Positions 1-64,000 of a stretch of 64,000 nt of DNA are shown here, piece by piece. The translations under genes and the position numbers were made by a program. Position 1 is the stretch's first letter; the number at the start of each line of letters is the position of its first letter. The stretch comes from an uncultured Litoreibacter sp. (lineage in GTDB: Bacteria > Pseudomonadota > Alphaproteobacteria > Rhodobacterales > Rhodobacteraceae), in NCBI RefSeq assembly GCF_947501785.1, contig NZ_CANMXB010000001.1, positions 1,445,048-1,509,047 on the forward strand, given 5' to 3'. Under the pieces are notes generated by a model, which was not told the DNA's origin, did no database searches, and saw only the letters and a program-made list of their open reading frames with translations.

Positions 1-1
1 A

Positions 2-400
2 ATTCCGGTCGTCATCATTGGGACCTCGGCAACGGCCAGCCTTATCCGCATCATGCGAGCCAATTTGTTAGACGAGCTCTACAAGCCCTATGTGACGACC
101 GCTAGAGCCAAGGGATTGACCGAATTCAAGGCAATCATGAAGTACCCAGTGCGCATAGCACTCAATCCATTTGCATCGACAATCGCCTGGATCTTTCCGC
201 AAATCATTTCCGGATCAACCATCGTTGCCGTGGTGCTATCCCTCCCGACGGTTGACCCTTTGATGCTCGGAGCGCTGCTTACGCAAGACATGTACCTAGC
301 TGGTGCGTTCATCCTGTTACTAAGCGTCATGTCCATCGTAGGCATGATCGTTTCGGACATCGTTCTCGCCTTTATCGACCCAAGAATTCGGTTCCGCTGA
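2..400 (+). CDS. ABC transporter permease, DppB/OppB type (C-terminal part, cut by window edge)
   Basis: The frame is open from the first bases of the window to a TGA at 398-400, so the true start lies upstream. The visible ~132 residues carry the end of a binding-protein-dependent permease: the 'EFKAIMKYPVRIALNP' segment resembles the DppB/OppB coupling-helix region and is followed by two hydrophobic segments. This is a membrane subunit of a peptide/opine/oligosaccharide-type importer. The next permease gene begins 1 nt after its stop, so the two are one operon. The substrate cannot be read from the sequence. Confidence 0.85.
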   Translation: MPVVIIGTSATASLIRIMRANLLDELYKPYVTTARAKGLTEFKAIMKYPVRIALNPFASTIAWIFPQIISGSTIVAVVLSLPTVDPLMLGALLTQDMYLAGAFILLLSVMSIVGMIVSDIVLAFIDPRIRFR

Positions 401-401
401 C

Positions 402-1535
402 ATGACTGATACGTCTGATCCCCGCCAACCAACCGACATCGCAGAGGCTTCACAGTGGCGACTGATGTGGCTGCGATTCAAGAAGCACAAGGTCGCCTTG
501 ATCAGCCTCTATATCGTTCTGTTGTTTTATGTGGTTGCCGCTTTCTCGGAGTTCTTCCAAACCTTTGATCCGGAAGAAACCTCCAGACGGGACGTATTCC
601 ATCCTCCGCAAGCCATTCAGTTTTTTGATCTGAGCAAGGACGGACAGCGCAAGTTTCGTCCGCATTTTCTGGGCATGACGCTTACACGTGATCCAGAGAC
701 GCTTGCGACGTCTTACGCAGTGAACCCGGATGAGAAGATCTATATCCGCCTTCTTGGAAAGTCGGAGCCCTATGAACTAATGGGGTTCATTCCGATGCAG
801 ACCCGGCTGATTGCGGCAGTGAATGAGGGCGAACGATTTTATCTATTCGGCGCTGATCGTCTCGGGCGTGATATGTTCAGCCGGACCATCGCGGGCACTC
901 GGATTTCGATGTCAATTGGTCTGGTCGGCGTCGCGCTAAGTTTGGTGCTTGGCACGCTTATTGGTGGACTGGCTGGATATCTGGGCGGGTGGTTCGACGC
1001 AATTTCGACTCGCGCAATCGAACTCATCTTGTCCATGCCGACGATTCCCATCTGGCTAGGGCTAAGCGCCACGATCCCACCGACAATTGACCCGCTTCTA
1101 CGGTACTTTGGTATAACAGTGATACTGTCGCTTATCGGATGGACAGAACTTGCCCGTGTCGTTCGCGGGCGATTTCTTGCCCTGCGCACCGAGGATTTCG
1201 TAACTGCCGCCCGCCTGGATGGCGCCTCGCCACGCCGGGTGGTGTTCCGTCACATGATGCCTTCGCTCATGAGCCATATCATCGCGTCTGTGTCCTTGGC
1301 GATCCCGGCAATGATCCTGGCGGAAACGTCACTGTCGTTTCTCGGCTTGGGTCTTTTGCCTCCCACGATCTCGTGGGGCGTTCTGCTCCAGGAATCCCAG
1401 AATATTCGCTCGATTGCACAGGCTCCTTGGCTGTTTGTGCCTGGCTTCTTCGTCATGTTTGCTGTGCTTGCATTGAATTTCCTTGGTGACGGGCTGAGAG
1501 ACGCGGCTGATCCCTACTCGCAAGATCCAACCTGA
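402..1535 (+). CDS. ABC transporter permease, DppC/OppC type with large periplasmic insertion
   Basis: A 377-residue inner-membrane permease, partner of the preceding DppB-type subunit. One N-terminal membrane segment (about 30-50) is followed by an unusually long polar stretch (about 55-150), then the 'FGADRLGRDMFSR' motif typical of DppC/OppC proteins and five hydrophobic segments with an EAA-like loop ('AARLDGASPRRVVFRHMMP'). Standard DppC is about 300 residues; the extra ~80 sit in the first periplasmic region, a form also found in some transporters for sugars or opines (family knowledge). The start follows the upstream stop by 1 nt. Confidence 0.9.
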   Translation: MTDTSDPRQPTDIAEASQWRLMWLRFKKHKVALISLYIVLLFYVVAAFSEFFQTFDPEETSRRDVFHPPQAIQFFDLSKDGQRKFRPHFLGMTLTRDPETLATSYAVNPDEKIYIRLLGKSEPYELMGFIPMQTRLIAAVNEGERFYLFGADRLGRDMFSRTIAGTRISMSIGLVGVALSLVLGTLIGGLAGYLGGWFDAISTRAIELILSMPTIPIWLGLSATIPPTIDPLLRYFGITVILSLIGWTELARVVRGRFLALRTEDFVTAARLDGASPRRVVFRHMMPSLMSHIIASVSLAIPAMILAETSLSFLGLGLLPPTISWGVLLQESQNIRSIAQAPWLFVPGFFVMFAVLALNFLGDGLRDAADPYSQDPT

Positions 1536-1547
1536 GAGGGAATGCAA

Positions 1548-3290
1548 ATGGCGGATGTCGAACCCATCCTAGAAATCAAAAATCTCGTCACAGCCTTCCA
1601 GACACGTCACGGCGTGTTCAATGCCGTCGACGACGTCTCGCTATCGCTGCGTCCGGGGCAGACACTCTGCCTTGTCGGGGAAAGCGGCAGCGGAAAAAGT
1701 GTTTTGTCGCGATCGATTTTGCAACTGGTCGACAAACCTGGTCGCGTTGTCTCAGGCGACATCCTTTTGCACCAGGCTAACCCATCCAAGTCCGAGCATG
1801 CCGTCGGCACCCTCAACCTCGCTAAACTCAATCCGCGCGGTAGCATTATGCGAAATATCCGAGGGCGCGACATTGGGATGATCTTCCAGGAACCCATGAG
1901 TTCCTTGTCCCCTGTTCACAGAATTGGTGACCAGATTGCCGAAAGCGTGAAGCTTCATGAAGGCCTTGCCAAGAAGGCTGCTATGGAGCGTGTAATCGAA
2001 ATGCTGCGGGATGTGGAGATTCCAGATCCTGAAAATGCCGTGAAAAAGTATCCTTTCGAATTTTCCGGTGGCATGCGTCAACGCGCGATGATCGCGATGG
2101 CGCTCATCTGCAATCCAAAAGTATTGATTGCAGATGAGCCGACGACAGCTCTCGATGTTACAATTCAGGCAGAAATCCTAGATTTGCTCGGAGCTTTGAA
2201 AGAAAAGCACAATATGGCAACCCTTTTCATAACCCATGACATGGGTGTTGTTGCAGAGACAGCAGATCAGGTCGCGGTTATGCGCCATGGAAAGCTGTTA
2301 GAGGCCGGCCCGGTCGATCAGATTTTCGAAGCTCCAAAACACGAATACACTCAAGCACTCCTTTCCGCGGCGAAAGAGACGCAAAGGCCGTCGGAGAGGC
2401 GGCTTGAAATGCGAAAGGCAAGACCTCTGGGTGATGTTGTCTTGTCGGCCAGGGGCCTTAGGAAAGAGTTTCGGTCCAGCGGCGGCTTTCTGGGATTAAA
2501 GAAAAACACGTTTCTTGCCCTTGACGATGCAGTCTTTGATCTCCGGGAAGGTGAAACGCTGGGTATAGTTGGCGAAAGCGGGTCAGGTAAGACGACGCTT
2601 GCTCGTTGCATCCAACGCATTCATTCCATCGACAGCGGCGAACTCAGCTATCGTGACGCTCAAGGCTCGACGACGGAGTTGGCATATCTCAGCGACAAGG
2701 AGCTCAAGCCCGCTTGGCAGGATATCAGGACGGTGTTTCAAGATCCGTTTGCGTCCCTCAATCCAAGAATGACGGTCTCTGAGATCATCGGCGAAAGCCT
2801 TTACCTAAGCGGGATGCACGACAAAGTGGAACGGCGAGATCGCATCGCGGAATTGCTCGAGCTTGTTGGATTGCCGCTTGCAGCGATGGAGCGTTTCCCG
2901 CATGCGTTCTCAGGCGGCCAACGTCAGCGTATTTCCATCGCCCGCGCAATTGCACCGAACCCGCGTATCGTTATCGCGGACGAAGCGACATCGGCGCTTG
3001 ATGTCAGTATACGTGTCCAAATCATGGAGCTGTTGCTGGACTTACAAGAAAAACTCAATATTAGCTTCATCTTCATCAGCCACGATGTAGGGCTTGTCCG
3101 TTTCTTTTGTGACAGAGTCATCGTTATGTACAAGGGAAGAATTGTCGAGGCCGGAGATACCGAGGCCGTGTGCACAAGCCCCCAACACAGCTACACACAA
3201 GCGCTTTTGTCAGCTGTTCCAATTTCGCATCCAAAAGAGCGTGGAACACAGGAACGCACGAGATACGTTGGCTCGAACGATGTGGCTTGA
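1548..3290 (+). CDS. ABC transporter double ATP-binding protein (DppD-DppF fusion type)
   Basis: About 580 residues with two complete ATPase modules in tandem that energise the two permeases before it. Module 1 has Walker A 'GESGSGKS', signature 'FSGGMRQR' and Walker B 'VLIADEPTTALD'. Module 2 has 'GESGSGKTT', 'FSGGQRQR' and 'IVIADEATSALD'. A further in-frame ATG lies at 1542, but the GAGAGGG ribosome site at 1534-1540 is only 1-2 nt from it and about 7 nt from 1548, so 1548 is preferred. No substrate-binding protein gene follows; it is probably upstream of the window. Confidence 0.9.
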   Translation: MADVEPILEIKNLVTAFQTRHGVFNAVDDVSLSLRPGQTLCLVGESGSGKSVLSRSILQLVDKPGRVVSGDILLHQANPSKSEHAVGTLNLAKLNPRGSIMRNIRGRDIGMIFQEPMSSLSPVHRIGDQIAESVKLHEGLAKKAAMERVIEMLRDVEIPDPENAVKKYPFEFSGGMRQRAMIAMALICNPKVLIADEPTTALDVTIQAEILDLLGALKEKHNMATLFITHDMGVVAETADQVAVMRHGKLLEAGPVDQIFEAPKHEYTQALLSAAKETQRPSERRLEMRKARPLGDVVLSARGLRKEFRSSGGFLGLKKNTFLALDDAVFDLREGETLGIVGESGSGKTTLARCIQRIHSIDSGELSYRDAQGSTTELAYLSDKELKPAWQDIRTVFQDPFASLNPRMTVSEIIGESLYLSGMHDKVERRDRIAELLELVGLPLAAMERFPHAFSGGQRQRISIARAIAPNPRIVIADEATSALDVSIRVQIMELLLDLQEKLNISFIFISHDVGLVRFFCDRVIVMYKGRIVEAGDTEAVCTSPQHSYTQALLSAVPISHPKERGTQERTRYVGSNDVA

Positions 3291-3500
3291 TCGCGACCGT
3301 TGCGATGATTGCTTTCGGTGAACATTCAAGTGAGCCAAAAAGGCGAATGAGCTAATTTGCAAGAGAACTCATTCCACTGATATCTCTTACCACAGAAGTC
3401 ATTCTTTTGGCGATGCGCTGGAACTGTTGATACCTACTTTCCTATGAGGACGTTCGCGATATGTTTGGTAGGCGAGGAGGCTCCATCGGTCCTACATTAG

Positions 3501-3772
3501 TTGGTCGCTGAGTGGCAAAAGTCTGCTTGCGCGGATTTTCTATAGGATGGATTGACGACGCTGGACCTCAACCCGATGATGCCCGCTGATCGTTACAACA
3601 CAGCCCAAAGATCTCATTTGCGTTCACGCACTCCTGGCGCACCTACGACGCAGCATCGCGGGAAGGGGCCATCCTTTCGGGCATGGCCGGGCCTGTTCGG
3701 GCTGCGGTCGTTGCTTTTTTTGCCGACATGGATGTCGCTAGATACTTGGAATTCATGGCGCGGCAAGCCTAG
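3501..3772 (+). pseudogene. Possible decayed gene fragment (C-terminal remnant, unidentified)
   Basis: From about 3602 to a TAG at 3770-3772, frame 2 reads as a plausible protein C-terminus ('FTHSWRTYDAASREGAILSG', later 'AAVVAFFADMDVARYLEFM'). It has no start, and a TGA at 3587-3589 closes it upstream. In another frame 3501-3600 also gives protein-like text ('LVAEWQKSACADFL', then 'TLDLNPMMPADRYNTAQ') interrupted by a TAG. One frameshift near 3590-3602 plus a stop would explain the pieces as the end of a single broken gene. The family was not recognised. Nothing gene-like is seen in 3291-3500. Confidence 0.35.
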
Positions 3773-3787
3773 GTTTTCAGTCCGGTT

Positions 3788-4558
3788 TCAGCAACCGCCC
3801 GACAGGGTGACGACCTCTCCGGTCATGAAGGTGCTCGCGTCTGAAGCCAGAAAGATCGCAGCCCCAACCACGTCTTGCGGAGTGCCCGCACGTCCCATCC
3901 AGTTGGCTTCCTTTGTGTAGGCATCCCACGCGTCTGGATCCTCGGCTTTTCGGTGAGCGTTGCGATCTGTGTCGATCAAGCCCGGTGACAGGGTGTTCAG
4001 GACTACGCCAGTTTGGGCATATTCGCGGGCTTGGCTTTGGATTAGGTTGTGCTGTGCGGCCTTGGTCGCGGCATAGGCGGTGACGATGGGTTTCGGCCCG
4101 GATTGGTTGATGGAGCCGATGCTGATAACGCGACCCCAGCCGTGCTCTGCCATCTGCGGCAGGCAGGTTTGCAGCATTTCAATCGTCGCGCGTAGGTTCA
4201 CGTCAATCTGAAACGACAGATCGTCTGGCGTCAAATCAGCGAGGGGCGCGTTGATCTGGGCCGAGGCGTTGATCACCAATATATCGAGACGATCCGCCTG
4301 TTTCACGCAATGGTCGATCAGGTCTTTACCAGCGCCGGCTTCAGCCAGATTGCCACCGACCGCAACGGCACGCCCGCCCGCTGCGCGTATCGCATCGCGG
4401 GTGGCCGTCGCCGATGCTGCCGACTGACCATGCACAAAGACATGGGCGCCCGCGCCAGCCAGTCCTTGAGCAATGGCGGCACCAATTCCGCGGCTGGAGC
4501 CGGTGACCAAAGCGGTGCGTCCTGTAAGTCCGAAGATATCGTCGAGGGCAAAGCTCAT
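3788..4558 (-). CDS. SDR family NAD(P)-dependent oxidoreductase
   Basis: A 256-residue classical short-chain dehydrogenase: cofactor motif 'TGSSRGIG' near residue 20, 'NAS' in place of NAG near 91, catalytic Ser in 'SIGS', and 'YAATK' supplying Tyr and Lys. The C-terminal 'TGEVVTLSGG' is typical. The start at 4558 is set by an ATGA overlap with the stop of the upstream IclR-SMP30 gene, which implies translational coupling; longer readings run into that gene. As the last gene of a sugar-acid operon it probably oxidises or reduces a sugar acid or keto-acid (gluconate 5-dehydrogenase-like; inference). Confidence 0.88.
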   Translation of the reverse strand: MSFALDDIFGLTGRTALVTGSSRGIGAAIAQGLAGAGAHVFVHGQSAASATATRDAIRAAGGRAVAVGGNLAEAGAGKDLIDHCVKQADRLDILVINASAQINAPLADLTPDDLSFQIDVNLRATIEMLQTCLPQMAEHGWGRVISIGSINQSGPKPIVTAYAATKAAQHNLIQSQAREYAQTGVVLNTLSPGLIDTDRNAHRKAEDPDAWDAYTKEANWMGRAGTPQDVVGAAIFLASDASTFMTGEVVTLSGGC

Positions 4559-6252
4559 GGCTTCAAGTCGAACAGGCTTGACGCGATCCCGGTTTCGCCC
4601 GGTGTACATGCGAAGATGCCGCCCGAAAGAGGTGCCTCTGCTAGCGTGGTTGCAGGCAATCGCGTGCGTGCGCTGGTGATGTAAAGCGTGGCGTTGTCCG
4701 GCCCGCCGAAACTGACGCTGGTTGGTCGTGGCACAGGCAGTTCGATCACCCGGTCCAACTCGCCTTCGCTCGTGTATCTGCGCACGCACCATCCGTCCCA
4801 GATCGCACACCAGACGCCGCCGGCTTGATCGATGGTCAGCCCGTCCGGGCGTCCTTCTTCCTGTGGGATCCGGGCAAAGACCCGGCGGTTGCTGAGGGCG
4901 CCCGTGCCTGGTTCGCTGTCATAGGCATAGATGATGCCGGGGATCGTATCGACGAAGTAGAACGTCCGGCCATCTGGGCTCCAGCCAAGACCGTTTGAAA
5001 CGGTGATCCCGCTTTCCTTACGCTCAGTTCTGCCACCTGTCGTGACGCGGAACAGCCCGCCGGTCGGCTTGCTGGCATCCAACCGCATGGACCCAACCCA
5101 AATCGCGCCGCCCGGCCCGACCTTAGCGTCGTTCAAACGGTTGTCGACGACCTCGCTTTCGGGATCGGCGAAGACGGTCAAGGCGCCGGTATCGAAGTCC
5201 AGGGCCTCGATCCCGTCCTGGGTCGCGACCATAACGCCTCCTCCGGCGACCGGCAGCACGGCGCTTACCAGTTTGCCCAAAGCGCAGGTTTCGTTGCGCT
5301 CGGATTTCGGATCAAACCGATAGACGGCGGGTTGCAGGATGTCGACCCAATAGAGCCTGTCTTCGCCCGGGTGCCACACCGGCGCTTCGCCCAATTGAGC
5401 GCCCCAGGGCAGCACGCATTCCAGGCTCGTCACCTCGGCATCGGCCGTCACGCGCGGACGGGGACGCGAGCTGATGGCGACCGCACCAGCAGTGCCGGTG
5501 ATGCGACGCGCCGCCGCGATGAGTTCTCGGCCGACCGGGTGGATTTGGGCGGCATCCAATCGCGATGCCGGGCCGAGCACCACCAAAGCCCCAATCGGCG
5601 AACCGTCTTGCCCGACGATTGCAACGGCAACCGAGTTCACGCCTTGCAGATGTTCTTCAAATGAAACCGAATAACCACGCGCCCGGATCACGGCGAGGTC
5701 GGCGGCAAGGGTCTGCTTGGTAGATAGAGTGTTCTTTGTGAAAGTCTCAAGGTCCAATTGGTCGATCAGCGGCCTGCTGACTGAAGGCTCCAGAAATGCT
5801 AAAAGAACCTTGCCCGCTGCAGTGGAATGCAACGGCGCGCGTCGTCCCGTATCTACACGTACCCCCAGCCCGGATCCGGACCGTTCGCCAATATATTGAA
5901 CCTCGGTCCCGTCCAGACGACAAAGCGCGATGGTTTCGCCCAGTTCTTCGGACAATCTTGCCAATTCCGGCGAAGCGAAGGACACAAGATCGAAGGTATC
6001 CCAAACCCGGTGCGACAATTCCATGAACCGCGATCCAAGTGTGTAGGTTCCCTTGATGCCGTTCTGATGCACCAGACCGAAGGCAATCAACGTCCTGATG
6101 ATGCGCGCAAACGTAGGCTTTGGAAGTTTGGAGCGCCGTTGCAACTCGGCGAAGCGAAGCGGCGTTTCGGCGTCCGCGATCAAGTCCAAGAGCGTCAAGC
6201 CCTTGGCCAGCGCCGCCGCCCCGGCGGGCACATCGGTTTTGGCTTCGATCAC
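4555..6252 (-). CDS. IclR-type transcriptional regulator fused to SMP-30/gluconolactonase domain
   Basis: One uninterrupted frame joins two unrelated modules. Residues ~10-80 are an IclR winged helix ('LPKPTFARIIRTL' recognition-helix region) and ~90-260 the IclR effector domain. Residues ~270-565 are a six-bladed SMP-30/gluconolactonase propeller with the expected metal ligands: Glu in 'GEAPVW', Asn in 'SNGLGWSPDG' and Asp in 'RPDGLTID'. The GTG at 6252 overlaps the upstream stop as GTGA, typical of coupled genes; an ATG at 6312 would overlap the upstream gene by 64 nt. It is likely both the operon's sugar-acid sensor and its lactonase (inference). Confidence 0.85.
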   Translation of the reverse strand: MIEAKTDVPAGAAALAKGLTLLDLIADAETPLRFAELQRRSKLPKPTFARIIRTLIAFGLVHQNGIKGTYTLGSRFMELSHRVWDTFDLVSFASPELARLSEELGETIALCRLDGTEVQYIGERSGSGLGVRVDTGRRAPLHSTAAGKVLLAFLEPSVSRPLIDQLDLETFTKNTLSTKQTLAADLAVIRARGYSVSFEEHLQGVNSVAVAIVGQDGSPIGALVVLGPASRLDAAQIHPVGRELIAAARRITGTAGAVAISSRPRPRVTADAEVTSLECVLPWGAQLGEAPVWHPGEDRLYWVDILQPAVYRFDPKSERNETCALGKLVSAVLPVAGGGVMVATQDGIEALDFDTGALTVFADPESEVVDNRLNDAKVGPGGAIWVGSMRLDASKPTGGLFRVTTGGRTERKESGITVSNGLGWSPDGRTFYFVDTIPGIIYAYDSEPGTGALSNRRVFARIPQEEGRPDGLTIDQAGGVWCAIWDGWCVRRYTSEGELDRVIELPVPRPTSVSFGGPDNATLYITSARTRLPATTLAEAPLSGGIFACTPGETGIASSLFDLKP

Positions 6253-7232
6253 CCCATCATCCGAGCCTTTCGCGCCGCCTGCGCTTCGATGAGCATCTGA
6301 TCGATCGTCCATTCCGGTGCAAATCCCAACTGACTGCGCATCTTCGCGTTTGAGTTTTGATAATAGGCACCTTCGCCGGGCAGGTCGACCGTGACCACCG
6401 GCAGCTGCGTTATGGCGGACATTTTGGACAGAAGGCGTTCAAAATCGACAGGCTCCGTTGCACCAAGATTGAACACTTCGCCGACCGCGTCCTTGTGTTC
6501 CAGCGCCAGGATCAGCCCTTGCACTATGTCGCGCGTGTCGGTGATGTGCATCTGAAACGGCCGACCGTGTTCATTGCGGGCCAAAACATGGGCTGGCGTT
6601 CCTGGATCAGCTGCCCGAAGGATCTCAGCAATCGCGTGATTGCCGAATTTCTCTTGCTGCCGGATGCGGGGGTGCAGAAAGAAACGCGGGCCCGAAAAAA
6701 AGCTTTCTTCGTCCAGCAGTTCCGATGCGTCTTGCGTGTGGGAGAACCTCAGGATCACCGTATCCATGTCGCCGGTGCGTTGGTGGAACCGCACGAGTTC
6801 CTCGCCCAGAAGTTTGGTTAGCCCATAGGGCGAGTTCGCGTGCAGCGGATGATCTTCGGTGACCGGCAAGGTCTGTGGTGCGTTCTCGGGATAAACTTCG
6901 CCCGAGCTGGCAAAGACGAACCGGTTGACCGAGGCTGCTTTGGCGGCCTCGAGCAAGATGGACGTGCCTTCGACGTTTGATTGAAACATCAGCCCCTGTT
7001 CCGCCGGATCCCAGGACATGTACGCGCCGAGGTGCAGCACGGCATCGACGCCCGCCATGGCCTCTCGAACCAGCGCATCGTCTACCAATGATCCAACGAT
7101 GTCCTGATAACACTCGTCAAGCTGGTTGCCCGCGCGGAGATCAAATCCGCGCACCTCATGGCCGCGGCCGAGAAGCGCTGAAACAGCCCGCGACCCGATC
7201 CGTCCGGCGGCACCGGTGACCAAAATTCTCAT
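6249..7232 (-). CDS. NAD-dependent epimerase/dehydratase family protein
   Basis: A 327-residue extended SDR. The N-terminal 'ILVTGAAGRIGS' is the Rossmann NAD motif, 'FASSGEVYP' carries the Ser, and 'SPYGLTK' gives the catalytic Tyr-xxx-Lys. The start at 7232 is 2 nt after the stop of the ATPase gene. Relatives include UDP-sugar epimerases and uronate dehydrogenases. Its place between an ABC sugar importer and an SMP-30 lactonase makes a sugar or uronate dehydrogenase producing a lactone attractive, but this is inference. Confidence 0.85.
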   Translation of the reverse strand: MRILVTGAAGRIGSRAVSALLGRGHEVRGFDLRAGNQLDECYQDIVGSLVDDALVREAMAGVDAVLHLGAYMSWDPAEQGLMFQSNVEGTSILLEAAKAASVNRFVFASSGEVYPENAPQTLPVTEDHPLHANSPYGLTKLLGEELVRFHQRTGDMDTVILRFSHTQDASELLDEESFFSGPRFFLHPRIRQQEKFGNHAIAEILRAADPGTPAHVLARNEHGRPFQMHITDTRDIVQGLILALEHKDAVGEVFNLGATEPVDFERLLSKMSAITQLPVVTVDLPGEGAYYQNSNAKMRSQLGFAPEWTIDQMLIEAQAARKARMMG

Positions 7233-7233
7233 C

Positions 7234-8340
7234 CTAAAGCGCCAATTCCGTTTTGGGATCAAAGAGGTAAAGATTGGCGGGGTCGAGCGACATCCTCTGC
7301 TCCGCAGTTTCGTCGAAAGCACCGGTATGGGCCACGCGGGCGATCAGGCCCTTGGAGTTTTCATCCTCGGTCCCCGCACTCAATCTGACCTGTGTCGATC
7401 CGCCATCGAAATAGACGTATTTTTCTGAGCCAAGGCTTTCGACAAGACTTGGGCGCACATTGAAATTGACGAGGCCGTCGCCAAGGTTGATGTGCTCGGG
7501 GCGGAAACCAACGATGACGTCAGAGACGCCGTCAACATTGTGATCGGACACATCCACTTTCGTACCAAGGACCTCGACCATCGCGGCACCAGAGGCGCGT
7601 TCCACAGGCGAAGAGACAAAGTTCATCCCCGGCGAGCCGATAAAACTGGCGACAAAGAGGTTGTCGGGTTTCTGGAACAAAGTGTCAGGATCGGCGATCT
7701 GCTGAATTTCGCCGTTGCGCATCAACACCACGCGGTCGGCCATGGTCATCGCTTCGACCTGATCGTGGGTGACATAGACCGTGGTGACGCCGACGCGTTT
7801 GTGCAGAGCACCGATTTCGGCGCGCATGTGTACCCTCAGTTTTGCGTCGAGGTTCGACAACGGCTCGTCCATCATGAAGGCCAGTGGTTCGCGCACAATC
7901 GCGCGCCCCAGGGCAACTCTCTGGCGCTGACCTCCCGACAGATCCTTGGGTCGCCGGTTGAGATAGGGATCAACCGCCAACGTCTTGGCGGCCTCCATCA
8001 CGCGCCGGTCGATTTCGGCTTGCGACATCTTCCGCATCTTCAGGCCAAAGCCGATGTTCTGGGCCACCGTCAGATGCGGGTAAAGCGCGTAGTTTTGGAA
8101 CACCATCGCGATGTCACGTTCGCCGGGAGCCACGTCGGTTACATCGCGGTCGCCCAGCATGATCTTGCCGCCCGAAGCAGGCTCCAACCCAGCCAGCAGT
8201 TTCAGGATCGTGGACTTGCCGCACCCCGACGGCCCTACCAGCACTACAAATTCGCCGTCCTCGATATCCAGCGAGAATTCCTTCAGCACATTCAAAGTGC
8301 CATAGCTTTTGTGCAGGTTCTGGATCGAAATGCTGGCCAT
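7234..8340 (-). CDS. ugpC: Sugar ABC transporter ATP-binding protein (UgpC/MalK family)
   Basis: A 368-residue CUT1-type ATPase. Walker A 'GPSGCGKST', signature 'LSGGQRQR', Walker B 'FMMDEPLSNLDAKLR' and the H-loop 'VTHDQVEA' are intact. A C-terminal TOBE-like regulatory domain (about 240-368) has the usual 'GFRPEHI' motif. It drives the two permeases encoded just upstream (1 nt gap). The symbol is a family label, not a substrate claim. Confidence 0.9.
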   Translation of the reverse strand: MASISIQNLHKSYGTLNVLKEFSLDIEDGEFVVLVGPSGCGKSTILKLLAGLEPASGGKIMLGDRDVTDVAPGERDIAMVFQNYALYPHLTVAQNIGFGLKMRKMSQAEIDRRVMEAAKTLAVDPYLNRRPKDLSGGQRQRVALGRAIVREPLAFMMDEPLSNLDAKLRVHMRAEIGALHKRVGVTTVYVTHDQVEAMTMADRVVLMRNGEIQQIADPDTLFQKPDNLFVASFIGSPGMNFVSSPVERASGAAMVEVLGTKVDVSDHNVDGVSDVIVGFRPEHINLGDGLVNFNVRPSLVESLGSEKYVYFDGGSTQVRLSAGTEDENSKGLIARVAHTGAFDETAEQRMSLDPANLYLFDPKTELAL

Positions 8341-8341
8341 G

Positions 8342-9172
8342 TTATTTCTCCGACCCGGCGGTCAACCCACCGACAAGGTAGCGTTCAAGGAAGAGGTAGA
8401 TGATGATGATCGGTATCGCGACAAAGACCGAGGCCGCAGCAATCTCGTTCCATTCCGATGTATATTCCCCGCGCATCGTGGCGACGCCCAGGTTCGCGGT
8501 CCAATTATTCTTGTCCGACACCAGAAACGTCCGCGCATAGGCGTATTCCGACCAGCTAAGGACAAAGGCATAAAGCGCAGTCGCAGCCAGCCCGGGCGCC
8601 GAGATTGGCAGCACCACGCGCACCATTGCACTGATTGGCGTGCACCCGTCGACCATTGCGGCCTGCTCCAGTTCTTTCGGAATCGTGTCGAAATAGCCCT
8701 TCAGCATCCAGGTGGTGAAGGGAATGATCAGCGTGGCCTGCGCGATGATGACGGTCCAAAGGCTGCCGATCATGCCAAAGCTGCGAAACACCGCGAAAAG
8801 AGGGATCACCATTAATGTAGCCGGCAGCATCTTGGCCGTCAGTATGAACAAGCCCAACTCGTGGCTGCCTTTGACGTCAAATCGCGACAGGCTGTAACCC
8901 GCCAGAACAGAAACGACCATCGACAGGCTGACCGCTCCAAGGGCGGCCAGTGTGGAATTAAGCATCCATGCCGGGATCGGCTTTTCGTCGAGCACGCGCG
9001 CGAACACGCCCCAATCGGGCGCGGCGGGCCAGAAGGTTGGCGGTAGCCCGGAAAGCTCGTCGGTGCTGGACAGTGCCGTGATCAAAAGCCAGTAGACCGG
9101 GAACAAAATGATGATCGCTGCCGCAAATACAGTTGCGTAGAGCAGGATGGTTTGAAAAGGCGTGCGTCGCAT
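8342..9172 (-). CDS. Sugar ABC transporter permease, MalG/UgpE type
   Basis: A 276-residue inner-membrane protein with six predicted hydrophobic segments and the EAA loop ('EQAAMVDGCTPISAMVRVVLP') that docks on the ATPase. The start at 9172 (beginning 'MRRTPFQ') lies 11 nt after the stop of the upstream permease; the frame stays open further back but would overlap that gene. It forms the CUT1 importer with the neighbouring permease, ATPase and binding protein. Confidence 0.9.
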   Translation of the reverse strand: MRRTPFQTILLYATVFAAAIIILFPVYWLLITALSSTDELSGLPPTFWPAAPDWGVFARVLDEKPIPAWMLNSTLAALGAVSLSMVVSVLAGYSLSRFDVKGSHELGLFILTAKMLPATLMVIPLFAVFRSFGMIGSLWTVIIAQATLIIPFTTWMLKGYFDTIPKELEQAAMVDGCTPISAMVRVVLPISAPGLAATALYAFVLSWSEYAYARTFLVSDKNNWTANLGVATMRGEYTSEWNEIAAASVFVAIPIIIIYLFLERYLVGGLTAGSEK

Positions 9173-9183
9173 ATCTTGGCCCC

Positions 9184-10092
9184 CTACATCAACGACTTGT
9201 CTTCGCGGCGCAGCATCAAAAGCGATGCAACGATGCAGATGACCAGGGTCACAACCCCGATGGCCGAGGCGTAGCCGAACTTGAAGAACCCGAACGCCTG
9301 ATCGTAGGTCATGATCGACAACGTTGTCGTCGCCTTCAGCGGTCCGCCATCGGTCAGGACCTTGATGATCGAGAAGTCGCGGAAGACCCAAAGCACCACC
9401 AAGACCAGCGTGACGCCAAGCACCGGAACAAGCGACGGCAGTGTGATCCAGCGAAACCGTTGAAAGACGCTGGCACCGTCCACCTTTGCGGCGGCGTAGT
9501 AGTCCTCGGGGATCGATTGCAGCCCGGCCAGCGTCATGATTGACACGAAGGGAAAGCCCTTCCAGATCATCGTCAGGGCCACCGCCCAGAAGGCGGCGGA
9601 CGGATCTGAGACCCAGGTGATCATTTCGTCGGCCAGCCCGATCTGGATGAACAGCCAACTGAGAAACCCGAACGAACTGTCAAAGATCCAGGCGAATATC
9701 ACCACGGCGATCACTTCTGGCACCGCCCAGGGCAAAGCCATCAAAAGGCGTGCCATTGTGCGGCCCTTGAAACGGTTGTTGACCAATAGTGCCGAGCCCA
9801 GCCCGATCACGAGGCAGGCGGAGGCCACCACCAGAACCAGTTTCAGCGTGACCCAACAGGCCATCCAGAAGTCTGGCGAAAAGAGAAGTTTTTCGTAATT
9901 CCCGAGGGTGAACGGCTTGCGCGCCGCACCGATGCGCGCCAGTTTCACGTTTTGAAAGGACAGATCCAACGAAATTAGCAGCGGATAGATGATGATCGCC
10001 GCGACCATGATCAGGGCCGGTGCCAGCAACAGATACCCCAAGATATACCGGCGGCTTGGTCGGGCGAGATCGAGCTTTGGTACAAGTCTCAT
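9184..10092 (-). CDS. Sugar ABC transporter permease, MalF/UgpA type
   Basis: A 302-residue permease with six hydrophobic segments. The EAA-type loop 'YAAAKVDGASVFQRFRWITL' is the ATPase contact. This is the first permease after the binding protein, the usual CUT1 order. An 83-nt gap containing a strong hairpin separates it from the binding-protein gene. Confidence 0.9.
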   Translation of the reverse strand: MRLVPKLDLARPSRRYILGYLLLAPALIMVAAIIIYPLLISLDLSFQNVKLARIGAARKPFTLGNYEKLLFSPDFWMACWVTLKLVLVVASACLVIGLGSALLVNNRFKGRTMARLLMALPWAVPEVIAVVIFAWIFDSSFGFLSWLFIQIGLADEMITWVSDPSAAFWAVALTMIWKGFPFVSIMTLAGLQSIPEDYYAAAKVDGASVFQRFRWITLPSLVPVLGVTLVLVVLWVFRDFSIIKVLTDGGPLKATTTLSIMTYDQAFGFFKFGYASAIGVVTLVICIVASLLMLRREDKSLM

Positions 10093-10134
10093 GACGTGGC
10101 TCCGTCGGTTGGCAATGGGTGATCCCGGATCGGT

Positions 10135-10162
10135 GCACTGCCCCAGAGCAACGGGGCAGTGC
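10135..10162 (-). terminator. Intercistronic hairpin between binding-protein and permease genes
   Basis: GCACTGCCCC and GGGGCAGTGC form a perfect 10-bp stem around an 8-nt loop, 13 nt past the stop of the solute-binding-protein gene. No T-run follows on the minus strand, so it is more likely an mRNA-stabilising or attenuating element than a full terminator. Such hairpins let binding proteins be made in excess over permeases (malE-malF type; established knowledge). Confidence 0.65.
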
Positions 10163-10175
10163 GTTGTTTGGACGC

Positions 10176-11447
10176 TTAGCCGTTCTGGATCGCGACGGCT
10201 TTTTCCTGCAACACTTTCACGACGTCGGCGGGATCAAGGTCTTCGATGATCATGCGCAGGACTTCTTCCTGCACCATCTTGCCAAACTCGCCGTACTGGA
10301 TTTCCAGGCCGGTCGGAATTCGGTCGACGCCAGCCGCAGCAGCGGCCTGTTGCGTTTCCACCAGAAGCGGGAAGTGCGGCACGCTCTCCTCGACACCAGA
10401 CAAATCAGCGGCCGGGCTTGGCGGCGTGTTGCCTGCTTCCGTTGCGTAAGTGCGCTGGAATTCAGGCGACATGACGATCTTCATGAACTTCCAGACAAGC
10501 TCTTTTTCGTCATCCGAAATCTCGCTTGCCATGCCCAAGACGTTGGACGAGCCACCGACCGGAGGGCTCATCGCCGGAACCGCGATCTTCAGATCACTCG
10601 CCGCGGCACCCTTTTGCATGATCGGATAAATCCAAGGGCCATCCAGACGGATCGCCATCTTGCCATCGGCAAAAAGGTTGCGAACATCGCCCGACTTCAT
10701 GTCGCGAGGCGACAAGCCTTCGTCAATGATCGTCTTGTAGCGGGTCAGACCCTCGATCATCTCGGGCGTGTCCATCGTGACGTTGCCCTCCTTGTCGGTC
10801 CAGTAAGCGCCCGCGCTGAGGACATAGTTCAGAAGTTCGGTCAGATACTGGCCAGCGCCGCCAACGGTTTCATGACCGGTGCCGAACTGATCGGTGATGC
10901 CGTCGCCATTGAGGTCCTTTGTCGTGGCACGCACGACGTTCAAGTATTCGTCCCAAGTGGTCGGAACCTCGAGCCCCGCCTCGGCCAGGATTTTTTCGTT
11001 GTAGCCCATGACGAAGCCAAAATAGAGCAGCATCACGCAGGCCGTTTCACCTTTCCAGACGCAGGTGCTTTGACCAGCCCAGCCCGTCATGTCGATGCCG
11101 TCTTTCTCGAACCAGGGGTCGAGATTCTCCATCCAGCCGTTCTCGGCGAAGTTTTGATATTCGAACGAAGCCAGGTGAACAATATGCGGCGGCTGGCCGC
11201 CTGCGAAGAGCGTGGTCATGGTGTCGGCATAGCTGCCCCGGTCGACCTTGGTGAAGTCTACCGAAGTTCCGGGGTTTTCGGCCTCGAACTTGGCGATGGC
11301 CGCGCGCCACCAGTCGCCCATTCCGCCATCGTCGTTTTGCCACGAGATGAAGCGCAAGGTCTCGGCCTGTGCCGCTGTCAGCGCCGTTGTCGACAGCAGC
11401 GCTGCCGTTGCAGCGGTGCAAACGACTGTCTTGAGTAAGGATTTCAT
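10176..11447 (-). CDS. Sugar ABC transporter substrate-binding protein (family 1)
   Basis: A 423-residue periplasmic protein. The first ~28 residues are a signal peptide (Lys near the start, Ala/Leu-rich core, 'AQA' before 'ETLRF'). The remainder has the look of family-1 sugar-binding proteins ('FEAENPGTSVDF', 'LFADGKMAIRLDGPWIY'). It should capture the sugar or sugar acid used by the operon. It is followed by the hairpin at 10135-10162 and preceded by a 36-nt gap with a CTCCTC-type (minus-strand GAGGAG) ribosome site. Confidence 0.9.
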   Translation of the reverse strand: MKSLLKTVVCTAATAALLSTTALTAAQAETLRFISWQNDDGGMGDWWRAAIAKFEAENPGTSVDFTKVDRGSYADTMTTLFAGGQPPHIVHLASFEYQNFAENGWMENLDPWFEKDGIDMTGWAGQSTCVWKGETACVMLLYFGFVMGYNEKILAEAGLEVPTTWDEYLNVVRATTKDLNGDGITDQFGTGHETVGGAGQYLTELLNYVLSAGAYWTDKEGNVTMDTPEMIEGLTRYKTIIDEGLSPRDMKSGDVRNLFADGKMAIRLDGPWIYPIMQKGAAASDLKIAVPAMSPPVGGSSNVLGMASEISDDEKELVWKFMKIVMSPEFQRTYATEAGNTPPSPAADLSGVEESVPHFPLLVETQQAAAAAGVDRIPTGLEIQYGEFGKMVQEEVLRMIIEDLDPADVVKVLQEKAVAIQNG

Positions 11448-11483
11448 GGTTTGAGTCTCCTCCCGTTGGATCAGATTGATTGG

Positions 11484-12653
11484 TTAAATTTGTTGCAGAA
11501 GATCTAGCGCCTTCCTTGTCGGTTCGACGCCCAGTCCGGGCCCTGTCGGTGGTGAATAGGCGCCTGCCGCGCAGTCCATGTCGCCAGTCAGCAACCAGCG
11601 GTTCGGCTCGAAGATCGAGTGCTGAAACTCGTGACCAATGACGGCTTCAAGCGCAGAACTGGCCTGAAGGCTTGCGGCCAAGAAAATGCCCGCCCCGATG
11701 GTTGCATGGGGCAGAACATCGATGCCATGCGCTGCCGCCATTTTTCCTATACGCATGAAATTGGTGATACCCTTGTGGCCCATCTCGGGCTGAACAATCG
11801 CGATCCTGCACCGCTCGACCCGTTGGCGCATGTCATGATCGGTGCGCCATTCCTCGCCCACGGCGACGGGTGTTTCCACTGATTTGCTCACCTGTTCCAA
11901 TGCCCCGATCCCCTCGGTCCTGACCGGTGCTTCCGCGAACCAGAGCCCATGCGGCTCCATGGCGGTGATCAGCGATATTGCCTCGTCGGCGGTATGGTTC
12001 CAGTGCAAATCGGCCGCTATCCGCGCGTCTGACCCCAAGGCCGCGCGAAGAGCGCGCAATTCGGCCTCTACGCCCTGATTTGCCATCGGCGAAGCGAACT
12101 TGAAATCGGAATACCCCTTTGCCTGCCAGCTTACCGCCAGCGCGCAGCGCGCATCCAGTGTGACTTCCGGCAGGCCCGACACATAGGCCGGGATTTGGCC
12201 ATGAACCACGCCGCCAAGCATCTCGGCAACCGGCTTGGACGCCTGTTTGCCCGCAATGTCCCATAAGGCGATGTCGATGGCCGCAAGCGCATCCACGTAG
12301 AAACCGCCCGTATAGCCGCGCACGCGCATCAGATCGTAAAGGTCGTCATAAATCGCGGATGGGTCAGTCGGGTCTCGTCCGATTGTGAAATCAACCAGCA
12401 AATCGTTGATGATGGCCGCGACCGCGCCGGGCGCCACGATCCCATAGGTCTCGCCCCATCCGATAACGCCCTGCCTTGTTTCGATCCTTACAAGAACCGA
12501 GCGGTCAAAGGTCGGATAGACAGTGCGATTGTCTTTGCGCACCAGATATCCTTTGGCGTTTACCTCCTCACCGGGCAAGCGCTCGCCCAGATAGGGCGTT
12601 TCCCGCGTTTGTGTGAGGGTGAAGACCTCTACGGATGCGACGACATCAGGCAA
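11484..12653 (-). CDS. Mandelate racemase/muconate lactonizing enzyme family protein (probable sugar-acid dehydratase)
   Basis: A 389-residue enolase-superfamily enzyme. Likely metal ligands are Asp in 'ADLHWNH', Glu in 'AEAPVR' and Glu in 'GEEWRT'; the probable catalytic His is in 'PHATIG', with the Lys region at 'DFKFAS'. The residue usually paired with the His appears as Glu in 'QPEMG' (Asp in mandelate racemase). Such enzymes dehydrate aldonates and aldarates to 2-keto-3-deoxy acids. The gene overlaps the upstream DapA-like gene by 8 nt. Substrate not determined. Confidence 0.87.
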   Translation of the reverse strand: MPDVVASVEVFTLTQTRETPYLGERLPGEEVNAKGYLVRKDNRTVYPTFDRSVLVRIETRQGVIGWGETYGIVAPGAVAAIINDLLVDFTIGRDPTDPSAIYDDLYDLMRVRGYTGGFYVDALAAIDIALWDIAGKQASKPVAEMLGGVVHGQIPAYVSGLPEVTLDARCALAVSWQAKGYSDFKFASPMANQGVEAELRALRAALGSDARIAADLHWNHTADEAISLITAMEPHGLWFAEAPVRTEGIGALEQVSKSVETPVAVGEEWRTDHDMRQRVERCRIAIVQPEMGHKGITNFMRIGKMAAAHGIDVLPHATIGAGIFLAASLQASSALEAVIGHEFQHSIFEPNRWLLTGDMDCAAGAYSPPTGPGLGVEPTRKALDLLQQI

Positions 12654-13563
12654 TCAGATCCTCCTGACGGCTTATTATCCCCAATTCCAGCAGGTTCGCG
12701 TCAATATCTGCGGTGGCCAATTCATCAAGCTCAGGCGTTGGCGCGCGAACAATCGTGTTTTCCAGGACGCCACGCCGGATCATGACGTGTTTGGTCAATC
12801 GCATCCGGTAAACCGCCTGAAGTGCCAGAAGCGGCAGCGTCTTGACGTAAATTTCGCGGGCTTTCGCCTGATTGCCGGACCGCCAGGCCCGGTCAAGTTC
12901 GACATGTTCGCCGGAAATCTCAATCGCGGGCATGGCGGCGCAGGCACCGCGGGCGTATTCGTCCAGAACATAGCGCGCGCCTCCACCGCCGATGGCACCC
13001 AAAAGCGTGTCGGGTCTATGGGCCATGATCTCGGAGATCGCCGGACCAGCGGGCAGCGTTTCTTCCTTCACATAGGCAACCTGCGGCACAGCGCGCGCCA
13101 CGTCGAGAATGGTGGCGGGCGACAGATCAGACCCCCGTGGTGCTGGCGCGTTCTGCAAAATGATCCGGGCGTCGGGAAGGGCGGCGGCGACTTGGCCAAG
13201 AAACGCTATCACCGCTTCTGCGTCCGACCCTATGCTTTTGGGCGGCTGGATCATCAACCATCGAACGCCCAGTTCGCTCGCCACTTTCCCATGGTCGATG
13301 ACGTCCTCCGCCGTCTCGGCGCTGGCTCCGGCAATGATGGGCACCTTGCCCGCCGTCTCGTGCACAACTTTGCCCAACAGGTCGCGCCGTTCCTGCGCTG
13401 TCAAATGCTCAACCTCGCTGGCGAACCCGGGAAAGACGAGCCCGTCAACACCAGAGCCAATCGCGTATTCCACCAGCCGCGCCATGGCGCCTTCATCCAC
13501 GCCGCCGCCATCCTGGTATGGCGTAGGGACCACTGGCAGAATTCCAGATAGCGTGTTCGTCAT
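12646..13563 (-). CDS. DapA/N-acetylneuraminate lyase family protein (probable keto-deoxy sugar acid lyase or dehydratase)
   Basis: A 305-residue TIM-barrel class I lyase and first gene of the sugar-acid operon. The Schiff-base Lys is in 'VAYVKEE'. Two hallmark motifs differ from DHDPS: GTTGE is 'GFASE', and the YNxP segment carrying the active-site Tyr reads 'ILQNAPAP', placing Gln where Tyr is expected. It is therefore unlikely to be true DapA. Together with the dehydratase downstream it would handle a 2-keto-3-deoxy sugar acid (inference). Confidence 0.82.
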   Translation of the reverse strand: MTNTLSGILPVVPTPYQDGGGVDEGAMARLVEYAIGSGVDGLVFPGFASEVEHLTAQERRDLLGKVVHETAGKVPIIAGASAETAEDVIDHGKVASELGVRWLMIQPPKSIGSDAEAVIAFLGQVAAALPDARIILQNAPAPRGSDLSPATILDVARAVPQVAYVKEETLPAGPAISEIMAHRPDTLLGAIGGGGARYVLDEYARGACAAMPAIEISGEHVELDRAWRSGNQAKAREIYVKTLPLLALQAVYRMRLTKHVMIRRGVLENTIVRAPTPELDELATADIDANLLELGIISRQEDLIA

Positions 13564-13569
13564 CTTAAT

Positions 13570-13588
13570 TGGTCCATATTGTGGATCA
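13570..13588 (-). promoter_or_regulatory. Candidate operator at the head of the sugar-acid operon
   Basis: TGGTCCA-TATTG-TGGATCA is a 7-5-7 inverted repeat with one mismatch, ending 6 nt before the first ATG (13563). The size and symmetry fit a dimeric regulator such as the IclR protein of the same operon, which could block initiation here (inference). The remaining gap to 13858 (about 270 bp) holds no convincing gene; the promoter is presumably in it. Confidence 0.4.
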
Positions 13589-13858
13589 TTATGTCAATAA
13601 TTGATACTACGAGCATCTCGTCCGTTTGGCAACCGCCGTTCGATTGCCAAAGCGTCGTTACTAGAAGTCGCAACCAAAATGATTGAACACCTTTGACTGC
13701 TCCTCGACCCGTCCCGTCCGTTCTTCAATCCAGACATTCGTGAGTTGGCAGCAAAATGGCGCTCTGTCCGCAAAGCCGTCACTGGCAGAGTCGCGGCAAA
13801 TTGGCAGGTGGTCGCTCGGAAGATGGCATTTGGCGAACTGGGACGCCGGGGGCCATGC

Positions 13859-16261
13859 CTAGAACGGCACATCTCCGGCGGACTCAGCCGCCACAAGAAA
13901 CTTGCCAACCACCTTCTTTGAGCCGGCCTTATCAAAAGCGATGTCCAGCTTGTCGCCCTCAATCGCCTCTACCGAGCCGTAGCCGAATTTCTGGTGAAAC
14001 ACCCGGTCCCCCGTCGTGAAAGCCGACACCGCCTGCGCGTCGATCACCATATTCTTGCTCTCCCGAGGCTGGCTCATCCCCCGCTGCCCCTGCCGCTCCT
14101 GCAGCCGGCGCCAGCCCGGCGAATTGTAAACATTGGCATTCGCCGCCTTGTCATGCAGATCACTGCCCGCCAGCGAGCCCATCATGTGATCCCGCCCGCC
14201 GCCCTGATGGCCATAAAGCCCCGGCGGGGTCAGCACCTCTACATGATCCTCGGGAAGCTCATCAATGAACCGCGACGGCAGCTGCGACTGCCACTGCCCG
14301 TAAACCCTGCGGTTGCCCGCAAAAGAAATCGTGCAAAACTGCTCCGCCCGCGTAATGCCCACATAGGCCAGCCGGCGTTCTTCTTCCAAACCTTTCAACC
14401 CGCTCTCATCCATAGACCGCTGCGAGGGGAACAACCCATCCTCCCAGCCCGGCAGGAATACGGCGGGAAACTCCAGCCCCTTGGCCCCGTGCAGCGTCAT
14501 GATCGAGACCTGCTCACCGGCGTTTTCCGTATCGTTGTCCATCACGAGCGAGATATGTTCCAGGAACCCCTGAAGATTCTCGAACCCCTCCAACGCCTTG
14601 ATCAGCTCCTTGAGGTTCTCCAGCCGTCCAGGCGCCTCGGGCGTTTTGTCGTTCTGCCACATCTCGGTGTAGCCGGATTCCTCCAATATCATCTCAGAGG
14701 TCTCAATATGCGTATCCGCCTCGCCCCTGATTTGGGCCGACCAGCGGTCGATCCCATCCACCAGCTTTTGCAACTCAACCGCACCCTTGCCGCCCAGCCC
14801 CTTGGCCATCAGCAAAATCCGCGCACCTTCATGCAGCGACACGCCGTTGCTGCGCGCCGTCATCTGAATTTTCTGCTGCGCCTTGTCGCCAAGTCCGCGC
14901 TTGGGCGTGTTCACGATCCGCTCAAACGCCAGATCATCCTCAGGACTGACCGCCAGCCGGAAATAGGCCATGGCGTCGCGGATCTCCATCCGCTCGTAAA
15001 ACCGCGGCCCGCCGATCACCCGGTATGGCAGCCCAATCGTCAGGAACCGATCTTCAAACGCCCGCATCTGGTGCGACGCGCGCACCAAGATTGCCATGTC
15101 GTCGAGCGACATCGGGTCCATTCCACGTGTACCGCGCTGCATGGCTTCAAGTTCATCGCCAACCCAGCGCGCCTCTTCCTCGCCGTCCCAATGGCCGATC
15201 AGGCGGACCTTTTCGCCGCCCTTGGCCTCGGTATATAGCGTTTTGCCCAACCGGCCTTTGTTGCCCGCAATAACCCCTGAGGCGGCCGCCAGAATATGTT
15301 CCGTCGATCGGTAGTTTTGTTCCAGTTTAACAATTTTGGCGCCTACGAAATCCTTCTCGAACCGCAAAATGTTGCCGACTTCCGCACCTCGCCAGCCATA
15401 GATCGACTGGTCGTCATCGCCGACGCAGCAGATATTCTTGTGCCCGGCCGCCAAGAGCCGCAGCCACAGATACTGTGCCACGTTGGTATCCTGATACTCG
15501 TCCACAAGGATGTAGCGGAACCAACGTTGATACTGCGCGAGCACGTCTTCGTGGCTCTGAAAGATCGTCACCATGTGCAGCAGCAGGTCGCCGAAATCGA
15601 CCGCGTTCAGCGTCTTTAGCCGTTGCTGGTAGGCAGCATAGAATTCGCCCCCCCGGTTGTCATAGGCCCCCGCCTCGGAGGCAGGCAAAGCCTCCGGCGT
15701 CCAGGCGCGGTTCTTCCAGGTGTCGATCAGCCCCGCCAGCATCCGCGCGGGCCAGCGTTTGTCGTCAACATTCTCCGCGGCGATCAATTGCTTCAAAAGC
15801 CGCAGCTGGTCATCCGTGTCCAGGATGGTGAAATTCGACTTCAACCCGACCAGCTCTGCATGGCGGCGCAACAGCTTCACGCAGATCGAATGAAACGTGC
15901 CCAGCCAGGGCACCCCCTCCACCTGCTCGCCCAACAGCTTGCCCACGCGGTCCTTCATCTCGCGCGCCGCTTTGTTGGTGAAGGTCACCGCCAGTATCTC
16001 ATTGGGCCGCGCCGAGCCTGTTGTCAGCAAATGCGCAATCCGCGCCGTCAGCGCCCGCGTCTTGCCGGTGCCCGCGCCCGCCAGCATCAGCACCGGGCCG
16101 CCGAGGGCCTCGACCGCCTCGCGCTGCGCGTCGTTCAACCCGTCCAGATAGGGCGTGGCCCGCGACGCGACCGCCGCCCCGAACGCACGTTGAGACAAAG
16201 GCACGCCCGCAGGCGCGCTCGCGGCCGCCTCGAAGGCGTCAAAATCGTCAGAGCTGCTCAT
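13859..16261 (-). CDS. uvrD: ATP-dependent DNA helicase UvrD/PcrA/Rep family
   Basis: About 800 residues, superfamily-1A 3'-5' helicase for repair and replication-fork processing. Motif I is 'LAGAGTGKTRALTARI', motif II region 'ILVDEYQDTN', motif III 'VGDDDQSIYGWRGA', motif IV 'LEQNYRST', and 'STMTLHGAKGLEF'-like text (ITLMHGAKGLEF class) gives motif V; 'LAYVGITRA' is motif VI. The last ~55 residues form a Tudor-like UvrD tail ('DRVFHQKFGYGSV'). The start could be 16261 or an ATG three codons earlier at 16270. Confidence 0.93.
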   Translation of the reverse strand: MSSSDDFDAFEAAASAPAGVPLSQRAFGAAVASRATPYLDGLNDAQREAVEALGGPVLMLAGAGTGKTRALTARIAHLLTTGSARPNEILAVTFTNKAAREMKDRVGKLLGEQVEGVPWLGTFHSICVKLLRRHAELVGLKSNFTILDTDDQLRLLKQLIAAENVDDKRWPARMLAGLIDTWKNRAWTPEALPASEAGAYDNRGGEFYAAYQQRLKTLNAVDFGDLLLHMVTIFQSHEDVLAQYQRWFRYILVDEYQDTNVAQYLWLRLLAAGHKNICCVGDDDQSIYGWRGAEVGNILRFEKDFVGAKIVKLEQNYRSTEHILAAASGVIAGNKGRLGKTLYTEAKGGEKVRLIGHWDGEEEARWVGDELEAMQRGTRGMDPMSLDDMAILVRASHQMRAFEDRFLTIGLPYRVIGGPRFYERMEIRDAMAYFRLAVSPEDDLAFERIVNTPKRGLGDKAQQKIQMTARSNGVSLHEGARILLMAKGLGGKGAVELQKLVDGIDRWSAQIRGEADTHIETSEMILEESGYTEMWQNDKTPEAPGRLENLKELIKALEGFENLQGFLEHISLVMDNDTENAGEQVSIMTLHGAKGLEFPAVFLPGWEDGLFPSQRSMDESGLKGLEEERRLAYVGITRAEQFCTISFAGNRRVYGQWQSQLPSRFIDELPEDHVEVLTPPGLYGHQGGGRDHMMGSLAGSDLHDKAANANVYNSPGWRRLQERQGQRGMSQPRESKNMVIDAQAVSAFTTGDRVFHQKFGYGSVEAIEGDKLDIAFDKAGSKKVVGKFLVAAESAGDVPF

Positions 16262-16365
16262 GGGTTTCAAGATAGCGCGAACCGACCTTCAGGGAAAGAG
16301 GTGTTCTGCTTTCGTTCCGCAGCTTTCTGTGGACAAGCGCCGCCATCCGCCCGACAACGCGTGAT

Positions 16366-17496
16366 ATGGACCTGCACAGCAAATATCCCGGCATCGCTGA
16401 CCTGCGCCGCGCCGCCCGCAAACGCATCCCGCATTTCGTGTGGGAATACCTGGACAGCGCCACCGGTGATGAAATGACCGCCAAACGCAACCGCACTGCG
16501 TTGGACGAGATCCTGTTCAAAGCCTCGATCCTGCACGGCGAGTTCGCACCCGACCTGACCACCACACTTTTGGGTCGTGGCTTCCCGCTGCCTTTTGGCA
16601 TCGCGCCCGTGGGCATGTCCGGCCTGATCTGGCCCGGCGCAGAACGGATGTTGGCGGACACGGCCAAAGACATCGGCATCCCCTATGCCATGTCCACCGT
16701 CGCCACCCAAACCCCTGAAGACATCGCGCCGCATTTGGGCGACCACGCATGGTTCCAGATGTACCCGCCACGGGACGAAGCGATCCGCGACGACATGATA
16801 TCCCGAGCCAAAGCAGCCGGTTTCAGCACCCTTATCCTGACCGTCGACGTCCCCGTCGCCAGCAGAAGAGAGCGCCAAACCCGCGGCGGCCTCACGCAAC
16901 CGCCCCAGCTGACCCCGCGCCTGGCCATGCAGGCCGCAAACTGTCCCATCTGGCTCAACGGCATCCGCCAGACCGGCATGCCGCGCATGAAAACGCTCGA
17001 CAAATATTCGGACTTCAAGGGTCAACTGCCCTCGACGGAACATATCGGCTATCTGCTCAGAACTTCGCCCGACTGGGATTACCTCAAGCGCCTGCGCGAC
17101 GCATGGGACGGCCCACTCATTGTCAAAGGTGTCACGCAAGCCGACGACGCTGCCCGGCTGCAGGATGAAGGCGTCGACGCGATCTGGATCTCCAACCATG
17201 CGGGCCGCCAGTTTGACGGCGCCCAAGGCGCCATCACCGCGCTGCCGCATGTGCGCGCCGCCACCACGCTCCCCGTCATCTTCGACAGCGGCATAGAGTC
17301 AGGCCTCGACATCATCCGCGCCCTCGCATTGGGCGCCGATTTCGTCATGCTCGGACGTGCGTGGCATTATGCGCTGGGTGCCGTTGGCAAGCACGGCCCC
17401 GCCCATCTGGCTGACATGCTGCGCAAGGATATGGAAGCCAATATGGGCCAACTTGGCACCAAAACCCTGCAGGATCTGCCACACCGCCTGCTTTAG
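16366..17496 (+). CDS. lldD: FMN-dependent alpha-hydroxy-acid oxidase/dehydrogenase (LldD-like)
   Basis: A 376-residue TIM-barrel flavoenzyme oxidising L-lactate or a similar 2-hydroxy acid to the keto acid. Recognisable sites are 'YLDSATGDE', 'GIAPVGMSGL', 'QMYPPRD', 'LTVDVPV..RRER', Lys in 'LIVKGV' and 'SNHAGRQ' with the catalytic His and the substrate Arg. It is divergent from the helicase gene, with a 104-bp gap. L-lactate dehydrogenase (cytochrome) is the default assignment; glycolate or mandelate-type substrates are not excluded. Confidence 0.88.
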   Translation: MDLHSKYPGIADLRRAARKRIPHFVWEYLDSATGDEMTAKRNRTALDEILFKASILHGEFAPDLTTTLLGRGFPLPFGIAPVGMSGLIWPGAERMLADTAKDIGIPYAMSTVATQTPEDIAPHLGDHAWFQMYPPRDEAIRDDMISRAKAAGFSTLILTVDVPVASRRERQTRGGLTQPPQLTPRLAMQAANCPIWLNGIRQTGMPRMKTLDKYSDFKGQLPSTEHIGYLLRTSPDWDYLKRLRDAWDGPLIVKGVTQADDAARLQDEGVDAIWISNHAGRQFDGAQGAITALPHVRAATTLPVIFDSGIESGLDIIRALALGADFVMLGRAWHYALGAVGKHGPAHLADMLRKDMEANMGQLGTKTLQDLPHRLL

Positions 17497-17510
17497 CTTC
17501 TTTCTGCCGG

Positions 17511-17590
17511 AAATATGCTGGGAATTTGCCTGCGTGGCGAAGGGGCAAAGCCCCTTCAAGAACGCAAAACCTCACGCGCGCGCAGCGCAC
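17511..17590 (+). repeat. Dispersed intergenic palindromic repeat, copy A
   Basis: After an AAATAT box, this segment has the hairpin GAAGGGGC-AAA-GCCCCTTC (17539-17557), then 'AACGCAAAAC' and a CGCGCGCAGCGCAC tail. The same order of elements recurs at 25161-25218 and 30285-30374. It lies just after the lldD-like gene and may terminate it. Confidence 0.6.
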
Positions 17591-17691
17591 CGCAAACCAG
17601 ACATACCCAATTGTAACTAGTTTACGTCACGCCAATTCCTGCTTATGCATGCTGCAACTGCACAATGAACGACCTAGCGGGGACAGCTGAC

Positions 17692-20600
17692 ATGGCCGAT
17701 TTCAAAAAAATTCTCATCGCCAACCGGGGCGAAATTGCGATCCGCGTGATGCGTGCCGCCAATGAGATGGGCAAGAAAACGGTCGCGGTCTTTGCCGAGG
17801 AAGACAAGCTTGGCCTGCACCGCTTCAAGGCCGACGAGGCGTACCGCATCGGTGAGGGCCTCGGCCCCGTCGCCGCTTATCTGTCTATCGACGAAATCAT
17901 CCGCGTCGCCAAAATGTCCGGCGCGGACGCGATCCACCCCGGCTACGGCCTGCTGTCGGAAAACCCGGAATTCGTAGATGCCTGCGAAGCAAACGGCATC
18001 ACCTTTATCGGCCCTAAGGCCGCCACCATGCGTAAACTCGGCGACAAGGCCTCCGCGCGCAAAGTGGCTATTGAAGCCGGCGTCCCCGTCATCCCTGCGA
18101 CAGACGTGCTGGGCGACGACATGACAGCCATTAAGAAGGACGCCAAAGACGTCGGATATCCGCTGATGCTCAAAGCAAGCTGGGGCGGCGGCGGACGCGG
18201 CATGCGTCCGATCATGTCCGAGGATGAGCTGGAAGAAAAAGTCCTCGAGGGCCGCCGCGAGGCGGAGGCCGCGTTCGGCAATGGCGAAGGCTATCTGGAA
18301 AAAATGATCCTGCGTGCGCGCCACGTGGAAGTTCAAATCCTGGGCGATACGCACGGCCAAATCTACCACTTGTGGGAACGCGACTGCTCCGTGCAACGCC
18401 GCAACCAAAAGGTCGTCGAACGCGCACCTGCCCCCTATCTCAGCGGCACCCAGCGCGAACAGATTTGCGCCTTGGGCAAGAAGATTTGCGAGCACGTGAA
18501 TTACGAATGCGCGGGCACGGTCGAATTCCTGATGGATATGGACTCGGGCGAGTTTTACTTCATCGAGGTAAACCCGCGCGTCCAAGTTGAACACACCGTC
18601 ACTGAAGAAGTCACCGGCATCGACATCGTCCGCGCACAAATCCTGATTGCGGAGGGCAAGAGCCTGGTCGAGGCCACCGGCACCGCCTCGCAATATGACG
18701 TCAAACTCGACGGCCACGCGCTGCAGTGCCGCGTCACCACGGAAGACCCACAAAACAATTTCATCCCCGATTACGGCCGCATCACCGCCTATCGCGGGGC
18801 CACCGGCATGGGCATCCGGCTGGATGGCGGCACCGCCTATTCCGGTGCTGTGATCACCCGCTATTACGACTCGCTGCTGGAAAAAGTCACCGCATGGGCC
18901 CCTACGCCCGAGGCCGCGATTGCCCGCATGGATCGCGCCCTGCGCGAATTCCGCATTCGTGGCGTCTCTACCAATATCGCGTTCGTGGAAAACCTGCTGA
19001 AGCACCCGACCTTCCTGAATTACGAGTACCACACCAAATTCATCGACGAGACGCCGGAGCTGTTTGACTTCAAAAAGCGCCGCGACCGGGCCACGAAAAT
19101 CCTGACCTACATCGCCGACATCACCGTCAACGGCCACCCCGAAACCGAAGGCCGGCCTCTACCCGCCGAGATGCGCACCCCGAAAGCGCCGGAACCTCAG
19201 GGCGAGCCCGCCTACGGCACGCGCAATATCCTCGAAGATCATGGGCCGCAGGCCGTGGCCGATTGGATGAGCGAACAGAAACAACTGCTGATCACCGACA
19301 CCACCATGCGCGACGGGCACCAGTCCTTGCTGGCCACCCGCATGCGATCCATAGACATGATCCGCGTGGCCCCGACCTATGCCGCCAACATGCCGCAGCT
19401 GTTCTCAATGGAATGCTGGGGCGGCGCCACGTTCGATGTGGCGTATCGCTTCCTGCAGGAATGCCCATGGCAGCGCTTGCGCGACCTGCGCAAAGCGATG
19501 CCCAACCTGATGACACAGATGCTTTTGCGCGCCTCCAATGGCGTGGGCTACACCAACTACCCCGACAACGTGGTGCAGGAATTTGTCCGCCAGGCGGCTG
19601 AGACCGGCGTCGACGTGTTCCGCGTTTTTGACAGCCTCAACTGGGTCGAAAACATGCGCGTCGCCATGGATGCGGTCGTGGAAAGCGGCAAGGTCTGCGA
19701 GGGCTCGATCTGCTACACCGGCGACATCCTGAACCCAGAGCGAGCCAAGTACGACCTGAAATATTACGTCGCCATGGGCAAGGAATTGAAAGCCGCTGGC
19801 GCACATGTGCTGGGCCTCAAAGACATGGCCGGTTTGCTGAAACCCGCCTCTGCCACCCTGCTGGTAAAAGCGCTGAAAGAAGAGGTCGGCCTGCCGATCC
19901 ACTTCCACACCCATGATACCGCCGGCACCGCCGTGGCCACGATCCTCGCGGCCTCAGACGCGGGCGTGGACGCGGTAGATTGCGCCATGGACGCGCTGTC
20001 GGGCAACACGTCGCAAGCGACGCTCGGCTCGGTGGTCGAGGTCCTCGCCCATACCGAGCGCGACACCGGCCTCGACATCAAAACTGTGCGCCAAATCTCC
20101 GACTACTGGGAAGCGGTGCGAGGACAGTATGCCGCGTTCGAGAGCGGCATGCAGGCCCCGGCCTCCGAGGTCTACTTGCACGAAATGCCCGGTGGGCAGT
20201 TCACCAACCTCAAGGCACAGGCAAGATCAGTCGGCCTTGAAGAACGCTGGCATGAAGTGGCGCAGACCTATGCTGATGTGAACCAGATGTTTGGCGACAT
20301 CGTGAAGGTGACCCCGTCGTCGAAAGTGGTAGGTGACATGGCCTTGATGATGGTCTCCCAAGGACTGTCGCAGGCAGAGGTCGAGGACCCCAAGACGGAC
20401 GTGGCCTTCCCTGACAGCGTCGTCGACATGATGCGCGGCTCGCTTGGCCAACCACCCGGCGGCTGGCCGAAAGGCATCCAGAAGAAGATCCTCAAGGGCG
20501 AAAAACCCTCTACCAAACGGCCCGGCGAAGAGCTGAAACCCGTTGATCTTGAGGCGGTGCGTCAAGAGGTCTCCGACCTTTTGGACGGCAAGGAGATCGA

Positions 20601-21129
20601 TAACGAGGACCTCAACGGCTACCTTATGTACCCCAAGGTCTACCTTGATTACATGGGCCGTCACCGCACCTACGGCCCGGTCCGCACCCTGCCCACGCAC
20701 ACATTCTTCTACGGCATGAAACCCGGCGAAGAAATCAGCGTGGAAATCGACCCCGGCAAAACGCTGGAGGTCCGCATGCAGGCGCGATCTGCCACAAATG
20801 ATGACGGCGAGGCCAAAGTTTTCTTCGAGCTGAACGGCCAACCCCGCGTGGTGCGCATCCAGGACCGCAAAGCAGCCGCCGTGGTCGCCAAGATGCCCAA
20901 GGCCGAGGTTGGCAACCCCAACCACATCGGCGCGCCAATGCCCGGCGTGGTGGCCACGGTCGCCGTCAAACCCGGCGCAGAAGTCAAGGAAGGTGATTTG
21001 CTGTTGACCATCGAAGCCATGAAGATGGAAACCGGCATCCACGCCGAACGCGACGCGGTGATCAGCGCGGTGCACGTCACGCCCGGTGGGCAGATCGACG
21101 CCAAGGACCTGCTGGTGGAGTTGGAGTAA
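17692..21129 (+). CDS. pyc: Pyruvate carboxylase
   Basis: A 1145-residue single-chain biotin enzyme making oxaloacetate from pyruvate and bicarbonate. The N-terminal biotin carboxylase starts 'KKILIANRGEIAIRV' and has the ATP-grasp loop 'SWGGGGRGMR'. The carboxyltransferase domain begins 'TDTTMRDGHQSLLATRMR' near residue 540 and has 'HTHDTAG'. The C-terminal biotinyl domain has 'EAMKMETGI' with the biotin Lys. An upstream in-frame ATG at 17665 would add nine residues; 17692 (MADFKKIL) matches the usual family start. Confidence 0.97.
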   Translation: MADFKKILIANRGEIAIRVMRAANEMGKKTVAVFAEEDKLGLHRFKADEAYRIGEGLGPVAAYLSIDEIIRVAKMSGADAIHPGYGLLSENPEFVDACEANGITFIGPKAATMRKLGDKASARKVAIEAGVPVIPATDVLGDDMTAIKKDAKDVGYPLMLKASWGGGGRGMRPIMSEDELEEKVLEGRREAEAAFGNGEGYLEKMILRARHVEVQILGDTHGQIYHLWERDCSVQRRNQKVVERAPAPYLSGTQREQICALGKKICEHVNYECAGTVEFLMDMDSGEFYFIEVNPRVQVEHTVTEEVTGIDIVRAQILIAEGKSLVEATGTASQYDVKLDGHALQCRVTTEDPQNNFIPDYGRITAYRGATGMGIRLDGGTAYSGAVITRYYDSLLEKVTAWAPTPEAAIARMDRALREFRIRGVSTNIAFVENLLKHPTFLNYEYHTKFIDETPELFDFKKRRDRATKILTYIADITVNGHPETEGRPLPAEMRTPKAPEPQGEPAYGTRNILEDHGPQAVADWMSEQKQLLITDTTMRDGHQSLLATRMRSIDMIRVAPTYAANMPQLFSMECWGGATFDVAYRFLQECPWQRLRDLRKAMPNLMTQMLLRASNGVGYTNYPDNVVQEFVRQAAETGVDVFRVFDSLNWVENMRVAMDAVVESGKVCEGSICYTGDILNPERAKYDLKYYVAMGKELKAAGAHVLGLKDMAGLLKPASATLLVKALKEEVGLPIHFHTHDTAGTAVATILAASDAGVDAVDCAMDALSGNTSQATLGSVVEVLAHTERDTGLDIKTVRQISDYWEAVRGQYAAFESGMQAPASEVYLHEMPGGQFTNLKAQARSVGLEERWHEVAQTYADVNQMFGDIVKVTPSSKVVGDMALMMVSQGLSQAEVEDPKTDVAFPDSVVDMMRGSLGQPPGGWPKGIQKKILKGEKPSTKRPGEELKPVDLEAVRQEVSDLLDGKEIDNEDLNGYLMYPKVYLDYMGRHRTYGPVRTLPTHTFFYGMKPGEEISVEIDPGKTLEVRMQARSATNDDGEAKVFFELNGQPRVVRIQDRKAAAVVAKMPKAEVGNPNHIGAPMPGVVATVAVKPGAEVKEGDLLLTIEAMKMETGIHAERDAVISAVHVTPGGQIDAKDLLVELE

Positions 21130-21179
21130 CTGGACAACACCTCTAATGTCATGCGGCACCACCTGAATAGGAGACCCGC

Positions 21180-21395
21180 ATGACATTCGACTGGCACTCC
21201 AACCCGATCACCCGCGACACTCCGGTGACCAACACTTACAAAAACACCCAGAACGTACGCCGGTTCCTGACTGCTGAATGCGGGGACGGCTTCAAATTTG
21301 ATCGGCCTTTCATGGCCTGGATCAAGGACGGAGCCGGCAAAACCATGGGCGATGTGGCCGACGAATGGCTTCGCCGCAATGGGGCCCAATCCTGA
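21180..21395 (+). CDS. Small conserved protein, DUF6434-like
   Basis: A 71-residue protein 50 nt downstream of pyc with a GGAGA ribosome site. It has the pattern I associate with DUF6434: 'FDWHSNPITRDT', 'YKNTQNVRRFL', 'FKFDRPFMAWIK' and a C-terminal 'MGDVADEW'. No signal peptide or membrane segment. Function unknown; possibly cotranscribed with pyc. Confidence 0.75.
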   Translation: MTFDWHSNPITRDTPVTNTYKNTQNVRRFLTAECGDGFKFDRPFMAWIKDGAGKTMGDVADEWLRRNGAQS

Positions 21396-21463
21396 CGCGG
21401 CCCGTATTGCGCGGCGGCAAGACCCAGCCTAACACTAGGCGCAGCACCAAACGCGAGCGCATC

Positions 21464-22288
21464 ATGGCAGACCTCCCCACCAAGCTTCTTGTCTTCACCG
21501 ACCTGCATCTCGTCAACCAAGGTGAGGACATCATTGGCCTCGACCCCGCCGCGCGGTTTGCGCAAGGGCTGCACCACGCGCTGTCCCAACATCCTGATGC
21601 AAAGCGGCTGGTGCTGATGGGCGACCTGACCCATCAGGGCCGTACAGCCCAGTATGAGAGGTTGAAAACGCTTCTGGCCGATGTGCCGGTCCCCGTCAGC
21701 TATCTGATGGGCAACCACGACAACCGCGATGTGTTCCGCAAGCTCTTCCCACACGCCGAAACCACCCCTTCCGGCGATGTGCAGGAGATGGTGGATTTGG
21801 GGGAAACCTGCCTGATCACCCTCGACACGCTGGACCCTAACGCGGACCCTGCGCATTCCGGCGCATTAACCGCGGCGCAACTGACATGGCTACAAGACTG
21901 CCTCGCCTGGGCCCAGGGGCGGCCAGTTCTGATCGCCATGCATCACCCGCCGGTTGAAACGGGCTTTCCCGGCATGGACGGGATCGCACTGCGCGACCCG
22001 ACAGCACTGCGCGTGATCCTCAACGACTACCCTGGGCTCGTCCATGTGATCTGCGGCCACTTGCATCGCACGATATCGGGCCATGCCAACGGGCTGTCCT
22101 TCACCATCTTCAAAAGCCCCTGCCATCAGCAACCGATGATGCTGGGCGCCGCCGATACCGATCATTCCGTTGATGAGCCGGGTGCATACGGCATCGTTCT
22201 GGCCGGCCCCGCGGGCTTCGTCGTCCATACCGAGGACTTCGCAATCGCCGAGGCCGCAACCCCTCTGCGCGACCCATTTTCCGGATGA
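21464..22288 (+). CDS. Metallophosphoesterase (CpdA/GpdQ-like phosphodiesterase)
   Basis: A 274-residue cytosolic enzyme with the full dinuclear-metal motif set: 'FTDLHL', 'MGDLTHQG', 'GNHD', 'HHPP' and 'GHLHR'. This is the class III cyclic-nucleotide/glycerophosphodiester phosphodiesterase arrangement. The frame is open further upstream, but 'MADLPTKLLVFTDLH' at 21464 is the natural start. Substrate could be cAMP or a glycerophosphodiester; the sequence does not decide. Confidence 0.85.
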   Translation: MADLPTKLLVFTDLHLVNQGEDIIGLDPAARFAQGLHHALSQHPDAKRLVLMGDLTHQGRTAQYERLKTLLADVPVPVSYLMGNHDNRDVFRKLFPHAETTPSGDVQEMVDLGETCLITLDTLDPNADPAHSGALTAAQLTWLQDCLAWAQGRPVLIAMHHPPVETGFPGMDGIALRDPTALRVILNDYPGLVHVICGHLHRTISGHANGLSFTIFKSPCHQQPMMLGAADTDHSVDEPGAYGIVLAGPAGFVVHTEDFAIAEAATPLRDPFSG

Positions 22289-22322
22289 ATATCAGTAACT
22301 TAATCTCTGGCTGGAGGCTTCC

Positions 22323-22709
22323 ATGATCACCATTTCGCCGATCTACATCGCGCTGTGCGCGCTGCTTTACATGTGCCTGGCCGTCAGGGTGGTCCGGCAG
22401 CGCTACACCGCGCGCACAACACATGGGGATGGTGGCGACAAGGAGCTGCGCAAACGCATCCGCGCGCATGGCAATTTGTCGGAATATGCGCCGATGCTGC
22501 TGCTAATGCTGGTGGTGATGGAGCTTCAGGGCAGCCCTGGCTACGTCCTGCATCTCTTTGGTGCGCTTATCTTGGTCAGCAGGACGGGGCACGCCTATTT
22601 CATATCGCAAACGCCGGAATCGATCAAAATGCGCACCCTCACCATGACCACCACCTTCGCGCTGCTCGGCGTGATGGCGCTTGGACTGCTGGGTCACGCG
22701 ATTTTTTAG
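22323..22709 (+). CDS. MAPEG family integral membrane protein
   Basis: A 128-residue protein with four hydrophobic segments. It has the MAPEG pattern: 'RVVRQRY', 'GDGGDKELRKRIRAHGNLSEYAPM' (the polar stretch that binds glutathione-like ligands in eukaryotic relatives; read in two parts) and 'ALILVSRTGHAYFI'. It sits 34 nt after the phosphoesterase gene. The bacterial role is not known. Confidence 0.85.
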   Translation: MITISPIYIALCALLYMCLAVRVVRQRYTARTTHGDGGDKELRKRIRAHGNLSEYAPMLLLMLVVMELQGSPGYVLHLFGALILVSRTGHAYFISQTPESIKMRTLTMTTTFALLGVMALGLLGHAIF

Positions 22710-22778
22710 CGCATTGCCTTGAGAGTGGCTGCTGGGGGCCATAGGTTCGTGGCAACAATTGCTCAAAGGACTCCCCGC

Positions 22779-24611
22779 ATGCAAAGCCCATTCCGCCCGA
22801 CCGCCCCTACCCTTTTGCGTGATGCGCACGACGCCGGCGGGGGCCTTGGCGAGCTGCCGGAATGGGACTTGAGCGATCTCTACGCCGGCGAGGACGCCAA
22901 AGAACTGAAGCGCGACATGGATTGGCTGGAAAAAGCCTGCGCCGACTTCGCGGTCGACTACGAAGGCAAAATGGCCAATCTGGGCGCGACGGGGATGCTG
23001 GAATGCGTTCTACGATACGAAAAAATCGAAAGCATCACCGGCCGCATCATGTCCTTCGCGGGCCTGCGCTACTACCAAAACACCACCGACGCGGAACGCG
23101 CGCAATTCATGGCGAATGCGCAGGACAAGATCACCGCTTTCACCACGCCGCTGGTGTTTTTCTCGCTGGAGCTGAACCGCATCGACGATGCCGAACTTGA
23201 CGGCTGGCTGGACCAAAATGCCGACCTTGGCCGCTACAAGCCAGTGTTCGAGCGCCTGCGCGCGATGAAGCCCTATCAGCTGTCTGACGAGCTGGAGAAA
23301 TTCCTGCATGATCAATCCACCGTCGGCTCCGCCGCGTGGAACAGGTTGTTTGACGAAACCATCGCCGGGCTGACCTTCACCGTCGACGACGAAGAGCTGA
23401 ACATCGAAGGCACACTGAACCTGCTGACCGACCCCGATCGTGATCGCCGCGAGGCCGGCGCGCGGGAATTGGCCCGCGTGTTTGGCGACAACGTCAAGCT
23501 GTTTGCCCGCGTGCACAACACGCTGGCCAAGGAGAAAGAGATCGAGGACCGCTGGCGCGGCATGCCCACACCCCAGACCGGCCGCCACCTGTCCAACCAT
23601 GTGGAGCCCGAGGTGGTCGAAGCCCTGCGCAATGCAGTCGTCGCCGCCTACCCGAAGCTCTCCCACCGCTACTACGAGCTGAAGCGCAAATGGCTGGGTC
23701 TCGACGTGATGCAGGTCTGGGACCGCAACGCGCCCTTGCCAATGGAAGATCCAACGCTGGTCCATTGGGACAAGGCGCAATCCACAGTGATGGAAGCCTA
23801 TGCCGACTTCGCGCCCGAGATGGCCGAGATTGCCAAACCGTTCTTCACGGATGGCTGGATCGACGCAGCCGTCAAACCCGGCAAGGCTCCCGGCGCTTTC
23901 GCGCATCCCACCGTCACTGACGTGCACCCATACGTCATGCTGAACTACTTGGGCAAACCGCGCGATGTGATGACCTTGGCGCATGAATTGGGCCACGGCG
24001 TGCACCAGGTTCTAGCCGCAGGCCAAGGCGAGATGCTGTCCTCAACCCCGCTGACCTTGGCCGAAACCGCCTCGGTCTTCGGCGAGATGCTCACCTTCCG
24101 CAAGATGCTCGATGGGGCCGATACGCAGGAGCAGCGCAAGGTCATGCTGGCGGGCAAGGTCGAAGACATGATCAACACAGTCGTGCGCCAAATTGCGTTT
24201 TACGACTTTGAGTGCAAGCTCCACGACGCCCGCGGCAAGGGCGAGCTGACCCCGGACGACATCAACGCTTTGTGGATGTCGGTGCAAGCCGAAAGCCTCG
24301 GGCCTGCGTTTGAATACATGGACGGGTATGAAACCTTCTGGGCCTACATCCCCCACTTCGTGCATTCGCCCTTCTACGTCTACGCCTACGCCTTCGGCGA
24401 CGGCTTGGTGAACGCGCTTTACGCGGTGTATGAGGAAGGCGGCGACGACTTCCAGGACAAGTATTTCGAGATGCTCAAGGCGGGCGGGTCCAAACACCAT
24501 AAGGAGCTTCTGGCGCCCTTTGGTTTGGACGCGTCGGACCCGAAATTCTGGGACAAGGGCCTGTCGATGATCTCCGGCATGATCGACGAACTGGAGGCGA
24601 TGGAGGGGTGA
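22779..24611 (+). CDS. pepF: M3 family oligoendopeptidase F
   Basis: A 610-residue cytosolic zinc peptidase cleaving short peptides. The 'LAHELGHGVHQ' motif gives HExxH with Glu, and the third zinc ligand Glu lies downstream in 'LAETASVFGEM'. Length and the C-terminal 'YIPHFVHSPFYVYAYAFGD' segment fit the PepF/M3B branch. The start at 22779 has an AAAGGA ribosome site 8 nt upstream. Confidence 0.93.
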   Translation: MQSPFRPTAPTLLRDAHDAGGGLGELPEWDLSDLYAGEDAKELKRDMDWLEKACADFAVDYEGKMANLGATGMLECVLRYEKIESITGRIMSFAGLRYYQNTTDAERAQFMANAQDKITAFTTPLVFFSLELNRIDDAELDGWLDQNADLGRYKPVFERLRAMKPYQLSDELEKFLHDQSTVGSAAWNRLFDETIAGLTFTVDDEELNIEGTLNLLTDPDRDRREAGARELARVFGDNVKLFARVHNTLAKEKEIEDRWRGMPTPQTGRHLSNHVEPEVVEALRNAVVAAYPKLSHRYYELKRKWLGLDVMQVWDRNAPLPMEDPTLVHWDKAQSTVMEAYADFAPEMAEIAKPFFTDGWIDAAVKPGKAPGAFAHPTVTDVHPYVMLNYLGKPRDVMTLAHELGHGVHQVLAAGQGEMLSSTPLTLAETASVFGEMLTFRKMLDGADTQEQRKVMLAGKVEDMINTVVRQIAFYDFECKLHDARGKGELTPDDINALWMSVQAESLGPAFEYMDGYETFWAYIPHFVHSPFYVYAYAFGDGLVNALYAVYEEGGDDFQDKYFEMLKAGGSKHHKELLAPFGLDASDPKFWDKGLSMISGMIDELEAMEG

Positions 24612-24645
24612 AAGGTCGCACCGCAGCCGGTCTTCACCACCAAGC

Positions 24646-25125
24646 ATGACCATTTCCAACAATGAGAATACCAATCGAGAACTGGCAAGGTTTTTGGACG
24701 GACAAGAAGATGATTGGGGGCGCTACTCTTTTGCGCTCTGTCAATCCGGCCTCTTTCTGTGTCATGAAGAGCGCCTGATTTGCGCCGCAGATCAATTCTA
24801 TCTGTGCACGCAGTCAAGCGGGTTGTTCAGCTACTTTGAGTTGCAATCTCGACACGCTGCCTCCGGATATGAAGCCTTTAAGGACCTCGGACTTCCCCAG
24901 TTTGCCGAAATCATAGCCCGTGCACTGAACCTGCTCGGCCTCGACAAGGTGGCAACCTCCAGACAAATAGACGACGCAATCGCATCATTATCGGACAACA
25001 AATTTGGTCATTTCTTAGATGAGGCAAAGTCGGCAGAGGCCTACATATTCGACGAGGCTGGCTCTATAGCAGACGCGATTGCCCAATACATTCGAAACAA
25101 CCACGAGAAGCTGAAGCGCCTCTAA
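24646..25125 (+). CDS. Hypothetical protein, DUF4375 (DMP19)-like
   Basis: A 159-residue soluble protein. The central 'SGLFSYFELQSRHAASGYEA' followed by 'LGLPQFAEIIARAL' resembles the 'NGGF.QYF.N...A...AL..IGA' pattern of DUF4375/DMP19 proteins. It is less GC-rich than its neighbours, which may indicate later arrival. No signal peptide. Function unknown. Confidence 0.7.
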   Translation: MTISNNENTNRELARFLDGQEDDWGRYSFALCQSGLFLCHEERLICAADQFYLCTQSSGLFSYFELQSRHAASGYEAFKDLGLPQFAEIIARALNLLGLDKVATSRQIDDAIASLSDNKFGHFLDEAKSAEAYIFDEAGSIADAIAQYIRNNHEKLKRL

Positions 25126-25160
25126 GCCAAATAGCGGTTTCCCGCCTTTCCATTTGGTCG

Positions 25161-25218
25161 CAAATATTCCGGGGGTTTGGGGGCAGAGCCCCCAGCCGGT
25201 CGACGCGCGCACGCGCGG
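25161..25218. repeat. Dispersed intergenic palindromic repeat, copy B
   Basis: CAAATATTCCGGGGG is followed by the hairpin TGGGGGC-AGA-GCCCCCA (25178-25194) and a CG-rich tail (ACGCGCGCACGCGCGG). It lies between convergent genes (DUF4375-like on +, Gfo/Idh on -) and could act as a bidirectional terminator. Confidence 0.6.
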
Positions 25219-25226
25219 CGAAATCC

Positions 25227-26204
25227 TCAGCCCGCCGCTTCAAACACGCGGTCAATCATCGCCTGGGTGCCCTTGGCGAATTCCAATGTGGTCGGATAAT
25301 CAGCCCCCTCCCGCACCGTCCGGCAAAACGCCTCTACCTGCAGCACGTAATGGTTCACGCCGGGCCAGCGTTCGACCGTGACAGACGGCGCTCCGCCGCC
25401 ATGGGTGTTGCGGTGCCAATGCAGCCGCGCCTCGCCAAAGACGTTGGGGTTGAACGGCGCGGTCAGCTTCAAGACCCCGTCGCGCCCTTGAAACGTCACC
25501 TCTTGCCGTGGATGCATCCGCATGGAGGTGACGGACGAATAGCGAAAAGACGGAAAATCCGCCGTGACATGGGCGAATACGTCCACTCCGTTTTCCCATG
25601 TGATCTGCGCATCCACCTCCGAAGGCTCCTCGCCGGTTACAAACCGCACGGACCCAAAGGTGTAGACCCCAATGTCGGGAATGCCGCCGCCGCCCGTGTC
25701 AGGCTTGTTGCGGATGTTGTCCGTCTCGGCGGAGTTGTCATAGGAGAACACCGCGTCCACCAGCACCAGATCGCCTATGCCGCCCGATTGAACAATCTCG
25801 CGGGCGCGCTGCCATTGCGGGTGGTGCACGATCATGTAGGCCTCCGCGCATAGCAGCCCCGTCTCGTCACGCAGCGCGATCAGGGCGTCGATCTCATCCG
25901 CCTTCATCGCAATCGGTTTCTCGCACAGCACATGCTTGCCCGCCCGCAACGCCTTTTCGGCCCATTCCACGTGCAGATGGTTGGGCAGCGGGATGTAAAC
26001 CGCGTCAATTTCCGGGGAGGCCAGCAGCGCGTCGTAGCTGTCAAAGCCCACGCAATCCGGCGCAAATGCGGTAAACCCCGATATGTCGCCCGAGCGCGAC
26101 GCAACCCCGTAAAGCCGTGCCCCCGCAGCGGCATGAATGGCCGGCCCCATGTGCTGGCGCGCAAATTTTGCAGCACCCAGAATGCCCCAATTGACAGTTT
26201 GCAT
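25227..26204 (-). CDS. Gfo/Idh/MocA family oxidoreductase
   Basis: A 325-residue NAD(P)-dependent sugar or cyclitol dehydrogenase family member. The N-terminus 'NWGILGAAKFARQHMGPAI' is the Rossmann motif, and 'VLCEKPIA' is the family EKP motif with the catalytic Lys. The C-terminal half is the substrate-binding beta sheet domain. The start at 26204 has an AAAGGAGA ribosome site. Monocistronic by appearance; substrate unknown. Confidence 0.88.
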   Translation of the reverse strand: MQTVNWGILGAAKFARQHMGPAIHAAAGARLYGVASRSGDISGFTAFAPDCVGFDSYDALLASPEIDAVYIPLPNHLHVEWAEKALRAGKHVLCEKPIAMKADEIDALIALRDETGLLCAEAYMIVHHPQWQRAREIVQSGGIGDLVLVDAVFSYDNSAETDNIRNKPDTGGGGIPDIGVYTFGSVRFVTGEEPSEVDAQITWENGVDVFAHVTADFPSFRYSSVTSMRMHPRQEVTFQGRDGVLKLTAPFNPNVFGEARLHWHRNTHGGGAPSVTVERWPGVNHYVLQVEAFCRTVREGADYPTTLEFAKGTQAMIDRVFEAAG

Positions 26205-26263
26205 GGCTGTCTCCTTTGCCTGTCTCAAATCAGGCTAGAGGCAATCCGGAAGAAGCAACAGGG

Positions 26264-27265
26264 CTAAGCGAGCTTTGCGGCATTGATCAACGCGCGGCTG
26301 TCTTCGACCAAGGCCGCAAGTCTTGCGTCATTGCCTTCCTTGATCACCGCATCCGCGTAGCGGTTGAACCCACGCCCGTTGTCATGCGCCCCGGCGGGAT
26401 CCGCGCCATATGCCAGCAAGACCCCGATTTTGTCGGGTTCGTAGCAGGCGGCCATCATCGCCGTGCAACCCCGCGTAAATGGGGGCATGGATTGGTCGGG
26501 GAAACGGGCATGCACGTTGGCACCACGCTCCAGCAACGCCTCAATCATCACGGCGGAACCCTCCATGATGCCCTGCAGAAGAGGTGTCCAACCATAGTGA
26601 TTGACCGCCTCCGTCGGCGCACCATTGGCAATCAGCACGTCAATAAGTGCAACAGTGTCCGCGCGGTCGCCACAATCCATCAAAACATGCAGTGCCGTGT
26701 AGCCTTCTGGCGTGGCGAAAGCTGCATCCGCGCCGCGGGTCAGCATCAGCTTGGCCATTGACAGCCTATTGCTGCCATGGCTGCGCATCACGCTGGCAAG
26801 TGGGAAGCTGCCATACCTGCCGAGATGCACGTTCAGTGCCGGGTCGCCGGCCAAGGCCGATTCCAGTGCGGCAACATCGTCGTCCTGAATGGCGACTTCG
26901 ATCAGGTCATATGGCGGGTCCAGCGGATCTGGTTCTAATTCCGGCATTGGCATGACCGACTGAAATTCGGCGGTCAATGCCTGCATGGCTTGTGTGTCGC
27001 CCGCGGCCTCTGCCGTGACCAGCCTTGCGCTCAGCGCTTCGAGCGCTTGCGCCTGAGCCAACATGGTGCGCAACCCGTCTGCCTGATCTGTTGGCAGGTC
27101 GTCCAACGCGACAACAAGATCGGGGTTTGACCCAACTGCGCCTATCTCGCCCAACATGTTGGCCAGTGCTGAAATCTCTTGTGCCTTGTCTGCGGCTGCA
27201 AAATCCAAAATTGCGTCACGAACCTGATCCGCTGGGTGCTTATCCGTCAAAAAATGTCCTTCCAT
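26264..27265 (-). CDS. Ankyrin-repeat protein
   Basis: A 333-residue soluble protein. The first ~140 residues are helical and Ala/Leu-rich. The rest holds ankyrin-type repeats ('EGYTALHVLMDCGDRADTVA', 'YGWTPLLQGIMEGSAVMIEA', 'RGCTAMMAACYEPDKIGVLL'). These are protein-interaction modules. Start at 27265 preferred over an upstream in-frame ATG. It is followed by Gfo/Idh on the same strand, and rpoH lies 75 nt upstream. Partner unknown. Confidence 0.8.
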   Translation of the reverse strand: MEGHFLTDKHPADQVRDAILDFAAADKAQEISALANMLGEIGAVGSNPDLVVALDDLPTDQADGLRTMLAQAQALEALSARLVTAEAAGDTQAMQALTAEFQSVMPMPELEPDPLDPPYDLIEVAIQDDDVAALESALAGDPALNVHLGRYGSFPLASVMRSHGSNRLSMAKLMLTRGADAAFATPEGYTALHVLMDCGDRADTVALIDVLIANGAPTEAVNHYGWTPLLQGIMEGSAVMIEALLERGANVHARFPDQSMPPFTRGCTAMMAACYEPDKIGVLLAYGADPAGAHDNGRGFNRYADAVIKEGNDARLAALVEDSRALINAAKLA

Positions 27266-27340
27266 CAAACCGCCAAAATAAAATGCGCAGCGGTTTCCCG
27301 CTACGCATCGCAATCGTTCATGGCGTCATTGAGACGGAAA

Positions 27341-28237
27341 TTAGGCTGTGGCAAGCATGCCCTTCTCGGCGGCCAACTCGCGCATCTTCTTCTGCAGCTT
27401 TTCAAACGCGCGCACTTCGATTTGGCGGATACGTTCGCGGCTGACGTCGTATTGGCCCGACAGCTCTTCAAGCGTCACGGCCTTCTCCATCAGGCGGCGC
27501 TGCATCAGGATGTCTTTTTCCCGATCATTCAGCACGTCCATGGCCTCTGCCATCATTTCACGACGGGCATCCAGCTCGTCCTTGGCCTCGTAATCGCCTG
27601 CTTGGTCGGCATCCTCGTCTTCCAGCCAGTCCTGCCACTGCGTGGCCCCTTCGCCATCCGCCGAGATCACAGCATTCAACGACGCGTCCCCGCCCGACAT
27701 GCGCCGGTTCATCGAGATCACCTCGTCCTCGGTCACATTCAGATCGTTGGCGATACGGGCCACGTTTTCAGGGCGCAAATCGCCCTCCTCCAACGCGCCA
27801 ATACGGTTCTTGGCTTTGCGCAGATTGAAAAACAGCTTCTTCTGCGCGGAGGTCGTGCCAAGTTTGACCATAGACCACGACCGCAGCACATATTCCTGAA
27901 TGGAGGCGCGGATCCACCACATCGCATATGTTGCAAGGCGGAAGCCTTTTTCGGGGTCGAATTTCTTGACCGCCTGCATGAGGCCGACATTGGCCTCGGA
28001 AATCACCTCAGCCGTCGGCAGGCCGTAGCCGCGATAGCCCATTGCAATTTTGGCAGCGAGCCGCAGGTGAGATGTCACCATCTTATGCGCGGCTTCGGTG
28101 TCTTCCTCCTCGACCCAACGCTTGGCCAGCATGTACTCTTCCTCAGGCTCCAACATTGGGAACTTGCGGATTTCCTGCATGTAGCGGTTCAGGCCCTGCT
28201 CCGGGCTTGGTGCGGGAAGATTAGCGTAATTAGCCAT
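27341..28237 (-). CDS. rpoH: RNA polymerase heat-shock sigma factor RpoH (sigma-32)
   Basis: A 298-residue group-3 sigma factor. Region 2 reads 'NVGLMQAVKKFDP..GFRLATYAMWWIR', and the diagnostic RpoH box appears as 'QKKLFFNLRKAK'. Region 4.2 ends '[17 protein letters not shown]'. It directs transcription of chaperone and protease genes. The start at 28237 follows a GGGGGG-type ribosome site; the frame is open for 54 codons more but without similarity. A CtrA-like box and promoter-like elements lie upstream. Confidence 0.95.
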   Translation of the reverse strand: MANYANLPAPSPEQGLNRYMQEIRKFPMLEPEEEYMLAKRWVEEEDTEAAHKMVTSHLRLAAKIAMGYRGYGLPTAEVISEANVGLMQAVKKFDPEKGFRLATYAMWWIRASIQEYVLRSWSMVKLGTTSAQKKLFFNLRKAKNRIGALEEGDLRPENVARIANDLNVTEDEVISMNRRMSGGDASLNAVISADGEGATQWQDWLEDEDADQAGDYEAKDELDARREMMAEAMDVLNDREKDILMQRRLMEKAVTLEELSGQYDVSRERIRQIEVRAFEKLQKKMRELAAEKGMLATA

Positions 28238-28278
28238 TATGTGCCCCCCTTTGAGGTTCAGTTTCTTGGTTGATTTAG

Positions 28279-28307
28279 AAATATGAACAGGTCGGTTCAA
28301 TTTCAAG
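28279..28307 (-). promoter_or_regulatory. Candidate rpoH promoter (sigma-32-like or sigma-70-like)
   Basis: On the minus strand CTTG (28307-28304), 18 nt, then CATATTT (28285-28279) resembles the alphaproteobacterial sigma-32 pattern CTTG-N17/18-CYTATNT. TTGAAA plus an A/T-rich -10 region can also be read as a weak sigma-70 promoter. It starts about 42 bp before the rpoH ATG. A 9-bp direct repeat ACCGTGCGC lies just upstream (28311-28319 and 28326-28334). Confidence 0.35.
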
Positions 28308-28335
28308 ATCACCGTGCGCACATAAACCGTGCGCG

Positions 28336-28350
28336 TTAAGTTCTCGTTAA
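28336..28350. promoter_or_regulatory. CtrA-like box upstream of rpoH
   Basis: TTAA-GTTCTCG-TTAA is an exact match to the full CtrA site TTAA-N7-TTAA. It lies 99-113 bp upstream of the rpoH start, in the 174-bp gap between rluD and rpoH. Not verified by any experiment or profile scan. Confidence 0.45.
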
Positions 28351-28411
28351 ACGTACGGTCAAAGATAATCCGTCGAAACCCAATGTAATAAGGCTTCACA
28401 TACTTGTGCGC

Positions 28412-29437
28412 TCAGCGGGACAATTCCGTGATTAATTCGGCAAAATCTTGCGGCAATGGGGCTTCAAAGCTCAATTTTTCGCCAGAAACAGGGTGGATGA
28501 ACCCCAAAGTGGCGGCATGCAAAGCCTGCCTCGGGAAGCCCCCGATCGCCGCAATCGCCGCATCGGGCAGCGATTTCTTCGCCAATTTGCGCTTGCCCCC
28601 ATACACAGGGTCCCCAATCAGGGAGTGCCCGCAATAGGCCATATGCACCCTGATCTGATGCGTGCGGCCCGTTTCCAGCCAACAATCGAGCAACGACACT
28701 GTCGGCGGCGTCCCGTAGCTATCGACCACCCGCGCCCGGGTGATCGCATGCCGCCCGGCGTTCTTGACCACCGCCTGCCTTTGACGATCCGTCTTGTGCC
28801 GCGCCAAATTGGCATTCACCCGCAGCAAGTTCGACGCCTCAAAATCCACGCCCGGCATGCCACGCAGCCGCGGGTCCGCCGCGTCGGGCCGCCCGTAACA
28901 CAGCGCCCGGTAATGCCGCTCCACGCTATGTTTCTCGAACTGCTTGGCCAGCCCCTGATGCGCCGCGTCCGATTTGGCGACTACCAGCAGCCCCGACGTG
29001 TCCTTGTCGATTCGGTGGACAATCCCCGGTCGTTTCGCCCCACCAATCCCCGACAGGCTGTCCGCCGAGTGATGCAGCAGCGCGTTCACCAACGTCCCGG
29101 ACGGCGAGCCCGGCGCCGGATGCACCACCATCCCCGCAGGCTTGTTCACCACAATCAGCGCATCATCGTCATAAACGACATCCAGCGGTATGTTTTCCGG
29201 CGACGCCTCCAGATCCACGGCCTCCGCCACGCGGATTTCGTAGACCTCGCCCTCAGCCACCTTCGCTTTTTGATCCGTCACCACCACGCCGTTCCGCGAC
29301 ACCGCGCCCTCAGCCAGCAATTTGGCCAACCGCGACCGCGACAGGTTCGCCTCCACTGGCACGTCGCGCGCCAATGCCTTATCAAGCCGCTTGTCGGGGT
29401 TTTCCGAGATTTCAACGGAGATGACAGTGTCAGACAT
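28412..29437 (-). CDS. rluD: RluA-family 23S rRNA pseudouridine synthase (RluD-like)
   Basis: A 341-residue enzyme with an N-terminal S4 RNA-binding domain ('RLDKALARD', 'SRSRLAKLLAEGAVSRNG') and the catalytic domain with 'HRIDKDTSGLLVVAK', where Asp is the nucleophile. 'GRTHQIRVHMA' and 'GDPVYGG' are family motifs. It isomerises uridines in 23S rRNA. Its first codons overlap, head to head, the first codons of the next gene on the opposite strand. Confidence 0.93.
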   Translation of the reverse strand: MSDTVISVEISENPDKRLDKALARDVPVEANLSRSRLAKLLAEGAVSRNGVVVTDQKAKVAEGEVYEIRVAEAVDLEASPENIPLDVVYDDDALIVVNKPAGMVVHPAPGSPSGTLVNALLHHSADSLSGIGGAKRPGIVHRIDKDTSGLLVVAKSDAAHQGLAKQFEKHSVERHYRALCYGRPDAADPRLRGMPGVDFEASNLLRVNANLARHKTDRQRQAVVKNAGRHAITRARVVDSYGTPPTVSLLDCWLETGRTHQIRVHMAYCGHSLIGDPVYGGKRKLAKKSLPDAAIAAIGGFPRQALHAATLGFIHPVSGEKLSFEAPLPQDFAELITELSR

Positions 29438-29738
29438 AAACGATCCTGAAGGCGGTCAGCCTGAACCTGCCAACCTGAAATTTCTGCGCCGCCTCGTCAC
29501 GACGCTGACGGCGGTGATGATTGGGGGCCTTCTAGTCCTGATCGCATTGATTGTCATCAGGGTGCAGCAACCCGCCGCGACATTGGCGATCCCACAGCAG
29601 ATCAATCTGCCTGGTGGCACCGTGGCAACTGCGTTCACCACCACGCCCGACTGGTATGCCGTGGTCACCCAGAACAATCAAATCCTGATCTTCGATCGCA
29701 TCACGTCAGAGCTGATCCAGACCATCATCGTTGAGTGA
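29421..29738 (+). CDS. Small single-pass membrane protein, DUF6476-like
   Basis: A 105-residue protein. After ~25 polar residues comes one membrane segment (about 27-48, 'LTAVMIGGLLVLIALIVI'), then a periplasmic part with 'TPDWYAVVTQNNQILIFDR', reminiscent of a beta-propeller blade. The ATG at 29421 has ACGGAG directly before it and lies inside the antisense of rluD codons 1-6; a GTG at 29427 is an alternative. I associate this gene with rluD neighbourhoods in Rhodobacteraceae (DUF6476), from memory only. Confidence 0.75.
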   Translation: MTVSDINDPEGGQPEPANLKFLRRLVTTLTAVMIGGLLVLIALIVIRVQQPAATLAIPQQINLPGGTVATAFTTTPDWYAVVTQNNQILIFDRITSELIQTIIVE

Positions 29739-29744
29739 TAAGTG

Positions 29745-29821
29745 TGGTACCACCTCCTGGTCTCGAACCAGGGACCTCTTGATCCACAATCAAGCGCTCT
29801 AACCTACTGAGCTAAGGCGGC
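29745..29821 (-). tRNA. tRNA-His (anticodon GTG), CCA encoded
   Basis: The minus strand folds into a complete cloverleaf. The acceptor stem pairs GCCGCCT with AGGTGGT, the anticodon loop TTGTGGA has GTG at 29787-29785, the T arm is CCTGG-TTCGAGA-CCAGG, and the end is ACCA. The discriminator is A and the base before G1 is T, so G-1 is not encoded. This is the atypical alphaproteobacterial tRNA-His form (established knowledge). Confidence 0.97.
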
Positions 29822-30076
29822 ACACACGAGGGGTGATTTAGCGGCGACCTTGCGCGAATGCAAGACCCTCTAACGCGCTCCGGCTCAGGTTTGCGCCACT
29901 AAATTGCACCTCAAGGAGCGCGCAGTGGCTGTGACACCGCCTGAGTGTCAACTCAGCGGAGCAACGGGCCAACATCGGCCAAATATGAAGATAGCGGCGG
30001 CACTGCACGATTGGCATGTCTTGCCTCCCCTCAAGGATGCCGGTAGCTAATTCGGAACCGGTCAGGAGACATCGCC

Positions 30077-30262
30077 ATGGGCATCAACACAGAGAACGAT
30101 ATCGCCGCAAACCTGCAAATCGGCCCGACCGATCAGGGCATGGTGCGCCTCTATGTCCAAGGTGAGGGAATAGACCTGCCCTTCGATTTCGACCCGGAAG
30201 AGGCCGAAGAAATTGCCGCGGAAATCAAGGCTGCCGCGCAGCGCGCCCGCGCCATCGGCTAG
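30077..30262 (+). CDS. Small conserved protein, DUF6324-like
   Basis: A 61-residue acidic protein starting 'MGINTENDIAANLQIGPTDQ' after a CAGGAG ribosome site. The middle is beta-like ('MVRLYVQGEGIDLPFDF') and the end helical ('DPEEAEEIAAEIKAAAQRAR'). It resembles what I recall as DUF6324. No signal or membrane segment; function unknown. The 255-bp gap before it (after the tRNA) holds no other gene I can see. Confidence 0.75.
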   Translation: MGINTENDIAANLQIGPTDQGMVRLYVQGEGIDLPFDFDPEEAEEIAAEIKAAAQRARAIG

Positions 30263-30284
30263 CGCCTGTCCCTTTCCTTCGTTC

Positions 30285-30374
30285 ATAAATATCCCGGGGG
30301 GCGAGCAACGCGAGCGGGGCAGAGCCCCAAAGCCTGCGTGGCGAACGCAAAACATCATGCGCGCCGCAGGCGCA
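30285..30374. repeat. Dispersed intergenic palindromic repeat, copy C
   Basis: AAATATCCCGGGGGG is followed by GGGGC-AGA-GCCCC (30316-30328), then 'CCTGCGTGGCGAACGCAAAAC' split by one base relative to copy A, and GCGCGCCGCAGGCGCAC. It lies between convergent genes and probably ends both transcripts. Confidence 0.6.
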
Positions 30375-30387
30375 CAATCGGATTACC

Positions 30388-30852
30388 TCACCCAAAAGGC
30401 AGAACAAAATCCGGATCTCGCATCCCATGCAGCCGTCGTGCTGCGTGACGGGCGAATTTGGTGATCAGCACCTTCCGCCTTGCTGCAGCCAGCTTATCTT
30501 CCGGACCCATGCGGATAATCTCGGCGTCATAGGCGTCAGCAATGATCAACCCGGTGCCGTCAGGCAGCAGTTCCGCGGGAAACGTCTCATCCACGGCCCA
30601 AAAATAGCGGTCGCACCATTCCAGATAGCCTTCCCATTTCTTGTCGGTCTGAAAATCGGCGCGCGATGATTTGCATTCGATCACCCAAATCTCGCCCTTT
30701 GGCCCAAGCCCGATAACATCCACGCGCTTGCCGCGCTCAGGCGTGAACTCCTCGATGCACGCGAAATCATGGCTGGCAAGATGCCTGCATACCCCGCGCG
30801 CAAGCAACTGGCCGGGTTGAATATGGACGGAGGGCGTCAAATCGTCTGGCAT
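30388..30852 (-). CDS. mmcB: MmcB family DNA repair protein (putative endonuclease)
   Basis: A 154-residue protein of the DUF2159/MmcB family. The nuclease-like core has Asp in 'KRVDVIGLGPKGEIWVIECK' and Lys/Glu in 'ECKSSRADFQTD', a PD-(D/E)xK arrangement. 'KWEGYLEWCDRYFWAV' is a strong family signature. In Caulobacter MmcB belongs to an SOS-independent mitomycin response (established knowledge). The ATG at 30852 is preferred; a TTG lies two codons upstream. Confidence 0.88.
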   Translation of the reverse strand: MPDDLTPSVHIQPGQLLARGVCRHLASHDFACIEEFTPERGKRVDVIGLGPKGEIWVIECKSSRADFQTDKKWEGYLEWCDRYFWAVDETFPAELLPDGTGLIIADAYDAEIIRMGPEDKLAAARRKVLITKFARHAARRLHGMRDPDFVLPFG

Positions 30853-30901
30853 CCGCAATTAGTGAACAAAACGTAAACAAAAATCAAGCCCAAGGAATCG
30901 C

Positions 30902-30954
30902 TTGACGCGATACCAAATGGTTTCATATATAAGCAATACCAAATGGTTTCATAT
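30902..30954 (+). promoter_or_regulatory. Promoter with twin 19-bp operators before the cupin-arsR-SRPBCC operon
   Basis: The 19-mer ATACCAAATGGTTTCATAT occurs twice exactly, at 30910-30928 and 30936-30954 (26-bp period, about 2.5 turns). Each copy contains the inverted repeat ACCA-AA-TGGT. A -35-like TTGACG (30902-30907) and a -10-like TATATA (30926-30931) are 18 bp apart, so copy 1 fills the spacer and copy 2 covers the start region. This fits repression by the ArsR-type protein encoded downstream (inference). Confidence 0.7.
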
Positions 30955-30972
30955 TTTCGAAAGGAGCGCGTC

Positions 30973-31389
30973 ATGCGCAGCCTCACCCTCCTACTTACCT
31001 GCCTCGCGGCCCCCGCCCTCGCCGCCGATACAGACATCATCACCCAGCCCATGCCCGCGCTGGATTGGGCCACCACGCCCGAGGGCGTCGCTTTCGCCCC
31101 CCTGCAAGGCGACCGATTTACCGAAGACTACATGGCCATGGTCCGTCTGCCCGCAGGCCTTGTCAGCCCGCCCCATGTCAAATCTGCCAACATGTTCGGG
31201 GTCGTCATCGAGGGCGTCATGACACACGCGCCGCACGGAGCGACAACCCAGGCAACGCCCCTGCCCACCGGCGCGTTCTACAAAATCCCCAAGGACTTGC
31301 CCCATGTGTCGTCCTGCATCTCGGATACGCCCTGCGTCACCTTCCTCTATCAAGACGGGAAGTTCGACTTCCTGCCGGTGACGCAATGA
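30973..31389 (+). CDS. Secreted cupin-fold protein (DUF4437-like)
   Basis: A 138-residue protein with a signal peptide (about residues 1-18, ending 'APALAA'). The mature part is a single cupin barrel ('VRLPAGLVSPPHVKSANMFG', 'GAFYKIPKDLPHVSSC'), whose His residues may hold a metal. The start at 30973 has an AAAGGAG ribosome site; the upstream ATG lies in operator DNA. First gene of a three-gene operon with an ArsR regulator (ATGA overlap). Substrate unknown. Confidence 0.8.
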   Translation: MRSLTLLLTCLAAPALAADTDIITQPMPALDWATTPEGVAFAPLQGDRFTEDYMAMVRLPAGLVSPPHVKSANMFGVVIEGVMTHAPHGATTQATPLPTGAFYKIPKDLPHVSSCISDTPCVTFLYQDGKFDFLPVTQ

Positions 31390-31712
31390 TGCCAAGCAGC
31401 CAACCTACCTTCCGCGCCCTCGCCGACCCCACACGGCGGGACATCCTGCGTCATCTGGCCGGTCAGGACATGACCATCGCCGAGGTCGCGCAAAATTTCG
31501 ACATGACCCGCGCTGCGGTCAAAAAGCATCTCACGGTGCTCAGTGACGGCGGCCTCATCACGGTCCGCGCCCAAGGCCGCGAGAAGATCAACGCCATCAA
31601 CAAGGAAGGCTTCGCCCCGGTTTTCGACTGGCTCTCCTATTTCGACCAGTTCTGGGACGACAAACTTGCTGACCTGATATCCGCCATTGAAAAGGATCAT
31701 TCCAATGACTGA
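31386..31712 (+). CDS. ArsR-family transcriptional regulator (SdpR-like)
   Basis: A 108-residue winged-helix protein. 'RALADPTRRDILRHLAGQ' is the start typical of SdpR-like ArsR proteins, and 'MTRAAVKKHLTVLSDGGLI' is the recognition helix. No metal-binding Cys pair (ELCVCDL) is present, so it is not a classic arsenic sensor. The start overlaps the cupin stop as ATGA and its end overlaps the SRPBCC gene by 8 nt. It likely binds the twin operator at 30910-30954. Confidence 0.88.
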   Translation: MMPSSQPTFRALADPTRRDILRHLAGQDMTIAEVAQNFDMTRAAVKKHLTVLSDGGLITVRAQGREKINAINKEGFAPVFDWLSYFDQFWDDKLADLISAIEKDHSND

Positions 31713-32121
31713 CACGATCATCCAAAAGAACATCTTCCTCAAAGCCGACAAGAGAACCGTCTGGGCCTATCTGACAGACCCTGACAAGCTGGGCATCTGG
31801 TTCCATAAACCCAAAGAGACGCTGGCAAAGGACGCCGACTACGCGATGTATGGCACCGAAAGCGGCGACAAGCTGATGTGGGGCAAGGTCACCGCCTGCG
31901 AGCCGCATGATGTGTTGGAATACACCTTTACCATCAAACCGATGGGTGAGGCCGTCAGCACCGTCAAATGGCGGCTGGAAGACGTCCCCGGCGGCACCCG
32001 CCTGTCCCTGGAACATGTCGGCCTGCCCCAAGGGGCCGACGCATTCGGCCTCACCCTCGCGCTCGACAAGGGCTGGGACGATCACCTCGCCCGCATGCGG
32101 GCTGATGCTCACGCGGACTAA
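31705..32121 (+). CDS. SRPBCC/AHSA1-family protein
   Basis: A 138-residue hydrophobic-ligand-pocket protein (Bet v1/START fold): 'NIFLKADKRTVWAYLTDPDK' at the start, then 'EPHDVLEYTF' and 'GGTRLSLEHVGLP', with a C-terminal helix containing 'GWDDHLARM'. Pairing of such genes with SdpR-like ArsR regulators is common. The ATG at 31705 lies 8 nt inside the end of the regulator gene; a TTG at 31687 is a less likely start. Confidence 0.87.
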   Translation: MTDTIIQKNIFLKADKRTVWAYLTDPDKLGIWFHKPKETLAKDADYAMYGTESGDKLMWGKVTACEPHDVLEYTFTIKPMGEAVSTVKWRLEDVPGGTRLSLEHVGLPQGADAFGLTLALDKGWDDHLARMRADAHAD

Positions 32122-32139
32122 AACAACGGGCCTTCGGCC

Positions 32140-32571
32140 TTAGCGGTCGAAGGTCTCGTAGCGGACCAACATCATGTCCAGTCCTTTGCGCACGATCTCT
32201 TCCACCACACCCAGATCCACATCCGCCAGCTTGTTGATGTTGATGCAGGCTTTGCCCGCCTTGTGCTTGCCCAGCCGCCCCAGCTCGTCTGAAAGGTCCT
32301 GGTATCCGGGCATGATGTATAGGCTGGTGTAGGATTTGCGCGGGCTGAACCCTGTCACAAGCGACTCCCCCTCGCGGCCACTGTCATAGCGGTAATGGTA
32401 CCGTCCATAGCCCACGATGCTCGGGCCCCACATCTGCGGCTCCCAGCCGGTGACGCGGCCAAACAGCTCTAACAGCACCTCCGCATCCGCGCGCCGCACG
32501 TCATGGGCCACACCCGCCACAAAGGCGGTCACATCCGCAGACTCGGGCCTGGTCTTGTTCTCAGTCACCAT
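32140..32571 (-). CDS. DUF1801 domain protein
   Basis: A 143-residue soluble protein with DUF1801/YdhG-like features: 'LLELFGRVTGWEPQMWGPSI', 'GYGRYHYRYDSGREGES' and 'SLYIMPGYQ.LSDELGRLGKHKAGKACININKL' in shortened form. Start at 32571 chosen over an ATG eight codons upstream. Convergent with the SRPBCC gene; a small GGGCC-TTC-GGCC hairpin (about 32128-32139) separates the two stops. Function unknown. Confidence 0.82.
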   Translation of the reverse strand: MVTENKTRPESADVTAFVAGVAHDVRRADAEVLLELFGRVTGWEPQMWGPSIVGYGRYHYRYDSGREGESLVTGFSPRKSYTSLYIMPGYQDLSDELGRLGKHKAGKACININKLADVDLGVVEEIVRKGLDMMLVRYETFDR

Positions 32572-32745
32572 GGTCAAATCCTCCGCGTGCACCATAGCAC
32601 ACCTTGCCAGACCGACAGCCGCACCTTATCTGCAAGGGTGACGGTTCTGCCCTCTGTGTCACACATGAAGACTACATTCTGGTGGCCTTAAGCAATTCCT
32701 CGGGAGCTGGCTCTGTCTGGACCCTGGTCCAGTTACCTGGCGCCC

Positions 32746-32761
32746 ACCTGTATATACAGGT
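32746..32761. promoter_or_regulatory. 16-bp perfect palindrome upstream of phyH-like gene
   Basis: ACCTGTATATACAGGT is a perfect 16-bp palindrome, 92 bp before the phyH-like start and in the divergent gap with the DUF1801 gene. It has the size and symmetry of a dimeric repressor site. No regulator gene is adjacent. Confidence 0.4.
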
Positions 32762-32853
32762 CTGCGGGAATAAGTTCTTCGACCCCTGCGGCGGTTCCGT
32801 CACCACTTCCCCCGAGCGCAAATCCGTGGCTAACTCCCCATAGGGAGGCCGCC

Positions 32854-33987
32854 ATGCTCAAATCCACCAAACCGCCCGTCTGGCTCACTGACACATCCGG
32901 CTCGCTGGATGATCTGAAACGGCTGGTAGAGCAGGACACCGACAAGGCCGACTATCCGCTGGCATCAGCCATCGAACAAAACACCGTGATTTATGCGGGC
33001 GACACGTTCCGCACCGCAGACCGAACCGCGCTCATGACCGAGCTGAACCGCGTCTTCGACCTGGGCCCCGGCATCGTCGCCATCAAAGGCGCGATCTCTG
33101 ACCGGGCGACGCTGGACGCGGCCACCCAAATCTTTGAGCAGTTCATCGAGGATGAACGCGGCACAGGCGGCGGCGACCATTTCGCAAAGCCCGGCGCCAA
33201 TGACCGGGTCTGGAACGCGGCCCAAAAGCACTGTCTCAAAGACCCCGCCAATTTTGCCAAATACTTCGACACCCCCGCCATTGACCTGCCCTGCCGCGCC
33301 TGGCTGGGCGAAGGCTATCAGTTGACGGCGCAGGTGAACCGGGTGAACCCTGGCGGGGCCGCGCAAACAGCGCACCGCGACTACCACCTCGGCTTCATGC
33401 CCTCTGCCCGCGTGGCCACCTACCCCGCACAGGTGCACGCCTTGTCGCCCTTGCTGACCCTGCAAGGTGCAATCGCGCATTGTGACATGCCGCTGGAAAC
33501 CGGCCCCACGCTATACTTGCCCTACTCCCACCAAATGCTCGAAGGCTACGTGGCTTTCCAGCGCGACGACTTCCAGCGATACTTCGAAGCCAACCGCACC
33601 CAGCTTCCGCTAGAGAAAGGTGACGCCGTCTTCTTCAATCCGGCCGTCATGCACGGCGCGGGGACCAACACGACTACGGATAAATTCCGCTTGGCAAACC
33701 TGCTGCAAATCGGCTCACCCTTTGGCCGCAGCATCGAGGGCGTAGACCGCGCCGCGATGTGCAAGGCTCTTTACCCGGTGCTGCGCTCACATGCCGATCC
33801 GCGCCGCGTCATTGCGGCGTCAGCGGAAGGGTATGCCTTTCCCACCAATCTCGACCGCGATCCGCCAATCGGCGGCCTGATCCCGGAAAGTCAGGCGGAA
33901 TTCATGTCCCGCGCATTGTCTGAGGGGATGTCTGAAGACGCGTTCGTCGCCCAGCTAGACGCGCAAGCAAAGCGCAAATTGCCCTGA
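32854..33987 (+). CDS. Phytanoyl-CoA dioxygenase (PhyH) family protein
   Basis: A 377-residue Fe(II)/2-oxoglutarate-type oxygenase. The metal site is probably His-Arg-Asp in 'QTAHRDYHLGF', with the distal His in 'VMHGAGTN' and a 2-oxoglutarate Arg in 'KFRLANLLQI'. Start codon follows AGGGAGG. It is longer than simple PhyH proteins (about 280), with extra residues at both ends. Substrate unknown. Confidence 0.82.
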   Translation: MLKSTKPPVWLTDTSGSLDDLKRLVEQDTDKADYPLASAIEQNTVIYAGDTFRTADRTALMTELNRVFDLGPGIVAIKGAISDRATLDAATQIFEQFIEDERGTGGGDHFAKPGANDRVWNAAQKHCLKDPANFAKYFDTPAIDLPCRAWLGEGYQLTAQVNRVNPGGAAQTAHRDYHLGFMPSARVATYPAQVHALSPLLTLQGAIAHCDMPLETGPTLYLPYSHQMLEGYVAFQRDDFQRYFEANRTQLPLEKGDAVFFNPAVMHGAGTNTTTDKFRLANLLQIGSPFGRSIEGVDRAAMCKALYPVLRSHADPRRVIAASAEGYAFPTNLDRDPPIGGLIPESQAEFMSRALSEGMSEDAFVAQLDAQAKRKLP

Positions 33988-34137
33988 ATGCAATCCGTCT
34001 GAGTAACAGATGTTATCAGGCGCTGAACGAGTTAAGGCAAATTGCACGCAGTTTGAATCTGGCCATTAACGGTTTCGGCAATCAAGACCATTATCCGTTT
34101 CACCAGTTAAAACCACAACTGGCCGAGACCCGTCGCC

Positions 34138-35340
34138 ATGTCTTCAGTGACCGAAATTCTGCTCTCCCCGGGGGAGATCTTGTATCAACAAGGCGATCCG
34201 AATGATTGCGGCTTCATTGTTGCGTCGGGTGAGATCATCCTGCACACGGACCTGGCCGGACAGCGGGTTGATATCGAACGGCGTGGCGCAGGGTCCATCG
34301 TGGGGGAGTTGTCAATTCTCACCGGCCAGCCACGCACGGTTACCGTGGAAGCGGTCACTGATTGTCAGGTCTTTCGTGTATCCGCCGACCAGATTTTGAA
34401 CCGGTTCGAAAAACTCGACCCGGTGCTGCGCGCCTGTGTCGAAACCTCAATCAGCTTTACAGGGACATTCAGCGAACAGGCCAACAACAAGGGATCAACA
34501 GTCCCGTTCGCGCCGAGCACGTTACGTGACGCCGACAACCTCATTGAAGAATTCAAATTTGAAACGGATTTGATAAAGGCCATTGAAAACAAAGAGTTTT
34601 TCCTCGTCTACCAACCTATCGTAGAAATTGCCGGTGGAGGAATTGTTGGCTTCGAGGCCCTGATGCGCTGGATTCACCCAACACGCGGCTTTGTGCCTCC
34701 AGACCGCTTTATCGCCAGTGCCGAGGCGATGGGCTCGATTGGCGATCTCACCAACCTTGCCCTCATGGAAGCTTGCGCGGCACTCGCCCGTATGAAGCAA
34801 CAAAGCGGTGCACCCGAGGGGTTGTATGCGTCAATCAACATCTCAGGTGAGGATATCACCCGCCCGAATTTCACAGATTTTCTGACGCATGTTCTTGACC
34901 TGAACGACCTTGAACCGTCCGACATCAAACTTGAGGTAACCGAGACCGCGTTGATTGACGATTTTGAAACCGCGGATAAGAACCTCAATCGGTTGCGCGG
35001 GTTGGGTTGCGGCATCTCGGTGGATGACTTCGGCACGGGCTATTCCAATCTGGCCTATCTCAAGTCGCTGCCCCTGACGACATTGAAGATTGACCGCGCC
35101 TTCGCGGGCGACGCACACGCAAACCCCGTCTCTCGTGGTATCGTTCGGCTTTTGCTTGCTCTGGGTAAGGAGCTTGGCGTTGATATCATCGCGGAAGGGC
35201 TGGAAACTGTGGAAGATGTCGAAACCCTGCGCGATCTCGGCTGCCACTTCGCGCAAGGTTTCTTCTATCACAAACCCATGCCCGAGCAGGAACTTAACAA
35301 CCTCCTGTCAGGCAAGCCGCCGCAGCGTGACGCCGCTTGA
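34138..35340 (+). CDS. Cyclic-nucleotide-binding domain fused to EAL phosphodiesterase
   Basis: A 400-residue cytosolic protein. Residues ~5-115 form a CAP-type cNMP-binding domain ('GEILYQQGDPNDCGFIVASG', 'GSIVGELSILTGQPRT'). Residues ~140-390 are an EAL domain with apparently complete catalytic motifs: 'FEALMRW', 'NISGED', 'EVTETA', 'DDFGTGYSNL', 'KIDRAF', 'EGLET' and 'QGFFYHKPM'. It should hydrolyse c-di-GMP under control of a second nucleotide (inference). Monocistronic, with a 150-bp gap before it. Confidence 0.88.
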   Translation: MSSVTEILLSPGEILYQQGDPNDCGFIVASGEIILHTDLAGQRVDIERRGAGSIVGELSILTGQPRTVTVEAVTDCQVFRVSADQILNRFEKLDPVLRACVETSISFTGTFSEQANNKGSTVPFAPSTLRDADNLIEEFKFETDLIKAIENKEFFLVYQPIVEIAGGGIVGFEALMRWIHPTRGFVPPDRFIASAEAMGSIGDLTNLALMEACAALARMKQQSGAPEGLYASINISGEDITRPNFTDFLTHVLDLNDLEPSDIKLEVTETALIDDFETADKNLNRLRGLGCGISVDDFGTGYSNLAYLKSLPLTTLKIDRAFAGDAHANPVSRGIVRLLLALGKELGVDIIAEGLETVEDVETLRDLGCHFAQGFFYHKPMPEQELNNLLSGKPPQRDAA

Positions 35341-35421
35341 ACAGCCCGCTCTAACGCACTCGTAACTGGCCAAATCCCCGTAAGCGCCCCATATTAGCCA
35401 CTGGTTATGGGAGCACGCCGC

Positions 35422-36741
35422 ATGGATGACGACAGATTGACCCGGGCTGAGGCGCAAGGGTTGCGCTACGCCAAAGAGCTGGAAGGCCATGTTTCCTGGC
35501 TCGACAGTTTCACCGCCGCCGCCCTCGGTGTGCTGGCCGTGGCCTCAGGCATCTACACCTATCTCGGTGTCTCCTCCCTGCTTGATGACAACGGTGCGCT
35601 CAGCTTCTTTGCCGCCGTCAGCTACTCCATCGCCGTCTCGGTCGGCATATTCGTCTTCTGGTCTTACTTGATGCGCCTGCTGCCGGCGGTCCGCACAATG
35701 GGCGCTAGGATCGGGCTTTTCGTATCGATGTTGCTCGGCTCGTTGGCCATCATCGCCATGTCCAGCTGGCTCAATGCAGCTGCCCTCGCAGGCGCGGCCG
35801 CCGTCGAACAGCACCTGGCCCGCACGGTGCAAGACTACCAAACTGCCCTAGAACGCAGCAACGAAATCGCCGTCTCCGCCCAGGGCCTCGGCCGCGATGT
35901 CGCCCGCGTCCGCCAGTCGTTCGAGGACCTGTCCGAACAAGAAGCCACCGGTGATCTGTCCGGCCTCGCCGGTCGCGGTGCGGTGTTCCGCGTGCTGAGA
36001 CAAAAGTCCGACGAACTCGCCGGGCTGGAACGTCAAATTGCGTCGCAACAACCGCTGGTAAATGCCGCCTTCACGGAAGGAAACGCCATTCTTAGCCGGA
36101 TGCGATCCCTCACTGTGGAACCCGGCCCCATCGAAGCCCGGTCCGTTCAATTTTCCGAAGAGGCCGTGCGCCTTGCGGGCGTGATCACGCAGCTCAGGCA
36201 GCTTTCCGTCGCTCCGCTTGTCTCACGCGCGGCCCAAGATCTCTCGGCCTCCGTTATCCTGCCAGAACTCGACGGCCGCACCGCCGAAAACCGCGCGGGC
36301 CAGCAATCAACTATCTCTTCCGTCCTGCAGCTTCTGGGCCAACGTGCCGACACTTTGCGCATCGCCGCCGACGGGGTCATCGCGATGGAGCCCCCCCAAG
36401 ACACGATCTATACCCCCATCAGCACTGCTGACGCGGTGATCCGCTATGCCGAAAATTTCGTGCCAAGTTGGGCTGGTGCAATTGCCATCGACCTGCTGCC
36501 CGCCGTTTTGGTGTTCATTCTCGCGATCACGCAGGCCGCGATCCGGTCCGGAAAATCCCGTGTCGGTGTCGAAGACACCCTGACATTGGCCGAGTTGCGC
36601 GCTGCGCTGAATGCCGTGCAAGACGTCGAGCACTCGCTCAGAGGTAGCGAAACCTGGACGCCTGCACCCGCGCCAAAGCCTGAGACAAAGCCCGAAATCA
36701 AACCGGTGCCGTCCGGCGTGAAGGCAGACAAGCAGGCATGA
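35422..36741 (+). CDS. Multi-pass membrane protein with long coiled-coil region, unknown function
   Basis: A 439-residue protein. Three hydrophobic segments (about 27-53, 58-85, 95-120) precede a ~220-residue helical, probably coiled-coil stretch rich in Ala, Gln, Glu and Arg. A fourth segment (about 350-375, 'IDLLPAVLVFILAITQAAI') follows, then a Pro/Lys tail ('PAPAPKPETKPEIKPVPSG'). GGGAG at 35409-35413 supports the 35422 ATG over one at 35407. The last 4 nt overlap the ClpP-like gene (ATGA), so the products probably work together. Family not recognised. Confidence 0.75.
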   Translation: MDDDRLTRAEAQGLRYAKELEGHVSWLDSFTAAALGVLAVASGIYTYLGVSSLLDDNGALSFFAAVSYSIAVSVGIFVFWSYLMRLLPAVRTMGARIGLFVSMLLGSLAIIAMSSWLNAAALAGAAAVEQHLARTVQDYQTALERSNEIAVSAQGLGRDVARVRQSFEDLSEQEATGDLSGLAGRGAVFRVLRQKSDELAGLERQIASQQPLVNAAFTEGNAILSRMRSLTVEPGPIEARSVQFSEEAVRLAGVITQLRQLSVAPLVSRAAQDLSASVILPELDGRTAENRAGQQSTISSVLQLLGQRADTLRIAADGVIAMEPPQDTIYTPISTADAVIRYAENFVPSWAGAIAIDLLPAVLVFILAITQAAIRSGKSRVGVEDTLTLAELRAALNAVQDVEHSLRGSETWTPAPAPKPETKPEIKPVPSGVKADKQA

Positions 36742-37598
36742 CTGCCAGCACGGACATACCGGTTCTACCGCCCACCCGCGCTGAAAGGCGCGCGGCCCGC
36801 AAGGCGGCGAAGCAAGCCCTGAAGCCGGACCAGCCCAAAGGCCAGATCACCGCGAAGGGCGTGATCAAGCTCGTCCTGGCCGTTCAGCTCGGGATCGCAC
36901 TGTTCTTGATGGGACGCGACCTGTTTGCGGCTATCCCGCATATCGCCTGGCCGTCCAGCCAGCCTCGGTTCGACACGCCCATTATCCCGGGCGACCAAAC
37001 CCGCCGCTACAATCCTGGCGATACCCCGCTCCGGCCAGCGGACGAGGGCAACCCCGCGCGTCCGTATCGCTCCACCGGCGATATGCCGTCGCGCATATCC
37101 TTTGAAATCAAGGGAGAAACGCTCACTCTGACCGGCCAAATTGCTGAAGGGGACGCGGACCGTTTCGCCGAATACCTCAACGCCAACCCGCAAAGCATCA
37201 CCCATATTCGCCTGAACTCCCCAGGTGGGTCGGTTCGCGACGCGCTGACAATCGGCCGCCAGCTGAGGGAAAAGGACTACAACACACTTCTCGGCGCGGG
37301 CGACATTTGCCTCTCCGCCTGCCCCTACATCCTCGCCTCTGGCGCAGAACGCACCATTCATGACGACGCCCAGGTCGGTGTGCACCAACATTACTTCGGC
37401 ACCAATTCCGCCCTGCCTGCCTTTTTGGCGGTAGAAGACATTCAGCGCGGTCAGGGCGAGGTCATGGCCTATCTCGACGATATGGGCGTTGACCCCTTGA
37501 TCATGAGGCACGCCTTGGTCACGCCACCAGATGAGATTTACGTTCTGCTGCCCGAGCAATTGACCGACTACAATATGGCGACTGACCCGTCCGAGTAA
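36738..37598 (+). CDS. Membrane-anchored ClpP-like serine protease-fold protein (COG3904 type)
   Basis: A 286-residue protein with a basic N-terminus, one membrane anchor (about 42-66), a Pro-rich linker and a ClpP/crotonase-fold domain (about 118-270). 'LNSPGGSVRDAL' is the oxyanion-type loop, Ser in 'CLSACPYILASG' is the likely nucleophile and His in 'GVHQHYFG' the likely base. The catalytic domain appears to be periplasmic. Translationally coupled to the coiled-coil membrane protein upstream. Confidence 0.8.
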   Translation: MTASTDIPVLPPTRAERRAARKAAKQALKPDQPKGQITAKGVIKLVLAVQLGIALFLMGRDLFAAIPHIAWPSSQPRFDTPIIPGDQTRRYNPGDTPLRPADEGNPARPYRSTGDMPSRISFEIKGETLTLTGQIAEGDADRFAEYLNANPQSITHIRLNSPGGSVRDALTIGRQLREKDYNTLLGAGDICLSACPYILASGAERTIHDDAQVGVHQHYFGTNSALPAFLAVEDIQRGQGEVMAYLDDMGVDPLIMRHALVTPPDEIYVLLPEQLTDYNMATDPSE

Positions 37599-37646
37599 CC
37601 CGCCGACCCAAGCCCCTTGCACGTTTTCCCGAAGAAGCAAATCCGC

Positions 37647-38114
37647 TTAGAATGCGTCTGGCTGCGCCTCGCGGGCCATGTGATCCAGAACGGCGTTCAC
37701 AAATTTCGGCTCGCGCCCATCAGGGAAAAACGCCTTGGCGACGTCGACAAATTCCACGATTACCACCTTGGGTGGCGTCTTTTTCGCCACCAATTCCGCA
37801 CCTGCCGCCCGGAAAAGGGCGCGCAACGTCGGATCAATTCGGTCGATTTTCCAGGTCTCTACAATCGCCCGATCCGCCAGCTGATCAATCTGCGATTGCT
37901 CCGACACGGCCCCTTCCAAAAGCCCCCGGAACGTGTCGATATCCCCCTCGATCATCTCCTCGCCCTCATAGACCGCGCCAAAACGGTGGTCCTCGAATTC
38001 CGCCCTGACGGCGTCAATCGACTGGCTTGAATGCTCCATCTGGAACAGGGCCTGCACCGCGTAGAGGCGGGAGGCCGATTTCATCGCCCGTTTCTGGTTG
38101 TTCGAGGTGGTCAT
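37647..38114 (-). CDS. nusB: Transcription antitermination factor NusB
   Basis: A 155-residue all-helical protein that binds boxA RNA with NusE for rRNA antitermination. Family motifs include 'SASRLYAVQALFQMEHS', 'IDRIDPTLRALFRAAGAEL', 'VVIVEFVDVAKAFF' and 'FVNAVLDHMA'. Its ATG overlaps the ribH stop by 4 nt, the classic rib-nusB arrangement. Confidence 0.95.
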   Translation of the reverse strand: MTTSNNQKRAMKSASRLYAVQALFQMEHSSQSIDAVRAEFEDHRFGAVYEGEEMIEGDIDTFRGLLEGAVSEQSQIDQLADRAIVETWKIDRIDPTLRALFRAAGAELVAKKTPPKVVIVEFVDVAKAFFPDGREPKFVNAVLDHMAREAQPDAF

Positions 38115-38650
38115 GCGATCTGGAAACTTCCGTCGTCTTCATCATTGCCGCCCGGCCGGAACCCCAGCCCGCGCGATTTCGGCCCGTATCTGCGCTGCAT
38201 CGCGATCAGATGCAAGGCCGCAGCGGCGGCACCGCCGCCTTTATTCTGATCTTTCGGATCAGCGCGCACCTCGGCCTGCTTTCGGTTCTCCACCGTCAGG
38301 ATACCGTTGCCGATATTGCAGCCCTGAAGTCCCAGCAACATCAGCCCGCGCGAACTGTCATTGCAGACTGTCTCGTAATGTGTCGTCTCCCCGCGAATGA
38401 TGCAGCCCAGCGCCACGTAGCCGTCAAAATCACCCTGTCTGTCCGCAATGCGGATGGCAGAGGGCACTTCCAACGCGCCGGGCATTTCTTCAATCTCATA
38501 GGTTGCACCCGCAGCCTCGATCTCGGCCTTGGCGCCCTCTAACAGATTGTTTGCAATATCTTTATAGTAGGGCGACACCACAATCAGCAGCTTGGTGGGC
38601 TCGTCAAACTTGGGCGTGTCCATCACGTGATGGGCCTCTGATCCGGCCAT
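38111..38650 (-). CDS. ribH: 6,7-dimethyl-8-ribityllumazine synthase
   Basis: A 179-residue enzyme joining dihydroxybutanone phosphate to the ribityl pyrimidine to make the riboflavin precursor. Motifs: 'PGALEVPSAIRIA' and 'GYVALGCIIRGETTHYE', where the His acts in catalysis, then 'GILTVENRKQAEVRA' (normally ends QA.ERA). It begins 3 nt after the ribBA stop. Confidence 0.95.
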   Translation of the reverse strand: MAGSEAHHVMDTPKFDEPTKLLIVVSPYYKDIANNLLEGAKAEIEAAGATYEIEEMPGALEVPSAIRIADRQGDFDGYVALGCIIRGETTHYETVCNDSSRGLMLLGLQGCNIGNGILTVENRKQAEVRADPKDQNKGGGAAAAALHLIAMQRRYGPKSRGLGFRPGGNDEDDGSFQIA

Positions 38651-38653
38651 TTT

Positions 38654-39748
38654 CTAACCCTCCGTTGGGATGTTGCGGGTACCGGTGATCTCCAGCCCGT
38701 AGGCGTCGAGGCCGACCACATTTGGGGCGGGGCTGTTGGTCAAAAGCTCCAGCTTGTGTAGCCCAAGAGCTGCCAATATCTGCGCACCGAGACCGTACTG
38801 CCGCAATGTTTGAGGCGACACTTCGCCATCTGTGACCAACTTCATCGTGGTATCGCGCAGCAGAACAACCGCGCCGCGCCCTTCAGAGGCGATTGTTTTC
38901 ATTGCATTTCGCAGCTCACCTGCGGGTGACGGACCAAGGCCCAACACGTCCTCGATCGGGTTCAGTGCGTGCATACGCGTCAGAACGGGCGCAGGGCTTT
39001 CAAGGTTCCCCATGGTCAGCGCAATATGTTCCGATCCGTGTGTCTCATCGGTGAAAATCCGCATGTCCCACTCGCCGCCAAACTCAGACGTAACCTTTTG
39101 AATTGACGACTCTTTCACAAGGTTATCGTGGCGGCGGCGATAGGCAATCAGGTCGCTGATCGTGCCGATCTTGAGGTTATGCAACTGCGCGAAGCCCACA
39201 AGGTCCGGCAAGCGGGACATGGACCCGTCCTCATTCATGATTTCGCAGATCACACCGGACGGATTTAGGCCTGCCAAACGAGACACATCAACAGCCGCCT
39301 CGGTATGGCCTGCGCGCACTAAAACCCCGCCGTTACGGGCCCTTAGCGGGAATATGTGACCCGGGGTGGCGATGTCGGCGGCGGTCTTGGAATGGTCGAT
39401 TGCAACGGCGACGGTGCGGGCGCGATCGTGGGCGGAGATACCGGTGGTCACGCCCTCGCGGGCCTCGATGGAGATGGTAAAAGCGGTCTCGTGGCGCGAC
39501 GAGTTGTAGGAGGCCATCAACGGCAGACCCAACGCGTCGATGCGCTCACCCGTCAAAGTCAGGCAAATCAGGCCGCGGCCATATTTTGCCATGAAATTAA
39601 TGGCTTCCGGGGTTGCCATCTGCGCTGGGATGACCAGATCGCCCTCATTTTCGCGGTCCTCATGGTCCACCAGAATGAACATGCGGCCGTTGCGGGCATC
39701 ATCCAAAATCTCCTCAATCGGGGAAATCGCGTCGGAATAATCGGTCAT
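38654..39748 (-). CDS. ribB: 3,4-dihydroxy-2-butanone 4-phosphate synthase with degenerate GTP cyclohydrolase II domain
   Basis: A 364-residue RibBA-type fusion. The RibB half is intact: 'DHEDRENEGDL', 'YNSSRHETAF', 'GVTTGISAHDRART' and 'HTEAAVDVSRLAGL'. The RibA half (about 210-364) keeps the fold ('RQYGLGAQILAALG', 'LLTNSPAP') but lacks the zinc cysteines: where C..(10)..CDCG is expected it reads 'MHALNPIEDVLGLGPSPAG'. It should make dihydroxybutanone phosphate but not open GTP; a separate GTP cyclohydrolase II is needed elsewhere. Confidence 0.92.
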   Translation of the reverse strand: MTDYSDAISPIEEILDDARNGRMFILVDHEDRENEGDLVIPAQMATPEAINFMAKYGRGLICLTLTGERIDALGLPLMASYNSSRHETAFTISIEAREGVTTGISAHDRARTVAVAIDHSKTAADIATPGHIFPLRARNGGVLVRAGHTEAAVDVSRLAGLNPSGVICEIMNEDGSMSRLPDLVGFAQLHNLKIGTISDLIAYRRRHDNLVKESSIQKVTSEFGGEWDMRIFTDETHGSEHIALTMGNLESPAPVLTRMHALNPIEDVLGLGPSPAGELRNAMKTIASEGRGAVVLLRDTTMKLVTDGEVSPQTLRQYGLGAQILAALGLHKLELLTNSPAPNVVGLDAYGLEITGTRNIPTEG

Positions 39749-39851
39749 GGGCAGCCTTCCTCACTCCCCTCGCGAGATAGCGCGGGCTTAAGCCGATTTA
39801 AAGGGTTAGAGCCCGCCTCGCGGAGTTTTGCGACATTTTGGGGCAAAACTT

Positions 39852-40433
39852 TCAGGCCGTTTCCCCAAAATGTACATCGCTTGGGACAAAACCTGCGAGC
39901 CGTCCTGCCGCGCACCAATCGCGTTCCGCATCGGTGTCGCCCACCACCAACACGCCGTCTCTCGGCAGGCCAGCCGCCCGCAGCGGGGCGATGACGGCGG
40001 CCCCGATATCAGACCATGACGCCGCGAAATGCGGGGCAGGTCCGGCGGCTTTCAGGGCGATGCCGTGCTCCGACATCAGCGTCGCGATTAGCCGCGCCGG
40101 ATCAAGGGGAGGTTGGGCCAGCGTCGTGAGGCTCGCCCTTTCCACCGAAAGCAGTTTTTCAGCGCGATGCGCCGGCATCGGCGCGCCGTCGCGAAACACA
40201 CGCAGCGCGTTGCTGGAAAAAAGAAACGCCACCACATCATGCCCCGATGCCGCGCGGACGGAGGCGTAGGTTTTGTATGGCAGACCCAGTTCTTTGGCGC
40301 GATTTACCCGGCGGCGCAGAACTTCGATGGGCAGGGTCGGCAACAAGTCGCGCCGGGCCTTGGCCCAGCTGTGTTTGCGCCAGCCGTAACCGGCCTCCAT
40401 CGAGGGGCCGTTATTATGGCCAAGCAAACTCAT
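39852..40433 (-). CDS. Conserved protein of unknown function inside the riboflavin cluster
   Basis: A 193-residue soluble protein between ribE and ribBA. The ATG at 40433 overlaps the ribE stop as ATGA, so it is coupled to riboflavin synthase; a TTG two codons upstream is a weak alternative. Readable features: 'LLGHNNGPSMEAGYGWRKH', 'LPIEVLRRRVNRAKELGLPY', 'GHDVVAFLFSSNALRVF' and a C-terminal 'GVLVVGDTDAERDWCAAGRL'. No signal peptide or membrane segment. Not recognised; context suggests a link to flavin synthesis or to rRNA/nucleic acid work. Confidence 0.75.
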   Translation of the reverse strand: MSLLGHNNGPSMEAGYGWRKHSWAKARRDLLPTLPIEVLRRRVNRAKELGLPYKTYASVRAASGHDVVAFLFSSNALRVFRDGAPMPAHRAEKLLSVERASLTTLAQPPLDPARLIATLMSEHGIALKAAGPAPHFAASWSDIGAAVIAPLRAAGLPRDGVLVVGDTDAERDWCAAGRLAGFVPSDVHFGETA

Positions 40434-41017
40434 GCCCAATCCTGCAAACGTGCGACATAGCGGGCGAGCGTGTCGATTTCCAAATTGATGCGGTCGCCTG
40501 TCTTGGCGTCGCCCCAGTTGGTCACCTGTTTGGTGTGTGGGATGAAGTTGATGCCGAAGCTGGCGCCGTCAACCGCGTTGACCGTCAGGGACGTGCCGTT
40601 CAATGCAACAGAGCCTTTCGGCGCGATGAACCGCGCCAAAGCATCCGGGGCTTCAAGCGTCACGCGGGTGCTGTCGCCTTCGTCTTCCATTGCCGTGATC
40701 ACCGCCACGCCATCGACATGGCCGGACACAATGTGGCCGCCCAGCTCGTCCCCCACCTTCAAGGCGCGTTCCAGGTTGATGCGGCTGCCCTCGGCCCAAT
40801 CGCCAATGTTGGTCTTTGACACGCTTTCGGCGGAAATCTCGACGTCGAACCAATCCGCGCCCAGATTGATCACCGTCAGACAGCAGCCGTCGCAGGCGAT
40901 GGACGCGCCCAGATCAATGCCGGACGTATCGTAGCTGCAGGCGATGCGGGCGCGCAGGTCGCCGCGCTGCTCTAGCTCGGTGATCTGGCCGATATCGGTG
41001 ATAATACCTGTGAACAT
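40430..41017 (-). CDS. ribE: Riboflavin synthase, alpha subunit
   Basis: A 195-residue enzyme that dismutates two lumazines to riboflavin. It has the duplicated lumazine-binding domains: the N-terminal 'MFTGIITDIGQI', 'SIACDGCCLTV' and the second-half 'GSVALNGTSLTVNAV' with 'GGHIVSGHVDG'. First gene of the ribE-orphan-ribBA-ribH-nusB run. No FMN riboswitch sequence was seen in the 174-bp gap before it. Confidence 0.95.
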   Translation of the reverse strand: MFTGIITDIGQITELEQRGDLRARIACSYDTSGIDLGASIACDGCCLTVINLGADWFDVEISAESVSKTNIGDWAEGSRINLERALKVGDELGGHIVSGHVDGVAVITAMEDEGDSTRVTLEAPDALARFIAPKGSVALNGTSLTVNAVDGASFGINFIPHTKQVTNWGDAKTGDRINLEIDTLARYVARLQDWA

Positions 41018-41191
41018 GGGCGTCGCTCCGGGTGGTTGCCCCCTGACCTACCCCGCCCAAAAATCTGCCGCAAGACGGGTCTGACGCCACAATGGTGCCG
41101 AAATCCTGTAATAGGTCTGCCTTGTGGATCGCAAATCGCGGTCACACGTGTATGTTGAACGCTGTCTCAGCTCGACGAAGGAAAGAGTGCC

Positions 41192-42475
41192 ATGTCCGGC
41201 GAACGCCGCACATTCTTGTTTCTGCAAGGGCCGCACGGTCCGTTTTTCTACCGGCTTGGCAAAATGCTGACGGCGGCGGGCTGTGACGTGTGGCGTGTGG
41301 GCTTCAACAAGGGCGATGACGCGTTCTGGTTCTCCAACAAAACCTACCTGCCCTTCACCGACCCGCAAGACACCTGGCCCGACCGCTTTCGCGAGATAGT
41401 GGCCGAGAAATCCGTCACCGATATCGTGCTTTACGGCGACACCCGCCCGATCCACGCGCAAGCGGTCGAGATCGCCAATGAGCTGGGCCTGCAGGTCCAT
41501 GTCTTCGAAGAGGGCTATTTGCGCCCCTATTGGGTGACGTATGAGCGCGGCGGCACCAACGGCAACTCCCGCCTGATGGACATGGATGTGGACCAGATGC
41601 GCAAAGCATTGGAGGGGCTGGACCTGGACCTACCAGACGCGCCTGCCCGCTGGGGCGACATGCGCCAGCACGTGTTTTACGGCGCCGTTTACCATTACTT
41701 CGTGTTCCTGCGGAACTGGAAATACCGCAACTTCCGCCCACATCGCGCAGTGCCGGTCACCAAGGAATTCCGCTTGTATATCAAGCGCCTAATGACAATG
41801 CCCTTCACCGCGTTGGGCCGCGCGGCCGCGACCTACCGCATCAAGCATGGCGGCTTCCCCTACCATCTGTGCCTGCTGCAGCTGGAACATGACTCGAGCT
41901 TCCAGATGCATTCCCCCTTCGAGACGATGACCGACTTTCTGGACCTGACGATTGACGGCTTCGCCAAGGGCGCGCCGGCGCATCACCATTTGGTTCTGAA
42001 AGCCCACCCTTTGGAGGACGGCCGCGTGCCCGTTCGGCGTGAAATCAGGCGGCTGGCGCGCGAAAAGGGCGTCGAGGCCCGCGTGCATTACGTGCGGGGC
42101 GGCAAATTGGCCTCCCTTCTCAACACCGCCCGCAGCGCGGTCACGGTAAATTCAACAGCCGCCCAACAGGTGCTGTGGCGCGGCTTCCCGCTGAAGGTTT
42201 TCGGCGAGGCGGTGTACAACAAGCCGGAATTCGTTTCGACGCAGTCATTGCCCGAATTTTTCGTCAACCCGACCCGCCCCGACAGCAAGGCCTATCGCGA
42301 CTACAGGCATTATTTGCTTGAGACATCGCAAATACCGGGCGGCTTCTATTCGGCCCGCGGGCGGCGGCAATTGCTGCGCCAGGTTGTGGACATGATGTTG
42401 GTGGCCGAAGACCCCTATGACGCCCTGACCTCCGGCACTGCGACGCCACGGCAACAGTTACACGTGGTCAACTGA
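41192..42475 (+). CDS. kpsS: Capsular polysaccharide Kdo-transferase KpsS-like
   Basis: A 427-residue cytosolic protein of the KpsS/LipB family. It begins with the typical 'FLFLQGPHGPFFYRLGKML' and 'VWRVGFNKGDDAFW' and has 'EEGYLRPYWVTYERGG', 'HHLVLKAHPLEDG' and 'NSTAAQQVLWRGFPLKVFG'. KpsS adds the first Kdo residues of the phospholipid linker of group 2-type capsules (established knowledge). GGAAAGAG precedes the ATG. Followed by the export lipoprotein and kpsC. Confidence 0.92.
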   Translation: MSGERRTFLFLQGPHGPFFYRLGKMLTAAGCDVWRVGFNKGDDAFWFSNKTYLPFTDPQDTWPDRFREIVAEKSVTDIVLYGDTRPIHAQAVEIANELGLQVHVFEEGYLRPYWVTYERGGTNGNSRLMDMDVDQMRKALEGLDLDLPDAPARWGDMRQHVFYGAVYHYFVFLRNWKYRNFRPHRAVPVTKEFRLYIKRLMTMPFTALGRAAATYRIKHGGFPYHLCLLQLEHDSSFQMHSPFETMTDFLDLTIDGFAKGAPAHHHLVLKAHPLEDGRVPVRREIRRLAREKGVEARVHYVRGGKLASLLNTARSAVTVNSTAAQQVLWRGFPLKVFGEAVYNKPEFVSTQSLPEFFVNPTRPDSKAYRDYRHYLLETSQIPGGFYSARGRRQLLRQVVDMMLVAEDPYDALTSGTATPRQQLHVVN

Positions 42476-42556
42476 CACAGGGCCTTTCTTTTTTACCGCG
42501 TTTCTATAGGTTTAAAAGAAAAACTTGAGGCAGTTTCCCAACGAGGAGCCCACGCA

Positions 42557-43693
42557 GTGACTATTCTATCCAAAAAGGGCACAACAATTGTGTCCTCGCT
42601 TTTGATTGCGTCCTTCGTCGCATCATGCGGTTTGCCGCGCTCCGGCCCGGGCAAACGCGAAATCTTCGCAGGCTCCGTCCAGAAGCAAGGCGACGCGTTC
42701 ATCGTGGCCGTCAACAGCCGCGTCACCCGCGCCACGGCCGTGCAACCCGTGCTGGGCTTTTCCAACGCGTTCCTGAACGCAGGCATTTTGGGGTCCGACA
42801 CCATCAACCCCGGCGACACCCTTGGCCTGCTGATCTACGAGAACGTCGATGACGGGCTTCTGGCCGCCGACGGCGCAAACGCCACCCCGCTGGACGAGGT
42901 TCAGGTGGACGGGCAGGGCTTCATCTTCGTTCCTTACGCAGGCCGCATCAAAGCCGCCGGTAACACGCCGGAAGCTTTGCGCCGCATCATCACCGGCAAG
43001 CTGGACACCCAGACTCCTGACCCGCAGGTCATCGTGCGCCGCGTCGCGGGCGACGGCTCGACCGTGTCGCTTGTGGGCGGCGTGGGCCAGCAGGGCCTCT
43101 TCGCCATTGAACGCCCGACCCGCACCTTGTCCGCGATGATCGCGCGCGCGGGCGGCATCTCCATCCCGCCGGAAATTGCGCAGATCACCGTTCTTCGCGG
43201 CTCGCATCGCTGCACCATCTGGTTTGAGGACCTCTACACCAACCCCGAATTCGACATCGCCCTGCGCGGCGGCGACCGCATCCTGATCGAGGAAGACAAG
43301 CGCGCCTTCACCGTGTTGGGCGCCACCGGCCAGCAGAACCGGCTGGAGTTTGAAACGCAAACCCTGTCGGCCATTGAGGCGATTGCCCAAGTCGGCGGTC
43401 TAAATTCCAACCTGGCTGATCCCACCGGCGTGTTTGTGTTCCGCAATGAGCCGGCCGAAATTGCCAACCAAGTGCTGGGCCGCACCGACCTGCAAGGCAC
43501 GCAGCGCGTGGTTTACGTTTTGGACCTGACCGAACCCACCGGCATGTTTGAGGCGCGTGATTTTGTGGTCCGCGACGACGACACGGTTTATGTGACCGAA
43601 GCCCCGTTTGTGACCTGGAACAAGACCATTTCCGCCCTGACCGGCTCGCTCAGCTCGGTCAACGCGCTGTCGAACGCGGCTGGCGGCAACTGA
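42557..43693 (+). CDS. Polysaccharide export lipoprotein (Wza/KpsD family)
   Basis: A 378-residue outer-membrane lipoprotein. The signal peptide ends in the lipobox 'VASC' near residue 24. A polysaccharide-export domain ('NPGDTLGLLIYENVDDG', 'DGQGFIFVPYAGRIKAAG') is followed by SLBB-type repeats ('VSLVGGVGQQGLFAI', 'FTVLGATGQQNRLEF'). It forms the translocation channel for capsule. The neighbouring Kdo-transferase genes confirm the role. No KpsMTE or Wzc gene lies in the window. Confidence 0.92.
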   Translation: MTILSKKGTTIVSSLLIASFVASCGLPRSGPGKREIFAGSVQKQGDAFIVAVNSRVTRATAVQPVLGFSNAFLNAGILGSDTINPGDTLGLLIYENVDDGLLAADGANATPLDEVQVDGQGFIFVPYAGRIKAAGNTPEALRRIITGKLDTQTPDPQVIVRRVAGDGSTVSLVGGVGQQGLFAIERPTRTLSAMIARAGGISIPPEIAQITVLRGSHRCTIWFEDLYTNPEFDIALRGGDRILIEEDKRAFTVLGATGQQNRLEFETQTLSAIEAIAQVGGLNSNLADPTGVFVFRNEPAEIANQVLGRTDLQGTQRVVYVLDLTEPTGMFEARDFVVRDDDTVYVTEAPFVTWNKTISALTGSLSSVNALSNAAGGN

Positions 43694-43694
43694 C

Positions 43695-45731
43695 GTGACA
43701 ACCGGGGCGCAAGTCCCATCAAAGGCCGCGAGCGGATCCTCCCACCGCTCGCGGCTTTTCTATTTCAATGGCGGCTTTTTCACCCAATCCCGCGTGCGGC
43801 GCATCCTTGATTTGGCAGGCTATGACCTGAGCCTTGGCAAGCCCGGCGCGGGCGACAAGATCGCCGTCTGGGGCAAAAGCCCCACCTCCGGGCGCGGGGA
43901 GGCTGTCGGCGACTATACCGGCGCGCAGTTGGTCCATATCGAAGACACGTTTTTACGCTCCATCAAACCGGGCCGCGACGGGGAGCCGCCTTTGGGGCTG
44001 ACCATCGACCACAAACGCCCCTATTTCGACAGCTCCGGGCCGTCTGATCTCGAAACGCTCCTCAGCGAGGAGCCGCTGGACGATGCCGCGATGATGACCC
44101 GTGCGCGGGCCAATATTGAACGCATCAGGGCGCTGCACCTGTCGAAATACAATGATTTCGACCCTGCAACCCCGATGCCTGAGCCGGGCTATGTGCTGGT
44201 CATCGACCAGACGCGGGGCGATGCCTCGATTGAATATGGCGGCGGCTCGGTCGCCGCGTTCCGCGAAATGCTGGTCTACGCGCAACAAGACCACCCCACC
44301 GCGCGCATCATCATCAAATCCCACCCCGAAACCGTGGGCGGGCATCGTGACGGGCATTTCGGCCCCGAACATCTGACCGATCGCATGACGCTGATGACCG
44401 ACCCCGTTTCCCCCCACGCGCTGATGGAGGGGGCAATTGCCGTCTACACCGTCAGTTCCGGCATGGGGTTCGAGGCGGTGCTGGCGGGCCACAAACCCAT
44501 CGTGTTCGGCCAGCCGTTTTACGCGGGCTGGGGGCTGACCCAAGACATGCAGCCTATCGACCGGCGGCAGCGCAACCTGACCCGCGCGCAATTGTTTGCG
44601 GGCGCGATGATGCTGTACCCGCGCTGGTATGATCCCTATCGCGACCGGCTGTGCGACTTGGAAATGGTACTGGATACGCTGGAGGCGATGACCCGCGCGC
44701 ATCGTCAGGACAAGAACGGCCATGTGGCATTGGGCATGAGCCTGTGGAAGCGCAAACCGCTGCAGGACTTCTTCGGGCAGACGACGCCGCTGGTCTTTGC
44801 AAAGACCGAAAGCGAAGCGCGCGCCACAAACAAGCCGATCCTGACATGGGCCAGCAAAACGCCGCCCGATATGCCTCGCCCCTACGCCAAAGTCGAGGAC
44901 GGTTTCCTGCGCTCGCGCGGGCTTGGCGCGGACCTGATCGCGCCTGTGTCCTTGGTGACCGATTGGAAGGGCATCTATTACGACCCCACCGGGCCATCGG
45001 ACATAGAGGCCAAAATCAGCGCCGCACGGCAATTGCCGGAACAGGCCCTGATGCGGGCCGACCGGCTGCGGCGCAAGATCGTCGAGCAAGGGGTGACCAA
45101 GTACAATCTGGACGGGCAGACGCCACAGATTGACGCGGGCGACAAGAAGATCATCCTTGTGCCGGGGCAGGTCGAGGATGACGCCTCGATCCGGCTGGGC
45201 ACTGACAAGGTGGCAACCAATGCGGCGCTTCTGGCCGCCGTCAGGCGGGATTTCCCCGATAGTTTCGTGGTCTACAAACCGCATCCCGATATCGAGGCCG
45301 GGCTGCGCCCCGGTGCTGTGTCAGAGCCTGACGCCGATCTCGTGGCGCATGACGCGGACCCGCATGCGCTGCTTGCGCAGGCCGACCGGGTCGCCACGAT
45401 GACGTCGCTCATGGGGTTCGAAGCTTTGTTGCGCGGCGTTCCCGTCACCTGCTACGGCATGCCGTTTTACGCAGGCTGGGGGCTGAGCGATGACCGTATG
45501 GCACAGCCCGCACGCAGGAGGGGGATTGAGCCCGATCTGTTGCAACTAATCCATGCCGCGCTGATCGACTACCCGCGCTATCACGACCCTAAGACCAACC
45601 TGCCCTGCCCGCCCATGATTGTGGTCGAGCGGTTGGCAGAGGGCGATCTGCCACGCCCAAGCGCGTCAAACCGGATATTGGCCAAGCTGCAGGGCCTGTT
45701 TGCGGGTTTTGCCCCGCTTTGGCGGCGCTGA
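43695..45731 (+). CDS. kpsC: Capsular polysaccharide Kdo-transferase KpsC-like (two tandem modules)
   Basis: A 678-residue protein with two related glycosyltransferase modules (about 20-335 and 360-665), each containing 'FGQPFYAGWGL' or 'YGMPFYAGWGL' and 'KVEDGFLRS'/'HIEDTFLRS'. KpsC extends the beta-Kdo linker of capsules (established knowledge). The start is GTG at 43695, 1 nt after the upstream stop. A terminator-like hairpin (43721-43759) covers codons ~10-22, before the conserved 'LFYFNGGFFTQ'. Confidence 0.92.
   Translation: MTTGAQVPSKAASGSSHRSRLFYFNGGFFTQSRVRRILDLAGYDLSLGKPGAGDKIAVWGKSPTSGRGEAVGDYTGAQLVHIEDTFLRSIKPGRDGEPPLGLTIDHKRPYFDSSGPSDLETLLSEEPLDDAAMMTRARANIERIRALHLSKYNDFDPATPMPEPGYVLVIDQTRGDASIEYGGGSVAAFREMLVYAQQDHPTARIIIKSHPETVGGHRDGHFGPEHLTDRMTLMTDPVSPHALMEGAIAVYTVSSGMGFEAVLAGHKPIVFGQPFYAGWGLTQDMQPIDRRQRNLTRAQLFAGAMMLYPRWYDPYRDRLCDLEMVLDTLEAMTRAHRQDKNGHVALGMSLWKRKPLQDFFGQTTPLVFAKTESEARATNKPILTWASKTPPDMPRPYAKVEDGFLRSRGLGADLIAPVSLVTDWKGIYYDPTGPSDIEAKISAARQLPEQALMRADRLRRKIVEQGVTKYNLDGQTPQIDAGDKKIILVPGQVEDDASIRLGTDKVATNAALLAAVRRDFPDSFVVYKPHPDIEAGLRPGAVSEPDADLVAHDADPHALLAQADRVATMTSLMGFEALLRGVPVTCYGMPFYAGWGLSDDRMAQPARRRGIEPDLLQLIHAALIDYPRYHDPKTNLPCPPMIVVERLAEGDLPRPSASNRILAKLQGLFAGFAPLWRR
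43721..43759 (+). terminator. Terminator-like hairpin inside the 5' end of kpsC
   Basis: GCCGCGAGCGG (43725-43735) and CCGCTCGCGGC (43745-43755) form a perfect 11-bp stem with a 9-nt loop, extended by AAAG/CTTTT pairing and a T-run (43756-43759). This is a textbook intrinsic terminator shape, yet it lies about 26 nt inside kpsC. It may end part of the kpsS-wza transcript, with translation of kpsC deciding read-through (inference). Confidence 0.6.
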
Positions 45732-45735
45732 CATG

Positions 45736-45765
45736 AAAAAGGCCCCCGCCTGAAAAGCGAGGGCC
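45736..45765 (-). terminator. Intrinsic terminator of the small secreted-protein gene
   Basis: On the minus strand GGCCCTCGC and GGCGGGGGCC pair (one mismatch) around a short TTTTCA-type loop and are followed by TTTTTC. It lies 45 nt after the stop at 45811 and just after the end of kpsC on the other strand. Confidence 0.7.
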
Positions 45766-45810
45766 AGCTGCCAGTCTGAAGATGAGGGGTCAGACCAAAG
45801 GCATCAAAGC

Positions 45811-46095
45811 TTAGATTTCTGCGGCAGAGTCGTTGCCCATGGCGAAGAATTTCTTCAGCGCATCAACGTCGACGCTGCGTGCGCGGTCAAAGTTGACGGT
45901 CGTCTCAGCAACGCTGTCATTTGTCAGCGCGAATTTCTTTGCAGCGGCGACAACGTCACCGGTCGATGTTTCGCTGACGATACGCTCAGCGGCGGAGTCG
46001 TTGGACAATGCGAAGAACTGCTGGGTCGAGATGTCCGCGGCGGCAGGTGCAGCGAAGGACAGTGCGAGGGCGGCTGTTGCGATGATGGTTTTCAT
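45811..46095 (-). CDS. Small secreted protein with three NDSxAE repeats, unknown function
   Basis: A 94-residue preprotein. Residues 1-20 are a clear signal peptide ending 'APAAA'. The mature 74 residues contain three copies of a 'FFAxxNDSxAE' motif (Asn at 32, 59 and 88; spacing 27 and 29), separated by Val/Asp-rich segments. No Cys and no membrane segment. TGGAGAAA is the ribosome site and a terminator follows at 45765-45736, so it is monocistronic. The 253-bp gap upstream holds its promoter and no other gene I can see. Family not recognised. Confidence 0.75.
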   Translation of the reverse strand: MKTIIATAALALSFAAPAAADISTQQFFALSNDSAAERIVSETSTGDVVAAAKKFALTNDSVAETTVNFDRARSVDVDALKKFFAMGNDSAAEI

Positions 46096-46348
46096 GATGT
46101 GTTTCTCCAGTATGTGGTTCTAGTATTTGGCGTTGCGCCGTTTCGATGAATTGAATTTAGGAGGCGGGTAACTCACAATCAATGAACGTAAGCGTGAGAA
46201 TTTTGAAATGTCTGTGCAATCACGCACCAATTTAGTGCAGCACCGAGCAGCCCATAACGACCGCGCGAGAACGGCTCACATTTTGATTTTTTGTGAAACT
46301 ATTTGGCCGGTTGTTACGTATCTAATGTTGGACCAGCCTGCCCGGCGG

Positions 46349-47146
46349 TCAGGCCGTCGCCTGCACAAATTCGACCTGCCCGTTCGGCAGAATCATTGCC
46401 GCCGACAGGATGCCGCTTTGCCACGCCCCGGTATCAACCGAAATCCGGCTGTCCTTGAGCACAGGCCGTTCGAACACTGTGTGCCCATGCGCCACCCATT
46501 GCCCGTCGCCGCGGGTCACCGACAGAAATTCCGGGTGGCCCCAGGTCAGCACCCGGGCGGCCTGATCATCCATGGCCCGGCGCGGGTCGGCAGCCGCGTG
46601 AACCACATGCAGCGTGCCGCTCGACGTCATCAGCGGCCGGTCGCGCAACCAGGCGACCATGTCCTCGCCCATCGCCTGCCCTAGCGCCGCCGCCATCTGT
46701 GGCGCCGCATCGCCGTCCAACCCCTCGTCAGGCACCGCCACCCCAAAGCTGGCAAAGGTGGCGCCGGCGCCGTCCTTGAACCACCTGGCGTGGCGGGCCG
46801 CGGGCGCGTCGATGAAGTCGAGGCACATCTGTTCGTGATTGCCCATCAGACACAGCACGTTGTGCGGAAATTCCCGCGTCAGCTCGCGCATCCGCGTCAG
46901 CACCCGGGCACTGTCCGGCCCGTGATCCAGCAGATTGCCGACAAAGACCAGCTTGGGGTTTTTCAGCGTCTTGCTGCCAATCTCGTGGTCGATCAGCTCC
47001 AATATCTGCTCCAGCAGTTCCAGCCGCCCATGCACATCGCCAATCGCGAAAACCGGCTGATCCGGCGCGGGCAACGTGGCCGGCGCTTTGGGTTCTGTTT
47101 GGGTCTGGCCCTTGCTGCGGCCAAGAAGCGAGCCGAGTAAGCTCAT
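46349..47146 (-). CDS. Serine/threonine phosphatase-like metallophosphoesterase, altered metal-site residue
   Basis: A 265-residue protein of the PPP-like bacterial phosphatase group (PrpA type). Motifs 'AIGDVHGRLELLEQ', 'LMGNHEQM' and 'WVAHGHTVFERP' are present. The second motif, normally GDxVDRG, reads 'GNLLDHG': the metal-bridging Asp is Asn and Arg is His. The start 'MSLLGSLLGR' at 47146 is chosen over a longer open frame. Activity is uncertain. It stands alone between the small secreted-protein gene and ribD. Confidence 0.82.
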   Translation of the reverse strand: MSLLGSLLGRSKGQTQTEPKAPATLPAPDQPVFAIGDVHGRLELLEQILELIDHEIGSKTLKNPKLVFVGNLLDHGPDSARVLTRMRELTREFPHNVLCLMGNHEQMCLDFIDAPAARHARWFKDGAGATFASFGVAVPDEGLDGDAAPQMAAALGQAMGEDMVAWLRDRPLMTSSGTLHVVHAAADPRRAMDDQAARVLTWGHPEFLSVTRGDGQWVAHGHTVFERPVLKDSRISVDTGAWQSGILSAAMILPNGQVEFVQATA

Positions 47147-47371
47147 AACGTCTGCCTTGTCGGTTTTTAGTGCCTGCTGTGTATGTAGTGACGGCCAAGC
47201 GCCGCCACAATGCAAGCAAAACCATCACCGGGTGGCGATGAGCGGCGGAATTCCGTACCCGGCCGACGCCCTCAATGCGCGCATGGGCCGTCTCGGCGCG
47301 TCGCGTACCCACATGCGGCCCGCAGGGCAGAATCGTGCAAAAGTCCGGACCGCAGGTTCGGGGTTTTTCAA

Positions 47372-48499
47372 TCAGGTCAGGTTTGGCCGCGCGCTGAGCC
47401 GCCAGACCTGAAGCGTATCCGCGCCAATCTGTTGCGTGCGCTGCAAGCTCCAGCGCGGTGCCGCGCCAAGCGCGCCGTCCGGCAGCGCCGCGACGCCCGC
47501 GACCCCGCCCGCCCCCAGCACCAACCCGGCATGGAAGACCACAAGTTCATCAACAAGCCCCGCCTCCAGCAAAGAGGCCGCGACCGCGCCGCCGCCTTCG
47601 CAAAAGACGCGGGTCAGCCCTTGCGCCGCCAAAGCCTGCAGCGCGGAGGCGACAGTGCCATCCGCCCCCTCCAAAAGCCGCGCTCCGGCATCGGCCCACG
47701 CTTTGCGCGCCTCAGGTGGCGCTTCGCGGCAATGCACCAGCCACACAGGCACGGTTTGCGCGGTGTCAAAGAGCGGCCCGCTCCGCGGCACGTCCAGCGT
47801 CCGGCTGAGCACCACCCGCACCGGCTGTCTCGCGACCCCAAGGCCGCGCACCGTCAGAGATGGCGCATCCGCCCGCGCCGTGCCCGCGCCCACCATCACC
47901 GCGTCATGGCGCGCGCGCATGGCGTGCACGGCGCGACGCGCCTCGGGGCCAGTGATCCATTGGCTTTCGCCAGACGCGGTCGCAATCCGCCCGTCCAGCG
48001 ACATGGCAAGTTTCAGGGTGACAAAAGGACGGTGCTGTTCGATCCGCAACAAAAAGCCCGCGTGATCTTGCGTGGCGTCCTGCGCCAGGACGCCGGTCAC
48101 CACGTCAATACCCGCCGCACGCAGCCGCGCAAGACCTTGCCCGGCCACACGCTCGTCCGGATCAGAGATCGCCACCACCACACGCGCCACCCCCGCGGCA
48201 ATCAGCGCGTCACAACAGGGCGGGGTCTTTCCGGTATGGGCGCAGGGCTCAAGCGTCACGAACACATCCGCGCCGCGCGCGGCACCGCCTGCTTGCGCAA
48301 GCGCCACCGTTTCGGCATGCGGCCTGCCGCCATCTTGCGTCCAACCGCGCCCAAGGACGCGGCCGTCTTTCACGATAACGCAACCGACGGCCGGATTTGG
48401 CCAGACGCGCCCCATGCCGCGCCTGCCCAGCGACAGGGCAAGCGCCATCCAGCGCGCGTCATCCTGTGCGTCGGCGTGCACCGCCGCACCCGAACTCAT
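47372..48499 (-). CDS. ribD: Bifunctional riboflavin deaminase/reductase RibD
   Basis: A 375-residue two-domain enzyme for steps 2 and 3 of riboflavin synthesis. The deaminase half has the zinc motif 'PHAETVAL' with 'EPCAHTGKTPPC'. The reductase half (about 150-375) has 'FVTLKLAMSLDGRIA', 'VMVGAGTARADAPSL' and 'VFCEGGGAVAASL'. It begins 3 nt after the nrdR stop, forming an nrdR-ribD pair. Confidence 0.95.
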   Translation of the reverse strand: MSSGAAVHADAQDDARWMALALSLGRRGMGRVWPNPAVGCVIVKDGRVLGRGWTQDGGRPHAETVALAQAGGAARGADVFVTLEPCAHTGKTPPCCDALIAAGVARVVVAISDPDERVAGQGLARLRAAGIDVVTGVLAQDATQDHAGFLLRIEQHRPFVTLKLAMSLDGRIATASGESQWITGPEARRAVHAMRARHDAVMVGAGTARADAPSLTVRGLGVARQPVRVVLSRTLDVPRSGPLFDTAQTVPVWLVHCREAPPEARKAWADAGARLLEGADGTVASALQALAAQGLTRVFCEGGGAVAASLLEAGLVDELVVFHAGLVLGAGGVAGVAALPDGALGAAPRWSLQRTQQIGADTLQVWRLSARPNLT

Positions 48500-48502
48500 G
48501 GT

Positions 48503-48970
48503 TTAATCGTCAGACGGGACAGGCGGGCGCAGTTCCGAGACGAATTCTTCGAAATCGTCTGCCGCCTGGAAGTTTTTGTAAACGGAGGCAAAGCGCACAT
48601 AGGCGACCGTGTCGATCCGCGCGAGCGCTTCCATCACGATCTCACCAATGGAGGTAGACGGGATATCCGTTTCCCCCATGCTTTCCAGCCGCCGCACAAT
48701 GCCCGAAATCATCTGGTCGATGCGCTCCGGCTCGATGGGGCGTTTCTGCATGGAAATGCGGATCGAGCGCTCCAGCTTGTCACGGTCAAAGTCCTCGCGC
48801 TTGCCAGAGGTCTTGATGACCACCAAATCGCGCAGCTGCACGCGCTCATAGGTGGTGAACCGCCCGCCGCAGGCCGGACAGAACCGACGCCGCCTGATGG
48901 CCACATGATCCTCGGCAGGACGTGAGTCCTTCACCTGAGTGTCTACATTTCCGCAAAAAGGACAGCGCAT
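48503..48970 (-). CDS. nrdR: Transcriptional repressor NrdR
   Basis: A 155-residue zinc-finger/ATP-cone repressor of ribonucleotide reductase genes. The finger is 'MRCPFCGN..' with '[18 protein letters not shown]', and the ATP-cone has '[20 protein letters not shown]'. The ATG at 48970 (MRCPFCG) is the standard start; six more codons upstream are open. A DnaA-box 9-mer lies 44 bp before the start. Confidence 0.96.
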
Positions 48971-49013
48971 CCCGAAATTCCCTCTCAAAGCCCGTCTGGG
49001 TGTTCATCCCCAG

Positions 49014-49022
49014 TTATCCACA
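49014..49022 (+). promoter_or_regulatory. DnaA-box 9-mer upstream of nrdR
   Basis: TTATCCACA matches the consensus TTATNCACA exactly. It lies in the 93-bp gap between yjbQ and nrdR, 44 bp upstream of the nrdR ATG. One such 9-mer per 64 kb is not rare by chance, so function is only suggested by the location. Confidence 0.35.
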
Positions 49023-49063
49023 GTGACTATAGGGGACCAGCTAGAGTTTGGGTAGAGGGGAAT

Positions 49064-49531
49064 TTACCCCCCTAGATGGGCCACAACCTGCCGCTGATGC
49101 GGCCGGTCGCGATGCTCGAACAGGTAAATGCCCTGCCATGTCCCCAGGACCGGCGCGCCCGATTGCACCGGAATGGACAGCGACACCGGCATCATCGCGG
49201 CCTTGATATGGGCCGGCATGTCGTCGGGGCCCTCATAGGTATGGGTGAGGTAGGACATGGACGGGTCCGTCGTTGGCGGCACCAGCCGCGCGAAGAAGTT
49301 GCGCAAATCGGTCTGCACCTCGGGGTCCGCGTTTTCCTGAATGAGCAGAGAGCAGGAGGTGTGGCGGACAAAGAGCGTCAGCAGCCCGTCCTCAACGGCC
49401 TGCCCGGCAACCCAGCCGGTGACCTGTCGCGTAAATTCGTACAACCCCTGCCCCGAGGTCTGGATGGTGAAACCGGTGGTTTGCCTGGGCTCAGTTGGAC
49501 GGGCAGTCCGAGGACCAGCTGAAGGTTTCAA
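49064..49531 (-). CDS. yjbQ: YjbQ family protein (secondary thiamine-phosphate synthase enzyme, UPF0047)
   Basis: A 155-residue soluble protein. Family motifs: 'GLLTLFVRHTSCSLLIQENA', 'VPPTTDPSMSYLTHTYEGPD' with 'DMPAHIKAAM', and 'GTWQGIYLFEHRDRPHQRQV', containing the conserved His and Glu residues. Homologues have weak thiamine-phosphate synthase activity; the true role is unclear. The ATG at 49531 overlaps the gene before it by 41 nt; no better internal start was found. Confidence 0.88.
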   Translation of the reverse strand: MKPSAGPRTARPTEPRQTTGFTIQTSGQGLYEFTRQVTGWVAGQAVEDGLLTLFVRHTSCSLLIQENADPEVQTDLRNFFARLVPPTTDPSMSYLTHTYEGPDDMPAHIKAAMMPVSLSIPVQSGAPVLGTWQGIYLFEHRDRPHQRQVVAHLGG

Positions 49532-50003
49532 AATTCCAGCATTGGCCGGCGTTCAGTTTGTCGTCGTAATACGCGTCCAGCTGGTGGCTGATGCTGCCCG
49601 CGTCGCACTCCAGCTGCGCCAATGTCTGATCCGCCTTGGTCACCACGACGCCGCCGGACAGCCGATCGGCGTCATCGCCTTCCACCAACCGGTCATAGGC
49701 GGCATAGACGGTGTAGAGGTAGTCGCCATTGGCGAAGGCGACCTCTTCATAGATGCTGCGCCCGATGCCGTTCCATGGGGTGTAATCCAATGTCTCGATC
49801 GGGTCATTAAGCGCCAGTTCCGCCGGTTTGCCCGCCGCGCCGAAGCTGTATTGCGTGACGCCGCCGCCGTGGCAAACCTCGACCAGCTTGGCCCCACCTT
49901 TGACGCTGCAGTGAAAGCGGGCGTCTTGGCCGGGCGCGCAGGCCGCCCAGCCCATAGGCGCTGTCAGCGGCAGAAGCACTGCCGCCAAAACGTAAGATCG
50001 CAT
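49491..50003 (-). CDS. Secreted protein of unknown function
   Basis: A 170-residue preprotein with a signal peptide (about 1-20, 'GWAAC' at the end). The mature part has several Cys ('AACAPGQDARFHCSV', 'VEVCHGG', 'LECDAG', 'GQCWNFETFSWSSDCPSN') that may form disulfides in the periplasm. The start at 50003 lies 2 nt after the stop of the SRPBCC gene. Family not recognised. Confidence 0.72.
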   Translation of the reverse strand: MRSYVLAAVLLPLTAPMGWAACAPGQDARFHCSVKGGAKLVEVCHGGGVTQYSFGAAGKPAELALNDPIETLDYTPWNGIGRSIYEEVAFANGDYLYTVYAAYDRLVEGDDADRLSGGVVVTKADQTLAQLECDAGSISHQLDAYYDDKLNAGQCWNFETFSWSSDCPSN

Positions 50004-50005
50004 GA

Positions 50006-50536
50006 TTATCCTTCCACCAGCGCCTTGAGGTTGGCGAGGCCCTTTTCGTAATCCGCGCCGACCCAATCATCCATCTTCAACCCGAACCAGCGGCCCACCG
50101 GCCCTGCGCCCATATCCGCCGTCAGCCCCCAGGTCACGGTGGTTTTTCCACCTGCCTCTGTCAGCTGATAGGTGGCCGTGGCGGTCCCCATATCGCCGAA
50201 ATCCAGCGCTGAGGCGACACGCTCATTGGGCACGCTTTCGATGATTTCCATCTTGCCGCTGCCGACCTGCGGGTTGTCGGACGCCCATTCCATCTTGGCG
50301 CCCACGCCTTCGGCAATGTCGCCATAGGTGGTCTGCACATCCGGGTCGAGGCCGAGCCATGGCGACCATGCCTCCGTCGCTTTGGGGTTGTTGACATGCG
50401 GGAACACCTTGTCGGCGGTCGCGTTAATTTCCGCTGAGCGTTCCACCGTCACCTCGCGCGGCAGCAACATGCCAACGGCCACAAAGGCCACGGCCAGCAC
50501 CGCAACGATGCCCAATATCCATTTGAGAATGCGCAT
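50006..50536 (-). CDS. SRPBCC-family protein with N-terminal membrane anchor
   Basis: A 176-residue protein. Residues ~3-25 form a hydrophobic anchor ('ILKWILGIVAVLAVAFVAVG'), followed by a polyketide-cyclase/START-type domain ('SAEINATADKVFPHVNNP', 'EAWSPWL', 'ATYQLTEAGGKTTVTWGL'). The 50536 ATG has AAGGAGATG 6-14 nt upstream; the ATG three codons earlier lies on the ribosome site itself. Ligand unknown. Confidence 0.82.
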   Translation of the reverse strand: MRILKWILGIVAVLAVAFVAVGMLLPREVTVERSAEINATADKVFPHVNNPKATEAWSPWLGLDPDVQTTYGDIAEGVGAKMEWASDNPQVGSGKMEIIESVPNERVASALDFGDMGTATATYQLTEAGGKTTVTWGLTADMGAGPVGRWFGLKMDDWVGADYEKGLANLKALVEG

Positions 50537-50635
50537 GAAATTCATCTCCTTCCATAACCTTGACCGCATGGTCTTGGTGGGAGGCTAGCAGAGCTTGTGG
50601 GAATTCCAAAGTCTCAGCTGGGCAGGCAGGGTCTG

Positions 50636-50899
50636 TCAGGAAAAGAGCCGCTCGCCCTGCTCGTCAATCACCTGCTTGGCTTTGTTCACCGCGGCCTCGG
50701 CGGCGGCGTCGTGGCTGTCAAGCACATCGGCGCGCACCAGCGTATGGCTTTGCTCGCCCTTCTCGATCTGGGCGGACAACCGGAAGCGCGCGCCCTCGGG
50801 CATCGGGGTTGGCGTGATCTTGAAGCCGTTATAGTCGACGCTCTGCACCTCGGGCTTTGATCCCGAGGAACCGCCGAACAGCTTAGAAAAGAGTGACAT
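50636..50899 (-). CDS. HlyU-family protein
   Basis: An 87-residue protein of the family named after Vibrio HlyU but without its winged helix: 'MSLFSKLFGG' start, 'VDYNGFKITPTPMPEGARFR', and a C-terminal helix 'AAAEAAVNKAKQVIDEQGE'. Widespread in Alphaproteobacteria. Role unknown; the 'transcriptional activator' label in databases is doubtful. It lies 26 nt upstream... of nothing coding on its strand: rpoD ends just before its 5' side at 50926. Confidence 0.75.
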   Translation of the reverse strand: MSLFSKLFGGSSGSKPEVQSVDYNGFKITPTPMPEGARFRLSAQIEKGEQSHTLVRADVLDSHDAAAEAAVNKAKQVIDEQGERLFS

Positions 50900-50925
50900 C
50901 GGCCCCTCCTGATTGTGGTGCTTGC

Positions 50926-52902
<1,977 letters not shown>

Positions 52903-52944
52903 GGGATGCTCCTGCTAACGCGATGTGTGGCTACGGATCGCTAA

Positions 52945-53001
52945 AGTGATTCGCACTGATTCGTTATTCGAATCAATATCGCGAATCAGAGTGATTCGCA
53001 C
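52945..53001. promoter_or_regulatory. Cluster of five GANTC (CcrM-type) sites within TGATTCG heptamers before rpoD
   Basis: The heptamer TGATTCG occurs at 52947, 52957 and 52992 on + and as CGAATCA at 52969 and 52982. Each contains GANTC. The five sites are 10, 12, 13 and 10 bp apart. The middle pair makes the perfect inverted repeat TGATTCG-TTATT-CGAATCA, and AGTGATTCGCAC is a 12-bp direct repeat (52945, 52990). It ends 43 bp upstream of the rpoD ATG. Confidence 0.75.
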
Positions 53002-53020
53002 GCCGGTTTCTCGAACTGGT

Positions 53021-54985
53021 TTACTTTCGTTTCTTTACCCAAATCTCACCGTCGATGAGACTTTGCAGATACTGGGACATAGCGCCCCGATCCTCGCCGT
53101 CACCCTCATCGTCCGACATGGACTTGCGGTTGGCCGCTTCGCTTGCTTCCGCCGCCTGCCCGACCCGCCAGGTCAGCCCTTCATCGGCCACGCCTGCAAG
53201 GTCTTCGACGGCATCTGCCACTTCACGCTGCACGCCGCGCCGCGCTTCCAATTTGGCCAGCTCCTCTGCCAGGGTCATTCGGGTAAGGTCGTCATCCGCC
53301 CCGCTTCTGGTGGCGGGGACAGTCTGCACATGGCGCAGCGAATACAGCTTTTCAAGGGGCGCGGGGCCCAGTTCGGCCTCTAAAATTTTACGCAACACCT
53401 CGCGGTCGGTTTCCTCGACATGACGCAAGAGGCCGGCAATCAGCGCCCGGTGGTCGGGGCCATGCAGGTCCAGCACTTCGAGGTCCGACAGAAACTCCCC
53501 GATCAGCTTGGGGTGATTCACAAGGATCGCCAAGATCACCGCCTCGCGCACCCGCTCTTCAACATCGGTGCTTTGCGCCAGCAGGGAATTCTTGGTCGAC
53601 GGGACCGCGACGCCCTTGCTTTCAAACCGGCCCTTGCCGGATTTGGACCAGTTGCCACTGTTGCCCTTCTGCCACCCGCCCTTTTCGCGCTGTGGGCGTT
53701 GGGCGGCGAACAATTCGGACCGCAGGTACTTGATCTCGGCCGCGTAGTGGTTGCGCAGGCCTGCATCGGTGATCTTGCCCAGCGCCGCCCTTAGCGACTG
53801 ATCCAGCGCCGCGCGCCGTTCGGGGCTGTCCAGGACGATGCCGTCGGTTTCGCGCTGCCATAGCAGATGCACCAGCGGTTTGGCGTTCTCCACCAACGCG
53901 CGCATGGCCCCTGCCCCTTTGTCTCTCAGCAGGTCGTCCGGGTCCAACCCTTCGGGCAGGATGCAAAAGCGCAGCGACTGGCCGGGGCCAATGAGTGGCA
54001 ACGCGAGGTCGATGAGCCTGAGCGCCGCGCGTTGACCCGCCGTGTCGCCATCGAGCGTGATGATGGGTTCCGGCGCGATGCGCCAGAGCATTTGCAGCTG
54101 CATCTCGGTCACCGCCGTCCCCAACGGCGCCACGGTCGCGCCAAAACCCGCCTCGCTGAGCGCGATCACGTCCATGTATCCCTCGGCCACGATCAGCGGC
54201 GCGCCCTTGCCGGACGCCTCCCGCGCGGGGCCGTGGTTGTAAAGCGAGCGGCCTTTGTCGAACAGTTCCGTCTCAGGCGAGTTCAGGTATTTGGCGTTAT
54301 CCGCGGGGTCCATCGCACGGCCACCAAACGCGATGCAGCGCCCCCGCGCGTCGCGGATCGGGTACATGATACGGTTGCGGAACGTGTCGTAGGGCTTCTT
54401 TCCCTTGTTGGACGCCTTGGCGAGACCCGCAGCCAAAATCTGGTCTTCCTTGACGCCTTTGCCAGTCAGATGGTCCCACAGATTTTGCCAGCCCTCCGGC
54501 GCGAAGCCGATTTCCCAGCGGTCCAGCGCCTGCTCGTTCAGCTGACGGCCCGTCAGATATTCGCGGGCTGCGGTGCCTTGGCTGGTCTTCAGCTGCAGCT
54601 TGAAGAACTGCACGGCTTTTTCCATCACATCCGCCAGCTCGGCGCGGCGGTCCTGCTTTTCCTGCGCTTTGGGGTCGCGGGCCGGCATGGTCATGCCGCA
54701 TTCGCGGGCCATGATCTCAACCGCTTCCATGAAGGAGACGTTTTCGGTTTCCTTGATGAACCCCAGCGCGTCGCCTTTGGCGTGGCAGCCGAAGCAATAG
54801 TAATAGCCCTTCTTGTCATCCACGTGGAAGGAGGCTGATTTTTCCTGATGAAACGGGCATGGCGCCCACATGTCGCCCTTGCCGGGCTGCGACTTGCGCG
54901 CGTCCCACACGACCTTGCGCCCCACCACCTGCGCGATCGAGGTGCGGGTCTTCAGCTCGTCAAGAAATCCGGGTGGCAGGCTCAT
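53021..54985 (-). CDS. dnaG: DNA primase DnaG
   Basis: A 654-residue primase. The zinc-binding domain reads 'APCPFHQEKSASFHV' and 'YYCFGCHAKGD' (CHC2). The catalytic core has 'FGGRAMD', the Toprim 'IVAEGYMDVIALSEAGF' and 'LDGDTAGQRAAL'. The C-terminal ~200 residues are the helicase-binding part and include 'ESKGVAVPSTKNSLLAQSTD'-like linker text. dnaG-rpoD is a conserved pair. A 44-bp gap follows from the small membrane-protein gene. Confidence 0.96.
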   Translation of the reverse strand: MSLPPGFLDELKTRTSIAQVVGRKVVWDARKSQPGKGDMWAPCPFHQEKSASFHVDDKKGYYYCFGCHAKGDALGFIKETENVSFMEAVEIMARECGMTMPARDPKAQEKQDRRAELADVMEKAVQFFKLQLKTSQGTAAREYLTGRQLNEQALDRWEIGFAPEGWQNLWDHLTGKGVKEDQILAAGLAKASNKGKKPYDTFRNRIMYPIRDARGRCIAFGGRAMDPADNAKYLNSPETELFDKGRSLYNHGPAREASGKGAPLIVAEGYMDVIALSEAGFGATVAPLGTAVTEMQLQMLWRIAPEPIITLDGDTAGQRAALRLIDLALPLIGPGQSLRFCILPEGLDPDDLLRDKGAGAMRALVENAKPLVHLLWQRETDGIVLDSPERRAALDQSLRAALGKITDAGLRNHYAAEIKYLRSELFAAQRPQREKGGWQKGNSGNWSKSGKGRFESKGVAVPSTKNSLLAQSTDVEERVREAVILAILVNHPKLIGEFLSDLEVLDLHGPDHRALIAGLLRHVEETDREVLRKILEAELGPAPLEKLYSLRHVQTVPATRSGADDDLTRMTLAEELAKLEARRGVQREVADAVEDLAGVADEGLTWRVGQAAEASEAANRKSMSDDEGDGEDRGAMSQYLQSLIDGEIWVKKRK

Positions 54986-55029
54986 GGATCATATATCGGG
55001 GCGCGGGCGGGCAGAGTCTAGGGCCTCGG

Positions 55030-55251
55030 CTAGGGTTCCGGGTTCTTCTTGAAGATCGCCAACAGCAGAAAACAGCACCCCGCCGCGCCGCCCAAACCGG
55101 CGATGACCCCCAGCGTCGAGGCCACCAGCACCGGATCGCCGACCATTGGGGTTATCACGGTGATCAACCCGAAGGCCGCCACGCACACGACCAGCCCCAA
55201 AAGCCCCAACAAAAGGTAGCGTTTCTTGATGTTGCCGCCCGTCTCGCTCAT
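55030..55251 (-). CDS. Small two-pass membrane protein, unknown function
   Basis: A 73-residue protein with two hydrophobic segments (about 12-34, 'LLLGLLGLVVCVAAFGLI', and about 42-66, 'ASTLGVIAGLGGAAGCCFLL') and polar ends. It begins 3 nt after the soxG stop, so it is likely the last gene of the sarcosine oxidase operon. Not recognised. Confidence 0.7.
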   Translation of the reverse strand: MSETGGNIKKRYLLLGLLGLVVCVAAFGLITVITPMVGDPVLVASTLGVIAGLGGAAGCCFLLLAIFKKNPEP

Positions 55252-55254
55252 CGC

Positions 55255-55794
55255 TTACCCCTTCAACGCCGCCTGCGCGGCCACCGACCGCATGATGGTG
55301 GACATCTCGTGCACCAACGTCCCCGCCATCGAGCGGAACACCATCAGGTCATACCCGTCCGAGCGCCGCACAATCACCGCCATCATATGCCCAACCATGG
55401 ACCGCGCAACGTCGCCCTCATCCATGGCCCCAAAATCCAGCGGGCAGAGCCGCGCCATCACATCCGTAGCCCCGCCGCCCTCCAGCGCCACGCAGGCCCA
55501 AGCGTCGGACTGATCCGTGACGGCGGCTTTCAATTTCGGCACCTTGCCGTCCAGCACGAAATACTGGCCTTGGCCGGTCCACAGGACCTCGCCCGTTTTG
55601 CCTGTGACGGCGCGCCCCACATCCGGCAGACCAGCGCCGATTGCTTTCTTCAAAGCGGTCGAGACAGCTTTTTCCGCGCCACTCAACGGCGCGACGGAGG
55701 TGATGCTGGCGGGCGTCAGCTCCCGCAGCGAGACCTCGCCATGCGCCACAGGAAGCAAACCATCACAAGGGGTTACGGGATCAAGTTTAACCAC
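55255..55794 (-). CDS. soxG: Sarcosine oxidase subunit gamma
   Basis: About 179 residues; fits the gamma subunit ('LTPASITSVAPLSGAEKAVS', 'WTGQGQYFVLDGKVPKL', 'DAWACVALEGGGATDVMARL' and 'CPLDFGAM'). No ATG fits; a GTG at 55794 lies 8 nt inside the end of soxA and gives the usual length, whereas longer frames read through soxA. Gamma is needed for assembly of the heterotetramer. Confidence 0.88.
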   Translation of the reverse strand: MVKLDPVTPCDGLLPVAHGEVSLRELTPASITSVAPLSGAEKAVSTALKKAIGAGLPDVGRAVTGKTGEVLWTGQGQYFVLDGKVPKLKAAVTDQSDAWACVALEGGGATDVMARLCPLDFGAMDEGDVARSMVGHMMAVIVRRSDGYDLMVFRSMAGTLVHEMSTIMRSVAAQAALKG

Positions 55795-58714
55795 GTGCTT
55801 TCCCTCCCTCTGGGTCCAGAAAGACCGGGTCACAAACCTCCACCAGCGTTTCCACCTGCCGGATATGATCCACCAGTTTGACCGTCTCGCCATGCCGGTT
55901 GCGCCCGTTGCGCAGGAAGCCCATGCCCAGCATGCCCATTTCAGGCGAGAAGCCGACAGAGGTGGTGTAGCCCTGCTGGTTTTTGGCATCCGGGGCATCA
56001 TCTGGCTCAAAGAAAAACGCGCCCGCGTTCAGCTCTTTCACCGCACCGACGGGCTTGATCCCCACCAGCTGTTCGCGCCCGTCGCCAAGCAATCCGGGGC
56101 GTTCGGCGGCGGTTTTGCCAATGCAGTCCTTCTTGGCGGAGATCATCCGCCCCATGCCAATATCAAACGCCGTCACCCGGCCATGAATTTCGGCATGCGT
56201 GATGAAGCCTTTCTCGATCCGCATGACATTGAGCGCCTCCATCCCGTATGCCCCGCCACCCAGCGGCTTGGCGGCTTCAAGCAGCGCGTCAAAGAGCGCG
56301 GCACCGTATCTGGCAGGCACCGCAACCTCATAGGCATGCTCCCCCGAGAAGGAGATGCGGAAGAGCCGCCCCTTCACCTTGCCAACCGACACCTCGCCGC
56401 AGCCCATGAAGGGGAAGCTGTCATTGTCGATCTCTTTGTCCAAAACCGCATTCAGCAACTCCCGCGACTTCGGCCCGGCAACGGCAAATTGCGCCCATTG
56501 CTCGGTGGTGGAGATGAACTGCACATCCAGATCGGGACGCAGGCATTGATGCACGAACTCAAGATGCCGCATCACCAGCCCGGCCGCTGCCGTGGTGGTG
56601 GTCATCACGTAGTGATGTTCCCCCATCCGCGCGCAGGTGCCGTCATCCAGCACATGCCCATCCTCGCGCAGCATCAGCCCATACCGCACCTTGCCAATCT
56701 TCAAGGTTGAGAAGGTGTTGGTATAGACGAAATCCAAAAATGCCCCGACATCAGGGCCTTGCAGGTCGATCTTGCCAAGGGTGGACACATCGCAGACCCC
56801 CACGGCGCTGCGCACCATGCCCACCTCCCGGTCGCAGGATTGTCGCCAATGCGTCTCCGCCGATTTGGGGAAGTAGGACGGGCGATACCACAGCCCGGCC
56901 TCGATCATCGGGGCCTTCATTGCGCGGGATGCCGCGTCCGAGGTGGTCCGGCGTTGCGGCGCGAACCCGTCACCCTGCGCGTAAGCCCCCATCGCCGCGA
57001 TGGACACAGGCATATAGGGCGGGCGGAAGGTCGTTGTTCCGGTCTCCGGGATGCCCCGACCGGTTGCATCCGCCAGCACAGCCAAGGCCCCGACATTGGA
57101 ATTCTTGCCCTGATCCGGCGCCATGCCTTGCGTCGTGTAGCGCTTCATATGCTCGACGGATTGCATGTTCTCCTGCGCCGCCAGCTTCACGTCCTTCACG
57201 GTCACGTCGTTCTGGAAATCCAACCAGGCGCGGCCTTTGCCCTCCACCGCCCAGAGCGGTTTGATGTTGTAGGGCGCGTCCTCCGCCTCCGGCATACGTG
57301 GGGCGCGCGCAGTAATGCCGAGGGCCTTCAACACCTCCTTGGCGCGGAAGATGCCCGACTTCAAACAGCCATGGGTGGAGAAGGTGCCGCCAGCGGAGCC
57401 AGCCACTTCCATGCCGGGTATCATACCGGGCTTGGGAATAAATCCGGCAATGTTTTCATTCCATTGCGGGCGTCCGTTCATGTGGCACGTCAGATGCACC
57501 GTCGGGTTCCACCCGCCGGAGACGCCCAGACAATCGGCCATCACGTCATCCGAGCCGGACGGCCCCGTGATTGTCACGCCCTCGACCCCCATGCGGCCTT
57601 TGACGTTGGAGACCTGGCAGCCCAAATGGATCGGGAAATCGCCCTTGATCTGCGCATCGGTGCGGCTGTCGACATAGGCCGCGATATGCACGCCCGCCGC
57701 CGCCAGATCCTGCGCTGTGCGGAACGCGTCGTCATTATTGCCGAAGATCACCGCGCGTTTGCCCGCCGCCACGCCGTAGCGGTTGAGATAGCCGCGCAGG
57801 GCCGACGCCATCATCACACCCGGCCGGTCATTGTTGCGAAAGGCCACGGGCCGCTCCATCGCGCCGGCGGCATAGACGCAGCCCTTGGCCACGATGCGCC
57901 AGAACGTCTCCACCGGGGCGTCACCCGCCTTGGCCAAATGGTGGGACACCCGTTCAACCGCGCCATAGGTACCGCCGTCATAGGCCCCCGTCACCGTGGT
58001 GCGCGCCATCACCCGCACGTTGGGCATCTTGCGCAGCTTGGCAATTTGAGCAGCGGCCCAATCAGCCCCGGGTTGCCCGCCGACCTCGATGGTTTCAAAG
58101 TTCAGCCGGCCGCCAAGGCGGAAATCTTCTTCGCAAAGGATCACATCCGCGCCCGCGCCAGCCGCCGTCAGTGCCGCCATGATGCCCGCCGGGCCGGAGC
58201 CTATGACCAGCACGTCGCAGAAGGCGAAGGCCTTCTCGTAGTAGTCGTCATTGGCCTGCATCGACAGCTTGCCCAACCCCGCCGCGCGGCGAATGATTGG
58301 CTCGTACAGCTTTTCCCAGAAGGCTTTCGGCCACATGAAGGTCTTGTAGTAGAACCCGGCGCTGAGAAATGGCGACAAGAGGTCGTTCAGTTCCAACACA
58401 TCCCATTCGAGGCTGCCCCAGTGGTTCTGCGACCGCGCGTCCAGCGCGGAGTGCAGCTCTTGCTGGGTCATGCGCACATTGGGGGTGATCTGGTTGCCGC
58501 GATGCAGTTCGACCAAACCGTTGGGTTCCTGGCTCCCATCCGACATGATCCCGCGCGGGCGGTGATATTTAAACGACCGCCCCACCAGCTTGATGTCGTT
58601 GGCCATAAGTGCGGACGCCATCGTGTCGCCCTCAAACCCGGTGTAGCGATTGCCGTCGAATGAAAACGTCACGCTTTTGGAGCGGTCCACCAGCCCCTTG
58701 CCCTCAATCCTCAT
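55787..58714 (-). CDS. soxA: Sarcosine oxidase subunit alpha
   Basis: A 975-residue subunit that binds NAD and tetrahydrofolate. The N-terminal ferredoxin-like domain ('VTFSFDGNRYTGFEGDTMAS') leads into the NAD-binding 'DVLVIGSGPAGIMAALTAAG'. The C-terminal ~380 residues are the GcvT-like folate domain ('RSAVGVCDVSTLGKIDLQGP', 'SFSGEHAYEVAVP'). The complex oxidises sarcosine to glycine, giving 5,10-methylene-THF and H2O2. It overlaps soxD by 4 nt. Confidence 0.95.
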   Translation of the reverse strand: MRIEGKGLVDRSKSVTFSFDGNRYTGFEGDTMASALMANDIKLVGRSFKYHRPRGIMSDGSQEPNGLVELHRGNQITPNVRMTQQELHSALDARSQNHWGSLEWDVLELNDLLSPFLSAGFYYKTFMWPKAFWEKLYEPIIRRAAGLGKLSMQANDDYYEKAFAFCDVLVIGSGPAGIMAALTAAGAGADVILCEEDFRLGGRLNFETIEVGGQPGADWAAAQIAKLRKMPNVRVMARTTVTGAYDGGTYGAVERVSHHLAKAGDAPVETFWRIVAKGCVYAAGAMERPVAFRNNDRPGVMMASALRGYLNRYGVAAGKRAVIFGNNDDAFRTAQDLAAAGVHIAAYVDSRTDAQIKGDFPIHLGCQVSNVKGRMGVEGVTITGPSGSDDVMADCLGVSGGWNPTVHLTCHMNGRPQWNENIAGFIPKPGMIPGMEVAGSAGGTFSTHGCLKSGIFRAKEVLKALGITARAPRMPEAEDAPYNIKPLWAVEGKGRAWLDFQNDVTVKDVKLAAQENMQSVEHMKRYTTQGMAPDQGKNSNVGALAVLADATGRGIPETGTTTFRPPYMPVSIAAMGAYAQGDGFAPQRRTTSDAASRAMKAPMIEAGLWYRPSYFPKSAETHWRQSCDREVGMVRSAVGVCDVSTLGKIDLQGPDVGAFLDFVYTNTFSTLKIGKVRYGLMLREDGHVLDDGTCARMGEHHYVMTTTTAAAGLVMRHLEFVHQCLRPDLDVQFISTTEQWAQFAVAGPKSRELLNAVLDKEIDNDSFPFMGCGEVSVGKVKGRLFRISFSGEHAYEVAVPARYGAALFDALLEAAKPLGGGAYGMEALNVMRIEKGFITHAEIHGRVTAFDIGMGRMISAKKDCIGKTAAERPGLLGDGREQLVGIKPVGAVKELNAGAFFFEPDDAPDAKNQQGYTTSVGFSPEMGMLGMGFLRNGRNRHGETVKLVDHIRQVETLVEVCDPVFLDPEGGKARG

Positions 58715-58971
58715 GACGCCACCTTCGAGGCCAGTTCGACCCCAAAAATCTCATGCGTCGACACATTGCGTTCGATCACCAGCCACGCGCCGCAGCCCGC
58801 CTCGTGATGCCACAGGTCCTTGGTCACGCCTGCGGGGTTTTCGCGGAGGTGCAGATAGCGGTGCATCGCGTCCTGGTCGCCCTCCTCCGGACGGTCCAGA
58901 AACACATCGGCGCCCATGTAGTAGTACTCGCGCCGGTCGCGGTCGCCGCAAATGGGACAGGTGATCCTCAT
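58711..58971 (-). CDS. soxD: Sarcosine oxidase subunit delta
   Basis: An 86-residue zinc-binding subunit: 'MRITCPICGDRDRREYYYMG' carries the CxxC pair, with 'HHEAGCGAWLVIERN' giving His and Cys. The ATG at 58971 overlaps the stop of the upstream orphan gene as ATGA; the longer frame would lie inside it. Part of the sox operon. Confidence 0.93.
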   Translation of the reverse strand: MRITCPICGDRDRREYYYMGADVFLDRPEEGDQDAMHRYLHLRENPAGVTKDLWHHEAGCGAWLVIERNVSTHEIFGVELASKVAS

Positions 58972-59477
58972 CTCAATCGCTCCGTGCAAATGGCCGGGTC
59001 CACGCGGTCCAGCCTGTAAGAGACGGGCTTGCCGATTTCCTCTGCCAGATCGATGGAGCCGCCGCATTCCTCCCGCTCACCCACTGTCAGGTAAGTGGTG
59101 CGGAAGGTCAGACTTTGGGTGGAGACTTTGGTGACCTCCAGCACACCGCCGTCGCAATCAATGCCGCAACGCGTACCCACCTGATCCGCACTCCCCTCAA
59201 AGCAGTAGAGCCCTTGATCAACCCATTGGCCCACCAAAGGCCCACCTTTGGCGTGGCCCCCATCGGCAATCAGCGCGGACATCCGGATGTAGCTGTCCCC
59301 TGCATCACCCAGTTCGAAGGCCATCACCATGGCCTTGACCACTTGCGCGGGATGTTTGGCCAGATGCGCATCGGAATAGGTCCGCGCGTAGCAGGACTGC
59401 ATGTCTTGCGCTTGCGCGGGCAGTGCAAAGGCCAAAAGGCTAGTGAAGATTATGTTGCGCACCGGTGGCCTCCTCAT
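58968..59477 (-). CDS. Secreted protein of unknown function within the sox operon
   Basis: A 169-residue preprotein with a signal peptide ('IIFTSLLAFALPAQAQ', about residues 9-24). The mature part has 'MQSCYARTYSDAHLAKHPAQ', 'DQGLYCFEG', 'GTRCGIDCDGG' and 'AICTERLR', with several Cys that could pair in the periplasm. It overlaps soxB by 38 nt (23 nt if a GTG at 59462 is used) and soxD by 4 nt, so it is firmly built into the operon. The canonical order is soxB-D-A-G without it. Confidence 0.78.
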   Translation of the reverse strand: MRRPPVRNIIFTSLLAFALPAQAQDMQSCYARTYSDAHLAKHPAQVVKAMVMAFELGDAGDSYIRMSALIADGGHAKGGPLVGQWVDQGLYCFEGSADQVGTRCGIDCDGGVLEVTKVSTQSLTFRTTYLTVGEREECGGSIDLAEEIGKPVSYRLDRVDPAICTERLR

Positions 59478-60693
59478 CCATCAGGCCTTCGCCCGTTTTG
59501 AACCGATCAAACGTGTGGCGCTTGGCGACCTCGTGGGGCGCGTCCTCGGCCATCAGATGCGCCATGCACCAGCCCGATGCGGGCACCGCCTTGAAGCCGC
59601 CATAGCACCAGCCGCAATCCATATAGAGGCCCTCCACCTCCGTGCGGTCGATGATGAAGGAGCCGTCGGGCGTCATGTCCATGATCCCGCCCCAGCTGCG
59701 CAGCACCTTGGCTTTGCCAATGGCGGGCATCAGCGTCATGCCCGCCTCCATCACATGTTCGACCATCGGCAGGTTGCCGCGTGCGGCGTAGCTTGCGTAG
59801 AAATCCAGATCGCCGCCAAAGACCAGCCCGCCCTTGTCGGACTGGCTGACATAGAAATGCCCCATGCCGTAGCTGATGACGTGGTCGATCGCGGGCTTCA
59901 GCCCTTCCGACACAAAGGCCTGCAGCACATGGCTTTCAATCGGGACCTCAAGCCCCGCCATGGCCGCGACTTGCGACGACCGGCCAGCGGCCAGAATGCC
60001 GACCCGCTTGGCCCGGATCGGCCCGCGCGAGGTCTGCACCCCCTGAACCACGCCGCCCACCACATCGATGCCGGTGACCTCGCAGTTCTGGATCAGGTCG
60101 ACCCCCATCCGGTCCGCCCCGCGCGCGTAGCCCCACGCCACCGCGTCATGGCGGGCAGAGCCGCCGCGCGAATGCATCAACCCGCCATAAATCGGGAAGC
60201 GGGTGTTGTCGAAATCGAGAAAGGGGATCTCCGCGCGCACCTGTTCGGGGCTCCACAGTTCGGCGTCGTCGCCTTGGTTGCGCATCATGTTGCCGCGCCG
60301 CGCAAACGCGTCGCGCTGACCGTCGGAATGGCACAGCATGATCACCCCGCGCTGCGACATCATCACGTTGTAATTCAGCTCTTGTTCCAACCCCTCCCAG
60401 AGTTTGAGCGAATGGGAATAGAATTCCGAGTTGCCGGGCATGTGATAATTGGCCCGCACGATCGTGGTGTTGCGGCCAATATTGCCGGAGCCGATATAAC
60501 CCTTTTCCAGCACCGCGATGTTGGTGATCCCGTGGTTCTTCGCCAGGTAGTAGGCGGTCGACAGCCCATGCCCGCCGCCGCCGATGATGATCACGTCATA
60601 CTCGGATTTGGGTTCGGGCGACCGCCAGACGGGGCCCCACCCCTTGTTGCCGGTCAGGCCCTCTTTGAGAATGCGAAAGGCGTTGTAGCCCAT
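59440..60693 (-). CDS. soxB: Sarcosine oxidase subunit beta
   Basis: A 417-residue flavin subunit carrying FAD and covalent FMN. 'YDVIIIGGGGHGLSTAYYLA' is the FAD motif, 'NTTIVRANYHMPGNSEFY' holds the region of the FMN-linked His (normally R-S-N-Y), and 'LYMDCGWCYGGFKAVPASG' is near the C-terminus. The start 'MGYNAFRILKEGL' at 60693 matches the family; the frame is open upstream. First gene of the sox operon. Confidence 0.94.
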   Translation of the reverse strand: MGYNAFRILKEGLTGNKGWGPVWRSPEPKSEYDVIIIGGGGHGLSTAYYLAKNHGITNIAVLEKGYIGSGNIGRNTTIVRANYHMPGNSEFYSHSLKLWEGLEQELNYNVMMSQRGVIMLCHSDGQRDAFARRGNMMRNQGDDAELWSPEQVRAEIPFLDFDNTRFPIYGGLMHSRGGSARHDAVAWGYARGADRMGVDLIQNCEVTGIDVVGGVVQGVQTSRGPIRAKRVGILAAGRSSQVAAMAGLEVPIESHVLQAFVSEGLKPAIDHVISYGMGHFYVSQSDKGGLVFGGDLDFYASYAARGNLPMVEHVMEAGMTLMPAIGKAKVLRSWGGIMDMTPDGSFIIDRTEVEGLYMDCGWCYGGFKAVPASGWCMAHLMAEDAPHEVAKRHTFDRFKTGEGLMDEEATGAQHNLH

Positions 60694-60798
60694 GTGCCGA
60701 TGTCCCCCGGGATGTGGATCCATTGCAGACAACCACCCTGCCCCTGCGAGATCAATGCGCATATGAGACAAATTCAGGCCTCCCAGCGCCAAAATGAA

Positions 60799-60825
60799 AA
60801 ATGGCGGCCACGGGGGCCGCCATTT
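60799..60825 (-). terminator. Intrinsic terminator of the tad-type genes
   Basis: AAATGGCGGCC and GGCCGCCATTT form a perfect 11-bp stem with a 5-nt loop. On the minus strand it is followed by TTTTTCATTTT. It lies 19 nt after the stop at 60845 and upstream of the sox promoter region. Confidence 0.85.
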
Positions 60826-60844
60826 CGCAATGCTTTGTCAGGGA

Positions 60845-61486
60845 TTATGATCCGACTGGATCGCCATCACCATCATCATCCTCGTCATCATAATCGGTCG
60901 AACCGTCCCATTCCCCCTCCTTTTTGAGTTGCGGATGGAAGCGCGGGCGCGTCACGATGACATTCTTGAAGATTTGGTCCGGAATACCGACGCGGAAGAT
61001 CGGCTGGTAGGACACAAAAGTCTCCGTCACAACAACCGTTTCATACTCGCCCATGATCGGGATCCAGCTGGTGTCGCTGTCCACTTCAGCCTGAGTAAGG
61101 TCGGTCATGCCGTTGGGGCCGTAGGACCAGTTGATCTCGTAACCGCTTGTGGTGTCGGAAGAGCTTGGGTTGTAGGTGATGTGGGTAATCCGCATGCGCG
61201 GGCGCGCATAGCTTGGGATCATGTAGTCCAGCATCATGTGCATGTTGTCGAGAAACGGCTCATCTACCTCGGACTGGCGGGACAAAACGTCACTGACAGC
61301 GTAGCTGGCCTTCATCACCAATGTCTTTTGGCGGAACGCGTCAAACCACACGAAGGACGCGCAGTAGAAGCCGGCCAGCAATGGCAGGATGATGACGGCC
61401 TCAACCGTCAACGATCCGTCTTCCTTGCGCAATGGGTCCGAAACGGTGTCCCAGGCGCGGGCGAGTGTTTTGCGGAATTTCAACAT
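60845..61486 (-). CDS. TadE/TadF-like pilus assembly protein with acidic tail
   Basis: A 213-residue pseudopilin-type protein. The hydrophobic segment 'EDGSLTVEAVIILPLLAGFY' (about 22-45) with the conserved Glu is the TadE-like signature. The rest is periplasmic, ending in an Asp/Glu-rich tail ('DDEDDDGDGDP'). Its ATG overlaps the previous stop by 1 nt (TAATG). It belongs to the widespread tight-adherence (Flp) pilus family. Confidence 0.82.
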   Translation of the reverse strand: MLKFRKTLARAWDTVSDPLRKEDGSLTVEAVIILPLLAGFYCASFVWFDAFRQKTLVMKASYAVSDVLSRQSEVDEPFLDNMHMMLDYMIPSYARPRMRITHITYNPSSSDTTSGYEINWSYGPNGMTDLTQAEVDSDTSWIPIMGEYETVVVTETFVSYQPIFRVGIPDQIFKNVIVTRPRFHPQLKKEGEWDGSTDYDDEDDDGDGDPVGS

Positions 61487-62019
61487 TACTTCGGCTCCTG
61501 CGCAAAGATTGAGCTAGCCACCAGTTGCATGTTCCCTGCCGGGTCTTTCTTCAGCAGCTTGCCAAGACCAAGGGTCGGCAGCAGCGGGCGCACCACGAAA
61601 CAGGCGCGCAGGAACATCAGGTCGCTGTCGCCGCCACTGATGACTGATGTCACCGGCAGGGCTGTTTCACTTTTGTCGATGCAGGTCGCGCGAACAGCAG
61701 GCAGACTGAATGTGTTGCGGTCGATGACCACCATCTCAACAAGCAGCGAATTGTTGCAATCCTTCAATAGGCCCGCACGTTCACAAATCCGGTCGCGGAT
61801 TTTCTCCTGCGTGATGTTGGCGCTGCCGGTGCTCAGGCGGATGTCACGCATGGTCATGTCCATGCCGTGCTCCAACATCGTGATGCGGACTGTTGCCATC
61901 CCCAGCTCGAAGATCGAGATGAACAGGAAGAAGAACAGCGGCGACATCAGCGCGAATTCGACCGACGCGTTGCCGTCCTCGCTTTTGCTCCGGCGTATCA
62001 ATTTACACAATTTTCTCAT
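61486..62019 (-). CDS. TadE-like pseudopilin
   Basis: A 177-residue protein with the TadE signature 'SEDGNASVEFALMSPLFFFL' (about 13-45) and a periplasmic domain with Cys residues ('IRDRICERAGLLKDCNN', 'ATCIDKS', 'FLRACFVV'). It starts 16 nt after the vWA gene. Minor pilin-like component; secretion machinery genes are not in the window. Confidence 0.85.
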   Translation of the reverse strand: MRKLCKLIRRSKSEDGNASVEFALMSPLFFFLFISIFELGMATVRITMLEHGMDMTMRDIRLSTGSANITQEKIRDRICERAGLLKDCNNSLLVEMVVIDRNTFSLPAVRATCIDKSETALPVTSVISGGDSDLMFLRACFVVRPLLPTLGLGKLLKKDPAGNMQLVASSIFAQEPK

Positions 62020-62035
62020 TACTACCTCCGCGACC

Positions 62036-63754
62036 CTATTGAGTCAGCTTCAAGCGCTGAATGGTCTGGGCAATCTTGCCAAACGCTTCAGAAATTTCAG
62101 TACCTTCAACTCGGAAGAAGTCACTCGGCGTACTCGCGCAGTTCTCCATCACGACGGCGGAGGCATCAGACACCTCGAACCCGATCGAGTAGATGATCAC
62201 GCCTTCGTCCTTGGCGGCGGTACAGGCGTTGTTCAAACGCGTGTTCTTCTCCGACGCATAGACGTAGTCGAGGATGTCGTCGCGGGTGTCGTAATACTCG
62301 TTGGCATCCCAGTCGCGGACGTAGTTGTAGTAGTAGGCGAAGTATTTCACGCCGACCTGCTTCCACAGCTCAGGATATGTCAGCCGCTCGTCGCCGCCCT
62401 GATTGTACCGGTTGCCGCTGAAATAGTCATAGCTGGTTGAGCCATAAGACATGAAGTAGTTGTTGTCGGGGCCGGCGCGCCATTTGTAGTGCGACAACCA
62501 GGACGAATTCGGGTCCAGCCAGATGTCGGAGTCCCCGGAGTCGTAATCCTCGTCAAGCATGTATTGCGTCGTGTTCACGCCGTCGGTCATCACAACCATG
62601 ATCTTGATCGTGTTCTCGCGGTCATACTCGTATGGGCGATCTTGAAAGGCCACGGGAACGCCGCCAGATGTCAGGTTGGTCGAGTCGTCGGCTAGCGCGT
62701 CCACCAGCGGCTCTGCATTGGGGTTCAGGAAGAACGAGCCCCATTTTACGCCAAGGTCGATGGATGTGTTGCCGCCAGCGGTCAGGCTGTTGATCATGGT
62801 CTTCAGCTCGGACTTGTTTTGCGACATCAATGTGATTTCGGATTCCTCGGACGTCGGGCAGTTGAACAACCGTGTGGCCCCGTCATCGGACGAGATGTGG
62901 TCCAGATCCTTGGTCGTGTAGAACGGATCAAAATGGCCCGAGCGTTGCAGCTCGTCGCGGGTCCCCATCACGGTTGTGCCGTCCAGGCTCAGGTCGCCCA
63001 GCGACGCGCCTTCGGCAACATCCGCACTGATTTCCACAGTTGCGAAGTCTTCAGATTTGAAGTCGATGCAATGCGAATAATCGTGCTCGTTGGAGACGTT
63101 CAATTCGTTGAGGATATCCTCGCCCGCATTCACCTGCATGTTGTAGGGAATGACGTTGACCGAGATACGGTCCAGGTTGTCATTGGTCAGCAATTCGTCC
63201 AGGAACTCACCCGCTGCGGTCTGCAGCGCGGCCAATTTGGTCTGTGTCCCGGTGGCGTCGTCCCAGCCCATCGAGCCGGAGACGTCCAGCACCATGCTGA
63301 TTTCGACGTCCTTGATGCTTTCTTCGGCAGTACTTGTGCCGGCGGCGGTCATCGACTCGATACCCATCAGGTTGATGAAGAAGCTCTTCACCGTGGTTTC
63401 GGCGCTGACGGTCACGATAGAAGACAGGTCCGTGCATGTGCCGGTCACGGTTACCTGATTGCTGTCGATGCCAGATTTTTCGAAATAGTCGCGCGCCACG
63501 TCTTCACATGGCAGCGGCTGATTGAGGGAGGCCGCGGCAAGTGCTGCGCGGTCCAGCGTGTATTGCACTTTGGCCCGTTCATGTTCGAACCGCATGAAGT
63601 CAACCGCCATGCCGCCCATCCAGAGCATGATCACGAAGATATAGAGGCCGAATATGATCATCCCGCCGCCTTCGTTGCGACGGAACCCCGCCACACGCTG
63701 CCAGATGCGGCGTAAGCCGCTGCAATCTGCAGTTGAATTTTTCAAGCCACTCAT
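62036..63754 (-). CDS. TadG-like von Willebrand factor A domain membrane protein
   Basis: A 572-residue protein. The N-terminal TadG-like segment ('NEGGGMIIFGLYIFVIMLWM', about 27-50) anchors it. A vWA domain begins near residue 165 with the MIDAS 'VLDVSGSMGW' and has 'MVVMTDGVNT' farther on. A Tyr/Asp/Ser-rich stretch (about 400-490) is inserted. The start at 63754 (MSGLKNS) is chosen over an open frame 47 codons longer. A CtrA-like box lies 120 bp upstream. Confidence 0.85.
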   Translation of the reverse strand: MSGLKNSTADCSGLRRIWQRVAGFRRNEGGGMIIFGLYIFVIMLWMGGMAVDFMRFEHERAKVQYTLDRAALAAASLNQPLPCEDVARDYFEKSGIDSNQVTVTGTCTDLSSIVTVSAETTVKSFFINLMGIESMTAAGTSTAEESIKDVEISMVLDVSGSMGWDDATGTQTKLAALQTAAGEFLDELLTNDNLDRISVNVIPYNMQVNAGEDILNELNVSNEHDYSHCIDFKSEDFATVEISADVAEGASLGDLSLDGTTVMGTRDELQRSGHFDPFYTTKDLDHISSDDGATRLFNCPTSEESEITLMSQNKSELKTMINSLTAGGNTSIDLGVKWGSFFLNPNAEPLVDALADDSTNLTSGGVPVAFQDRPYEYDRENTIKIMVVMTDGVNTTQYMLDEDYDSGDSDIWLDPNSSWLSHYKWRAGPDNNYFMSYGSTSYDYFSGNRYNQGGDERLTYPELWKQVGVKYFAYYYNYVRDWDANEYYDTRDDILDYVYASEKNTRLNNACTAAKDEGVIIYSIGFEVSDASAVVMENCASTPSDFFRVEGTEISEAFGKIAQTIQRLKLTQ

Positions 63755-63873
63755 GACTGCCCTTCCCTGCGCCAGCACGCGCAAATACATACAACGAACG
63801 AGATTCGTCCGTCGCTCAATTGACCTGAGCAGTGTGGCTAGAATTGGGCGAAAAATGTTCAAAAAAGGGCAAA

Positions 63874-63888
63874 TTAACCCTTTGTTAA
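63874..63888. promoter_or_regulatory. CtrA-like box upstream of the tad genes
   Basis: TTAA-CCCTTTG-TTAA matches TTAA-N7-TTAA exactly and lies 120-134 bp before the vWA gene start. The 246 bp from 63755 to the window end are AT-rich near here and hold no gene that I can see. Confidence 0.5.
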
Positions 63889-64000
63889 TATACAATTAAT
63901 CGGAATATCGGGGGTTGTTTCCCAACCGTGTCCAATAGCCTGCAAATGGGCAGAATCCAGGGGCAAACGGGCGCAATCTTCTGGCAGCACACTATTTTGG

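Follow-up and report, generated by a model that had tools for sequence, protein, structure and literature searches.

The gap between dnaG and rpoD in the window, the whole 64-kb stretch of DNA that we analysed, contains a tight array of GANTC sites, and this array is a real, order-wide conserved feature of the Rhodobacterales. We consider it probable that the array is a CcrM-methylated, multi-site GcrA control region of the rpoD promoter. The arrangement suggests that the primary sigma factor gene itself is under methylation control.

Both flanking genes are encoded on the minus strand and the gap between them is 118 bp. The upstream gene is the dnaG primase (53021..54985, minus strand), which scores 396.8 bits against the NCBIfam dnaG cut-off of 283.6, and the gene downstream of the array is rpoD (50926..52902, minus strand), which encodes the primary sigma factor of 658 aa and scores 904.7 bits against the RpoD equivalog cut-off of 555. 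An antisense open frame of 658 codons (50968-52944, plus strand) spans all of rpoD and is probably a composition effect. Five GANTC sites (52948, 52958, 52970, 52983 and 52993) are packed into 52 bp of the dnaG–rpoD gap (52947-52998) with spacings of 10, 12, 13 and 10 bp, and each is embedded in TGATTCG or CGAATCA, exactly as the original prediction had described them. We lettered the sites A to E in the direction of the rpoD strand. Site A (52992..52998, plus strand; GANTC at 52993-52997) reads TGATTCG on the plus strand and CGAATCA on the rpoD strand. Sites B (52982..52988, minus strand) and C (52969..52975, minus strand) read TGATTCG on the rpoD strand, and sites D (52957..52963, plus strand) and E (52947..52953, plus strand) read CGAATCA on the same strand. 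Sites C and D together form a perfect 7-5-7 inverted repeat (52957..52975), and the 12-bp direct repeat AGTGATTCGCAC occurs on the plus strand at 52945..52956 and again at 52990..53001; both repeats had been claimed earlier and both are exact. Sites A and B form a perfect 8-3-8 inverted repeat (52981..52999), which the earlier description did not include. The helical phasing that it proposed did not hold, since the Rayleigh length at 10.5 bp is 0.59, with P = 0.28 against random spacing for the five positions. Outside the genus, placement on one face at multiples of 10.5 bp is not found either (R 0.12 for 171 pair distances), and the recurrent spacings that stand out are 10 bp, in the genus, and 13 and 21 bp.

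The array lies far above the GANTC background. Depletion of GANTC is known in Alphaproteobacteria (PMC3973325), and the window contains 50 sites where 270 are expected from shuffles; the density in the loci of relatives is about 1 per kb. Nowhere else in the window or in the relatives' loci examined is GANTC equally dense. When 50 sites were placed at random, five fell within 45 bp in none of 20,000 trials, and first-order Markov simulations (200 x 64 kb, each with some 270 sites) gave a maximum of four in 26 of 200 runs and never gave five. TGATTCG occurs five times in the window, compared with 13 in shuffles, and all five copies are inside the array. The 3.89-Mb genome holds 51 copies, including the five in the array, and 61 copies of the backward control word. 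Therefore, the heptamer is not enriched as a word genome-wide, and its clustering is what stands out.

Two further clusters were observed in the genome. The second tight cluster, outside the window at C1:1434255-1434292 (L048 ~1757-1793), comprises four GANTC in 37 bp, two of them in TGATTCG, and lies between mraZ (over its NCBIfam cut-off) and an ApbC/Mrp-like gene (below its cut-off), beside TTATCCACA, which we take to be a DnaA-box-like word. The other, at C1:2422904-2422937 (L049 ~1905-1938), has four GANTC in 34 bp, contains no TGATTCG and lies shortly downstream of an MsrQ-like gene, which scores 129.9 bits (cut-off 130).

To describe the conservation of the array, we used a genus set of 20 rpoD loci, composed of that of the window's genome and those of 19 relatives (G019 yielded none). 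All 20 loci have four to six GANTC within 130 bp before rpoD. In the genus alignment, sites A, B and C are nearly fixed, and sites D and E shift and flip, varying among relatives in both position and orientation. CGAATC is found at site A in 20/20 loci, site B is flipped in two of the 20 (L006 and L007), and site C, the most conserved, is TGATTCG in all of them. Site C is also strong in 41 other Rhodobacterales loci, but those loci were anchored on site C. We then considered 58 Rhodobacterales loci. Some of them come from scanning GTDB species genomes, where the 80 best of 499 confirmed stretches were used, and the others come from further genomes. Close relatives do not lack the array: in this sample of the scan's best 80 of 499 plus further genomes, the 260 bp upstream of rpoD hold YGAKTCG at least twice within 61 bp in 57 of the 58 loci, and at least three times in 50 of them, whereas none of 888 control windows, each 260 bp long and taken from 53 of these loci, contains two. 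The lone exception is G034, a genome that lacks a RAMA match and whose best CcrM-like protein reaches E 1.8e-10. Among 56 loci from other orders in the best 80 of 499, the 400 bp upstream contain at least two sites within 61 bp in six, one site in 19 and none in 31, and the six are all Rhizobiales/Hyphomicrobiales by title. YGAKTCG is absent from the 400 bp ahead of the RpoD match in both Caulobacter genomes examined (L116 and L120). In four Rhizobiales loci (L084, L092, L096 and L102), inspection by eye shows a TTAA-N7-TTAA-like, CtrA-box-like element about 40 bp ahead of the TGATTCG that precedes rpoD.

The sites before rpoD also differ in sequence from other GANTC sites. YGAKTCG, on either strand, is matched by 190 of the 215 array sites (within 130 bp, 53 Rhodobacterales loci) and by 31 of the 247 GANTC elsewhere in those loci (Fisher P ~4e-66, kinship uncorrected). 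The array sites mostly vary as YGAKTCG allows, with T or C in the first position and T, rarely G, in the centre, and the extended motif TGATTCG/YGAKTCG is matched by all five sites of the window. According to the hypothesis proposed for Caulobacter, GcrA activates only methylated TGATTCG, 'more broadly, YGAKTCK', and YGAKTCG is given in the discussion (accessible text of PMC7987155). Since activation by GcrA is reported for just this heptamer, the 'unknown protein' that had been offered as one reading of the array is most likely GcrA. The assignment as CcrM-type sites is supported; the sites are conserved before rpoD across the order, and ccrM is present in the genome. GcrA is known to bind sigma70 and to prefer methylated GANTC, and together with RNA polymerase containing sigmaA/sigma70 it promotes open-complex formation at m6A promoters (PMC7403470). 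At ctrA P1, it covers 12-13 nt at the -35 region if the DNA is hemi-methylated and >40 nt if it is fully methylated (PMC3667746), and in Caulobacter a GANTC between -35 and -10 accompanies activation at 40-60 min (PMC4287350), as given in the accessible parts of these papers.

Both proteins are encoded by the window's genome. GcrA matches Pfam PF07750 with 158.5 bits (cut-off 26.9), and 36 of the 45 positions in its DNA-binding domain agree with Caulobacter GcrA, residues 28-45 all being identical (PDB 5yiu and 7ye1). Both the DNA-binding and the sigma-binding parts align with chain G of PDB 7ye1. CcrM aligns to PDB 6pbd over residues 15-366 with an E value of 1.5e-165, and its RAMA domain exceeds the Pfam cut-off. 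Against the NCBIfam equivalogs, GcrA scores 163.2 (cut-off 280; the only family matched) and CcrM 634.8 (cut-off 830; the best family); both are below the cut-offs, and by these models neither therefore qualifies as a strict equivalent of its Caulobacter counterpart. PF07750 is matched in 47 of the 61 genomes of the relatives sample, the window's genome included, and 46 of these are over the cut-off; RAMA is matched in 48 of the 61. In family genomes of at least 95% completeness, evenly drawn from a larger group, RAMA matches are found in 287 of 296. The Pfam GcrA model is also over its cut-off in the control Sulfolobus acidocaldarius, an archaeon, which shows imperfect specificity. A GANTC pair is located about 57 bp before the ccrM start codon (C1:2864502-2864516; L182 1003-1017).

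The nine RAMA-negative genomes of the 296 were checked by protein search. In G294, CcrM is matched partially (84% over residues 10-247), and this genome was counted as CcrM-positive. No CcrM ortholog was found by domain or protein search in the other eight (G034, G069, G097, G131, G137, G206, G213 and G225), where the best match has an E value of 3e-28 and 38% identity (G131). Two of these were set aside, G131 because its rpoD was not found and G097 because the rpoD start was not located, and six were judged. The array is missing in four of the six (G034, G069, G213 and G225) and present with three sites each in two, G137 and G206, for which missing contigs are possible. In the same sample, 21 of 22 genomes with CcrM have the array, and G061 has CcrM without it. 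The comparison of array and CcrM presence (Fisher P = 0.003, kinship uncorrected, assemblies maybe incomplete) leans towards a tie between the array and CcrM. GcrA is kept in G034 despite the absence of a detectable CcrM ortholog. Of the four genomes with neither the array nor a CcrM ortholog, three have an RpoD with 71-75% identity, and in G225 the identity is 81% over residues 201-657.

A consensus promoter scan of the dnaG–rpoD gap gave no promoter-like site, so the start site of rpoD is a guess. A possible -10-like element, TATTGA (52973..52978, minus strand), has no -35 match, and the TA before site C is conserved in the genus. Our guess is that this conserved TA belongs to the -10 element, which would place site A near -29 and site B near -19. 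We infer that the sites are methylated, that GcrA binds them and activates, not represses, the promoter, and that its output is linked to replication. CcrM would methylate the adenines in the GANTC cores, and GcrA, carried on sigma70 in RNA polymerase, would recognize methylated TGATTCG. Several sites at once could hold GcrA at the rpoD promoter, and this tethering may assist the opening of a promoter in which no -35 element is recognizable. The product of the target gene is sigma70, the known partner of GcrA, and the circuit would therefore close on itself, with sigma70 synthesis driven by GcrA–sigma70. When the replication fork passes, the entire array would become hemi-methylated in one step, which would change rpoD output. 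The multiplicity of sites could raise the occupancy by GcrA–RNAP and steepen the response to replication-borne hemi-methylation.

These data can also be read in other ways. A sequence-specific protein other than GcrA may bind the TGATTCG repeats cooperatively, with GANTC being incidental or with methylation tuning that protein. The heptamer, and not GANTC alone, is the conserved unit, the spacings of 13 and 21 bp recur, and in Brevundimonas, according to the accessible text of PMC7987155, GcrA-activated promoters lack the extended motif, GcrA targets do not favour the heptamer, and a repressor that depends on methylation was proposed. However, the heptamer varies mostly as the Caulobacter GcrA motif does, the array is missing in four of the six CcrM-less relatives that were judged, and the spacing and orientation of the sites turn over, so that we regard a different protein as unlikely. 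Conserved heptamer flanks (190/215) would be left unexplained if methylation acted without GcrA, by a direct effect on the access of RNA polymerase, with the promoter most active in the hemi- or unmethylated state. Such a switch finds a parallel in the gcrA promoter region of A. tumefaciens, where six GANTC occur in 250 bp and activity drops upon methylation, even in engineered E. coli (PMC11514494), and the sites before rpoD do cover the region where a promoter is expected; we nevertheless give it a rather low probability.

The repeats might instead act as RNA, through a hairpin by which the dnaG transcript is attenuated, processed or terminated. The fold of the rpoD strand is better than that of shuffled versions (z -2.46, with 2 of 200 shuffles as good), a terminator-like stem was called at 52980-53000, and the inward-facing A–B pair is kept in 18 of 20 genus loci. 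However, none of the eight consensus pairs shows a compensatory change, a weak test since five of the eight never vary, and the reversal of site B in L006 and L007 breaks the RNA stem while keeping the DNA site. Outside the genus, an inward-facing pair within 11 bp is present in only 8 of 33 loci, and the only Rfam match, with E = 1, is no better than chance. A conserved RNA hairpin or terminator was therefore set aside as unlikely, and we hold a role of the repeats as RNA to be very improbable. Chance, or a mobile repeat element, has next to no probability. Short two-copy repeats are often chance matches, and same-strand YGAKTCG pairs within 16 bp number two in the genome compared with three for the backward control pattern, so the pair as such is neither rarer nor commoner than the control; yet both pairs fall in the array, and the conservation at rpoD in 57 of 58 loci (the scan's best 80 of 499 plus further genomes) refutes this explanation. 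Several points weigh against the GcrA–CcrM reading itself: the motif data from Brevundimonas, the Caulobacter rpoD loci without YGAKTCG, the genomes G061, G206 and G137, the lack of a consensus promoter, the folding of the rpoD strand and the NCBIfam scores below cut-off. They also include possible repression by GcrA, as suggested at an A. tumefaciens antisense promoter (PMC11514494), and a survey of ctrA promoters in which the share with GANTC is 45% in Rhodobacterales, the lowest of the orders, and methylation perhaps has no major regulatory role there (accessible text of PMC8116508).

Other genes were considered as targets of the same control. In 21 of 21 genus genomes (L195-L215), two GANTC 19 bp apart (YGATTCG, then TGATTC) lie about 68-97 bp before a response-regulator gene. 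This OmpR-type gene, ChvI-like by eye, is a candidate second target. nusG was rejected as a second target, as its heptamer lies in a hairpin loop with a T-rich run behind it, an arrangement that by eye looks like a terminator; a shared heptamer thus need not be a promoter site. The loop position was seen by eye in most loci with GATTCG before nusG (L225-L246). Apart from the array, the genome has 45 other TGATTCG loci, 21 of which are intergenic by a simple ORF caller; the P values for this count assume a noncoding share of 10-15%, and the nusG false lead is included in the set.

Most knowledge of GcrA and CcrM comes from Caulobacter, where ctrA is a model target. In Rhodobacterales, where the share of ctrA promoters with GANTC is low, the order-wide rpoD array indicates where methylation control may act instead. 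As a tentative and rather doubtful extension, rpoD could be the most heavily marked GcrA–CcrM target across the Rhodobacterales, with the sigma70 supply putatively set by the methylation of one promoter and stepped by replication. If this is true, global transcription capacity would follow the methylation state of the rpoD promoter, a sigma cofactor would feed back on its own sigma factor, and rpoD would replace ctrA as the main methylation-controlled gene in the order. The rpoD array provides a single promoter for testing whether the main sigma factor is tied to replication. We found no report of an array before rpoD among the listed papers on GcrA, CcrM or GANTC with rpoD or in their accessible passages, in a search that lay mostly outside subscription papers and outside the B. 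abortus GcrA ChIP-seq target files (PMC6813329). Most likely, the array is an unusually dense GcrA–CcrM control region on the sigma70 gene.

The array shares several features with the GcrA–CcrM promoters of Caulobacter such as ctrA P1 (PMC3667746, PMC4287350 and PMC7987155, in their accessible parts), namely GANTC in the promoter region, TGATTCG/YGAKTCG, the presence of gcrA and ccrM, and an essential-type gene downstream. However, more than one GANTC is found in only 11 of the 96 cell-cycle-regulated Caulobacter start sites with a GANTC within 50 bp upstream (PMC4287350), whereas the array has four to six sites in 130 bp, on the sigma70 gene itself, in 20/20 genus loci. The A. tumefaciens gcrA promoter region, with its six GANTC in 250 bp, is similar in its dense GANTC before a regulator of the GcrA–CcrM circuit; there, methylation represses, the gene is a different one, and the accessible text describes no heptamer array (PMC11514494). 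Finally, the rpoD promoter of Brucella abortus is bound by CtrA (cited in PMC2877005) and thus also places a cell-cycle regulator on an alphaproteobacterial rpoD, although the regulator there is CtrA, and at the rpoD array of the Rhodobacterales it is most likely GcrA.
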